Shown here piece after piece: positions 1 to 42,684 of a stretch of 42,684 bases of DNA; within the stretch, counting starts at the first letter, position 1, and the number at the start of each line of letters is the position of its first letter. The notes beneath the pieces are model-generated. The model was not told where the DNA came from and searched no databases. It worked only from the letters and a program-made list of their open reading frames with translations. The stretch is taken from NCBI GenBank assembly GCA_018063505.1, contig JAGPBF010000008.1, positions 1-42,684 on the forward strand, in the 5' to 3' direction. Position numbers and translations under genes: made by a program. This DNA comes from Rhodoferax sp. (lineage in GTDB: Bacteria; Pseudomonadota; Gammaproteobacteria; Burkholderiales; Burkholderiaceae_C).

Positions 1-80
1 TCGGCCGGATCGGTGGTCTGCGCCGCGGCGGACGTCAGCATCAGTGCGGCGGCAAATGGAATGGCGTGGATCAGTTTCAT
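1..80 (-). CDS. 5' fragment of a secreted protein (signal peptide only)
   Basis: Only the first 26 codons lie in the window; the rest runs off the left edge. Read on the minus strand from the ATG at 80, the product starts with a Sec signal peptide: a short Lys-containing N-region, a hydrophobic core rich in Ala, Leu and Met, and a likely cleavage site after Ala-Ala-Ala just before Gln-Thr-Thr. The mature protein cannot be identified. A purine-rich stretch precedes the ATG. A striking inverted repeat immediately upstream (93-126) suggests tight regulation, perhaps by a metal or sulfur responsive repressor, but that is inference. Confidence 0.6.
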   Translation of the reverse strand, partial: MKLIHAIPFAAALMLTSAAAQTTDPA

Positions 81-92
81 GGTGGTTCTCTG

Positions 93-126
93 CATACCCC
101 ATAGTGTATATACCTATTGGGGTATG
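93..126 (-). promoter_or_regulatory. Inverted-repeat operator overlapping a likely promoter
   Basis: The 9-bp arms CATACCCCA (93-101) and TGGGGTATG (118-126) are perfect reverse complements around a 16-bp AT-rich spacer. Each half also reads as ATAC-N8-GTAT, so two overlapping sites may be present. On the minus strand a TATACA/TATATA stretch inside the spacer could serve as a -10 for the secreted-protein gene starting at 80, so a bound repressor would occlude it. Sites of C/G runs flanked by ATAC/GTAT recall operators of the CsoR/CstR/FrmR repressor family, but no such regulator is in the window. Confidence 0.45.
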
Positions 127-254
127 TTGACATTGTGGGCCGAAGCAAAGGTCGGGTTCTTGCCCTGGATCAATGCCAGACCGCAATGCTGCGGCAAGGA
201 CGGTTGCGCGACTGCCCGTAAACTGGCGAGCCAGCCACCCGAACGGAGCAAGTG

Positions 255-608
255 ATGCCGTATCTGTTGTTGATCGTCGAACCACGGGGCCAACGCGCCG
301 AGCGTGGCGTGGAAGACGGAAAACGTGTCTATGCGCAAATGGGCGCGTTTGCGGCCGAACTCAAACAGCGCGGGGTATTGCTGGCCGTCGAGTCGCTGGT
401 CTCCGATGACAAGGCAACGCGGGTCGCGGTGCGCGACGGACGGCAGCGGATGCTCGACGGCCCATTTGCCGAGGCCAAGGAAATGGTCGGCGGCTTCTTT
501 CTGGTCGACTGTGCCAGCCGCGACGAGGCACTGGCCATCGCGGCGCTGTGTCCGGCGGCCCGATGGGCGACGGTCGAGGTGCGCGCAGTCGGGCCCTGTT
601 ACGAATAG
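255..608 (+). CDS. YCII/DGPF-family protein
   Basis: A 117-residue protein of the YCII-related (DGPF) superfamily. The hallmark Asp-Gly-Pro-Phe is at residues 68-71, followed by AEAKEMVGGFF, typical of the family. Members fold as small ferredoxin-like dimers; the biochemical role is not established. The ATG at 255 is preferred over the in-frame GTG at 252, with GGAGC a few bases upstream. The next gene downstream is an ECF42-type sigma factor, and DGPF proteins are the characteristic genomic partners of that group, which supports both calls. Confidence 0.85.
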   Translation: MPYLLLIVEPRGQRAERGVEDGKRVYAQMGAFAAELKQRGVLLAVESLVSDDKATRVAVRDGRQRMLDGPFAEAKEMVGGFFLVDCASRDEALAIAALCPAARWATVEVRAVGPCYE

Positions 609-660
609 TCCATCCGACGGACCGCCGGGCAACAGTTTCCTTCGACGACCGCGTTTTCAA

Positions 661-687
661 TGTCGATCCGCAGCGTCGTCGTTCGTC
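661..687 (+). promoter_or_regulatory. Candidate ECF42-type promoter (TGTCGA-N17-CGTC)
   Basis: TGTCGA at 661-666 is followed by exactly 17 bases and then CGTC at 684-687, about 40 bases before the sigma factor ATG at 727. From memory, ECF42 sigma factors recognise a -35 of TGTCGA and a -10 of CGTC or CGAC, so this looks like an autoregulatory promoter. No equally good pair was seen before the upstream DGPF gene. Confidence 0.5.
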
Positions 688-726
688 ATATGGATACCAG
701 CCGTTAACGGTCCCCCAAGCGCACAT

Positions 727-1992
727 ATGCCGGAGTCCGACTTCAACAGCCGCATCGCCACGTTGTGGCGCATGGAATCGGGCAAGGTCGTTGCCAAGGT
801 CGCGCGCATGTTGCGCGATGTCGGATTGGCCGAGGAGATCGGTCAGGACGCGCTGGTGAGTGCCCTGGAGTGCTGGCCGCGCGACGGCATGCCCGACAAC
901 CCCGGCGCCTGGCTCATGACCACTGCCAAGAATCGCGCGCTCGACCGCCTGCGCCAGCAGGCCATGCAGTTGCGCAAGCACGAGGCCATCGGCCAGGAAC
1001 TCGAAGCCCTGCAAGCCCATGTGGAGCCCGACTTCGTCGACGCACTGGATGCTGCACGCGCCGACGACATCGGCGACGATCTGCTGCGGCTGATTTTCAT
1101 CGCCTGCCATCCGGTCTTGTCCACCGAGGCCCGGGTGGCGCTGACGCTGCGCCTGCTCGGCGGCCTGTCCACCGGCGAGATCGCGCGGGCCTTCCTGGTC
1201 GGCGAACCGACGATCGCGCAGCGCATCGTGCGCGCCAAACGCAGCCTGGCCGCAGCCCGTGTTCCATTCGAGGTGCCCGGCCCGGCTGAGCGCAAACCCC
1301 GGCTGGGGTCGGTTCTTGAAGTGATCTACCTGATCTTCAACGAAGGGTATGCCGCAACCAGCGGAGACGACTGGATGCGCCCTGCGCTGTGTCAGGACGC
1401 CTTGCGCCTGGGCCGCGTGCTGGCCGCGCTGATGCCCGAAGAAGCCGAGATCCATGGCCTGCTTGCGTTGATGCAGATCCAGTCTTCGCGTACCGCGGCG
1501 CGGCTGGACGCCCGGGGTCGGCCGGTACTGCTGCTGGAACAGGACCGCGCGCAATGGGACCATGCGCTGATCGCCCGAGGCCTGGCAGCACTGGAACGCA
1601 GCGACGCGCTGGCCGGTGCCCGCGGCCCCTACGCCTTGCAGGCCGCGCTGGCGGCATGCCATGCCCGTGCGCCTTGCGCCGCCGATACCGATTGGCCGCA
1701 GATCGTGGCCTTGTACGACGCGCTGGCTGCGCTGACGCCGTCGCCGGTGGTCGAACTCAACCGCGCGGTCGCCGTCGGCATGGCATTCGGCCCGCAGGCG
1801 GCGCTGGAGATCGTCGAGCGGCTAGAGCGCGACCAGATGTTGCCCGCCTACCCCTGGCTGCCCAGCGTGCGTGGCGACCTGCTGCACAAACTCGGCCGCA
1901 ACGACGAGGCCCGGGCCGCATTCCGGCAGGCAGCCGCGTTGACCGATAACGCCCAGGAGCGCGAACTGCTGCTGCGGCGGGCACACGCATGA
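727..1992 (+). CDS. ECF-type RNA polymerase sigma factor, ECF42-like with C-terminal extension
   Basis: A 421-residue sigma-70 family protein, much longer than a normal ECF factor. The sigma2 region covers roughly residues 10-80, with AWLMTTAKNRALDRLR typical of regions 2.3/2.4. Sigma4 covers roughly 115-175, with LSTGEIARAFLVGEPTIAQR as its helix-turn-helix. The remaining ~240 residues form the extension diagnostic of ECF42, including RPRLGSVLEVIYLIFNEGY-like and ALQAALAACHA segments, probably TPR-like helices. No anti-sigma factor gene is adjacent, as expected for this group, where the extension is thought to control activity. The ATG at 727 follows the candidate promoter at 661-687; an upstream open frame to 304 overlaps the DGPF gene and is not used. 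Confidence 0.88.
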   Translation: MPESDFNSRIATLWRMESGKVVAKVARMLRDVGLAEEIGQDALVSALECWPRDGMPDNPGAWLMTTAKNRALDRLRQQAMQLRKHEAIGQELEALQAHVEPDFVDALDAARADDIGDDLLRLIFIACHPVLSTEARVALTLRLLGGLSTGEIARAFLVGEPTIAQRIVRAKRSLAAARVPFEVPGPAERKPRLGSVLEVIYLIFNEGYAATSGDDWMRPALCQDALRLGRVLAALMPEEAEIHGLLALMQIQSSRTAARLDARGRPVLLLEQDRAQWDHALIARGLAALERSDALAGARGPYALQAALAACHARAPCAADTDWPQIVALYDALAALTPSPVVELNRAVAVGMAFGPQAALEIVERLERDQMLPAYPWLPSVRGDLLHKLGRNDEARAAFRQAAALTDNAQERELLLRRAHA

Positions 1993-2053
1993 CCCATAGG
2001 CCCGGACGGGATTGCTCCGTCGGGATAATCGACACGATCCCACAACCAGAGAC

Positions 2054-2752
2054 ATGTCCATGATCACCTTCTACTACAACGCAGCTCCGAATCCGGCCAA
2101 GGTGGCCCTGATGCTCGAAGAAACCGGGCTGCCCTACGAAATCGTCCCGGTCGACAGTCGCAAGGGTGAACAACACGCACCGGCGTATACCGCGCTCAAT
2201 CCGAACGCCAAGGTACCGGCCATCGTTGACGACGGCGTGGTCGTGTTCGACAGCAACGCCATCGTGCTGTACCTGGCCGAGAAGACCGGCAAGTTCCTGC
2301 CGGCGAACACGCCTGCGCAACGTGGCCCGATGTTGTCATGGCTGATGTTCGTGGCCAGCGGTATCGGCCCGTATTCAGGCCAGGCCGTGCATTTCAGGCA
2401 TGCGGCGCCAGAACCCAAGGAATATGCACTCAACCGCTACGATTTCGAGGCCTGGCGCCACTGGGGCATTCTGAACAGCCATCTGGAAAAGCAGGCATTC
2501 ATGCTGGGCGAGCAATACGGCCTGGTGGACATGGCCGTCTGGGGCTGGGCGCGCGTGGCCCCGTATGTGCTCGGTGATGACGCCTGGGCCAGATTGCCAC
2601 ATGTCAAACGCCTGCTCGACACCATCAATGCCCGTCCGGCTGCGCAACGCGCCGAAGCGATCAAGACCCGCTACACCTTCAAGACCGAGATGGACGAGGT
2701 CGCCCGCAAGGCGATGTTCCCGCAGAACGAACGTCTGGCCAAAAAAGCCTGA
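2054..2752 (+). CDS. Glutathione S-transferase family protein
   Basis: A 232-residue cytosolic GST. The N-terminal thioredoxin-fold domain opens with ITFYYNAAPNPAKVALMLEE and contains the NPNAKVPAI loop with the conserved cis-Pro, then the DSNAIVLYLAEK helix that binds the glutathione gamma-glutamyl group. The C-terminal half is the all-helical GST domain. It resembles the YghU/YfcG (Nu-class) branch and may act on disulfides or organic peroxides; the substrate is not deducible. Starts at 2054 and 2060 are both possible; the AGAGA at 2048-2052 is better spaced for 2060. It converges with the next gene, with stops 4 bp apart. Confidence 0.88.
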   Translation: MSMITFYYNAAPNPAKVALMLEETGLPYEIVPVDSRKGEQHAPAYTALNPNAKVPAIVDDGVVVFDSNAIVLYLAEKTGKFLPANTPAQRGPMLSWLMFVASGIGPYSGQAVHFRHAAPEPKEYALNRYDFEAWRHWGILNSHLEKQAFMLGEQYGLVDMAVWGWARVAPYVLGDDAWARLPHVKRLLDTINARPAAQRAEAIKTRYTFKTEMDEVARKAMFPQNERLAKKA

Positions 2753-2756
2753 TCGA

Positions 2757-3611
2757 TCAGCCGCCCGGGTGGCTGGCAGCGATGCGCTTGCGCAGCTCGC
2801 GCAGCTTGGCCTTGAGCGTGCGGGTGTGTTGCACTCCCATGCGCATCATGATCTTCTGGCCGGCCGCGCGGGACTGCAGATCCGGATCGGCGTACTCATA
2901 CCGCACCCAGGGGCGCTTGACCTCGACCGGCCCCTGTACCTTGGTCAGCGTCAGCGCGATCGGACCTTGCGGTTCCGGCGTCTGCAGCAACTGGTCGATG
3001 ACTTCCACCAGCCGGTTGTTGAACGGCTTGTTCGGGTAACCCAGCTCCTCATAGGCGCTTTGCAGCAGCGGGTACATGCGCAGATACAGGGCCACCGCAC
3101 CGCCGGTGTCGATGCCCGAGGCAAAACGCACGAAGGCGGAATAGCGGTCGGCATTGCCCTTGGCCACATACGCAACGCCGTCGCGCTCCTGCACCAGAAA
3201 CTGCGCCGGAGCTGGAACCACCGGCCACAGACGCGCTGGCGCATGCGGCCGCCCCAGGTTGTCCACGGTGGCCACCACCCGGCCCGCGAAGCCGTCCAGA
3301 TCGAAGAATGAAAGCACCTGCTGGCGGCCCATCAGGCCGATGAGCGCCTCGCGTATCGCATCCCTTTGCGCGTCCAGAGGCGGCAATGGGCTTGAGGCCG
3401 CGTTCAGCGCCGCCACCGCTTCGATCGGGTAATTGGCCGGCTCGGACGCCGCAGGGGCAGGCGCCTCGACCACCGGGGTCTGCGCCGGCAGCGGCACGGC
3501 GGTAATCGGGACCGGCGCTGGCACCTGCTGCTTCTGCCACCACAGATAAGCGATGCCGCCCAGGCCCAGCAACGCGATGAGGACGATCAACCAACGGGAA
3601 AAATGTTGCAT
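2757..3611 (-). CDS. DUF3014 domain membrane-anchored protein
   Basis: A 284-residue protein with one N-terminal transmembrane anchor at about residues 7-26 (LIVLIALLGLGGIAYLWW), followed by a Pro/Ala/Val-rich linker to about residue 60 and a soluble periplasmic domain. That domain matches DUF3014: LSFFDLDGFAGRVVATVDN and the RYSAFVRFASGIDTGGAVALY region are characteristic. Function is unknown for the family. The gene stands alone between a convergent GST and a co-directional SDR. The ATG at 3611 is supported by the immediate membrane anchor. Confidence 0.82.
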   Translation of the reverse strand: MQHFSRWLIVLIALLGLGGIAYLWWQKQQVPAPVPITAVPLPAQTPVVEAPAPAASEPANYPIEAVAALNAASSPLPPLDAQRDAIREALIGLMGRQQVLSFFDLDGFAGRVVATVDNLGRPHAPARLWPVVPAPAQFLVQERDGVAYVAKGNADRYSAFVRFASGIDTGGAVALYLRMYPLLQSAYEELGYPNKPFNNRLVEVIDQLLQTPEPQGPIALTLTKVQGPVEVKRPWVRYEYADPDLQSRAAGQKIMMRMGVQHTRTLKAKLRELRKRIAASHPGG

Positions 3612-3744
3612 GGTCAGCTTGTCTCGCCAGAGTCCACACCGCTGTGGTGATACACAGCCCTGCGAAGGATCAAGACAGCTGACCCCATGCAGACCCGCAT
3701 GGCGATTCCATTCAATGAGTACGCAACAAGTCTACGCCATGCAC

Positions 3745-4500
3745 TCAGGCATCGCGCACGTCGGCAATCACGTTGCTGCCAAAGTCGGCCCGCGCCAGAA
3801 AAGCCAGCACCTGCGCTGCCGCCTGGGTCGGCGATGCCAGTGCATTCGATTGTTTGAGCCGCACGAAACTCTCGCGCTCCGCAAACACCACCGGATCGCC
3901 CGCACGCAACGCCGACTGCATGTCGGTGTCGATCACTCCGGGCGCCAGCGAGACGATACGCACCGGGTCGGGCTGGCGCTCTTCGTCCAGCGCAACGCAG
4001 CGGCTGAAATGGTCCATGCCGGCCTTGGCAGCGCAATACAACGCGCTGCCGGCCATCGCGCGCCGGCCCAGCCCCGACGAGATGTTCAGTATCCTGCGCG
4101 GCATCGGCCAATTGCGAGTGGCCGACATGAATGCTGCGCACAGTTGCATCGGCGCCTCCAGATCCAGCCGCAACAAGCGGGTCATCGCCTGCGGATCAGC
4201 CCACGGCAATGGGCCGATCGGATCGACCACGGCTGCGTTGTTGATCAGCGTGGCCCCGGCAAACGTCGCGGCATCGTGCGCACCGAGCCACTGGCGCAGC
4301 CGCTCGGCCACCGGCACCGGCTCGGCCAGGTCGGCCTGCCACTGCGTCAGATGTGCGCCCTGCGCCTGGGCTGTTGCTGCCAGCCCAGCCGAGGCCTGGC
4401 GCGATATGCACAACACCACGGCATCGTTGATACACAACCGGGTGGCCATGGCCAGCCCCATGCCGCGCGATGCGCCGGTCAGAATCGTCAGATGTGGCAT
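3745..4500 (-). CDS. SDR family NAD(P)-dependent oxidoreductase
   Basis: A 251-residue classical short-chain dehydrogenase with an intact fold and active site: TGASRGMG dinucleotide motif at residues 8-15, NNAA at 87-90, catalytic Ser within NISSG near 141-142, and YCAAK (Tyr155, Lys159). Overall it looks like the sepiapterin reductase/BEN1-like SDRs. The ATG at 4500 is chosen over the in-frame ATG at 4521 because an AAGGAGA ribosome site lies just upstream of it. The gene is divergent from the methyltransferase across about 106 bp. The substrate is not indicated by context. Confidence 0.85.
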   Translation of the reverse strand: MPHLTILTGASRGMGLAMATRLCINDAVVLCISRQASAGLAATAQAQGAHLTQWQADLAEPVPVAERLRQWLGAHDAATFAGATLINNAAVVDPIGPLPWADPQAMTRLLRLDLEAPMQLCAAFMSATRNWPMPRRILNISSGLGRRAMAGSALYCAAKAGMDHFSRCVALDEERQPDPVRIVSLAPGVIDTDMQSALRAGDPVVFAERESFVRLKQSNALASPTQAAAQVLAFLARADFGSNVIADVRDA

Positions 4501-4606
4501 GTTTTCTCCTTGATCGGGCATTGTGGGTCATGGCCATGCGGCGCGGACAATGGTGCGGCGACGACAATATTGCAATCGTTCACCTGCTTGAAAGGACCGT
4601 CTTGCC

Positions 4607-5239
4607 ATGACTGCATCATCCCCCGGCTTCAGCGACGCCGCGATCAAATGGAACCAGCGATTTGCGCACGACGGCTACCTGTTCGGCACCGAACCCAACG
4701 TCTATCTGCGCGAACAGCTGGCGCGCCTGCCGGCCACCGGCCATGCGCTGTGTGTGGCCGACGGCGAAGGTCGCAACAGTGTCTGGCTGGCGCGCCAGGG
4801 CCTGCAGGTACAGGCCTTCGACATCTCGGATGTCGGCGTGGCCAAGGCGCGCAAGCTGGCTCAGGACGCCGGCGTGCAGGTCGACTACCAGGTGGCCGAT
4901 TGCGATCAATGGGACTGGCCGCGCAATCAGTTCGACGTGGTCGCCGCCATCTTCATCCAGTTCGCCGATCCGGCCATGCGCACGCGCCTGTTTGCCCGCA
5001 TGGTGGACAGCCTCAAGCCCGGCGGATTGTTGATCGTGCAGGGCTACACCCCCAAGCAGATCGACTACAAGACCGGTGGCCCTGGCATCCTGGCCAACCT
5101 GTACACCGAAGAAATGATGCGCGACGCGTTCGCCGCGCTGGAGATTCTCGAACTGCGCATGTACGAGGCCGATCTGGCCGAAGGCGAACACCACCTGGGA
5201 CGCTCGGCGCTGGTCGGTCTGGCGGCGCGCAAGCGCTGA
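4607..5239 (+). CDS. Class I SAM-dependent methyltransferase
   Basis: A 210-residue protein with a Rossmann-like methyltransferase core. The AdoMet-binding motif I (ALCVADGEGRNSVWLA) is at residues 47-62, motif II acid is in FDIS near 71-74, and DQWDWPRNQFDVVAAIF follows as motif IV. The N-terminal WNQRFAHDGYLFGTEPN is typical of TehB/thiopurine-methyltransferase-like enzymes in proteobacteria. The acceptor is unknown. A GAAAGGA stretch precedes the ATG. Confidence 0.85.
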   Translation: MTASSPGFSDAAIKWNQRFAHDGYLFGTEPNVYLREQLARLPATGHALCVADGEGRNSVWLARQGLQVQAFDISDVGVAKARKLAQDAGVQVDYQVADCDQWDWPRNQFDVVAAIFIQFADPAMRTRLFARMVDSLKPGGLLIVQGYTPKQIDYKTGGPGILANLYTEEMMRDAFAALEILELRMYEADLAEGEHHLGRSALVGLAARKR

Positions 5240-5261
5240 AGTGGCCGCGCTGCTGGCTTGA

Positions 5262-5274
5262 CCGGCTCAGCCGG
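5262..5274. terminator. Short GC hairpin between convergent genes
   Basis: CCGGCT-C-AGCCGG forms a compact inverted repeat in the short gap between the methyltransferase and the convergent saccharopine-dehydrogenase-like gene, overlapping the latter's stop codon. No T-run follows on either strand, so intrinsic termination is only a possibility. Confidence 0.2.
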
Positions 5275-6445
5275 CCTCGACGGCAAACGTCAGGCCGGCA
5301 TTTTTCTGCAGCTGCGCGATCAGCCGCGCGCCCATCGCCGACGCCGGCGTCCAGATTCCGCCGGCAGGATGCTTCGGATCCTGCAGCAGGCAGACCGCCG
5401 CCTCGCTGATCATCTTCGAGGTCGAGCCATAACCCGGGTCGCGATCGCCTTTGACGCTGACCCGCAACGTGTCCCCGTCGGCATTGCTGCCGACAAACAG
5501 CACATCGTAGAAACCCGCCTCGCGCTCTTCGCGCGACGGACCTTCGCCGGGCTTCGGACCACCCTCGCCGCCCATGGATTTGTCGGCAGCCACCGCATTG
5601 GCAATCGCCTCGCCTTTCTCGCCGGCACCGGTGACCAGCATCTCGTCGTAGACGAAATCCCGGCCCCAGGCGTGGCCCAGCAAAAAGTTGGATCGGTGCA
5701 CATTGCGGGTGTTGATCGCCGCCATGATGAAGGGTGCGACCCACAGGCCCAGTATCTCGTCGCGCATCGGCTTGTTGCCCGAGGGCTGGCGGGGCCCCTC
5801 GAAACCGGGCGTCAACGAGAACGGGTTGCGCAGCAGATCGAGCACCCTCGGATCCTGCGCTGCCGCGGCCATCGTCGCCTTCAGGCTGGCCGCGGTGCCA
5901 CCGGAGAAGGTACCCTTCATCTTGCGCACCCGGCCGCGCACGCGATTGGCTGCACTGCCAAAGCGCTGCTGCATTTCACTCTGCAACATCGCCACGCCCA
6001 GGTCGAACGGAATCGAATCGAATCCGCACGAGAACACGATACGCGCGCCGCTGGCCTTGGCCTGCGCCTCATGCGCGTCGATCATCTGGCGCATCCAGGC
6101 CGGCTCACCGCACAGGTCGACGTAGTCCACGCCCGATTGCGCGCAGGCGGCCACCAGTTCGTTGCCATACAGCTGGTACGGGCCCACCGTGGTCAACACC
6201 AGCCGGGTGCGTGCCATCAAGGCCTGCAGGCTGGCCGCATCGGCGCTGCCGGTCACCACCAGCGGCGTGTCCGCAGGCGCCTTGAGTTCATCACGTACCT
6301 GGGCCAGCTTGTCGGCGTTGCGCCCGCCCATGGCCCAGCGCACACCGCTGCCCGCCGGATACCGGCGCAGCAGGTACTCCACGACCAGGCGGCCGGTAAA
6401 ACCCGTGGCGCCATGCACGACGATGTCCAATTCCTTGTTGCGCAT
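5267..6445 (-). CDS. Saccharopine dehydrogenase family NAD(P)-binding protein
   Basis: A 392-residue protein. It has an N-terminal Rossmann fold with GATGFTGRL at residues 12-20 and the GPYQLYGNELVAACAQSGVDYVD-type segment (here YQLYGNELVAAC...YVDLCGE). That segment is typical of saccharopine-dehydrogenase-like and trans-acting enoyl reductase proteins such as those related to Rv2449c. These reduce C=C bonds in lipid or polyketide precursors in actinobacteria; the proteobacterial role is unknown. The ATG at 6445 is chosen because GGAG lies 8 bp upstream; a GTG at 6451 is in frame. It follows the PuuB-like gene by 27 bp, probably in the same transcript. Confidence 0.8.
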   Translation of the reverse strand: MRNKELDIVVHGATGFTGRLVVEYLLRRYPAGSGVRWAMGGRNADKLAQVRDELKAPADTPLVVTGSADAASLQALMARTRLVLTTVGPYQLYGNELVAACAQSGVDYVDLCGEPAWMRQMIDAHEAQAKASGARIVFSCGFDSIPFDLGVAMLQSEMQQRFGSAANRVRGRVRKMKGTFSGGTAASLKATMAAAAQDPRVLDLLRNPFSLTPGFEGPRQPSGNKPMRDEILGLWVAPFIMAAINTRNVHRSNFLLGHAWGRDFVYDEMLVTGAGEKGEAIANAVAADKSMGGEGGPKPGEGPSREEREAGFYDVLFVGSNADGDTLRVSVKGDRDPGYGSTSKMISEAAVCLLQDPKHPAGGIWTPASAMGARLIAQLQKNAGLTFAVEAG

Positions 6446-6472
6446 ATTCACTTCTCCAGTTGATATTGCTGT

Positions 6473-7768
6473 TCAGATACCCAGCTGGTCGCGCAGCTGG
6501 TACCACATGGCGCCCATGGCGGTGAACGGCACACGCAGCAGACGCCCGCCGGGGAACGGGTGATGCGGCAGCCGCGCAAATGCGTCGAACCGGGTAGTGT
6601 CGCCCTGCATGGCCTCGCCCAGCACCCGGCCGATCAGATGCGTGAAGGTAATGCCATGTCCCGAGCATCCCTGCGAGAAATATATGTTGGGTGCAAGCAG
6701 GCCGACCTGCGGCAGCCTTGAGAGCGTCAGCAGGAAGTTCCCGGTCCAGCCGAAGTCGATCTGCACCTCCTGCAGCTGCGGGAAAGTCTTGACCATCTGC
6801 GGCCGGATCAGCGACTCGACCTCCTTCGGGTCACGTGCGCCGTAGACCACACCACCACCGTAGATCAGCCGCTTGTCGGCCGACAGCCGGAAGTAGTCGA
6901 GCAGGAAGTTGTTGTCCTCGACGCAGTAGTCCGACGGAATCAGCTCATCGGCCAGCGCACCGAGCGGCGCCGTGGCGATGACCTGCGTGCCGCAGGGCAT
7001 GGAGCGGCTGGCCAGCTTGGGCTCCAGATTGCCGCCGTAGGCATTGCAGGCAACGATCACCTGTGCGGCCCGCACCTGTCCTTGCGCCGTATGCACCACG
7101 GCGGTCGCGCCGCGTTCGATCTTCGTCACGCCCGAAGCCTCGTGGATGGTGCCGCCCAGGCCCTCGAACGCGGCCGCTTCGCCCAGCGCCAGGTTCAGCG
7201 GATGGAAGTGGCCTCCGGTCGGATCCACCAGCAGCGCGCTGTAACGATCGGTGCCTACCAGCTTGCGCACCTCGGCCGGGCTGTCCACCAGTGTCAGGCC
7301 GGGATGGCCCCAGCGTTCCCACAAGGCCTTCTGTTCGATCAGCCCCTCGGCCTTGGACGCATTGACAGCTGCAAAAATACCGCCCTTCTTGAGGTCGCAA
7401 TCGATGTTGTATCTGGCCACCCGCTGGCGAATCACCTCGGCACCTTCAAACATCATGCGACCCAAGGGTTCGGCCACCGCGCTGCCGTGACTGGCCTCGA
7501 TGACGTCCAGGTCGCGCGAATAACTGTGCACGATCTGGCCACCGTTGCGTCCGGAAGCGCCCCAGCCTACCGAGGACTGCTCCAGGATCACGACGCGCTT
7601 GCCGGCCTCGGCCAGCGCGATACCCGCCGACAGGCCGGTGTAGCCGGCGCCGACGACGCAGACATCGGCCTGCACCGACCCGCGCAAAGCCGGGCGCTTC
7701 GGGGCCGGCTGGGCCGAGTAGGCGTAGTAGGACGGGGCGTGGGCGATTGGCGCCAAGGTGTCGGACAT
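6473..7768 (-). CDS. FAD-dependent oxidoreductase, PuuB-like (gamma-glutamylputrescine oxidase family)
   Basis: A 431-residue DAO-fold flavoprotein. The FAD dinucleotide motif VCVVGAGYTGLSAGIALAEAG lies near residues 36-56, followed by SVGWGASGRNGGQIVHS, the hallmark of PuuB/OrdL oxidases. The C-terminal part has FSQGCSGHGITFTHLIG, which closes the FAD site. Such enzymes oxidise gamma-glutamylputrescine or related amines to aldehydes with H2O2 release. No other puu genes (puuA, puuC, puuD) are nearby, so the substrate is uncertain. Starts at 7768 and 7789 are possible; 7768 fits the usual N-terminus. Confidence 0.83.
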   Translation of the reverse strand: MSDTLAPIAHAPSYYAYSAQPAPKRPALRGSVQADVCVVGAGYTGLSAGIALAEAGKRVVILEQSSVGWGASGRNGGQIVHSYSRDLDVIEASHGSAVAEPLGRMMFEGAEVIRQRVARYNIDCDLKKGGIFAAVNASKAEGLIEQKALWERWGHPGLTLVDSPAEVRKLVGTDRYSALLVDPTGGHFHPLNLALGEAAAFEGLGGTIHEASGVTKIERGATAVVHTAQGQVRAAQVIVACNAYGGNLEPKLASRSMPCGTQVIATAPLGALADELIPSDYCVEDNNFLLDYFRLSADKRLIYGGGVVYGARDPKEVESLIRPQMVKTFPQLQEVQIDFGWTGNFLLTLSRLPQVGLLAPNIYFSQGCSGHGITFTHLIGRVLGEAMQGDTTRFDAFARLPHHPFPGGRLLRVPFTAMGAMWYQLRDQLGI

Positions 7769-7842
7769 AGGTGATACCGGAGTGTGCATCTGGTGCAGGC
7801 CTGCAGCAGCCACCAGTCTATTGCACGGCAGTCACCAGGCCA

Positions 7843-8739
7843 TCAACGCGACGATGCGACGATTCCGGCAACGATCAACGCAAAAGCGAGCAGGTGGTAC
7901 AGCTGCGGCATCTCGCCCAGGAACAGCGTGGACATCAGCGCCGCGAACAGCGGAGTCAGGTTGGAAAAAAATCCGGCCACCGCCGGTCCGGCCCGCTGCA
8001 CACCCAGCCCCCAACAGCGGTAGGCCAACACCGCCGGACCGACCGCCACAAACAGCAGGGCAGCCAGCAAGGACCCGCTCCAGCGGATATGCGCATCGGT
8101 CAGCGCCCATTCGCCGGCCGTGAACGCACCCGACCACATCAGGCCCATCGTTACCTGCGCCAGCAGAAAGGCGGCCCAGTCGTTGCGAATCGTGTCCGGT
8201 TCGGCGCGGCGCACCAGCAGCCAGCTGTAGCAGGCCCAGCAGAAGGTGGCAGCCAGCATGAACACGTCACCGATCACCAGGCGCAATGCCAGCAGCTGCG
8301 TCCAGTCGCCGCGCGCCAGCACCACGGCCACACCGGTGATCGAGAATACCGCACCGAGCAACTGCTTGCGCGTGATCCCGACACCGAAGAACAATGCACC
8401 GATCACCAGCATCCATAGCGGCATGCTCGAGGCGACCAGCGTCACGTTGAGCGCGGTCGAGGTCTGCAGCGCCAGGTACTGCAAGGTGTTGTACAGACCG
8501 ACGCCGAGCAGCCCCAGCAGCGCAAACCGGCGCCAGTGAGGCCACATGCCGCCCGCGCGGCGCAGCACCCAGGCGCCCAGCGGCAGCAGGATGGCAAACG
8601 CGATGGCCCAGCGCAGGAAGTTCAGCGTGAACGGAGGTATGTCATTGCGCACCAACCGGCCGACGATCGCGTTGCCGGCCCACAGCAAGGGCGGAACGGT
8701 CAGCAGCAGTGCCGACGACACGCTCAACCGCTGGGTCAT
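7843..8739 (-). CDS. EamA/DMT-family transporter
   Basis: A 298-residue integral membrane protein with about ten hydrophobic segments arranged as two EamA repeats. The first begins LLLTVPPLLWAGNAIVGRLV and the second about midway. LFLGEMPQLYHLLAFALIVAGI near the C-terminus is the typical last repeat of the RhaT/YdcZ-like exporters. Members export amino acids, metabolites or drugs; the substrate is not predictable. The ATG at 8739 is preferred because upstream in-frame codons give an Arg-rich non-membrane extension. It lies 64 bp downstream of the RIO kinase gene on the same strand. Confidence 0.87.
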   Translation of the reverse strand: MTQRLSVSSALLLTVPPLLWAGNAIVGRLVRNDIPPFTLNFLRWAIAFAILLPLGAWVLRRAGGMWPHWRRFALLGLLGVGLYNTLQYLALQTSTALNVTLVASSMPLWMLVIGALFFGVGITRKQLLGAVFSITGVAVVLARGDWTQLLALRLVIGDVFMLAATFCWACYSWLLVRRAEPDTIRNDWAAFLLAQVTMGLMWSGAFTAGEWALTDAHIRWSGSLLAALLFVAVGPAVLAYRCWGLGVQRAGPAVAGFFSNLTPLFAALMSTLFLGEMPQLYHLLAFALIVAGIVASSR

Positions 8740-8803
8740 GCCGCCACCCCGCCAGCGCCAACTCCGTCCACCGACCGGCAGCAATGCCAGGCTTGGGCGA
8801 TCC

Positions 8804-9652
8804 TCATCGCGCGCCCTGCATGCGCAGCAGCCGCGCCGCCTCCTCGGCGCGCGCATCGTCGATTTCGCTCATCAGATGTCCCACGTCCACGGCACCGGTC
8901 TTGCGCACGAAGCGGCCGGTCAGCGTCACCGACGGGTCGAGCAGGCCGCGCTGGTACAGGTCCCATATCTCGGGGCCGAAGTCGGTCTGCAGCAGTTCCG
9001 GCGCAAAACGCCCGAAGAAATCGCGCAGATTGGCCACGTCGCGCAGCAGCATGCGCTGCGCATGGTTGTTGCCGGCCGCGTCGACCGCCTGCGGCAGATC
9101 GATGATCACCGGGCCATCAAATGCCAGCAGGATGTTGAACTCCGACAGATCGCCGTGCACGACGCCGGCGCACAACATGCGCACCACCTCCAGCAACAGC
9201 GAGGCATGGTGCAGCCTTGCCTGCTCGGGCGTCAGGTCGACGTCGTTCAGGCGCGGTGCGGCATCGCCGTGTTCATCACTGACCAGCTCCATCAGCAATA
9301 CGCCCTCATGGAAATTGTGCGGTTTGGGCACTCGCACACCGGCGGCGGCCAGCCGATACAGCGCATCGACCTCGGCGCTTTGCCAGGCCGCCTCCTGGGC
9401 CTGGCGACCAAACCGCGTGCCCTTGGCCATGGCACGGGCCTGGCGCGAATTCTTGACCTTGCGGTTCTCGGTGTAGTCCACCGCCTGGCGAAAACTGCGC
9501 TGCGTGGCTTCCTTGTATATCTTGGCGCACAGCGTCTCGTCGCCGCTGCGCACGACATAGACCATGGCTTCCTTGCCGCTCATGAGCTGGCGGACCACGG
9601 TATCGATCAGTCCTTCGTCGACCAGGGACTGCAGGCGGGGGGGAGCTTTCAT
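8804..9652 (-). CDS. RIO1 family protein kinase (PA4780-like)
   Basis: A 282-residue atypical kinase of the RIO family. The nucleotide-binding segment GKEAMVYVV is at 26-34, the phosphate-anchoring Lys at residue 44 (CAKIYKEA), the catalytic loop HGDLSEFN at 166-173, and the metal-binding Asp in IIDLPQAVD at about 185. All catalytic residues are present, so it should be active. The proteobacterial proteins are single-domain; their targets are largely unknown. The ATG at 9652 begins the conserved MKAPPRLQSLVDEG sequence; an open frame upstream to 10318 is not used. Confidence 0.88.
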   Translation of the reverse strand: MKAPPRLQSLVDEGLIDTVVRQLMSGKEAMVYVVRSGDETLCAKIYKEATQRSFRQAVDYTENRKVKNSRQARAMAKGTRFGRQAQEAAWQSAEVDALYRLAAAGVRVPKPHNFHEGVLLMELVSDEHGDAAPRLNDVDLTPEQARLHHASLLLEVVRMLCAGVVHGDLSEFNILLAFDGPVIIDLPQAVDAAGNNHAQRMLLRDVANLRDFFGRFAPELLQTDFGPEIWDLYQRGLLDPSVTLTGRFVRKTGAVDVGHLMSEIDDARAEEAARLLRMQGAR

Positions 9653-9920
9653 GGGCCGTATTGTCGGCGGTCGATGACGATCGCATCGGCGTGACACGGA
9701 TAACCCTGGCCCGGAACCGCGCAGCCGGTGGCGAAGGCCTGCGTCACCGAGTGCATGACACCGTTGACCGGCATCCCGCTTTGTGATGACCGAATACAAA
9801 ACGTCACACGATGAGGCCAGGCGCGCGTTGCCATCGGCATGCTGTCGCGTGCAGACCCCCCCTTTCCGGCTCGCCCGCAAACCCATCGCCCAAGGAGTCC
9901 GCCACACGCCCACCCCACCC
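9653..9920. other. Non-coding stretch before the SDR remnant
   Basis: No recognisable gene. It separates the RIO kinase start from the SDR relic. An AAGGAGT at about 9892-9898 looks like a leftover ribosome site for the decayed gene. Confidence 0.4.
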
Positions 9921-10080
9921 TTGCACGGCAAACGTATCCTGGTCACCCAGGCAGATGGGTTCTTGGGCCCGGCGCTGTGCACGGTGCTGGCCGAACAAGG
10001 CGCCACCGTTCGCCGCCTATCTGTGCAGCGACGCGGCCAACCGCTTTGTCGGCCAGGTGTTCCCGGTCTGCGGCGGCTGT
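9921..10080 (+). pseudogene. Internally deleted short-chain dehydrogenase remnant
   Basis: Two pieces of an SDR are fused. Bases 9921-10010 encode the N-terminal dinucleotide-binding strand and helix (HGKRILVTQADGFLGPALCT, continuing VLAEQGATV). Bases 10012-10080 encode the typical C-terminal end (AAYLCSDAANRFVGQVFPVC, then GG) in a different frame. The ~180 residues between, including the active-site Ser, Tyr and Lys, are missing, and the junction shifts frame. An AAGGAG ribosome site survives upstream. It sits beside an AraC regulator that may once have controlled it. Confidence in the SDR identity of both ends is good; the exact deletion point is approximate (about 10010). Confidence 0.7.
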
Positions 10081-10110
10081 CACGCGTTGACCCTGCCGCT
10101 GTCTGCTGGT

Positions 10111-11022
10111 TTAGGCCCTCTGGGATTGCAGCCAGGCGCGCGGCGAACAGCGGGTCTCTTGGGTGAAGGCCCGTGACAACGACGACGCCGTAGCGTATCC
10201 CAGCGCATCGGCGATGAACTTGACGGCGCGGCCATCGCGCAGCATCTTGCAGGCCAATGCCACCCGCCAGCGCGCCAGATAGTCGGCGGGCGTGACCCCC
10301 AGCAGGGACTTGAAGCAAGGCGCGAACGCGCTGCGCGACATTCCCGCCTGCCGCGCCATCGCCGCCAGTGTCCAGGGTTCGCCCGGTTGTTCATGCAAGG
10401 CCACCAGCGTGCGCGCAATGCGCGCGTCGGACAAGCCCAGCAGCAGCCCTGGCGCCGCCGTACCTTGCTGCGGGTGGTCGAGCATCCAGCGCAGCAGTTG
10501 CACCAGCAACACGTCGAACAACCGGTCCGCCAGCAGGCGCTGACCGCAACGCACGCGCTCGGTTTCGGCAAACAGCAGGGTCAGCGTGTGCTCCAGCCCA
10601 TGGACCGCCGACAGCGGCAGCACCAGCAGCGGTGGCAAGGCCCGCACCAGCGGATGCAACATGCCGCCCTCGAAGTCGAGCGTCGCGCAGACGAAGTCGG
10701 ACCCTTCCACCGGCGCGTTGTGAAAGCGGTGTTCGAGTGGCCGCGGGTAGAACAGCAGCGTCGGTTCGTCGACCACGATCCGCTCCGGGGCGCCGCTGCC
10801 ATCGTGGTGGCTGAGCACCATGTGGCCACGGCGCAGCACATGCAGAAAGCCGCGTCCCGGTTGGGCATCGAAATGCGTCACGCCACACAAGGGACCGGCA
10901 TGGAACAGGTGCGCGTGGACCCGGAACTGCGTCAGCAGCCCGGACAGGCGATCGAGTGCGCTGCCCTCCGGCAAAACCACGGGCGCCGTTGCTGGAGGCG
11001 CCGATTCTGGACGATTAGTCAT
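10111..11022 (-). CDS. AraC family transcriptional regulator with cupin sensor domain
   Basis: A 303-residue regulator. The N-terminal half is a cupin (AraC-binding/Cupin_6 type) with GVTHFDAQPGRGFLHVLRRG and LLFYPRPLEHRF. The C-terminal ~100 residues hold the double helix-turn-helix: TLAAMARQAGMSRSAFAPCF and IADALGYATASSLSRAF. It is divergent from the AhpD-like/redoxin pair across 90 bp, so it probably controls that pair. On its other side is the SDR relic, a possible former target. The inducer is unknown. Confidence 0.88.
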   Translation of the reverse strand: MTNRPESAPPATAPVVLPEGSALDRLSGLLTQFRVHAHLFHAGPLCGVTHFDAQPGRGFLHVLRRGHMVLSHHDGSGAPERIVVDEPTLLFYPRPLEHRFHNAPVEGSDFVCATLDFEGGMLHPLVRALPPLLVLPLSAVHGLEHTLTLLFAETERVRCGQRLLADRLFDVLLVQLLRWMLDHPQQGTAAPGLLLGLSDARIARTLVALHEQPGEPWTLAAMARQAGMSRSAFAPCFKSLLGVTPADYLARWRVALACKMLRDGRAVKFIADALGYATASSLSRAFTQETRCSPRAWLQSQRA

Positions 11023-11024
11023 GT

Positions 11025-11055
11025 TTGACAGACGATTTGATCCCGATCATACGAT
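11025..11055 (+). promoter_or_regulatory. Candidate sigma70 promoter for the AhpD-like gene
   Basis: A perfect -35 box TTGACA at 11025-11030 lies in the AraC/AhpD-like divergent gap. The best -10 is TACGAT at 11050-11055, giving a 19-bp spacer, longer than ideal, as often seen where an activator is needed. The region also has repeated GATC-containing half sites. Confidence 0.35.
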
Positions 11056-11112
11056 CATGACCGTCAAACTGGAGCTCCCTGGAATCCAGATCCCAACCCG
11101 AAGGAGTTCTCC

Positions 11113-11667
11113 ATGAGCCGCATCACCCTGATCGATCGCAACGACACCACGCCGGCACGCCTGCAGCTGCTGGACCCGATCCACAAGGCCTTCGGCGCCA
11201 CACCCAACATGTTCCGCGCTGTCGCCCATTCGCCGGCCGCGCTCAAGAGCATGTGGGGTTCGTTCGGCGCCCTGGGCAGCGGCGTGCTCGGCGCCGCACT
11301 GGGCGAACAGATCGCCGTGGCGGTCGCCAATCGCAACCAGTGCCACTACTGCCTGGCGGCCCATACGGCGCTTGGTGGCAAGGCCGGCCTGGGCGCCGAC
11401 ACGCTGCGCCAGGCGCAGCAGGGCCAGTCGGATGACAGCCGCACCCAGACCGCATTGCGTTTTGCGCTGCGCCTGGTCGATGCGCGCGGCCAAGTGGGCG
11501 AGGACGATCTGCAAAACCTGCGCCGGGCTGGTTTCGACGACGAAGCCGTTGTCGAGATCGTCGCCCATGTGGCATTGAACCTGTTCACCAACTATGTGAA
11601 CATTGCGTTCGCGGTGCCGGTCGATTTTCCGGCCGTGCCGCTGGCACCGGCAAAAAACACCGCCTGA
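11113..11667 (+). CDS. Carboxymuconolactone decarboxylase family protein, AhpD-like
   Basis: A 184-residue all-helical CMD-family protein with the peroxidase-type active site rather than the true decarboxylase one: Glu65, then Cys77-His-Tyr-Cys80 and His84 (EQIAVAVANRNQCHYCLAAH). In AhpD these residues form the Glu-Cys-His-Cys relay that reduces hydroperoxides. A strong AAGGAG lies just before the ATG. It is followed 41 bp later by a thiol redoxin gene, so the two probably form a redox operon under the divergent AraC regulator. Confidence 0.88.
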   Translation: MSRITLIDRNDTTPARLQLLDPIHKAFGATPNMFRAVAHSPAALKSMWGSFGALGSGVLGAALGEQIAVAVANRNQCHYCLAAHTALGGKAGLGADTLRQAQQGQSDDSRTQTALRFALRLVDARGQVGEDDLQNLRRAGFDDEAVVEIVAHVALNLFTNYVNIAFAVPVDFPAVPLAPAKNTA

Positions 11668-11708
11668 CGACCAGGCTGCCGGCAACATCACCCCCGCGAG
11701 GAGTCCGC

Positions 11709-12188
11709 ATGTCCCCTGCCACCACCAGCCATCCGCCCGAACTGCAGGTCAGCGAGTGGCTCAATACCCCCGAGCCACTGAGCCTGGCCGCGTTGCGCGG
11801 ACAGGTGGTGGTGGTGCATGCGTTTCAGATGCTGTGTCCCGGCTGTGTCAGCCACGGTCTGCCGCAGGCCAAGCGGCTGACCCAGGTGTTCGCGGGCCGG
11901 GAGCTTGCCGTGCTGGGCCTGCACACCGTGTTCGAGCACCATGCGGTCATGACGGCGGCAGCGCTGCGGGTGTTTCTGCATGAATACCGGATCGGTTTTC
12001 CGGTCGGTATCGACATGCCGGGCGAATCCGGACCCATGCCACGAACCATGCAGGCCTACGCCATGGGGGGCACGCCGACGCTGCTGGTGTTCGACCGCCA
12101 GGGCCGCCTGCAGCTCAACCAGCTCGGCCAGGTCGACGACATGGCGCTGGGTGCGCTGCTGGGCGAACTGCTGGCGCAGCCGGCCTGA
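11709..12188 (+). CDS. Thioredoxin-fold redoxin (AhpC/TSA-like)
   Basis: A 159-residue thioredoxin-fold protein. The redox motif Cys43-Pro-Gly-Cys46 sits in VVVVHAFQMLCPGCVSHG, and the cis-Pro is in GGTPTLLVFD near residue 121. It lacks a signal peptide, so it should act in the cytoplasm. CPGC is unusual compared with CGPC of thioredoxin but common in this group of TlpA/redoxin-like proteins. GAGGAGT precedes the ATG. It likely works with the AhpD-like protein upstream, as electron donor or fellow peroxidase. Confidence 0.82.
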   Translation: MSPATTSHPPELQVSEWLNTPEPLSLAALRGQVVVVHAFQMLCPGCVSHGLPQAKRLTQVFAGRELAVLGLHTVFEHHAVMTAAALRVFLHEYRIGFPVGIDMPGESGPMPRTMQAYAMGGTPTLLVFDRQGRLQLNQLGQVDDMALGALLGELLAQPA

Positions 12189-12255
12189 GACCATGGCGCA
12201 CGGCGCCGGGAGGGCCTCTCGCCACGGCGGATCGCGGCGCCGGCGCTATAGGCGC

Positions 12256-13179
12256 TCAGGCGCGCCGGAGCTGGTGCAGCGTCAGTTCGGGCAGGCAGTT
12301 CAACCGCACGTCGACCACCGAGGCGCCGCAGCCCACCGACGTATAACCGGCCATTGCGTGGTAGCGCCAGGCGCCGCGCACATAGGCGCGGGGTGTGGGT
12401 GTGTCCGTCAGGATCGGAAAACCGCCCGGCAGGCAGACCTGGCCGCCGTGGGTATGGCCGCTGAGCATCAGGTCGACACCGGCATGGGCGGCCTGGCGGT
12501 ACGGCTCGGGCGTGTGCGAGAGCAGCACCACACAGTCGTCGGCCACCACATCGGCCATCGCCTTGTGCAGGTTGTGGGTGCGAAAGTAATGCGCGTCGTC
12601 GATGCCAACGACAGCCAGCGCACCGCCAGCCTGCTGCCAGCGCAGGGACTCGTTCATCAGCACCGGATACCCCCGCTGCTCCATGCCCGGCACCATGCGG
12701 ATCGAGTCGTGGTTGCCCAGCACCGCGTGCACACGTTCGCCCAGATGGGGGCGCAATCGGGCCAGCCCGTCGAGCACCGCCTGGTAGGCGCCCGCCCCGT
12801 GAAAGCGGAAGTCGCCCGTCAATACGCAGGCGTCGAAACGCAGGCCTTGCACACGCTCGATCAGATGGGCCAGAAATCCGGCATCCATGTCCAGGTGCGG
12901 ATCGCTGATATGCAGCAGCGTGGTGCCATCGAGTGCTGCAGGTAGCCGCGCCAATGGCACGATGTTGTGGCGCAGCTGGATATTGAGCACATTGCGCCGC
13001 CCGCGTTTGCGCAAGCCCCCAAGCGTGAGACCGGCCCGGATCAGCCGGTGCGACAGGCGTGCCCCGCCGTAGCGTTCGCCTTCGAGCCCGAGCCGCTGGC
13101 GCAGATAGATGGCACCGATGCGCTCGCCCAGCAGAGTCAGTGCGCGTTGTTCTTCAGGGTCGCAGTCGGTCAGTTGCAT
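12256..13179 (-). CDS. Metallophosphoesterase (YkuE-like)
   Basis: A 307-residue calcineurin-like phosphoesterase with all metal-binding motifs in order: SDPHLD (Asp93, His95), TGDF (Asp123), GNHDS (Asn156, His157), LSHTPEP and GHTHGG. Pro replaces the usual Leu/Ile between Asp and His in the first motif but the ligands are intact. The N-terminal ~85 residues are a family-specific extension without a signal peptide. Starts at 13179 and 13206 are both plausible; neither has a strong ribosome site. It lies downstream of purU on the same strand with a 58-bp gap. Confidence 0.85.
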   Translation of the reverse strand: MQLTDCDPEEQRALTLLGERIGAIYLRQRLGLEGERYGGARLSHRLIRAGLTLGGLRKRGRRNVLNIQLRHNIVPLARLPAALDGTTLLHISDPHLDMDAGFLAHLIERVQGLRFDACVLTGDFRFHGAGAYQAVLDGLARLRPHLGERVHAVLGNHDSIRMVPGMEQRGYPVLMNESLRWQQAGGALAVVGIDDAHYFRTHNLHKAMADVVADDCVVLLSHTPEPYRQAAHAGVDLMLSGHTHGGQVCLPGGFPILTDTPTPRAYVRGAWRYHAMAGYTSVGCGASVVDVRLNCLPELTLHQLRRA

Positions 13180-13237
13180 CGGTACAAGCCGGCGATAGGC
13201 CGGCATGTATTGTCGTCGACTGCATCCGCGGCTCAGG

Positions 13238-14089
13238 TCAGCGGAACACCACCGTCTTGTGGCCGTCGAGCAGGATGCGGTGCTCCGCATGCCATTTGAC
13301 GGCACGCGCCAGCACGGCGCTTTCAGTGTCGCGGCCCAGCGTGGTCAATGTGTTGACGTCCATGCCATGGCTGGCACGTGCCACGTCCTGCTCGATGATC
13401 GGGCCCTCGTCCAGGTCACCGGTCACGTAGTGGGCCGTGGCACCAATCAACTTGACGCCCCGGTCATGTGCCTGCTGATAAGGGCGCGCGCCCTTGAAGC
13501 TGGGCAGGAAGGAATGGTGGATGTTGATGGCCCGACCCGACAACTTGCGGCACAGGTCGTCGGACAACACCTGCATGTAACGCGCCAGCACCAGCAGTTC
13601 GCCGCCTTCGGATTCGAACAGGTCCAGCAGCTTGGCTTCGGCCGCTGCCTTGGTATCGGCTTTGACCGGAATATGGTGGAACGGGATGTTGTAGCTGGCC
13701 GCCAGCTGGTAGAAATCGCGGTGGTTGGAGACGATGGCGCGCACCTCGATCGGTAACACACCCGAACGCAGCCGGAACAGCAGGTCGTGCAGGCAGTGGC
13801 CGTGTTGCGACACCATGATGATGGTCGGGATCGGACGTGCCGCCTCGGCGAAACGCGCCTTCATGCCGAATTCGGATGCCAGCGGCGCAAACAACTCATC
13901 CATCTGCGCAGGCGACCTGGCGTCGGACTTGCCCATCTCGAAACACACCCGCATGTAGAAGACGCCGGTCACGGCGTCGTCGTACTGCGCAGCCTCCAGA
14001 ATGTTGCCGCTCTGGGCCAGCAGGAAGCCGCTGACGGCGTGCACGATACCAGGTCGGTCAGGGCATGTAAGCGTAAGAATCAATCGCAT
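13238..14089 (-). CDS. purU: Formyltetrahydrofolate deformylase PurU
   Basis: A 283-residue enzyme that hydrolyses 10-formyl-THF to THF and formate, balancing one-carbon pools for purine synthesis. The N-terminal ACT domain (LTCPDRPGIVHAVSGFLLAQ) covers about residues 1-75. The formyltransferase domain follows, with the SQHGHCLHDLLFR substrate region and the catalytic segment NIHHSFLPSFKGARPY, then TAHYVTGDLDEGPII. Length matches the family. The ATG at 14089 gives the canonical N-terminus; the longer open frame is non-homologous. Confidence 0.95.
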   Translation of the reverse strand: MRLILTLTCPDRPGIVHAVSGFLLAQSGNILEAAQYDDAVTGVFYMRVCFEMGKSDARSPAQMDELFAPLASEFGMKARFAEAARPIPTIIMVSQHGHCLHDLLFRLRSGVLPIEVRAIVSNHRDFYQLAASYNIPFHHIPVKADTKAAAEAKLLDLFESEGGELLVLARYMQVLSDDLCRKLSGRAINIHHSFLPSFKGARPYQQAHDRGVKLIGATAHYVTGDLDEGPIIEQDVARASHGMDVNTLTTLGRDTESAVLARAVKWHAEHRILLDGHKTVVFR

Positions 14090-14413
14090 CAGGATGGTCC
14101 GGTGGGTTGGGTCGCGTGCCCTGAAACGGGGTACGCCGTCGTTTGCGCGGTAGTCTACGGGCGAACCTGCGCCCGCGGGTCGTGTTATCCGCCGCCGGAC
14201 CCGGTTCCGGCGCAGCCGTGTTTTCCGATGTCGCGCCAAGGCAAGGCGGGGTCCAGGGCGAGGCGCAGATTCCGCAACGCTGAGCATACGGCGCTGCACA
14301 TGCGACAGGTCGGAAAACGACGCGGTTTATGATGGCCCACCCTCGACACCGTGTTTCCGTCCCCGGGCAGCAACAGCCGTCCGCAACCATGGGTAGCGCC
14401 ACTGCCATCGGAC
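14090..14413. other. Divergent intergenic region with a long inverted repeat
   Basis: This 324-bp gap separates purU and the SulP gene. No convincing small gene is seen. It holds an imperfect 15-bp inverted repeat (14220-14234 with 14302-14318) and a TATGAT -10-like box at 14328-14333 facing the SulP gene, without a clear -35. Confidence 0.4.
14220..14318. repeat. Bulged inverted repeat, arms 15 and 17 bp
   Basis: GTTTTCCGATGTCGC at 14220-14234 pairs with GCGACAGGTCGGAAAAC at 14302-14318 (nine plus six base pairs, with two unpaired bases), enclosing about 67 bp. It could be a long stem of a leader RNA for the SulP gene or the ends of a small non-coding element. Confidence 0.45.
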
Positions 14414-16081
14414 ATGAAGCTCTCATTTTCATTTCGACCCAAGCTGCTCGACGCATTGCCGGGTTACCGGCGTCAGGACTTCGGCCGGGACCTGGCCGCG
14501 GGCGTCACGGTGGGCGTGGTGGCGCTGCCGCTGGCCATGGCCTTCGCGATTGCCAGCGGCCTTAAACCCGAAGCCGGCCTGTTCACCGCCATCATTGCCG
14601 GCTTCCTGATCTCGCTGCTCGGCGGCAGCCGGGTCCAGATCGGCGGACCGGCCGGCGCATTCATCGTGATCGTCTACGGCATCGTCGAGCGTTACGGCGT
14701 GGCCAACCTGATCATTGCCACCGCGATGTCCGGTGTGATGCTGTTTCTGCTCGGGTTTTTTCGCCTCGGTGTGCTGGTGCGCTTCATTCCGGTGGCCGTG
14801 GTGATCGGCTTCACCAACGGCATCGCGGTGCTGATTGCGCTCTCGCAGGTCAAGGACTTTTTCGGACTGCAGGTACGCGACGTGCCGGCCGACCTGTTCG
14901 GTATGGTCAAGGTACTGGGCGCCGCGGCTTCCACCGCCAACCCGGCCGCGCTGGCGGTGTCGGGTGGCTCACTGGTGCTGCTCCTGCTCTGGGAGCACTG
15001 GCGCAAGCAGTGGGCCCACGGCGCCGGCCTGCTGGCACGCCTGTCGGCCTTGCCCGGCAGCATTGTGGCGCTGGTGGTCGCTGCCACCGCAGTCTGGCTG
15101 CTGGACGTTCCGGTGGAAACGATCAAGAGCCGCTTCGGTGGCATTCCGGCCAGCCTGCCCGCGTTCGCCCTGCCCACCTTTGACTGGGCCACCGTGCGTT
15201 TCCTGCTGATTCCCGCCTCCACGCTGGCACTGCTGGGCGCCATCGAGTCGCTGCTGTGCGCCCGCGTCGCCGACAACCTGACGCGCGACCGCCACGATCC
15301 GAACCAGGAGTTGATGGCCCAGGGCGTGGCCAATTTCGTCACACCGTTTTTTGGCGGCATGCCAGCCACCGGCACCATTGCGCGCACGATGACCAATATC
15401 AAGAGCGGCGCGGTCTCGCCGATCTCGGGCATCGTGCATGCCGCCACGTTGCTGGCGGTGGTTCTGATCGCCGCGCCTCTGGCCGGTTCGATTCCGCTGG
15501 CCTGCCTGTCGGCGATCCTGCTGTATGTCGCATGGAACATGGGCGAGTGGCGCGAGTTCCTGCACCTGCGCAATTACCGCCTGCCTTACCGCGCGACCTT
15601 GTTGTCGGTTTTCGCGCTGACTGTGCTGCTCGACCTCACGGTCGCCGTCGAGGTGGGGCTGCTGGTGGCCTGTATCACCTTCATCTATCGCATCTCCAGC
15701 CTGTCGCGCAGCGAGCAACTCGACAGCCAGCACCACCCGGTGCTGGTCCGTGCCGACGCCGACGCCTACCGGCTGTATGGCGCGCTGTTCTTCGGCGCCG
15801 TCAAGCTGGTCGAGACCATGTCGGAGAAGCTGCCGGGCCGGGCACTGGTGCTCGACCTCAAGAACCTGATCTACATCGATTCCACCGGCATCGACGCGCT
15901 GATCGACCTGTCCAAACGCTGCGCGGACGCCAAGGTACGGCTGGTGGTCTGCGGGCTGAGCCACCAGCCGCGCGACATTGCCGGGCGCAGCGGTTGGCTG
16001 ACGACGATTGCGCCGGACGACCTGCTGCCGGACCTGGCCAGCGCGCTGGCATCGGTCGATCCGCAGGCAAATCCGGCATGA
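14414..16081 (+). CDS. SulP family inorganic anion transporter with STAS domain
   Basis: A 555-residue SulP/SLC26-type transporter. The N-terminal transmembrane part starts after LPGYRRQDFGRDLAAGVTVG and has PLAMAFAIASGLKPEAGLFT (first sulfate-transporter signature), then about 12 to 14 membrane segments. The C-terminal ~110 residues are a cytoplasmic STAS domain, with VLDLKNLIYIDSTGIDALID matching the anti-sigma-antagonist fold. Substrates may be sulfate, bicarbonate or another anion. The ATG at 14414 is chosen because upstream in-frame residues are not SulP-like. The racemase-like gene begins 16 bp after its stop. Confidence 0.9.
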   Translation: MKLSFSFRPKLLDALPGYRRQDFGRDLAAGVTVGVVALPLAMAFAIASGLKPEAGLFTAIIAGFLISLLGGSRVQIGGPAGAFIVIVYGIVERYGVANLIIATAMSGVMLFLLGFFRLGVLVRFIPVAVVIGFTNGIAVLIALSQVKDFFGLQVRDVPADLFGMVKVLGAAASTANPAALAVSGGSLVLLLLWEHWRKQWAHGAGLLARLSALPGSIVALVVAATAVWLLDVPVETIKSRFGGIPASLPAFALPTFDWATVRFLLIPASTLALLGAIESLLCARVADNLTRDRHDPNQELMAQGVANFVTPFFGGMPATGTIARTMTNIKSGAVSPISGIVHAATLLAVVLIAAPLAGSIPLACLSAILLYVAWNMGEWREFLHLRNYRLPYRATLLSVFALTVLLDLTVAVEVGLLVACITFIYRISSLSRSEQLDSQHHPVLVRADADAYRLYGALFFGAVKLVETMSEKLPGRALVLDLKNLIYIDSTGIDALIDLSKRCADAKVRLVVCGLSHQPRDIAGRSGWLTTIAPDDLLPDLASALASVDPQANPA

Positions 16082-16097
16082 ACCCGCGATCTGCCCG

Positions 16098-16787
16098 ATG
16101 ACCGGCCATATCGGCATCGTGGCCTGCTCGGCCGAAGGCGCGGCCCTGTGTTACCGCACGATCTGCCACGAAGGCGCAGCCCTGCTCGGCCCGCACGGAC
16201 ACCCCGAGGTGTCGATGCACACACCGCCACTGTCTCGCTACATGGCCTGCATCGACGCTGACGACTGGCAAGGCGTCGCGCAGCTGATGCTGGACTCGGC
16301 GCGCCGGCTGGCCGCAGCCGGCGCGGACTTCCTGATCTGCCCCGACAACACCATCCACCAGGCGATGCCATGGGTACGCCAAGGCTCACCGTTGCCCTGG
16401 CTGCATATCGCCGAGGTGGTGGCCGAAGCAGCGCAGCAACGCGGTTACCACACGCTGGGCCTCACCGGCACCCGCTGGCTGGTCGACAGCAACGTCTATC
16501 CGCAGGCCCTGGCCGCGCGTGGCCTGGCCTGCGTACGTCCATCACCGCCGGACCGCGACGCGATGGGCCGGATCATCATGCAGGAACTGGTCGCAGGGGT
16601 GGTCAAGCCGGCATCGACGGAACACATGCGCCAGATCATCGGTCGCCTGCAGGCAGCCGCTTGTGATGCCGTGATACTGGGTTGCACCGAGATCCCGCTG
16701 GTGATCAACGACACCAACTCGCCGCTGCCCACACTGGATTCGACCCGGCTGCTGGCCCGGGCTGCGTTGCACCGGGCGGTGGGGTAA
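16098..16787 (+). CDS. Aspartate/glutamate racemase family protein with substituted first catalytic residue
   Basis: A 229-residue protein of the Asp/Glu racemase superfamily. The second catalytic cysteine is present in ILGCTEIPLVI. At the first site, where racemases have Cys immediately before Asn-Thr (CNT), the sequence is LICPDNTIHQA, so Asp replaces the cysteine. Two-base racemisation is therefore unlikely in the standard form. Known relatives with one changed acid/base residue show altered stereospecificity, so the enzyme may still work on one enantiomer or do another reaction. It closely follows the SulP gene, suggesting co-transcription. Confidence 0.83.
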   Translation: MTGHIGIVACSAEGAALCYRTICHEGAALLGPHGHPEVSMHTPPLSRYMACIDADDWQGVAQLMLDSARRLAAAGADFLICPDNTIHQAMPWVRQGSPLPWLHIAEVVAEAAQQRGYHTLGLTGTRWLVDSNVYPQALAARGLACVRPSPPDRDAMGRIIMQELVAGVVKPASTEHMRQIIGRLQAAACDAVILGCTEIPLVINDTNSPLPTLDSTRLLARAALHRAVG

Positions 16788-16819
16788 CACACCGTCAGAC
16801 TGACCGGCGCCGTGGCGCG

Positions 16820-19303
16820 TCAGGCCTGCGACTCATTGGCCCGGGAGCGGGCCAGAATATTGCCATCTTCGGCCGCCAGCCGGATCTGCGGCTCCTGGGC
16901 GCGCGACTCCATCATCACGGTCGCGGGGCGCCCGAGGTGAAAGCCCTGGACATGGTCGACCCCGAGCTCGCGCAGCGCTTCCAGAGTGGCGGCATCTTCC
17001 ACGCACTCAGCCACGGTGGACTTGTTCATGCTGCGCGCGATCTCGATCAGTGACGAGACCACCAGCCGGTTGCTGGAATCGGAGGTCAGGTTGCGCACGA
17101 AATTGCCATCGATCTTGATGCCGTCGACCTCGAGCAGCTTGAGGTGGGCGAAGGAGCTGAAGCCGCTGCCGAAATCGTCCAGATGGACCGCACAGCCGAC
17201 ACTGCGCAAGGCGGCAATCATCGGACGCGCAGCGGCCAGGTCGCCCATGGCCGCGGTCTCGGTCAGTTCGATATGCAGGCGCCGCGGATCGACGTTGTAG
17301 CGCTGCAGCGCATCGCGCAGGAAGCCGACGAAACCGGCATCGTCGAGCGAACGCGGCGACAGGTTCACCGAAATCCGCACCGACGGGCGGGACCGCGCCA
17401 GCATGTCGATGCAGTTCTCGAAGACCCAGCGATCGATCTCGCGTATCTTGCCGCTGCGCTCGGCATGCTGCACGAACTCGGCCGGTGCGATCAGCTGGGT
17501 CGCGTCGTCCTCGTCGACCATGCGCAGCAAGGCCTCGTGGTAGGCAATACCCATGTCGGACATGCGCAGTACCGGCTGGTAATGCATCTGAAGTCGCTGG
17601 TCGCGCAATGCACGGTAGATGCGGCCATTCCAGACCACCCGCTCGGTTTCGGCACGCGAATGGGCGGCGTCGTCGCGGAACAGGCACCAGCCGTTCTTGC
17701 CATTGAGTTTGGCCTGGTACATCGCGGTATCGGCACAGGCAATCAGGTCGTCGGCCGAGCGGGCATGGGCCGGGTACAGCGCCAGCCCCATGCTGCAACC
17801 GACCGCCAGGCTTTGCGCATCCAGATCGAAATGCAGCGCCGCAACCACCTCGGTCAGCCGCAGCGCAAGTGCCTGGGCGTCCTTGGCCGAAGCGCCCGGG
17901 CTGAGCACCGCAAACTCGTCGCCACCGAGCCGCGCAACCGTCTCGCCCGGCTGCATGGCCTGCGCCAGCGCCTTGGCCACGCTGACCAGGATCTGGTCGC
18001 CGACCCGATGTCCGGCCAGGTCGTTGACATGCTTGAACTCGTCCAGATCGATGAACACCAGCACCAGGCCAGGGCTGGCCGTGCCCGCCTGCACCAGGCG
18101 CTTCTCCAGCGTGTCGTAAAGCCCGCGGCGGTTCATCAGGTCGGTCAGCGGATCGTACAAGGCCAGCCGTGCCCGCTGTTCGGTCTGCCGGCTCACCGTC
18201 ACGTCTTCGTGCAGCCAGATCCGCCCCCCGTGGCCATCGGGCCCGGCAACGACGACCTGCATGCGCTGCTCGATCAGTCGGCCGTCACGGGCAACGATCT
18301 CCCGGTCGACAAAGGGCTGCTCGGTCGAGACGCCAAGCATCGTCTCGACCAGCGCAATGCTGCCACCCTGCACCTGGCGGGTCAGCAGCGGAACGATCTC
18401 CGACAGATGCGCGCCCGGTTGCAGACCATTGAGCGCCCACATGCGGGAGAACAGGTCATTGGCGTACACCACCTGCTGCCCGGCGTCGACGAACAGGATG
18501 CCGATCTGCAGCGCGCCGAGCAGCGTGGTCAGTCGCACGCGCTCCTGCCGGGCCGAATCGAGCAGAAGTGCCTGCTGCTGCTCACTGTGCTCCAGAGCCA
18601 CAACCCGCTCCTGGATGGTGGCGGCCATCGTGTTGAAGGCCGCCGCCAGGCGGCCGGCCTCGTCGCGCGTGTGCACCGGCAGGGCCACGTTGAACTGGCC
18701 CGCCACGACCTGCCGGCTGGCCCGCGACAACATGGCCAGATTGCGCGTGAGCGCCGACGCGACAACGATCAGCAGCAACACCGACAAGGCCAATGCCAGC
18801 GCGCCGATCCACAGGCCGCTGATCAGGAAGTCGTCACGCGCCTGGCGCAGACGCTGGGTCGACAGGCCCAGCTCCAGGCGGCCCATGGCCTGGCCCGCGA
18901 TGGCAATCGGCGTCTCCAGGTGCAGCGTCTGGTCTGCGCGGTCCAGATCGATCGGACCGGTATCGCGCGGCGGCAGTGATCGCTGCGGATCCCAGCCGGC
19001 GCTGGCAACCTGCCGGTCGCGGTGATCGAACAGCACCAGATAGTGCAGCGCCTGCGGTTGCCGCACCAGTTCGAGCGTGCGTTGTACCGTCGCGTAGTCG
19101 CGCTGGGCCAGCGGCGTGGCCAACGTCTGCTCGAGCAATCCGAGGACTTCCTGGGACTGGGCCGTGGCCTGGTCTTTCAATGCCTGCTGCATCAGACGCG
19201 AAGCGCCGGCCCAGATCAATACGATGGCCAGGATCTCGACCGCCACGCAGGCCACGATCAACTTGCGCCGCAGGGACCAGCGATTGAATCGCAGCATTTT
19301 CAT
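16820..19303 (-). CDS. Membrane GGDEF/EAL cyclic-di-GMP protein with HAMP and PAS
   Basis: An 827-residue bifunctional signalling protein. Transmembrane helices at about 14-34 and 162-184 bracket a periplasmic sensor region. A HAMP segment follows to ~236, then a PAS domain (~255-370), a GGDEF domain with intact GGDEF at 460-464, and an EAL domain with EALLR at 590-594, ELTETAA, DDFGSGFSS and a QGFHLGRPA end. Both active-site signatures look intact. The RxxD inhibitory site expected five residues before GGDEF is absent. The ATG overlaps the TGA of the upstream solute-binding gene (ATGA, 19300-19303), so the two are translationally coupled; the binding protein probably feeds the periplasmic sensor. 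Confidence 0.93.
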   Translation of the reverse strand: MKMLRFNRWSLRRKLIVACVAVEILAIVLIWAGASRLMQQALKDQATAQSQEVLGLLEQTLATPLAQRDYATVQRTLELVRQPQALHYLVLFDHRDRQVASAGWDPQRSLPPRDTGPIDLDRADQTLHLETPIAIAGQAMGRLELGLSTQRLRQARDDFLISGLWIGALALALSVLLLIVVASALTRNLAMLSRASRQVVAGQFNVALPVHTRDEAGRLAAAFNTMAATIQERVVALEHSEQQQALLLDSARQERVRLTTLLGALQIGILFVDAGQQVVYANDLFSRMWALNGLQPGAHLSEIVPLLTRQVQGGSIALVETMLGVSTEQPFVDREIVARDGRLIEQRMQVVVAGPDGHGGRIWLHEDVTVSRQTEQRARLALYDPLTDLMNRRGLYDTLEKRLVQAGTASPGLVLVFIDLDEFKHVNDLAGHRVGDQILVSVAKALAQAMQPGETVARLGGDEFAVLSPGASAKDAQALALRLTEVVAALHFDLDAQSLAVGCSMGLALYPAHARSADDLIACADTAMYQAKLNGKNGWCLFRDDAAHSRAETERVVWNGRIYRALRDQRLQMHYQPVLRMSDMGIAYHEALLRMVDEDDATQLIAPAEFVQHAERSGKIREIDRWVFENCIDMLARSRPSVRISVNLSPRSLDDAGFVGFLRDALQRYNVDPRRLHIELTETAAMGDLAAARPMIAALRSVGCAVHLDDFGSGFSSFAHLKLLEVDGIKIDGNFVRNLTSDSSNRLVVSSLIEIARSMNKSTVAECVEDAATLEALRELGVDHVQGFHLGRPATVMMESRAQEPQIRLAAEDGNILARSRANESQA

Positions 19304-20160
19304 AGGGGTCTGGCGAGCGTGTCGCGGGTGAAATTGACATATGCATCCATCGATGCCATCACGTCAGGGGATATCTCGCGCAATCCGCTGGAGCCGGTCG
19401 CAGCCAGGAATGCAGCGCCTTCGCCGGATCCCGGGCTGACGAACTCCAACAGGCGGGACTTGATCAGTTGCGCCTGATCGGCGCCCAGTCGTCGACCGGC
19501 AGCAATCACGAAACCGGGGACTTCGGCGAACACCGTGAAGACCTGCAACTGATTGCGCAGACCTTCGGCAATGGCCCGGAATTCACCGGCACTGACCAGC
19601 GCCGCCAGCGCGTCGCCCCGGCCCAGGACATTGCCGACGCTGTCGTCGGTGGGGATGGTCATGGTTGTGAAGTCCTTGTCACGCTGCAGTCCGTTTTCTG
19701 CCAGCCAACGCAGGCCGCGCAAAGCCACCAACGACACCGGGTTCGACAGCACCAGCGTCTTGCCGCGCAAGTCGGCAATGGCTGCCATCGGTCGGGCGGA
19801 AGCAAATACCAGCATGGCCTTGATGTCGGGCAGCAGCTGCAGCAATGGCATCCATCCGTGGTCGAGCTGCGCCAGGCGCGCCATGTGTGGCGCTGTCACG
19901 ACCAGGTCATATTCGTTCGCCGCCACCCGGCCGTGGAACACCGCCCAGTCGAACGCCGTGGACAGATGAACCGGCCGCTGCAGAACACGGGCGAGATGTT
20001 CACGCATCGGCTGGTACTGGTTCAACAGGATACGCGCGCTGATGTTGGGCAACAGCCCCAGTTCCAGCGGCAGCACGGCTTGCGCGCCGGCCAACGCAGG
20101 CAACAGGCAACTCGACAATACCGCGGCAGAGAACACTCTGCGTTGGTTCAGCTGGGTCAT
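19300..20160 (-). CDS. PhnD-like periplasmic substrate-binding protein
   Basis: A 286-residue secreted protein. The signal peptide ends around ALAGAQA (about residue 27), followed by a phosphate/phosphite/phosphonate-type (PhnD) binding fold: LELGLLPN, then the YDLVVTAPHMARL and DLRGKTLVLSNPVS segments. No ABC permease or ATPase gene is adjacent. Instead the stop overlaps the start of a GGDEF/EAL gene, so its likely role is a periplasmic sensor that controls c-di-GMP turnover rather than uptake. The ligand is unknown; phosphonate is only one family option. Confidence 0.83.
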   Translation of the reverse strand: MTQLNQRRVFSAAVLSSCLLPALAGAQAVLPLELGLLPNISARILLNQYQPMREHLARVLQRPVHLSTAFDWAVFHGRVAANEYDLVVTAPHMARLAQLDHGWMPLLQLLPDIKAMLVFASARPMAAIADLRGKTLVLSNPVSLVALRGLRWLAENGLQRDKDFTTMTIPTDDSVGNVLGRGDALAALVSAGEFRAIAEGLRNQLQVFTVFAEVPGFVIAAGRRLGADQAQLIKSRLLEFVSPGSGEGAAFLAATGSSGLREISPDVMASMDAYVNFTRDTLARPL

Positions 20161-20494
20161 GAAGATCCCGCGATCGCATGGTCAATCGACCATGCTGGAA
20201 ACCGTGTGGTGCTGCACCTTCTGGTTGTTGGCTCCCTGGTCGCCGGCGTGACCGGCGCATCCTGATCGGGCGTCAGGTTGTACGAGCCCGAGTTTACGGC
20301 GAGAACGACCCGCACGCGCCGAAGTGTTGCAGAAACACCAACGGGTTTCGGCCACGCGGCCGCGCCGGCTTGTCACTTTCACCGGCCAGGTCTTCTCCAA
20401 TGCCATGGAACTGCCGCAATTCTCCGCAGCGCAGCCGGTCGCATACGCGACCGGTTGAACCTGCCCGGTCCGCCAACACAACCACGGAACAGCC
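20161..20494. other. Divergent intergenic region
   Basis: This 334-bp gap lies between the PhnD-like gene and the di-heme lipoprotein gene. It contains the CATGGTC palindrome at 20177-20194. A plus-strand open frame ends with a TGA near 20456 (C-terminus FSAAQPVAYATG). That frame lacks a convincing start and I do not recognise its product, so it is not annotated as a gene. Confidence 0.4.
20177..20194. promoter_or_regulatory. Perfect 7-bp palindrome upstream of the PhnD-like gene
   Basis: CATGGTC-AATC-GACCATG lies 17 bp before the ATG at 20160 on the minus strand. Its position in the 5' leader fits an operator or an mRNA hairpin close to the ribosome site. Confidence 0.35.
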
Positions 20495-21724
20495 ATGACA
20501 CACGCTCCCACCCGATCCCTTGCCACCCGAATCCTGCTCTGCATGACGGCCGCCGCGCTGACGGCCTGCGGGGGCGGCGGTGAAACAGCGCCGGACGCGA
20601 CAGCGCTGGACCCTGCCGAAGTGGCGCAGGGCCAGCAGACCTTCCGGTTCGACACCTTCGGCGACGAAACCCAGTGGACCGACGCCTTGCGGATGCACGA
20701 GGTGATCGGCGCCGCGGTCGACCCCCTGACGGCGTTGGCAGTGGGCCTGAAGGTCGACTCCCAGGCCCTGCCGGCGGCAGTGGTGCAAGGCATCGAGAAC
20801 GGCAGCATCGACTTGTCAAGCCCGGACACCACGGTGGCACTGATCAAGCTCAATGCGGTGGTCGGCATCCAGGGAACGGTGGAGAACATCGCCGGCAAGG
20901 ACACACTGACCCGGGTCGGCATCACCTGCGCGTTGTGCCACTCGACGGTCGACAACAGCTATGCGCCGGGCATCGGAAAACGCCTGGACGGCTGGCCCAA
21001 CCGGGATCTGGATCCAGGCGCCATCATCGCGCTGTCACCGGCCGTCAATGCAGCACAACGCGCCGCATACCAGTCCTGGGGCAAGGGGCGCTACGACCCG
21101 CGCTTCAACCTGGACGGCATCAGCAGCGGACAGGCGATTCCGCCGGCCTACGGTCTGCAAGGCATCCACCGCACCACGACCACCGGGGACGGCAACGACA
21201 TCGCGTACTGGAACCGCTACGTGGCGGTCACGCAGATGGGGGGCCACGGCAGCTTCAGCGACCCGCGCACCGGCGTCTCGGTGAAGAACGGCAACGATGA
21301 CCTGGTCAGCGCCAAGCTGCCGGCGCTGCAAAGTTATCAGCTGTCCCTGGCTGCGCCGGCGCCGCCACCGGGCAGCTTCGATCCGGTGGCGGCACAACGC
21401 GGTAAACAGGTCTTCGAGGGCCAGGCCCAGTGCAGCACCTGCCACAGTGGCCCCCACCTCACTGACGCCAATCTGCGCCTGCATCCGGTCGCCGACGTGG
21501 TCAGCGAGCCTGAACCCGACGGCGCCCCGAGCTGGGCCTCGCGCAGCGCGACCCGCCAGTACCGCACCTCGCCATTGGCCGGCATCTGGCAGCATCCGCC
21601 CTACTTCCACAATGGCAGTGCGCCCACGCTCGAGGCGGTGGTCCAGACCTACAACCAGCGCAAGTCTCTGGGCTTGAATGCCGCCCAGGCCGCCGACCTG
21701 GTGCAATACCTGAAGTCGCTTTGA
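20495..21724 (+). CDS. Di-heme c-type cytochrome lipoprotein (peroxidase-like)
   Basis: A 409-residue exported protein. The lipobox LTAC at 22-25 implies lipidation at Cys25, followed by a Gly-rich tether. Two c-type heme sites are present: Cys145-Ala-Leu-Cys-His149 and Cys313-Ser-Thr-Cys-His317. TSPLAGIWQHPPYFHNGSA with PTLEAVVQTYN near the end is typical of the C-terminal domain of di-heme cytochrome c peroxidase/MauG-like proteins, including a likely distal ligand region. It probably handles electrons at the outer face of a membrane; the physiological substrate is unclear. It converges with a LysR gene and has no partner gene nearby. Confidence 0.85.
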   Translation: MTHAPTRSLATRILLCMTAAALTACGGGGETAPDATALDPAEVAQGQQTFRFDTFGDETQWTDALRMHEVIGAAVDPLTALAVGLKVDSQALPAAVVQGIENGSIDLSSPDTTVALIKLNAVVGIQGTVENIAGKDTLTRVGITCALCHSTVDNSYAPGIGKRLDGWPNRDLDPGAIIALSPAVNAAQRAAYQSWGKGRYDPRFNLDGISSGQAIPPAYGLQGIHRTTTTGDGNDIAYWNRYVAVTQMGGHGSFSDPRTGVSVKNGNDDLVSAKLPALQSYQLSLAAPAPPPGSFDPVAAQRGKQVFEGQAQCSTCHSGPHLTDANLRLHPVADVVSEPEPDGAPSWASRSATRQYRTSPLAGIWQHPPYFHNGSAPTLEAVVQTYNQRKSLGLNAAQAADLVQYLKSL

Positions 21725-21740
21725 GCACTGCGGCGGATGT

Positions 21741-22625
21741 TCAGCCCTTGCTGCCGCGTCCGATCAGGGTCTGCAGAAACACCCGTACCCGTGCGGGAAG
21801 CCGGTCGCGCCCGGGCAGCAAGGCATACATGCGCAGCGGGTCGCAAACATGGTCGGGCAACAGGCGCTGGAGTCGACCGTCCAGCACCGCCCGCTCGCAA
21901 TAGGTCGCGGTGATGCGCGCAACGCCGATTCCCGCCATCGCCGCCTGCAACCGCAACGCCGCGTTCGGACTGCGCATGCGCGGCTGCAGGTTCACGGAAC
22001 TGGTGGCGCCGCATGCATCGTGAAACAGCCACTCGGTTTCATCCTGCGAAGCAATCACCGGAAGTGTGGCCAGGCCGTCGGGCGTGACCGGGCGCCCATG
22101 GCGGGCAACGAAGTCGGGCGCTGCAAACAGCCCACGCTGCAGATGGAAGATCCGCCGCGCCACCAGCGAGGAATCGGGCAGGGCATCCTCGATCGCGGTG
22201 AACACCACGTCGTAGCGCTGATCCACCAGATCGACCGGGTCGTAATGCACGTCGATGTCGATCTCCAGCTGCGGGTAGCGCTCCAGCATCTGGCATGCCA
22301 CAGCGCCGAGGTGGTGGGACGCAAACTCGTACGGTGCCGACACCCGCAGCCTGCCGCCCACCGTTTCGGTGGAGGCGGCGATCTCCGCCTGCAGGTCGCG
22401 CAGGCGCTGGAACAACGGAGCTGCCTTGCCATACAGGTTCTCGCCTTCGGCGGTCAACCGGACCCGGCGCGTGGTGCGCTCGAGCAACCGGCATTCGAGG
22501 CCGCGCTCGAGCCGCTGCACCGCCGCACTGACACGCGATTTCGGCCAGTCGAGCGCGTTGGCGGCTGCGGTGAAGCCACCATCGTCGACGACATGGCAGA
22601 AAGCATCGAAATCATCCCAGTTCAT
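21741..22625 (-). CDS. LysR family transcriptional regulator
   Basis: A 294-residue LTTR. The N-terminal winged helix-turn-helix begins MNWDDFDAFCHVVDDGGFTA, with AANALDWPKSRVSAAVQRLE as the recognition region. The C-terminal effector domain starts about residue 90 with GRLRVSAPYEFASHHL. GGAGA precedes the ATG. It is divergent from the class II aldolase gene across 157 bp and most likely controls it. Confidence 0.9.
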   Translation of the reverse strand: MNWDDFDAFCHVVDDGGFTAAANALDWPKSRVSAAVQRLERGLECRLLERTTRRVRLTAEGENLYGKAAPLFQRLRDLQAEIAASTETVGGRLRVSAPYEFASHHLGAVACQMLERYPQLEIDIDVHYDPVDLVDQRYDVVFTAIEDALPDSSLVARRIFHLQRGLFAAPDFVARHGRPVTPDGLATLPVIASQDETEWLFHDACGATSSVNLQPRMRSPNAALRLQAAMAGIGVARITATYCERAVLDGRLQRLLPDHVCDPLRMYALLPGRDRLPARVRVFLQTLIGRGSKG

Positions 22626-22782
22626 TGTTCATCTCTCCGAACGCTGTGTTGTCACCAGCTGATTTATCCCGCGCCCGTCTGGCCCTAGCATGGCGCCTCG
22701 CCGCACGATCTGGCACCGCCTGGCGACGCGCGGTCATTGCGCCTGGCCGGGCCGTGCCGAAATCTCACCTTCAAGGAATCCG

Positions 22783-23562
22783 ATGAAAACCATCACCCCT
22801 CCCGATCGCCCTGCCGACATGCATCCCGACGAGTGGTCTGCCCGGGTCGAACTCGCCGCATGCTACCGGCTGTTTGCCATGCTGGGCTGGACCGAACTGA
22901 TCTACAACCACATCACGGTGCGACTGCCGGCCAGCGTCAGCGCCGGGCAGACAGAGTTCCTGATCAACCCGTTCGGACTGCACTACAGCGAGGTCAGCGC
23001 CAGCAACCTGGTCCGGATCGACCTGCAGGGCCGGATCATCGGCCAATCGGCCCATCCTGTGAATCCTGCGGGCTTCACACTGCATGCGGCCATCCACCAA
23101 GGCATCCCCCAGGCGCACTGCGTCATGCATACCCACACCACCGCCGGCGTCGCGGTTGCCAGCCTGGATGCCGGCCTGGTGCAATCGAATTTCTATAGCG
23201 CGCAATTGCACGGCATGGTGGCCTACCATGATTTCGAAGGCATCACCATCCATGCCGACGAAGGGCCGCGTGTGGTGCGCAGCATCGGCACCTGCCCGGC
23301 CGTGATTCTGCGCAACCATGGACTGTTGTCCTGGGGGCGCACGGTGCCCCAGGCTTTCGCCTTCCTGTGGACGCTGCAGCGCGCCTGCGAAATCCAGCTG
23401 GCGACGCTCTCGATGGGGCCGGCACGCCTGTTGCCCGAATCGATCGCAAGCAAGTCGACACAAGACACCGTGCAGTTCAACCCCGGCCACTGGAGCGGTG
23501 AAATGGTGTTTGCCGCGCTGCTGCGCCAGCTCGAGCGGCTCGAGGCCGGCAATCGCAGCTGA
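22783..23562 (+). CDS. Class II aldolase/adducin family protein
   Basis: A 259-residue class II aldolase/adducin fold. The zinc ligands are in CVMHTHTTAG (His116, His118) and RNHGLL (His179), and YNHITVRLP marks the conserved N-terminal part. The family includes fuculose/ribulose phosphate aldolases and also decarboxylases of dihydroxyphthalate. Because the adjacent convergent block degrades aromatics, a decarboxylase role is as plausible as a sugar role. An AAGGAA site precedes the ATG at 22783. The catalytic acid typical of true aldolases is not obvious. Confidence 0.83.
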   Translation: MKTITPPDRPADMHPDEWSARVELAACYRLFAMLGWTELIYNHITVRLPASVSAGQTEFLINPFGLHYSEVSASNLVRIDLQGRIIGQSAHPVNPAGFTLHAAIHQGIPQAHCVMHTHTTAGVAVASLDAGLVQSNFYSAQLHGMVAYHDFEGITIHADEGPRVVRSIGTCPAVILRNHGLLSWGRTVPQAFAFLWTLQRACEIQLATLSMGPARLLPESIASKSTQDTVQFNPGHWSGEMVFAALLRQLERLEAGNRS

Positions 23563-23603
23563 GCGGCGCGCGCCCACCGCCGGCAACGCGCTGCACCGTT
23601 CGC

Positions 23604-24896
23604 TCAACGCATCAATGACGGCAACCACAGGCTGAGCTGCGGAAACGCAATCAGCAGCACCAGCATCAGCACCATGCTGAGCACGAACGGCCAGCATCCG
23701 CGAAAGATCGTCAGCAGCCCGACGTCGGGCAGCAATGCGTTGAGCACGAACAGATTCATGCCCACCGGTGGCGATATCAGGCCGATCTGCACAACCATGA
23801 CGATCAGCACGCCGAACCAGATCGGGTCGAAGCCCAGCGACAACACGATCGGGAAAAACAGCGGGATGGTCAGCAGAACCATGGTCAGTTCCTCCATCAC
23901 CGTGCCCAGCAGCACGTAGATCAGCATCATCGCCCCGATCACCATCGGGGGCGACAGACCCAGTTGCGTGATCCAGTTGCGCAGGTCGCCGGGCATGCTG
24001 GTGTAGTTCACGAAGTTCGCGAATATCGACGCCGAGATCAGCAATGCGAACAACATCGCCGTCGTTCGGGCCGACTCGATCAGCAGGTCACGCAGCATCA
24101 CCCAGCTCAGGCGCCGACGTGCCAGCGCAAACAGGAACGCCCCGGCCGCGCCGAAGCCGGCACCTTCGGTGGCGGTGAACACGCCGCCGTAGATTCCGCC
24201 CAGCACCACGACCACCAGCAGCGCCACACCCCAGATTCTGCGCACCGCCCGCAGGCGCTGCGCCCATCCCACGCGCGGCGCCGCGGGTGCCAGCGCCGGA
24301 TTGCGCCAGGCCATGAACCAGGCGGTGGCCATCATCATCAACGCCGACAGAAGCCCCGGAATCACGCCGGCGGCAAACAACTTGCCGATATGGGTTTCGG
24401 TGATGATGCCGTAGATCACCATGATCGTGGACGGCGGGATCATGATGCCCAGCGTGCCGCCGGCCGCCATCGCGCCGCTCGAGAGCACGTCGCTGTATCC
24501 GAGCCGGCGCATCGACGGATAGGCGACCTTGCCCATGGTCGCAGCGGTGGCCAGCGAGGAGCCGCAGATGGCGCCGAAACCGGCGCTGGCGGCAATCGTG
24601 GCATGCGCGAGCCCACCGCGCACATGGCCCAGGAACGCCTGGGCGGCGTCGAACAATTCGTGCGCCAGCCCGGAGCGGGCGACGAAATTACCCATCAGGA
24701 TGAACAACGGAATCACCGACAGCGTGTAGGCAAAGCCGGTTTCGTGGACCACTTGCGCCGCACTCACCAGGGCGGGCGTCCAACCGCGGACCGACGCCAT
24801 CCCGCCCAGTCCGACCAGCCCCATGGCGAACGCCAGCGGCACACGCAGCAGCGCCAGCAGGAATATCGCGGCGAATCCCGACAAGGCGGCGGTCAC
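23604..24896 (-). CDS. TRAP transporter large permease subunit (DctM-type)
   Basis: A 430-residue membrane protein with many hydrophobic segments. It carries the DctM signatures VIPLFILMGNFVARSGLAHE near residue 65 and GTLGIMIPPSTIMVIYGI. It is the channel-forming subunit of a sodium-driven TRAP importer. The start is a GTG at 24896 that overlaps the TGA of the small permease (GTGA, 24893-24896), showing translational coupling. The upstream in-frame ATG at 24980 would lie within the small-permease gene and add a non-membrane sequence. It is the last gene of the minus-strand catabolic run. Confidence 0.9.
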   Translation of the reverse strand: MTAALSGFAAIFLLALLRVPLAFAMGLVGLGGMASVRGWTPALVSAAQVVHETGFAYTLSVIPLFILMGNFVARSGLAHELFDAAQAFLGHVRGGLAHATIAASAGFGAICGSSLATAATMGKVAYPSMRRLGYSDVLSSGAMAAGGTLGIMIPPSTIMVIYGIITETHIGKLFAAGVIPGLLSALMMMATAWFMAWRNPALAPAAPRVGWAQRLRAVRRIWGVALLVVVVLGGIYGGVFTATEGAGFGAAGAFLFALARRRLSWVMLRDLLIESARTTAMLFALLISASIFANFVNYTSMPGDLRNWITQLGLSPPMVIGAMMLIYVLLGTVMEELTMVLLTIPLFFPIVLSLGFDPIWFGVLIVMVVQIGLISPPVGMNLFVLNALLPDVGLLTIFRGCWPFVLSMVLMLVLLIAFPQLSLWLPSLMR

Positions 24897-25381
24897 AACG
24901 CGTTGACCTCGGACGTACCGGCCACTGCGCCGGGCGCCTGAAACACCGCCAGCAGATGCACCACCGCAGTGGCGCCACACAGGGCCGCCATGCCGTAGAT
25001 GAACGGCGCCTTGAGAATATGCAACTGGGCCGTCGTCTCGCCGCTGTCCAGAAATTCATTCCCGGTGCGCCACATCAGCAGCGCCAGTCCGGCGAGCGCC
25101 AGCCCGCAGACAACATCGACCAGCGCCAGATGCCAGCGCCGCCAGAGTGCCGGCACATAGGCGTCGAGCGAATCGAAAACCACGTGCTCACGGCGCTGCG
25201 ATACCAGCGGCAACGCGGCAAAGATGACCACCACCATCAGCAACTCGGTCAGCTCCAGCGAACCGGGGATGGAATGGGAGAACAACCTGCGCCCCAGCAC
25301 GTCCAGGAAGGTCAGCGCCATGATCATGAAAAGCGCGCACGCGCACAGATAGCCGCAAAGGCTCATACTCAACCGCTGCAT
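24893..25381 (-). CDS. TRAP transporter small permease subunit (DctQ-type)
   Basis: A 162-residue protein with four hydrophobic segments, typical of DctQ. The first contains ALTFLDVLGRRLFSHSIPGS, the hallmark of the family, and the second follows ELLMVVVIFAALPLVS. It forms the membrane part of the TRAP importer together with the large subunit. It follows the binding-protein gene after 107 bp that contain a GC hairpin. Confidence 0.9.
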   Translation of the reverse strand: MQRLSMSLCGYLCACALFMIMALTFLDVLGRRLFSHSIPGSLELTELLMVVVIFAALPLVSQRREHVVFDSLDAYVPALWRRWHLALVDVVCGLALAGLALLMWRTGNEFLDSGETTAQLHILKAPFIYGMAALCGATAVVHLLAVFQAPGAVAGTSEVNAL

Positions 25382-25407
25382 GGAATGGATCTCGAGATGA
25401 ACAAGGG

Positions 25408-25430
25408 CCGGCAGGCAATGGCGCTGCCGG
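25408..25430 (-). terminator. GC hairpin between TRAP binding-protein and permease genes
   Basis: CCGGCAG and CTGCCGG form a perfect 7-bp stem with a 9-base loop in the gap after the solute-binding gene. There is no T-run. Such hairpins between TRAP P and QM genes are plausible attenuators or 3' stabilisers that keep the binding protein more abundant than the permease. Confidence 0.4.
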
Positions 25431-25488
25431 AAGGACCCGCGATGGCCCCGCCAGCGGACAAACCGCGGCGGGCGCCGGCGCGCACCGC

Positions 25489-26508
25489 TCAGTTGGACGC
25501 GCGTGCGATTTCGGACCGGAACTCGGTCAGCACAGAGGCGGCATTGGGCAGGCCCTTGGCCTGTGCGTCCTGAACCCAGCGTTGCTCGAGCGGCCCGACA
25601 CCGGCCTTGACCGCAGCCACGAACGCCGCGTCGGCCTTGTCCACCACAACCCCGTCGGTACGCAGCAGCGCCATGCCGCGCGCATCGACCTTGTCCCAGG
25701 CACGACCGAAGATGCGGGCCGCCTTCTCCCCCGAGATGGCATCGATGGCAAGCTTGTCGGCCGCACTGAGCGCGTCGTATCGCGCCTGGTTCATCAGGAA
25801 CACGAAGCTGGTGTTGTACAGCCCGCCGGAGAACGTGGTCGCGTACTTCACGACCTTGCTCAGCTTGAACGATTCGGCAGACTCGGCCGGAAACAGCGTG
25901 CCGTCCATGACGCCGGTGGACAGCAGTTCGTACGATTCGGTGCCGGCCTTGAGGGTGGCATTCATGCCCAGGCTGCGTGCGATCTCGTTGACCATGCCGC
26001 CACCGACCCGGAACTTGAGGCCCGACAGGTCGCTGATCTGGCGGATCGGACGCTTGGAATTCATCACCATGCCGGGTCCGTGCGTGAACATCGCGATCAC
26101 CTTCGTTCCCTGGTGCTCGGCCGCGAATTGCGGATGTTGCCGCGCGACCTTGTCAAAGGCGACCGAGATCGGCTCGGCCCTGTCGCCCAGGAATGCGAAC
26201 TCCGCCATCTGGGTATACAGGAAACGCCCGGGTGTGTATCCGTGCACGGTGAAGGATATGTCCGCCAGGCCGTTCTTGACCGCATCGAAGGTTCCCGGTG
26301 GCGACGCCACGCCACGCGGCAACAGATTGCATGCCAGCCGCCCGCCGGTCTGGCTGGCCAGCAGGTCGCACCACTCCTTCTGGGCCATGCTCAGTGCATG
26401 GGTCGGCGGCACCCAGCTCGACGCGGTGAACACCGTCTGGGCGGACGCGGCAACGCCGGCCGCCAGCATCCAGGCCGTCAGGCCCGCCCGAACACACTTG
26501 TTGATCAT
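25489..26508 (-). CDS. TRAP transporter substrate-binding protein (DctP-type)
   Basis: A 339-residue periplasmic protein. The signal peptide is predicted to be cut after AAGVAASA before QTVFTASSWVPPTH. The DctP fold follows, with LKFRVGGGMVNEIARSLG and the GVMDGTLFPAESAESFKL segment that binds carboxylate ligands. An AAGGAGA site supports the ATG at 26508 rather than 26538. It begins 19 bp after the reductase stop, so the importer is probably part of the oxygenase operon and may take up its aromatic acid substrate. Confidence 0.92.
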   Translation of the reverse strand: MINKCVRAGLTAWMLAAGVAASAQTVFTASSWVPPTHALSMAQKEWCDLLASQTGGRLACNLLPRGVASPPGTFDAVKNGLADISFTVHGYTPGRFLYTQMAEFAFLGDRAEPISVAFDKVARQHPQFAAEHQGTKVIAMFTHGPGMVMNSKRPIRQISDLSGLKFRVGGGMVNEIARSLGMNATLKAGTESYELLSTGVMDGTLFPAESAESFKLSKVVKYATTFSGGLYNTSFVFLMNQARYDALSAADKLAIDAISGEKAARIFGRAWDKVDARGMALLRTDGVVVDKADAAFVAAVKAGVGPLEQRWVQDAQAKGLPNAASVLTEFRSEIARASN

Positions 26509-26527
26509 GTTGTCTCCTTCGCGGTAG

Positions 26528-27481
26528 TTAAAGGTCAAGAGTCAGACGCGGCGTCTTGGCGCGCGACACGCACACCATCATGGTGTTTCTGGATGCGCGC
26601 TCGGCGGGCGCGATCACGTAGTCGTGGTGATCCGGCTCACCGGCGCAGACGCCGGTCTCGCAGGTCCCGCAAAGTCCTTCGCGGCAGGAATACGGGATCT
26701 CGTGGCCATGGGCCTCCAGCACTTCGAGCACGCTCTGGTTCGGCGGAACGAACAAGGCGGACCCGCTGCGGTGCAGGTCGATCCAGAATCCCTCGGTGTC
26801 AACGGTCTCGGCCGGGCTGGCGCTGAACCATTCGAAGTGGGCGATGTTCGCGGGCAAGTCCCGGCAGGCCAGCCCCACGGCGTCCATCAGCGCTGCCGGC
26901 CCGCAGCAATAGACCTGCTCCCCTGGCATCCTGCCGGACAGCAACGCTGCCACGTCCAGCGGGCCGCCGCTTTCCCGGTCGCCATGCAGATGCACGTCGC
27001 CATCGAGCGCACACAGCTCTTCGCAGAAGGCCATCCGCTGCAGGCTGCGCGCTGCATATACCAGCCGCCAGGGCTTGTGCCCGGCGGCGCACCAGCGCGC
27101 CATCGCCACCAGCGGCGTGATGCCGATGCCGCCACCAATCAGCAGGTAGGAGGACGCATCGGGGTCGAGCCGGAAATTGTTCACCGGTGATCGGCAGTCC
27201 CAGCGCATGCCCACGCGTGCCTGCTCGTGGACGAAGTTCGATCCGCCCCGACCGGCGCGCGATCGCCCGACGCCAAGCACATATCGATGGCGTTCACGCC
27301 AGTCGTTGACCAGCGAATACTGGCGGCGCATGCCATTGGGCAACGTAACCTCCAGGTGGGCTCCGGGCTCGAATGCCGGCAATTCGCCCCCGGCCGGATC
27401 GACCAGCTCGATGCGCAGGACGTCCAGCGCCTCGGCGCCGATGGCGGCCACTTCCAGCGCAAGCGTTCGGGACGGTGTCAT
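26528..27481 (-). CDS. Oxygenase reductase: FMN/NAD(H) domain plus C-terminal plant-type 2Fe-2S
   Basis: A 317-residue reductase of the phthalate dioxygenase reductase/VanB type. The flavin-binding domain (RQYSLVND, 53-60) is followed by the NAD domain (LLIGGGIGITPLVAMAR, 113-129, and YCCGPAALMDAV). The C-terminal ferredoxin has cysteines 266, 271, 274 and 304 (CREGLCGTC and a distant Cys). It passes electrons from NAD(P)H to the Rieske oxygenase encoded 61 bp upstream. The start at 27481 is the first ATG giving the usual family N-terminus. Substrate specificity lies with the oxygenase. Confidence 0.92.
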   Translation of the reverse strand: MTPSRTLALEVAAIGAEALDVLRIELVDPAGGELPAFEPGAHLEVTLPNGMRRQYSLVNDWRERHRYVLGVGRSRAGRGGSNFVHEQARVGMRWDCRSPVNNFRLDPDASSYLLIGGGIGITPLVAMARWCAAGHKPWRLVYAARSLQRMAFCEELCALDGDVHLHGDRESGGPLDVAALLSGRMPGEQVYCCGPAALMDAVGLACRDLPANIAHFEWFSASPAETVDTEGFWIDLHRSGSALFVPPNQSVLEVLEAHGHEIPYSCREGLCGTCETGVCAGEPDHHDYVIAPAERASRNTMMVCVSRAKTPRLTLDL

Positions 27482-27542
27482 CGTGTCGCCCCGCGCGGCA
27501 GACCGGAACCCGGCCGCAGCCCTGCCCCGGCCAGATCCCTGC

Positions 27543-28643
27543 TCATGCACCGGTGGCGTTGGCCAGGCCAGGCATCGGTTTTCGCACGCCCGCCCCGGAG
27601 GCGGCGACCTCGCGCTCGCGTTCCTGCCGGATCAGCTTGTCCAGTGTCCAGCGAAAGTGCGACAGCGGCGCGTCCGCCGCCACCGCCAGCATCTGGAAGT
27701 CGGGGTCCTCGTCATGCAGCGTCTGCTGTGCCTCGATGATGTGCTTGTCTTCCATGAAGCCTTCGATCAGGCTTTGCTGCAACGAGCGCGAGATGTTGTG
27801 GTCATCGCCCTCGAAGTTGTTCAGGTAGTTCCAGAAGAAGTGGGTGGTGCTGCGGGTCTCGGGCGTCATGAACTGGCAATTGCGGTACTCGCGGGCTCCC
27901 TCCAGGTTGCCCTTCTCGGCGCCCGCGCCGGCAGGCGCGAAAAGCGACTCCAGAAAGAAGACCCCCGGTATGTGCATATGCCCGATGTTGCGTCGATCGA
28001 CATTGCGCTGCGGGTCCGCAATCACCTTGCGGTGGAACGGCGGCGGCGGCGCATTCATGTGCCAGCGCTCGACGCGAAAACCGCGCTCGAGCCGCTCCAT
28101 CGACACCGGCTTGGTGGTGTATGCATACTCCTCCGAGCCACCCAGCGTGTGGGTGTGGACGAAGGCCAGGTGGGCAAAGTCACTCAGGTTGTCGACGATC
28201 AGCAGGTAGTTCGCCTTGTAGTGCAGATAGTCCGGGATTCCCTTCCATTGCGGGTCGCGCAGGAACGGGTAGTCCAGGATCTGATCGGGATCGGCCAGCG
28301 CGGCGTCGCCCATCCAGATCCACACCAGGTGGTCGCGCACGACCACCGGGTAGCTGCGCACGCCGAGCCTGGCCGGCACCATCTCCTGCCCGGGAATCTG
28401 CACGCACTTGCCGGTGGCGTCGAATTTGAGCCCGTGGTACATGCAGCGAATGCAGTCACCCTCGCGCCGGCCCAGGTGCAGCGGTACGCCACGATGGCAG
28501 CACCGGTCCGCCAGCGCCACCACCTGGCCGCTGTCGCCCTTGTACAGCAACACCCGTTGCTCGAGCAGGGTGCGGGCCAGCAGACGTCCGTCGATCAGCT
28601 CGTGGTCCCAGGCTGCAACGTACCAGCAATTCTTCAAGAACAT
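27543..28643 (-). CDS. Rieske non-heme iron oxygenase, alpha subunit (VanA-like)
   Basis: A 366-residue aromatic oxygenase. The Rieske cluster ligands are Cys48-Cys-His50 and Cys67-Met-Tyr-His70. The mononuclear iron site is in DNLSDFAHLAFVH, with Asp155 bridging and His158 and His163 as ligands. The opening MFLKNCWYVAAWDHEL is typical of the vanillate O-demethylase (VanA)/TsaM branch rather than phthalate 4,5-dioxygenase. O-demethylation or another mono-oxygenation of a benzoate is therefore likelier than ring dihydroxylation. The second ATG (28643) is used: AAGGA is 6 bp away, against 0 bp for the ATG at 28649. The partner reductase follows. Confidence 0.9.
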   Translation of the reverse strand: MFLKNCWYVAAWDHELIDGRLLARTLLEQRVLLYKGDSGQVVALADRCCHRGVPLHLGRREGDCIRCMYHGLKFDATGKCVQIPGQEMVPARLGVRSYPVVVRDHLVWIWMGDAALADPDQILDYPFLRDPQWKGIPDYLHYKANYLLIVDNLSDFAHLAFVHTHTLGGSEEYAYTTKPVSMERLERGFRVERWHMNAPPPPFHRKVIADPQRNVDRRNIGHMHIPGVFFLESLFAPAGAGAEKGNLEGAREYRNCQFMTPETRSTTHFFWNYLNNFEGDDHNISRSLQQSLIEGFMEDKHIIEAQQTLHDEDPDFQMLAVAADAPLSHFRWTLDKLIRQEREREVAASGAGVRKPMPGLANATGA

Positions 28644-28649
28644 GGTCAT

Positions 28650-28654
28650 TCCTT
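28650..28654 (-). promoter_or_regulatory. Ribosome-binding site deciding the oxygenase start
   Basis: AAGGA on the minus strand lies 6 bp before the ATG at 28643 and directly abuts the alternative ATG at 28649, so the downstream start is favoured. Confidence 0.6.
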
Positions 28655-28698
28655 ATTGGCGTGCGTTGGATGCAGGCGCTTGGTTGCGATAGCCGGCA

Positions 28699-28727
28699 AT
28701 GGTAGGAACGCCGCTGCGCAGGATCAA
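28699..28727 (-). promoter_or_regulatory. Candidate internal promoter before the Rieske oxygenase gene
   Basis: On the minus strand TTGATC (28722-28727) and TACCAT (28699-28704) are 17 bp apart, each matching 4 of 6 consensus positions. They lie in the 148-bp gap between the Bug gene and the oxygenase. The -35 overlaps an 11-bp repeat (GATCAATCGGC at 28722-28732 and 28790-28800). The oxygenase/TRAP genes may therefore be expressed separately from ligAB. Confidence 0.4.
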
Positions 28728-28800
28728 TCGGCTGACGCAGACATACTGTTCGCATATCCGGACAATGCCGCTGCCACAACGCTTGCGGCGATCAATCGGC
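28722..28800. repeat. 11-bp direct repeat GATCAATCGGC
   Basis: Two identical copies, 28722-28732 and 28790-28800, lie 68 bp apart centre to centre. The second overlaps the end of the Bug receptor gene. They may be regulator half sites; chance is not excluded. Confidence 0.35.
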
Positions 28801-29796
28801 CCGGATCTGCTTCTCGCGCACGATGGCTCCATAACGTGCGCTGTCATCGAGCATCTGGGCGGTGAACTGCGCCAGCGACAGGGCCGAGGGTTCGGCACCG
28901 ATTGCGGCAATCTGCCGGCGGACCTCCGGCAGAAGCAATGCGCGGTTGACCTGCGCGTGCATCCGCTCCACGATCGGTGCCGGTGTCCCGTGTGGCGCGT
29001 ACAGGCCATGCGTGGTGCCTGCATCGAACCCGGCCAGCCCGGCCTCCTGCAGCGTCGGAATCTGCGGAAACAACGAAGACCGCTGCGCCGCGGCCACGGC
29101 CAGCATGCGCAGCCTTGCGCTTCTGACATGGCCCAGCGCGATACCCGGATCGAACAGGAAATCGATCTGCCCCGCCAGCAGGCTTTGCAGCGCGGGCGAC
29201 GCGCCGCGAAACGGCACGTGCAGCGCCGACACACCGGCCTGGCTCTTGAACATCTCGCCGGCCAGGTGCAGACCGGTACCGTTGCCGGCCGATCCATAGG
29301 ACAGGCGGGACGGGTTGTCCTTCAGATAGGCAAGGAACTCCGCGATGTTGGCCACCGGCAGGTCCGGTCGCACGACCAGAAACAGCACGATCCGAGCCAC
29401 CGCGGCGACGGGCATCAGATCATGCTCCACGTCGAACGGCATCCTGGCGTAGATGAACGGATTGGTCGTGATCGTGCTACCGGCCGTCATCAGCCAGGTG
29501 TATCCGTCGGCCGGTGCCTTGGCCACCAGGTCTGCGCCGATCATGCCGCTGGCGCCGGCCCGATTGTCGACCAGCACGGAAGCGCCCAGCGCCTGCTGCA
29601 GCGGCAGGTTCAGCGCACGGGCCAGCACGTCGGGCGAACTGCCTGGCGGGAAGTTCACCACCATGCGCAGCGGCCGCGCTGGCCACGCAGGCGGCGACTC
29701 GGCCGACCGGACCGACGGCCATCGGCCGGCGAGTGTTCCTGCCAGGCCGAGCTGCAGCAAGCGCCTGCGGGCCAACAGGGGATGAACTGGATGCAT
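28792..29796 (-). CDS. Bug-family tripartite tricarboxylate transporter receptor (orphan)
   Basis: A 334-residue periplasmic receptor. A twin-arginine-like N-terminus (RRRLLQLGLAGTLAG) is followed by the Bug fold: PARPLRMVVNFPPGSSPDVL, then NRAGASGMIGADLVAKAPADG and the SYGSAGNGTGLHLAGEMF ligand loop. No TctA/TctB permease genes are nearby, so it may dock to a distant permease or act as a sensor. AAAGGAAA precedes the ATG at 29796. It starts 11 bp after the pobA-like stop and so belongs to the ligAB operon, suggesting an aromatic acid or ring-cleavage product as ligand. Confidence 0.9.
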   Translation of the reverse strand: MHPVHPLLARRRLLQLGLAGTLAGRWPSVRSAESPPAWPARPLRMVVNFPPGSSPDVLARALNLPLQQALGASVLVDNRAGASGMIGADLVAKAPADGYTWLMTAGSTITTNPFIYARMPFDVEHDLMPVAAVARIVLFLVVRPDLPVANIAEFLAYLKDNPSRLSYGSAGNGTGLHLAGEMFKSQAGVSALHVPFRGASPALQSLLAGQIDFLFDPGIALGHVRSARLRMLAVAAAQRSSLFPQIPTLQEAGLAGFDAGTTHGLYAPHGTPAPIVERMHAQVNRALLLPEVRRQIAAIGAEPSALSLAQFTAQMLDDSARYGAIVREKQIRAD

Positions 29797-29807
29797 GGGG
29801 TTTCCTT

Positions 29808-30986
29808 TCAGGCCTGGATCGGCAGGCCGGTGAAGTTTTCGGAAAAATGCCGGCGACCGGTGTCGGTTCCGGTCATGGCAATCAGATCTGCGCGCCGCAG
29901 ACGCTGCGCGAACGAACTCTCCTGCGGGAACCGGTGTGCCATCGCACACAGGCCGGCGGCGAAACGGTGGACCTGCCACATGCGGCTCATGCAGGTGCGC
30001 GTGTAGGCCTGCAGCGCGGCACCGTCAGCGTCGCGGTGATATGCGGTCAGCGCGGCGGCCAGCACCTTCACGTCGGCCATGGCGGAATTGAGTCCCTTGG
30101 CGCCGGTCGGCGGGACAATATGGGCCGCATCGCCGGCCAGGTACAGACGGCCGCGCTGCATCGGCTCGCATTGGTAGCTGCGCATGGCCGTGACACCCTT
30201 CTGGAGGATCTGGCCTTCCCGGATCGGTGGCATGCCCGGCACGTCCAGCCGCCGATGCAAGGCTTCCCAGATGCGAGCGTCCGGCCAGTCGTGCGGATTC
30301 TCGTCCGGCCGGCATTGCAGATACAGGCGCGTGACTTCGGGCGTGCGAATGCTCAGCATGGCAAAGCCCTCGTCGTGACAGCCCCAGGTGATCTCGTTGG
30401 TCGGCGCCTGCGCCTGGGCCAGAATGCCGAGCCAGCCGAACGGATAGACGCATTCATGGATCTGCAGCGTCGCCGGGTCCAGCGCGGTGCGGCTGATCCC
30501 GTGAAAACCGTCGCAGCCCGCGACATGGTCACATTCCAGTGTGCCGGCAACCCCGCCATGCGTGAAGTGCACCACCGGATGCTTGCCATCGAGGCCTTCC
30601 AGACAGGTCACCGGCGCCTCATACAGGATCGGCGCGCCGCCCCGCGCATGCAAGCCCATCAGATCCGACACCACCTCATACTGCGGATAGACCCAGACGC
30701 TGCGGCCACCGGAGGCGGCATGGAAGTCGAGCCGGTGCGACAAGCCGTCAAAGCGGAAGTCGAGCACCCTTTGCTCGATACCGCGTTGCGCGATTGCCCC
30801 GCCCAGCCCCAGTTCGCGCAGCATCTCGACCGACCCCTGCTCCAGCACACCGGCACGCTGGCGTGCGCGCACGTGTTCACTCGGCGCACGCTCGAGAACC
30901 ACCGACGCGATGCCGGCCCGGTGCAGCAGACAGGACAGCAGCAGCCCTGCCGGACCGGCGCCGATGATTGCGACCTGGGTCCGCAT
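29808..30986 (-). CDS. pobA: 4-Hydroxybenzoate 3-monooxygenase family flavoprotein with altered proton relay
   Basis: A 392-residue flavin hydroxylase collinear over its whole length with classical PobA. The FAD motif GAGPAG is at 9-14, R42/R44 are in [10 protein letters not shown], the second FAD motif is [16 protein letters not shown] (285-300, including P293), and S212, R214 and Y222 of the substrate carboxylate site are present. However, the residues that deprotonate the substrate phenol are replaced: Trp at 201, Phe at 385 and Gln at 72, instead of Tyr, Tyr and His. The family call is firm but the 4-hydroxybenzoate substrate is doubtful. The ATG overlaps the ligB stop by one base (TGATG). 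Confidence 0.85.
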
Positions 30987-31825
30987 CAGGGCTGCTCCTC
31001 GAAAGTGATCAGACCCATGCCGGTGGTCATCGGCGCGTAGTAGTTGCGGTGGATGCATCGCACCTGCTGCGACAGCGCACCACGCATGACCAGCCACATG
31101 ATCAACTCGATGCCCTCCACACCAAATCGCTCCATCCAGGTCCGATGGTTCCATTCGGTCAGGCTGAGCGGGTCCTCTTCGATGCGGCGCAGGAAGTCGA
31201 GGTCGTTGTCCGGATGCATCTGGCCGAAGTTCACCCCCGTGAGCTGGTGCGACATGCCGCCGGTGCCGATCACCACCACGCGCAGGTCGCGCGGATACGC
31301 CTGAACCGCCCGGCGGATCGCCTGGCCCAGCCGCAAGCAGCGGCGGGCGGTCGGCAGCGGGTGTTGCAACACGTTGACCGCGACCGGGACGGCCGCCAGC
31401 GGCCAATGGTCGGACGGCTCGAAGCAAAGGTGCATCGGCACCAGAAAGCCATGCTCGACGCGCATCTTCTGGCACACAGCGATGTCGAACTCGTCATCGA
31501 CCAGCGAACGGCACAGGTGCTGCGAGAACGCCAGATCGCCGGGAACGGCTGGCAGCGGCCGCTGGCCGAAACCCTCGTCGGCGATCGGATACTGGTCCGC
31601 GCAGCCGACCGCGAAGGTCGGATACTTGTCGAAGAAGAAGTCCGCTCCATGGTCGTTGTAGACCATCACCACGATATCCGGACGCTGCGCCTGCAACCAG
31701 GCGCGGACCGGCACATATGCGTCAAACAGCGGCTTCCAGGCCGGTGTCCCGGTCTTGCCGCGGTCGTAGGCGCCGCCAATCGACGGCACATGCGATGTGC
31801 CGATTCCCGCCACGATGCGCGCCAT
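30986..31825 (-). CDS. ligB: Protocatechuate 4,5-dioxygenase family beta subunit (LigB)
   Basis: A 279-residue class III extradiol dioxygenase catalytic subunit. The Fe(II) ligands are conserved: His12 (GTSHVPSIG), His59 (VYNDHGADF) and Glu240 ([10 protein letters not shown]). The catalytic base region TGGMSHQL (His193) is present. It cleaves a catechol-type ring meta to the hydroxyls, using the LigA subunit as lid. The upstream ligA stop and this ATG overlap as TGATG at 31823-31827, as does the next junction, giving a tightly coupled ligA-ligB-pobA unit. Whether the ring is protocatechuate or a 5-substituted analogue such as gallate is open. Confidence 0.92.
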
Positions 31826-32187
31826 CAGGTCGCCCCCGGTTCGTTGCGGGTGGCCAGAAACTGGTCCAGGCTTTCCCCGCGCATCCGCGCGCCCATCTGG
31901 TACAGCCCATGGCCGGTGACCACGCCCAGCTTGATCAGGAAGTAGATGTTGGCGCCGGCTTCCAGCAATCCGGCGAAGTCGCGCTCGCGCACCAGGCGGG
32001 ATTCGTCCGGGTTCAGTGCGAAGCGTGCCAGGAAGGCCTCTTCATCGGCCCGGAACGACGCACGCCCGGCCATGTCCGACAGCGCGTTGCACAGGGTATT
32101 GATGCGCAGGCCGCGCCAGGACACGGCGAGATCGAATACATCCGAGCCCGCAATGCGCGCGCCCGGTTCAAGTTGCATGACGGTCAT
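31825..32187 (-). CDS. ligA: Protocatechuate 4,5-dioxygenase family alpha subunit (LigA)
   Basis: A 120-residue small subunit, mostly helical, that covers the LigB active site. Conserved blocks are RGLRINTLCNAL, FRADEEAFLARFALNP and LEAGANIYFLIKLGVVTG. It is about 20 residues shorter than Sphingobium LigA. Aligning GKSF of that protein with GHGL here places Leu95 at the position of Phe103, a residue that contacts the substrate near C5. AGGAGA lies 5 bp before the ATG at 32187, ruling out the longer upstream frame. It is first in the operon, divergent from marR. Confidence 0.9.
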   Translation of the reverse strand: MTVMQLEPGARIAGSDVFDLAVSWRGLRINTLCNALSDMAGRASFRADEEAFLARFALNPDESRLVRERDFAGLLEAGANIYFLIKLGVVTGHGLYQMGARMRGESLDQFLATRNEPGAT

Positions 32188-32235
32188 GGATTCTCCTGCT
32201 GAAGTCGTATCGGCGCCGAGTCTAGAAGTCGCAGG

Positions 32236-32258
32236 GGTAATTCTTCTAAACAACTACC
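32236..32258. promoter_or_regulatory. Candidate MarR operator in the ligA/marR divergent gap
   Basis: A 23-bp imperfect palindrome, with 16 of 23 positions symmetric, runs from GGTAATTCTT to AACAACTACC around a 3-bp centre. It lies in the middle of the 103-bp gap between ligA and the MarR gene. Length and symmetry fit a MarR-family dimer site controlling both genes. Confidence 0.5.
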
Positions 32259-32290
32259 GCAACTGGCGCCATGCCTCACAATCGCGCCTC

Positions 32291-32827
32291 ATGTCCTTTG
32301 CCGCTCCTGCCACGGTCGAAGATCTGCTCAACTACCGGCTCAACCGGCTGCTGGCCAGCAGCGGCGCGATGGTCACGCGTCTGTGCGAGGGACGTTATGG
32401 CATCACGCGGCGCGAGTGGCGGATGATCTGCCTGCTGGCAACGCGCGGTCCGATGTCGCCGTCCGAACTGGCCGAATATGCGCATCTGGAGCGCGCCCGG
32501 GTGTCGCACCACGTGGCGGGGTTGTTGCGCAAGGGCCTGGTCGTGCGGCTGCCACATGAAACCGACCGGCGCCGCGCCCGCATCGAACTGCACCCAAGCG
32601 GCCATGCGCTGCATGCGGAACTGTTTCCCCAGTCGGTGGCGTTCAACAACCAGATCCTGCAATCGCTCGAGGCCGGACAACGTGCACTGCTGGACCAGCT
32701 GCTGACCCAGCTCACGCAAGCGGCAGAGGCGCTCTGCCACTCCAGGCCGGTCGAGCACAAGGCCGATCGCAGGCGTGGCGGCAGTCGCAGGGTGGTGACC
32801 AGCGCGGCACCGGCCCGGCTCTGGTGA
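32291..32827 (+). CDS. MarR family transcriptional regulator
   Basis: A 178-residue winged-helix regulator. The MarR core covers about residues 10-150: LLNYRLNRLLASSGAMVTRL, then ITRREWRMICLLATRGPMSP, the recognition helix in LERARVSHHVAGLLRKGLV, and the wing LPHETDRRRARIELHPSG. The last ~30 residues are a basic Arg/Lys-rich tail not typical of the family. The ATG at 32291 starts the conserved fold. It is divergent from ligA and presumably represses the lig operon until an aromatic ligand binds. Confidence 0.9.
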   Translation: MSFAAPATVEDLLNYRLNRLLASSGAMVTRLCEGRYGITRREWRMICLLATRGPMSPSELAEYAHLERARVSHHVAGLLRKGLVVRLPHETDRRRARIELHPSGHALHAELFPQSVAFNNQILQSLEAGQRALLDQLLTQLTQAAEALCHSRPVEHKADRRRGGSRRVVTSAAPARLW

Positions 32828-32837
32828 CCGGACGGCC

Positions 32838-33608
32838 ATGCCGGCATCGCCACGCCACTACCGCTGGATGCGCTGGCCAGCGCTGCTTGCCACACTGGTG
32901 TGCGCGTTGCTGCTGGGCCCGCTTGGAGTGCTGGCCTTTGGCGATATCGACCTGCGCACGCCTTGGCAGCACAGCCAGCGCAACAGCACCGGCCTGGCGC
33001 CCGACCCGGCACAGGTACGTGAAGCCGTGGTGCAGGTGTACGGCGCCCGCACGGTGCGCTGGCGCGGCGCATTCGGCATCCATCCGTGGATCGCCGTCAA
33101 GCGCAGCAACGCCGACACCTACACCAGCTACCAGGTCATCGGCTGGCGCGCCTACCGCGGCGGCGACGCACGGGTGGGCACCGAGATGCGCGAACCCGAC
33201 AGCCGCTGGTTCGGCGCCGCGCCGCAACTGCTGGTCGAACACCGTGGGCCCGGCGTTGACGCCCTGATCGACCGGATCGAAGCCGCGGTGCAATCCTACC
33301 CCTGGGGCACAAGCTACCGGCTCTGGCCCGGCCCCAACAGCAACACGTTTGTCGCTTACGTGGCGCGGCAGGTTCCGGAACTGGCGCTGGACCTGCCGCC
33401 GACGGCGATCGGCAAGGACTATCTGGGCCCGACGACCTTCGTCGCCAAGGCGCCCAGCGGCACCGGCTGGCAGGTCTCGTTGTTCGGACTGGCCGGCGTG
33501 ACCGTGGCGCGCGAAGAAGGCCTGGAGATCAACCTGCTGGGACTGGGTTTCGGCATCGACCTGAACGACCAGCGTCTGCGGCTGCCGGGATGGGGCACCT
33601 GGCCTTGA
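32838..33608 (+). CDS. DUF3750 domain-containing membrane-anchored protein
   Basis: A 256-residue protein with an N-terminal transmembrane anchor at about residues 12-34 (WPALLATLVCALLLGPLGVL). The DUF3750 domain follows, including AFGIHPWIAVKR and the signature YRLWPGPNSNTFVAYVAR, and ends in a Gly/Leu-rich segment that may be membrane-associated. Function is unknown. It starts 10 bp after the MarR stop and may be co-transcribed, but the link to aromatic catabolism is probably incidental. Confidence 0.82.
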   Translation: MPASPRHYRWMRWPALLATLVCALLLGPLGVLAFGDIDLRTPWQHSQRNSTGLAPDPAQVREAVVQVYGARTVRWRGAFGIHPWIAVKRSNADTYTSYQVIGWRAYRGGDARVGTEMREPDSRWFGAAPQLLVEHRGPGVDALIDRIEAAVQSYPWGTSYRLWPGPNSNTFVAYVARQVPELALDLPPTAIGKDYLGPTTFVAKAPSGTGWQVSLFGLAGVTVAREEGLEINLLGLGFGIDLNDQRLRLPGWGTWP

Positions 33609-33620
33609 GTCAGGCCGCGG

Positions 33621-34580
33621 CTACAGACCGCGCAGAAACCCCAGCAACAATTCGTTGACCTGCGCCGCCCGCTCCCGCTGTATCCAGTGGCCCGCCCCTT
33701 CGAGGATGTGGCAGCCACGCAGGCCCGGCAAGGTGGTGCTGAAACGGTCGATCTGCGATGCTGATGCCGGGAAGCGCAACACACCGTCGCGTTCGCCGGC
33801 GATGAACATCGACGGCTGGCGGATCACGGCGCCACGCCACGGCGCCAGCAGCTCGGAGTTCAGGCGCAGGCAGCGGTACCAGTTGAGCCCGCCGCGAAAA
33901 CCCGCGCGGTCGAACTCGCCGGCGTAATAGGCGACATCATCCGCATCCATCCATGCAGGCAACACCTCGGGGTCGATGGTGTTGGCCAGAAATCCGGCAC
34001 CCGGCGCCAGCATGCCGAAGCTGGCCTGGCCCGGCGCATCACCCGACCCGCTGAAGTGGATGCGCCGGATCGACGCTGCCACATCGCGCTCGAACTCGGC
34101 TTCGGCCACGCCCGGAGCCTGGAAATACTGCATGTAGAAGTTCTGCACGCCCTGCTTCTCCAGCGCGCTGATCAGGTCGACCTTCCATGGCGGCGCATAC
34201 GGCACGCTCATGCCGACGACCGCACTAAACAGGTCCGGCCGCATCAGCGCAGCATGCCAGGCCACCGGCGCACCCCAGTCGTGGCCGACCAGCACCGCCT
34301 GCTTCTCGCCCAGCGCCTTGAGCAGGCCGACCATGTCGCCGACCAGGTGCAGCAGCGTGTAGTGGCGGGCATCCTGCGGCGCGTCGGTGCCGCCGTAACC
34401 ACGCATGTCCGGCGCCACGGCGCGGTAACCGGCCGCCGCCACCGCGGCCATCTGGTGCCGCCACGAATACCAGCTCTCGGGCCAGCCGTGGCAGAACAGC
34501 ACCAGCGGTCCGCTGCCCATGCTGGCCACCCGCATGCGGATGTCGTCGAGTTGCAAGGTGTCGAATGGCGCTTCGGTCAT
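33621..34580 (-). CDS. Alpha/beta hydrolase, epoxide-hydrolase type
   Basis: A 319-residue alpha/beta hydrolase. The oxyanion motif HGWPE is at 31-35, the nucleophile is Asp101 in GHDWGAPV, an acid is near 265 in GERDGV, and the His is His298 in GAGHWIQRE. Tyrosines in the cap near 149 and 235 could be the ring-opening acids. An Asp nucleophile with HGWPE is typical of soluble epoxide hydrolases (or dehalogenase relatives). It converges with the DUF3750 gene. The substrate is unknown; the nearby catabolic genes hint at a xenobiotic or plant metabolite. Confidence 0.88.
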   Translation of the reverse strand: MTEAPFDTLQLDDIRMRVASMGSGPLVLFCHGWPESWYSWRHQMAAVAAAGYRAVAPDMRGYGGTDAPQDARHYTLLHLVGDMVGLLKALGEKQAVLVGHDWGAPVAWHAALMRPDLFSAVVGMSVPYAPPWKVDLISALEKQGVQNFYMQYFQAPGVAEAEFERDVAASIRRIHFSGSGDAPGQASFGMLAPGAGFLANTIDPEVLPAWMDADDVAYYAGEFDRAGFRGGLNWYRCLRLNSELLAPWRGAVIRQPSMFIAGERDGVLRFPASASQIDRFSTTLPGLRGCHILEGAGHWIQRERAAQVNELLLGFLRGL

Positions 34581-34704
34581 GGTGTCGGTCCGGGTATCAA
34601 GACAAGGCAGTACTGATGCGGGGGCAGCGCGTACACCGGGCGGCGCTCACTGGCAACCTCCATGCTGCGCATTGCGGAATTCGCCTTGGGAACGGCCCGG
34701 CGGC

Positions 34705-35622
34705 TCATGCAAACACACCTTGCGCCCACGACGGGTCGGTGAGGTGGTCGATCCACCAGCGCAAGGCCCGGCCGGTCTCCCCGGCGCGCCAGGCCACGGT
34801 GCTCTGGCTGGGCGGAAGCGGTGTCTCCGCCTGCAGCAGGACCAGTCGGCCCGCATCGACATGGGGCTGGGCCATGCCCCTGGGCAGAAAGCCGCAGCCG
34901 ATGCCCTGCAGGATGGCTTCGAGCTTGGCGCCATGGTCGGGCATCGACAACTGCAGGGAGTTGTCGAGCAGGCCATACGACAGGTGCGGCAGGCTGCGCG
35001 TGGTGTCGCCGAGCACGACGGCACGGTACTGCGCGATCTCGGCGTTGCTGATGCTGCCACTGCGACCGGCCAGCGGATGGTCGGGCGGCGCCGCCAGCAC
35101 GAACTCCAGTTGCCACAGCGGCGCGCACTCGAAGCCACCACCGGCCGGGCCGCCCGCGGGTGCACCCACCACCAGATCGGCGCGACCGGACATCAGCGCG
35201 TCCCAGGAGCCGGCCACCGCCTCGCGCCGCACCTGCACCGAAGTCTGCGGCGCGGCTTCGAAGAACGCCCGCAGCAAGGGCACCATCGGTTTCATCGGGA
35301 TCACCTCGTCGAGCGAGAGCACCAGCAGCGGCTCCCAGCCGGTGGCGATCAGCTGCACGTGCGCATCGAACGCGGCTGCGCGCTCCATCAGCGGCCGGCC
35401 GCTGTCGAGCAGGCTGCGGCCCTTGGTGGTGAAGCGCGCGCTGCGACCCGAGCGGTCGAACAGGGTCAGGCCCAGGTTCTCCTCGAGGTTGCGCACGGCA
35501 TGGGTGATGGAAGAGGTCACCACGCACAACTCCTGCGCAGCGGCGGCGAACGAACCATGGCGGTCGATGGCGTCGAGCAGACGCAGGCTTTCGAGTGATA
35601 CGCGTTGGTGTCGTCTAGTCAT
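34705..35622 (-). CDS. LysR family transcriptional regulator
   Basis: A 305-residue LTTR. The helix-turn-helix covers SLESLRLLDAIDRHGSFAAA and continues AAQELCVVTSSITHAVRNLE. The effector domain starts about residue 90 (LLVLSLDEVIP), and GGFLPRGMAQPHV-like text (here GCGFLPRGMAQPHV) is near its end. The ATG at 35622 gives the standard N-terminus. It is divergent from the MhpA-like gene across 116 bp that contain a TCCAA-N9-TTGGA dyad, so it is the probable regulator of that gene set. Confidence 0.9.
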   Translation of the reverse strand: MTRRHQRVSLESLRLLDAIDRHGSFAAAAQELCVVTSSITHAVRNLEENLGLTLFDRSGRSARFTTKGRSLLDSGRPLMERAAAFDAHVQLIATGWEPLLVLSLDEVIPMKPMVPLLRAFFEAAPQTSVQVRREAVAGSWDALMSGRADLVVGAPAGGPAGGGFECAPLWQLEFVLAAPPDHPLAGRSGSISNAEIAQYRAVVLGDTTRSLPHLSYGLLDNSLQLSMPDHGAKLEAILQGIGCGFLPRGMAQPHVDAGRLVLLQAETPLPPSQSTVAWRAGETGRALRWWIDHLTDPSWAQGVFA

Positions 35623-35646
35623 CGTTCGATCCCATGCAACGGGGCT

Positions 35647-35665
35647 TCCAAAATCATTCATTGGA
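35647..35665. promoter_or_regulatory. Candidate LysR-type operator
   Basis: TCCAA (35647-35651) and TTGGA (35661-35665) form a perfect dyad with a 9-bp AT-rich spacer (a T-N-A type site) midway in the divergent gap between the LysR gene and the MhpA-like gene. Confidence 0.4.
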
Positions 35666-35738
35666 CCTGCGTCAAACCCGTGGATAAGCTCGTGTCCGCA
35701 TCGATCGACCACTACGGAAAAGCGCCTGGCCAAGCTCC

Positions 35739-37385
35739 ATGAATCATGACACCGCCATCTCCCGGCCGACAGGCGATAGTACCCAATCGACGCGTTCCAC
35801 CTTGCGCCGGCACTTTGATGTTGCCGTCATCGGTTACGGACCCGTCGGCGCCACGCTGGCCGGCCTGCTGGGACGCGCCGGCCTGACGGTCGGCGTGTTC
35901 GACAAGGCCGGCGCGATCTATCCGCAGCCACGCGCCGTCGGGTTCGACCATGACGCCATGCGCCTGTTCCAGCGCATGGGCGCGGCGCAGGCACTCGCGC
36001 CGCATATCGCCGATTTCCGCGACTCCTGCTACTACGGGGCCGACGGCCAGCTGATACGCAAGGTGGCCCGGCTCCCGCCGCCGTTTCCATTGCATTGGGC
36101 ACCCAACTACACCTGCGACCAGCCCGCAGTGGAGGCGGTATTGCGCGCGACGGTCGATGCCATGCCGGCGGTGGAAGTGCACCTGGACAGTTGCCTGACC
36201 GGGTTGCAAGACGATGGCCAGGGTGTTCGTTTTGCGGTTCGCGAGGCGCCGGCGCAGAGCACCCAACACTACAGTGCGGCTTATCTGGTAGGTTGCGACG
36301 GTGCGTCGAGCACGGTGCGGCGCAGCATCCGCGCCGAGCTTGCCAGCATGGCGTACGACGAACCCTGGATCGTGGTCGACCTGCACGTGGACCCGGCCTA
36401 CCTCGATCAGTTGCCACAGACGAATGTGCAATATTGCGAACCCCAGCGCCCATCGACCTACATCGTCTGCCCGGGCAATCACCGGCGCTGGGAATTCATG
36501 GTGCTCGACGGCGAACCGCGCGAGGGGGAGCTGAGCGAGCAAAGGTTGTGGGCCTTGCTGCAGCGTTGGGTCGACCCTGCCCATGCGCGGATCTGGCGTG
36601 CGGCCGCCTACCGTTTCCATGCGCTGGTGGCGCGGCAATGGGATTCGGGACGGGTGTTCCTGGCCGGCGACAGCGCCCACCAGACACCGCCTTTTCTGGG
36701 CCAGGGCATGTGCCAGGGGTTGCGCGACGCCGGCAACCTGGCGTGGAAGCTGGCCATGGTGGTCCAGGGCCGCGCCGATACGCGCCTGCTGCAGACTTAT
36801 ACCGAGGAACGTCGCCCCCATGTGCAAGCGACGACGCTGCTGGCCAAGGAAATCGGCTACCTGTTGTCCGAGCGCGACCCCTTGCGGGCCCGCGCGCGCG
36901 ATGCGCGGCTGCTCGAGGAAGGCGGCGGCAGTGCACGCACGCTGATCCGCCAGGAGATGATCCCCGGCATCACCCACGGGCTGATCGCGGCCGATGCCCC
37001 ATTGGCCGGTGTGACCCTCCCACAACCGCGGGTCCGAAACGCCGACGGCCGCAACTGCCTGCTCGACGATCTGCATGAACCCGTCTTCCAGATCCTGGCA
37101 AGCCGCCGTGCCGACATACCGGGATTGCGCGAACTCGCGCAAGCCGCTGGCGTGGCGCTTGTAGTCGTGTGCAATGGCAGCGGCGCGGCCGGTGACGACC
37201 CTCCGGAGTCGGTATCCGATCTCGATGGCCTGTTGCTGCCATGGTTCGAAGCCCATGGCGTTCAAGGCGTTCTGGCGCGGCCTGACCACTATGTCTATGG
37301 CGGTTTCACGGACCTTGCCGGCGCCAGAAGCCTGCTGCACATGTTGGAGAACACCCGGGTGCGCTGCACCCCGGCACTCGCATGA
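35739..37385 (+). CDS. FAD-dependent aromatic hydroxylase, MhpA-like (3-(3-hydroxyphenyl)propionate hydroxylase family)
   Basis: A 548-residue flavin monooxygenase. After a ~26-residue N-terminal tail comes the FAD motif DVAVIGYGPVGATLAGLLGR, then the DG motif (VGCDGASSTVRRSI) and the second FAD motif GDSAHQTPPFLGQGMCQGLR followed by DAGNLAWKL. This order and text match MhpA/PheA-type hydroxylases with a C-terminal thioredoxin-like domain. The family ortho-hydroxylates phenylpropanoids or phenols using NADH and oxygen. No mhpB/C/D/E genes follow, so the product is not processed by the usual mhp route here. It is first of the plus-strand set. Confidence 0.88.
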   Translation: MNHDTAISRPTGDSTQSTRSTLRRHFDVAVIGYGPVGATLAGLLGRAGLTVGVFDKAGAIYPQPRAVGFDHDAMRLFQRMGAAQALAPHIADFRDSCYYGADGQLIRKVARLPPPFPLHWAPNYTCDQPAVEAVLRATVDAMPAVEVHLDSCLTGLQDDGQGVRFAVREAPAQSTQHYSAAYLVGCDGASSTVRRSIRAELASMAYDEPWIVVDLHVDPAYLDQLPQTNVQYCEPQRPSTYIVCPGNHRRWEFMVLDGEPREGELSEQRLWALLQRWVDPAHARIWRAAAYRFHALVARQWDSGRVFLAGDSAHQTPPFLGQGMCQGLRDAGNLAWKLAMVVQGRADTRLLQTYTEERRPHVQATTLLAKEIGYLLSERDPLRARARDARLLEEGGGSARTLIRQEMIPGITHGLIAADAPLAGVTLPQPRVRNADGRNCLLDDLHEPVFQILASRRADIPGLRELAQAAGVALVVVCNGSGAAGDDPPESVSDLDGLLLPWFEAHGVQGVLARPDHYVYGGFTDLAGARSLLHMLENTRVRCTPALA

Positions 37386-37407
37386 AGGAGCTTGCCCCCG
37401 CGACAAC

Positions 37408-37432
37408 TGCATGGCATGCAACGCGCCATGCA
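37408..37432. promoter_or_regulatory. Perfect 8-bp inverted repeat upstream of the second Bug gene
   Basis: TGCATGGC (37408-37415) and GCCATGCA (37425-37432) are separated by 9 bp in the 175-bp gap after the hydroxylase. An A-run follows rather than a T-run, so an operator is likelier than a plus-strand terminator. Confidence 0.35.
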
Positions 37433-37560
37433 AAAACCATCACTCGACGCACCAGACAGCCCTTCGTAGACTGCCCGCCAGGCATCACCTGGTGGACACA
37501 TGCCAAGGACGGCCAGCTGCGCCGGACCCGCTTGCCATCAACACAAAGAGGAGACACCAC

Positions 37561-38547
37561 ATGACACTCAACCGCCGCAAGACACTTGGCCGCCTTGCCA
37601 CATCACTGCTCGCAGCCACGGGCGCGCTGGCATTGAGCCCCGCAGTGGCACAGAACTTCCCGGCCAAACCGATCCATATCGTGGTTCCGACACCGGCGGG
37701 CACCGGACCGGATGTCGACATCCGCAAGATGAGCGTGCACCTGGGCAACATCCTGGGCCAGCCGATCATCATCGAGAACCGGCCCGGCGCGGCCACCCGC
37801 ATCGCGATCGAATACGTGGCCAAGGCAGCCCCCGATGGTTACACCTTGCTGGTCGGAACCCCCAGCATGACGACCGCGCATTTCCTGTACTCGAAGCTGC
37901 CCTTCGACGTCCAGCGCGATCTGGTGCCGGTCGGGCTCGCCTCGGTGACCAACTACACCTTGACGATCAATGCCGACGTGCCCGCCAGGACCCTGGCCGA
38001 ATACATCGCCCTGGCCAAGTCCGATCCGAAATACGCCGACTTCGGCACGCTGGGCCCGGGCTCGGCCGGTCACCTCACCGCGGCCTGGTTCGGATCACTC
38101 ACCGGCGTACAGACCCGCTACATCCACTACAACTCGGCAGGCCAGATCACGGCGCTCGCCGCCGGCCAGATTCCGGCCACGTTCGAGGCCATGCTGCCTG
38201 TTGCGCAATTGCGCCAGGCCGGCAAGCTGCGCACATTGGCCACCTCCGGCACCAAGCGCCACCCGCTGATGCCCGATGTCCCGACCTTCGCCGAAGCAGG
38301 CCTGCCCGCGCTGCAACCGCTGGTCTGGATCGGCCTGCTGGCACCGACCGGCACACCACCGGCGGTCGTCAAGAAGCTCAGTGCCGCGTTGGCGCAGGTG
38401 GCGAAGATGCAGGAGACCATCGACTTCCGTCTCTCGGTGGGCAGCGAGTCGGTCGGCAACACGCCGGAGGAGTTCGCCGCCTTCCTCGACGCGGAACGCG
38501 AGAAGTGGGGCAGCGTCATCAAGAAGCTCGACCTGAAGCTGGACTGA
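37561..38547 (+). CDS. Bug-family tripartite tricarboxylate transporter receptor (orphan)
   Basis: A 328-residue periplasmic binding protein. The signal peptide ends at SPAVAQ before NFPAKPIHIVVPTPAGTGPD. Typical Bug segments follow: NRPGAATRIAIEYVAKAAPD, FGTLGPGSAGHLTAAWF and IPATFEAMLPVAQLRQAGKL. An AGAGGAGA ribosome site supports the ATG at 37561. No permease genes are nearby. It is the second orphan Bug receptor in the window and heads the run that includes the SDR and DUF3500 genes. Confidence 0.9.
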   Translation: MTLNRRKTLGRLATSLLAATGALALSPAVAQNFPAKPIHIVVPTPAGTGPDVDIRKMSVHLGNILGQPIIIENRPGAATRIAIEYVAKAAPDGYTLLVGTPSMTTAHFLYSKLPFDVQRDLVPVGLASVTNYTLTINADVPARTLAEYIALAKSDPKYADFGTLGPGSAGHLTAAWFGSLTGVQTRYIHYNSAGQITALAAGQIPATFEAMLPVAQLRQAGKLRTLATSGTKRHPLMPDVPTFAEAGLPALQPLVWIGLLAPTGTPPAVVKKLSAALAQVAKMQETIDFRLSVGSESVGNTPEEFAAFLDAEREKWGSVIKKLDLKLD

Positions 38548-38576
38548 ACACTTCGCACGACACCCGAAAGGACAGG

Positions 38577-39356
38577 ATGGATCTCGCAATACGTGGCCGC
38601 AAAGCCCTCGTGGCCGCCTCCAGCAGCGGCCTGGGCCTGGCCTGCGCCAGCGCCCTGGCACGCGAAGGCTGCGAGGTCGTCATCAACGGCCGGGACCCGG
38701 CGCGACTGGAACATGCGCGCCAGCAGATCGCCGACACCGTCGGCGTCGAGGTCCGCACCCTGTGCGCCGATATCAATACCGAAGCCGGCCGGCAGACCCT
38801 GGTGCAGGCCTGCCCGCAGGCCGACATCCTGGTCAACAACAATGCCGGGCCACCGCCCGGGGTGCTGGCCGACTGGGACCATGCCGCCTGGCTGGCCGCG
38901 CTGGAAGCCAATTTTCTGGCGCCGGTGCTGCTGATCCGCGCCTTGTTGCCGGGCATGCGCGTACGCCGGTTCGGGCGCATCGTCAACATCACCTCGGCCA
39001 TGGTCAAGAGCCCGCGCCCGCACATGGCCTTGTCCAGTTCGGCCCGCACCGGCCTGACCGCGTTCTCCAAGGCGATGGCGCTGGAGGCGGCAGCAGACAA
39101 CGTGACCATCAACAACCTGCTGCCCGAGCGCATCGACACCCCACGTCAGGAGTTCATGGCCCAGCGCATGATGAAGGCACAGGGCATCGACATGGCCGAA
39201 GCGCGCCGGCGCATCGTGCAGACCATTGCCGCGCGGCGCATGGGCACGCCGCAGGAGTTCGCCGATGCCTGCGCTTTCTTGTGCAGCGCGCAGGCCGGCT
39301 TCATCTCCGGCCAGAACCTCCAGCTCGACGGGGGCTCCTACGCGGGCCTGCTGTAG
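38577..39356 (+). CDS. SDR family protein lacking the catalytic Tyr and Lys
   Basis: A 259-residue short-chain dehydrogenase fold. The nucleotide loop is AASSSGLG (14-20), with Ala in place of the first Gly of the usual TGxxxGxG; NNNAG follows at 87-91. Ser140 is present in NITS. The position of Tyr is Ser153 and of Lys is Arg157 (ALSSSARTGLT), so the classical proton-transfer pair is gone. The C-terminal GFISGQNLQLDGGSYAGLL is normal for the fold. It belongs to a divergent SDR subgroup and may do a different reaction or bind rather than turn over. AAAGGACAG precedes the ATG; its TAG directly abuts the next ATG. Confidence 0.87.
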   Translation: MDLAIRGRKALVAASSSGLGLACASALAREGCEVVINGRDPARLEHARQQIADTVGVEVRTLCADINTEAGRQTLVQACPQADILVNNNAGPPPGVLADWDHAAWLAALEANFLAPVLLIRALLPGMRVRRFGRIVNITSAMVKSPRPHMALSSSARTGLTAFSKAMALEAAADNVTINNLLPERIDTPRQEFMAQRMMKAQGIDMAEARRRIVQTIAARRMGTPQEFADACAFLCSAQAGFISGQNLQLDGGSYAGLL

Positions 39357-40661
39357 ATGACACGCCCATCGGCCAGCAGCTTCCGCGCCCATTTGCGCAG
39401 CCCCGACGATCCGCGCATCGCCGGCATCTCCGAACTCGACGCCTACTCCTTCGTCGACCGTGTGCTGGCCCACCCGGTTCGGGCGCAGTTGTTCGACGGC
39501 TGGCTGCAGCGGTACCGCGAAACCGAATTCGAAGGCATCACGACCGATGGGCAATGCATTCCCGACCTGTTTGCACTGGCCGACAACGGCGCGCCGGTGG
39601 TGGCGGCACAGGCTGCCGCCTTGCAGCTGCTGTCGATCGTCGATCCACCGCAACGCGCGGCACTGTGCCATCGGATCGACGCGCGCCAATGGCGGGCCTG
39701 GATGAACCCGGAGCTGTATCTGAACCGCTTCGGTCTGCGCCTTGACGAGGTGCCGGCGCCGGTGCAGCAGGCCGTGCTGGACGTGCTGCGCGCCAGCCTG
39801 AGCGCGGCGGGTTACGAACGTACGCGCACCCTGATGCGCATCAACCACTTCCTGGGCGAACTGGTCAACGCGCCGCGAATCCTCAACGAGTTCAGCTACA
39901 ACTTCAATCTGTTCGGAACGCCATCACGCAGCGAACCCTGGGGCTGGAACTTCTACGGTCACCATGTCTGCCTCAATTGCCTGATGCTTGGCGGGCAGAT
40001 GGTGGTGACGCCCGTGTTCATGGGCGCCGAGCCCAACTGCATCGACACCGGGCCGCACGCCGGACTGACGGCATTCACCGACGAAGAAAGCTTGGGACTG
40101 GCACTGATGCAAAGCTTGCCGGCCCAACAGCAGCGACGCGCACAGCTTTACCGGCTCAAGCGCGACCCACGGATGCCACCCGGACGGATTGCCATCGGCG
40201 ACGAGCTGCATCTGGCAGGGGCGTTTCAGGACAACCGGGTGATTCCGTACGAAGGTGTCTGTGCCGCAGACTGGAGCAGCGCACTTCAGCGTCAGCTGCT
40301 GGCGCTGATGGCAAGTTATCTACGCTACCTTCCGGCCGAGCCGCTGCGTGCTCGCATGGCCGAGATCGAACGCCATCTGGCGAACACGCATTTCTGCTGG
40401 ATCGGTGGCTTCGAGGAAGACAGCCCTTTCTACTACCGGATCCAGAGTCCGGTGCTGATCATCGAGTTCGACCACCATGCCGGCGTCTTCCTCGGCAACG
40501 CCGAGCCGGAGAAGTTTCACGTCCACACGCTGGTGCGCACGCCCAACGGCAACGACTACGGCATGGCGCTGGTGCGCCAGCACTGCGAACTCCGGCAACA
40601 GGTGCTGCGGGACGCATGTCTGCACCAGGCTCCGGATGGTGGCCACCATCGACACACCTGA
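39357..40661 (+). CDS. DUF3500 domain-containing protein
   Basis: A 434-residue protein matching DUF3500 along its length. It has FNLFGTPSRSEPWGWNFYGHH in the middle, GGQMVVTPVFMGAEPN next, and the C-terminal IEFDHHAGVF followed by HVHTLVRTPNGNDYGMAL. Conserved His, Asp and Glu clusters suggest a metal-dependent enzyme, but no activity is established in my knowledge. No signal peptide is evident. The ATG follows the SDR stop without any gap (TAGATG), implying translational coupling and joint function. Confidence 0.85.
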   Translation: MTRPSASSFRAHLRSPDDPRIAGISELDAYSFVDRVLAHPVRAQLFDGWLQRYRETEFEGITTDGQCIPDLFALADNGAPVVAAQAAALQLLSIVDPPQRAALCHRIDARQWRAWMNPELYLNRFGLRLDEVPAPVQQAVLDVLRASLSAAGYERTRTLMRINHFLGELVNAPRILNEFSYNFNLFGTPSRSEPWGWNFYGHHVCLNCLMLGGQMVVTPVFMGAEPNCIDTGPHAGLTAFTDEESLGLALMQSLPAQQQRRAQLYRLKRDPRMPPGRIAIGDELHLAGAFQDNRVIPYEGVCAADWSSALQRQLLALMASYLRYLPAEPLRARMAEIERHLANTHFCWIGGFEEDSPFYYRIQSPVLIIEFDHHAGVFLGNAEPEKFHVHTLVRTPNGNDYGMALVRQHCELRQQVLRDACLHQAPDGGHHRHT

Positions 40662-40721
40662 GCGCCGACGCGTTGGCGCAGCAGTGCCGGCCTGCATTTC
40701 AAGACTCTTGAGGAATCCACC

Positions 40722-41144
40722 ATGACACTGGACGAACTGGATCTGCAGATCGCCTGCGCGCGACTGCCGGTCGCTTATTGCTGGGCCTTCGACACACGCA
40801 ATGTCGAGGCCTTCGCCGATCTTTTCTGTGCCGACGCGCAGTGGCATCGGCCCACCGGCGAGACCGTCGTCGGCCGCGAACAGATACGCACATCTTTCAT
40901 GAAACCGCTGGTCGGCATCTTGCGCCATGTCGCCAGCAACGTGCTGGTAACGCCAGTGGACCGGCAGCATGCCAACGGCGTGTCACTGGCCACCGTCTAT
41001 CGCGGCGCGGAGCGCGCCGACGCGCCACCGATCCTGCCCGCGCCGATCCATGTCGTGCAATACGACGATCGGTATCGACGCGACGACGATGGCCGCTGGC
41101 TGATCGCGTCACGCCGGACCACGAAGGTGTTTGTGGCCAGCTGA
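40722..41144 (+). CDS. SnoaL-like/NTF2-fold protein
   Basis: A 140-residue alpha+beta barrel protein of the SnoaL_4/NTF2 group. It starts with LDLQIACARLPVAYCWAFDT, has FADLFCADAQWHRPTGETVVG and ends with the DDDGRWLIASRRTTKVF strand. Members include ring-hydroxylating dioxygenase small-subunit-like proteins, dehydratases and cyclases; catalytic residues cannot be assigned. GAGGAAT lies before the ATG. It lies 60 bp after the DUF3500 gene on the same strand. Confidence 0.82.
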   Translation: MTLDELDLQIACARLPVAYCWAFDTRNVEAFADLFCADAQWHRPTGETVVGREQIRTSFMKPLVGILRHVASNVLVTPVDRQHANGVSLATVYRGAERADAPPILPAPIHVVQYDDRYRRDDDGRWLIASRRTTKVFVAS

Positions 41145-41214
41145 CACCGCACCGACTGCGCGGCGCAGACGCGCGCCAGGTGGTGATGCCGGGATTGCCC
41201 GCTACCATCTGGTC

Positions 41215-41829
41215 ATGCCAGCACCCACGTCGAACGACAGCCTTCAAAAGATCTTCGGCCATCTGCCTTCCGAAGGTTTGGCCGCGGTAGCCGCGCTGTT
41301 CAGCCCGCGGACGGTCGAACGCAACCAGCCCGTGCTGCGCCAGGGTGACACCTGGGACACGGCCTCCATCATCCACCGCGGACTGGTGCGCATGGCCTTC
41401 ACCCGGCGCGACGGGCGCGAGTTCAACAAGAGCTTTCATTTCGACGGCATGCTGGTATGCCCGATCACCGAGGCGATGATCCGCCAGCCCTCGCTGTTCT
41501 CGATCCACACGGTCGAACCCTGCCTGCTGCTGCAGGCGCCAGCGGCGCGGCTGCGCGAATGCCTGTCGGACTTCCAGGCCTGGGAGCCCTTGCGAACGCA
41601 GTTGCTCGAGCGCCTGGTCACCCACAAGCTCGAACGCGAGTACCACCTGCTGGTCATGGACGGCCGCACCCGCTACGCCCATTTCTGCGCCAGTGCGCCG
41701 CAACTGGCCGGGCGGGTTCCGCTGGCGCAGCTGGCCACCTATCTGGGCATGACCGATGTGTCCTTGTCCCGCATACGCCGCAACTCCAGGCCGGAGTCGT
41801 CGGGCAAGTCGCCCGCGGACAGCGGCTGA
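41215..41829 (+). CDS. Crp/Fnr family transcriptional regulator
   Basis: A 204-residue regulator. The cyclic-nucleotide-binding-type beta-roll covers about residues 10-130 (VERNQPVLRQGDTWDTASII, then GLVRMAFTRRDGREFNKSF), followed by the dimer helix and the HTH_Crp module VPLAQLATYLGMTDVSLSRIRR. The cAMP-contact residues of true CRP are not evident and there are no Fnr-type N-terminal cysteines, so the effector is unknown. It is last of the plus-strand set and may sense one of its metabolites, or may serve elsewhere. Confidence 0.85.
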   Translation: MPAPTSNDSLQKIFGHLPSEGLAAVAALFSPRTVERNQPVLRQGDTWDTASIIHRGLVRMAFTRRDGREFNKSFHFDGMLVCPITEAMIRQPSLFSIHTVEPCLLLQAPAARLRECLSDFQAWEPLRTQLLERLVTHKLEREYHLLVMDGRTRYAHFCASAPQLAGRVPLAQLATYLGMTDVSLSRIRRNSRPESSGKSPADSG

Positions 41830-41949
41830 TCATTTGTTAAGGACACGGCGCGCAGGCCTGCCTACGATGGCCCGACCCGAGCGCCGATCCGCGCAGCCGA
41901 CCCACGGCGCGCTGGCCCGGCAACCCCATCCCTGCCCAGGAGACCTGCC

Positions 41950-42546
41950 ATGCGAGTCCACGCCACGCGCGCGATCGTCGAGAAGACCAGTATTGCCCTT
42001 GCCGCCGCCGTGCTCGGCCTGATGGCCGGCTTCTTCTGGACCTACAGCTACAACGTCAACCTGGCCATGCTGCAGGTCGACGGCGCCACCTACGCCACCG
42101 TGCAGTCGCTGTTCAACGTGAACGTGCGCCACGCGGCTTTCTTCATGCTGTTCTTCGGCGGCGGGCTGTTCCCGCTGCTGGCGCTGGTGATCAACCAGCG
42201 CCACTGGCGCACATCCGCGTTCTGGCTGCTGGTGGCGGCAACCGTGATCTATGTGCTGGGCATCATCGTGTTCACGCGCCAGGTGAATCTTCCGCTCAAT
42301 GCGCTGACCGAAGCCTGGAACCCAAAGCAACTGCCCGCCGACTGGTCGCAGGTTCGCGACCGCTGGAACGAGGCCAACATGACCCGCGCATGGCTGGCAT
42401 GCACCGCGTTTGCGTTGGCGCTCGCAGCGCTGGTCGTACGAGCCGATGGCGATGCGCGCGGCGAAACAGGCATTGGCCCGACGCGCAGCCTCGCGGATGG
42501 CCTCACAGAGCCAACAACTCTTGGGCCTATCGGCACTCAGAAATGA
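41950..42546 (+). CDS. DUF1772 (anthrone-oxygenase-like) membrane protein
   Basis: A 198-residue membrane protein with about four hydrophobic segments. The DUF1772 hallmark is present: GIIVFTRQVNLPLNALTEAW, followed by a WNEANMTRAW segment. These match the Arg-x-Val-Asn-x-Pro-x-Asn and Trp-x-x-x-Asn-x-x-Arg patterns of the family, which includes fungal anthrone oxygenases. The bacterial role is unproven. AGGAGA precedes the ATG. Its end overlaps by about 20 bp with a possible convergent minus-strand gene. Confidence 0.83.
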   Translation: MRVHATRAIVEKTSIALAAAVLGLMAGFFWTYSYNVNLAMLQVDGATYATVQSLFNVNVRHAAFFMLFFGGGLFPLLALVINQRHWRTSAFWLLVAATVIYVLGIIVFTRQVNLPLNALTEAWNPKQLPADWSQVRDRWNEANMTRAWLACTAFALALAALVVRADGDARGETGIGPTRSLADGLTEPTTLGPIGTQK

Positions 42547-42684
42547 AAGCGGCCAGCGCACACCCTGGTCGCCGGGCACACAGGAATGCGCCGCGAACAT
42601 TGCACGCCTGGACCGCTTCCCATTCGGCGGCGACAGGTCCCGCGCACATCACGCTCAGGTCGGGCAATTTCGGCACCGACGATT
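42527..42684 (-). CDS. 3' end of an unrecognised minus-strand reading frame
   Basis: A minus-strand frame enters from the right edge and stops at TAG 42527-42529 (about 51 codons visible). The C-terminus is cysteine-rich: VMCAGPVAAEWEAVQACNVR, then GAFLCARRPGCALAAF. Amino-acid composition looks more protein-like than the other frames. I do not recognise a family and cannot exclude a shadow frame. It overlaps the DUF1772 stop by about 20 bp. Confidence 0.3.
   Translation of the reverse strand, partial: SSVPKLPDLSVMCAGPVAAEWEAVQACNVRGAFLCARRPGCALAAFISECR

Follow-up and report, generated by a model that had tools for sequence, protein, structure and literature searches.

A PobA Homologue without the Classical Proton Relay and Its Linkage to a LigAB-Type Dioxygenase: A Candidate Protocatechuate-to-Gallate Shunt

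Active Site and Relatives of the Hydroxylase

PobA of Pseudomonas (EC 1.14.13.2) has a proton relay that consists of Tyr201, Tyr385, and His72. A gene on the minus strand of a 42,684-nt stretch of Rhodoferax sp. DNA (29808..30986, with the ATG at 30986 and the stop codon ending at 29808; the whole stretch is referred to as the window) encodes a 392-aa PobA homologue in which this relay is absent, and the question is which substrate the protein acts on and in which pathway. A preliminary description had claimed that the protein aligns to Pseudomonas PobA without indels, that the three relay residues are replaced by Trp201, Phe385, and Gln72, and that Ser212, Arg214, Tyr222, Pro293, Arg42, and Arg44 are retained, and these claims hold. 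In a phmmer alignment residues 1–391 of Pseudomonas PobA match residues 1–391 of the window protein without a gap, and PobA residue numbers, thus, apply to the latter. Gln72 (CAA, 30771–30773), Trp201 (TGG, 30384–30386), and Phe385 (TTC, 29832–29834) were read from the codons in addition to the alignment, and the codons of the six retained residues were read as well. Further changes relative to PobA in the active-site region are Tyr38 to His, Leu199 to Ile, Asn203 to Cys, Leu210 to Met, and Thr347 to Cys, and residue 75 is Leu.

The automatic name 4-hydroxybenzoate 3-monooxygenase had been suspected to be misleading, and the domain models agree: the protein scores 408.9 bits against TIGR02360, the NCBI equivalog model for true PobA, which is below the cut-off of 538.7, and passes NF006091 (486.7 vs. 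a cut-off of 351), a broad subfamily model that confers the same product name. The best matches among solved structures are those of XaPobA (8JQO/8JQP/8JQQ, 543 bits), compared with 361 bits for the best Pseudomonas PobA entry, and the window hydroxylase is 62% identical to XaPobA (8JQO) and 44% identical to Pseudomonas PobA. A phylogenetic tree of 45 PobA proteins places all seven with Trp201, XaPobA and the window protein included, on a single branch (support 99/99), arguing that the set of Trp201, Phe385, and Gln72 did not arise by chance. The other 38 proteins all have Tyr201, 36 of them together with Tyr385 and two (from genomes G175 and G137) with Phe385. The window hydroxylase also falls within the Trp201 clade of XaPobA in a further tree (97/99).

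XaPobA from Xylophilus ampelinus, OtPobA, and PkPobA are natural protocatechuate (PCA) 5-hydroxylases of clade F that produce gallate, and this clade is marked by Val199, Trp201, Met210, and Phe385 (Katsuki et al. 2023, PMC10770758). All three enzymes oxidize NADPH more quickly with PCA than with 4-hydroxybenzoate; the kcat/Km values for PCA and 4-hydroxybenzoate, respectively, are 4.9 and 0.11 for XaPobA and 3.7 and 0.34 for PkPobA, whereas those of OtPobA are about equal (7.6 and 8.2) (PMC10770758). The activity of XaPobA on p-aminobenzoate and on o- and m-hydroxybenzoate is undetectable, its W201Y variant has a higher activity on both PCA and 4-hydroxybenzoate, and its Cys347 frees the Thr294-Gly295 loop (PMC10770758). 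Ile199 is present in nine of 37 clade F proteins, the enzymes assayed in that study carry Val199 and none of them Ile199, and the substrate of some clade F proteins is called unknown, as is the physiological role of the PCA 5-hydroxylase, for which an antioxidant function is suggested (PMC10770758). The main text of that paper contains none of the terms gene cluster, operon, and dioxygenase (PMC10770758), and in the open-access literature we found no operon or catabolic role for the clade F hydroxylase and no further bacterial paper on the class.

The window hydroxylase has the residues of clade F, that is, Trp201, Met210, Phe385, Ile as the Val or Ile at position 199, and Cys347. It shares Trp201, Met210, Phe385, Ser212, Arg214, Tyr222, and Pro293 with XaPobA, OtPobA, and PkPobA, and Cys347 with XaPobA in addition, but differs from XaPobA in having Gln72 and Leu75 instead of the pocket-bottom pair Met72 and Ile75, and Ile199 instead of Val199. 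With Pseudomonas PobA it has the FAD-binding family and the carboxylate-binding residues in common, whereas the relay that the Pseudomonas enzyme keeps is replaced. Based on these comparisons, the window hydroxylase is most likely a member of an enzyme class that has been in print since 2023, and by analogy with the assayed enzymes we consider it highly probable that it converts PCA to gallate. The change of substrate that was originally predicted, thus, finds a match in the measured activities of XaPobA, OtPobA, and PkPobA as far as PCA and gallate are concerned; the other substrate proposed, a benzoate that lacks a para phenol, is disfavored because p-aminobenzoate and o- and m-hydroxybenzoate give no detectable activity with XaPobA (PMC10770758).

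Distribution of the Clade and Its Linkage to ligA-ligB

Members of the Trp201 clade were collected from 15 genomes, namely that of the window, five more from a sample of 399 genomes of its family, and nine more from 60 genomes of the genus g249. The family sample encodes the hydroxylase at E ≤ 1e-120 in six genomes, the window genome included, and g249 in 10 of the 60 genomes. Within the genus of the window two of seven genomes (the other being G477) hold a clade hydroxylase; one of seven does so in the genus of G641, which added none to the set. Matches at E ≤ 1e-90 turned up in 55 of 399 genomes sampled from the order, but identity exceeded 56% only in the window genome itself, and of the 30 matches that were taken as loci only the window protein has Trp201. 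A scan of a contig collection gave six loci, one of which belongs to the Trp201 clade, and a search of a plasmid collection gave no close copy (best match 48%).

Met210, Cys347, and Phe385 are present in all 15 clade genomes and Trp201 in 14; the exception, Arg, comes from G842, whose assembly is rich in frameshifts and listed at 63% completeness. Residue 72 is Gln in 14 genomes and Met in one, which argues that the Met72/Ile75 pair characterizes XaPobA and not the clade. At position 199, 12 genomes have Ile and three have Val, and the two forms are interspersed on the tree, arguing that the swap is a minor one. The crystallized XaPobA, with Met72 and Val199, is the rarer form among these 15 genomes; the hydroxylase of G765 is 98% identical to it.

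The two Phe385 proteins with Tyr201 come from another family (G175, loci L009/L061; G137, loci L010/L062) and form the sister group of the Trp201 clade (joint branch 100/100 in the 45-protein tree). They have His38, Cys203, Met210, Cys347, Phe385, and Val199 as in the clade, together with Val72 and Gly47, and at position 201 the W201Y variant of XaPobA resembles them. They may represent an evolutionary intermediate in which Phe385 and Cys347 preceded Trp201. In the 20 kb examined, their loci contain no ligAB match; tctC adjoins the PobA-like gene, and ten neighboring ORFs that were searched included those for a CoA-transferase, a short-chain dehydrogenase (SDR), an enoyl-CoA hydratase, an HpcH aldolase, and a methyltransferase, which suggest no clear pathway.

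The genes around the window hydroxylase are arranged on the minus strand in the order ligA, ligB, hydroxylase, tctC, vanA, vanB, and TRAP genes. The alpha subunit of the LigA type (31825..32187; PF07746, 87 bits) probably starts at the ATG at 32187, as judged from homologues, and is followed by the beta subunit of a class III extradiol dioxygenase of the LigB type (30986..31825; PF02900, 206 bits). The stop codon of ligA and the start codon of ligB overlap by one base (TGATG), as do the stop codon of ligB and the start codon of the hydroxylase gene, and the gene for a periplasmic substrate-binding protein of the TctC type (28792..29796; PF03401) starts 11 bases downstream of the hydroxylase gene. 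Farther downstream are genes for a VanA-type Rieske oxygenase (27543..28649; PF19112 and PF00355), which is predicted to be O-demethylase-like and has the dicamba O-demethylase DdmC as its best PDB match, and for its VanB-type ferredoxin reductase partner (26528..27481; PF00111 and PF00175; start inferred). The ORFs with the outer limits 23604..26538, which we take from their translations to encode the binding protein and the small and large membrane subunits of a TRAP-type transporter, complete the series. A gene for a MarR-family regulator (32291..32827, plus strand; PF12802 and PF01047; start inferred from the G477 homologue) is divergent from ligA. G477 encodes an 86% identical homologue of the window VanA in the same place and has the same order of TRAP genes.

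A second FAD-binding aromatic hydroxylase, which is MhpA-like (NF004829, 479 bits), is encoded at 35739–37385 on the plus strand of the window; the ORFs that follow on this strand to about 39356 presumably encode a TctC-like protein and then a short-chain-dehydrogenase-like protein, and the stretch from 35739 to about 39356 is possibly another cluster for aromatic degradation. Between the two aromatic clusters, on the minus strand, are genes that, judging by their translations, we assume to encode a LysR-type regulator (34705–35733) and an alpha/beta hydrolase similar to epoxide hydrolases (33621–34580).

The preliminary description had asked whether the three replacements co-occur in a clade linked to ligAB, and they do: ligA-ligB is directly upstream of the clade hydroxylase in 14 of the 15 genomes, a count that includes the frameshifted G842, G798 with LigB in two pieces, and G501, in which the hydroxylase gene is cut by the contig end and continues on another contig. 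In the fifteenth genome, G794, the hydroxylase gene and its own tctC are on contig C5, and contig C1 carries the same type of LigB (76%) within a ligA-ligB-vanA-like-tctC unit that has no hydroxylase (L142, 1139–3831). The vanA-like Rieske oxygenase of this unit, which looks like a split version of the hydroxylase unit, is 37% identical to the window VanA. A gene for a substrate-binding protein follows the hydroxylase gene in all 15 loci (13 TctC, two of the ABC type). G765 has the gene order ligA-ligB-hydroxylase-tctC, and as its hydroxylase is 98% identical to XaPobA, the latter would seem to come from such a unit too.

The hydroxylase and the linked LigB type also co-occur across genomes. 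In the six genomes of the family sample with the hydroxylase, and in no others, LigB reaches at least 75% identity to the linked type, and the next best match is at 52% (equal-size draw). In g249 this LigB type was found in nine of the hydroxylase genomes (once in two pieces) and, only as frameshifted pieces, in G842; the remaining 50 genomes gave a best match of 50% and, thus, no LigB of this type. These counts are not independent events because adjacent genes are inherited together; G794, in which the genes are apart yet both are retained, is the most telling case. Among the stretches screened for neighbors of the vanAB type, of which that of G501 is short and those of g249, except G489 and G794, have only 1.5 kb flanks, such genes accompany the hydroxylase in the window and G477 alone. 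With no match in the examined stretches of G641, G489, and G765 (those of G501 being too short), we rejected vanAB as a necessary part of the unit. A counterpart of the pairing in which neither enzyme is changed is found at L042 (2010–5303), a Sphingomonadales contig where a canonical ligA-ligB with Phe103 is followed, after about 0.9 kb, by a classical pobA with Tyr201 and Tyr385.

The Linked Dioxygenase and the Classical Paralogues

We refer to the dioxygenase encoded next to the hydroxylase as LigA'B'. In a tree of 28 LigB sequences, which drew a program warning about long branches in other parts of the tree, the canonical PmdB/LigB and DesB types are separate from the linked LigB proteins of the first six genomes, which make up a clade of their own (100/99). 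At the position of Phe103 of LigA, LigA of the linked type has Leu in all 15 genomes, whereas the canonical PmdA of the same genomes has Phe103 in the 13 in which it was found, and DesB-type proteins have Asn there along with a glutamate at the position of DesB Glu377. Residue 103 of LigA is reported to govern specificity by way of the substrate's C5 group; mutants at this position showed enhanced dioxygenation of gallate and 3-O-methylgallate, and F103V, F103T, F103L, and F103H are active (PMC10094722).

LigA'B' resembles LigAB and PmdAB in having separate alpha and beta subunits of the same Pfam families, but reading it as plain PmdAB was rejected, since Leu replaces Phe103 and the window LigB, with 43–46% identity to the canonical PmdB of g249, belongs to another clade. 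Reading it as plain DesB, the gallate dioxygenase of Sphingobium SYK-6, was rejected as well. Both are class III extradiol enzymes, and a C-terminal stretch RG.[ST]...F..TRN is common to DesB and the linked LigA; DesB, however, is one fused chain with Glu377 and with Asn at the 103 position, where the linked LigA has Ile or Leu and Leu, respectively, and the linked LigB falls outside the DesB type in the tree. In DesB, Glu377 is tied to strict gallate specificity, and LigAB is said to have Phe at the corresponding position (PMC3962378). Our sequence alignment instead pairs LigA Phe103 with DesB Asn387 and DesB Glu377 with LigA Ser93, and the match of positions between LigA and DesB is, therefore, uncertain. 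Leu103 by itself is not proof of gallate cleavage because it is also present in a LigA from Roseomonas that lacks an annotated PobA-type gene within 6 kb, and without the glutamate of DesB, LigA'B' may retain cleavage of PCA. Taking the sequence evidence together, we infer that the linked LigAB most likely cleaves gallate. A third type of LigAB, with Val or Met at LigA position 103 and a motif like GILGLDVQDLGA, is encoded at L102, L118, L123, and L143–L147 in several genomes of the family, and these genomes also hold canonical PmdAB and the linked type.

All 15 genomes encode an additional classical PobA with His72, Tyr201, and Tyr385, so that 4-hydroxybenzoate does not require the clade hydroxylase. 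Thirteen of them, namely the first six and seven of eight others queried, also yielded canonical pmdAB with Phe103; it was found neither in G819 nor, at E ≤ 1e-70, in the frameshift-rich G842. The pmd cluster of the window genome, on contig C79, encodes a LigC-like protein, PmdB, PmdA, a LigI-like amidohydrolase, LigK, and a LigJ-like amidohydrolase. LigK scores 401 bits against TIGR02798 (cut-off 304.5), and the names LigC, LigI, and LigJ, for which no equivalog model scored above its cut-off, are our assumption from gene order and family. Cleavage of gallate would feed 4-oxalomesaconate into the last steps of the pmd pathway.

A Candidate Protocatechuate-to-Gallate Shunt

We consider it probable, including the physiological role, that the unit provides a shunt from PCA through gallate to ring cleavage. 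In this shunt the product of the window gene would be an FAD- and NADPH-dependent PCA 5-hydroxylase that, by analogy with XaPobA, holds the carboxylate of its substrate by Ser212, Arg214, and Tyr222 as in PobA and has a hydrophobic pocket formed by Trp201, Phe385, Met210, and Ile199 instead of a tyrosine proton relay. The pocket is proposed to seat PCA with C5 towards the flavin, and gallate would thus be made. The hydroxylase gene being the third in the tightly packed unit ligA-ligB-hydroxylase-tctC, its product would act together with LigA'B', a PCA 4,5-dioxygenase relative in which Leu replaces the C5-sensing Phe103 and which would open the gallate ring to 4-oxalomesaconate. The shunt would, thus, join the PCA 4,5-cleavage pathway below LigC and LigI, with LigK and a LigJ-like hydratase supplied by the separate pmd cluster, and in the window genome and G477 the vanAB-type genes may supply PCA from methoxylated benzoates. 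Each of the two enzymes would be shifted by one hydroxyl group relative to its paralogue in the same cell. The predicted activities are to be read with the differences at Ile199, Gln72, and Leu75 from the assayed Val199 enzymes, the dual use of substrates by OtPobA, and the missing DesB glutamate in mind.

The unit could instead duplicate the classical route under other control, with a broad PobA that converts 4-hydroxybenzoate to PCA and forms some gallate, and with LigA'B' as an ordinary PCA 4,5-dioxygenase. The similar efficiency of OtPobA on both substrates (PMC10770758), the canonical neighborhood of L042, and the absence of the DesB glutamate would all fit such a duplicate, but XaPobA and PkPobA prefer PCA (PMC10770758), and classical PobA and, in 13 of 15 genomes, canonical pmdAB are already there; moreover, the partners in L042 are both classical, whereas those of the Trp201 clade are both changed, and we regard the duplicate route as unlikely. 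That the commonest sampled form, with Ile199 and Gln72, acts on another 4-hydroxy-3-substituted benzoate, for example as a vanillate 5-hydroxylase rather than a PCA hydroxylase, with the resulting 3-O-methylgallate cleaved by the Leu103 LigA'B', appears quite improbable, although several observations agree with it. Vanillate was apparently not assayed by Katsuki et al., as the strings vanill and syring are absent from their main text, and they describe some Ile199 forms as having an unknown substrate (PMC10770758), LigA residue-103 mutants are also better on 3-O-methylgallate (PMC10094722), and a VanA-type gene is located downstream in the window and G477 and adjoins ligA'B' in G794. The bulkier Ile199, however, should leave less room in the pocket than Val199, the two forms are interspersed on the tree, and vanAB would rather convert vanillate to PCA. 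If a vanillate 5-hydroxylase were nevertheless true, guaiacyl lignin monomers would be degraded by adding a hydroxyl group and not by first removing the methyl group.

Gallate could be the antioxidant end product of the PCA 5-hydroxylase, as suggested in the discussion of Katsuki et al. (PMC10770758), with ligAB a neighbor unrelated to gallate. This is very improbable given that the hydroxylase gene overlaps that of a ring-cleavage dioxygenase by one base in an arrangement seen in 14 of 15 genomes, and that a gallate-cleaving partner would remove the product. The loss of the proton relay of Pseudomonas PobA might also point to an unproductive or decayed enzyme; with an intact open frame, the carboxylate-binding residues kept, and a conserved clade that includes active characterized members, decay is hardly credible and was rejected.

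What is new here is the near-constant linkage of the clade F hydroxylase to ligA-ligB, the enzyme class itself being known (Katsuki et al. 2023, PMC10770758). For the Trp201 clade the automatic name 4-hydroxybenzoate 3-monooxygenase is misleading. Tyr385 of PobA and Phe103 of LigA are positions that have been altered in laboratories to push both enzymes towards gallate chemistry, and both partners of the unit are naturally changed at these positions. The gene linkage suggests a role in the catabolism of plant-derived aromatics instead of an antioxidant role. If the proposed reading is true, these bacteria would have a PCA-to-gallate shunt beside the normal 4,5-cleavage pathway within one cell, and the unit would offer a matched enzyme pair for the production or removal of gallate.
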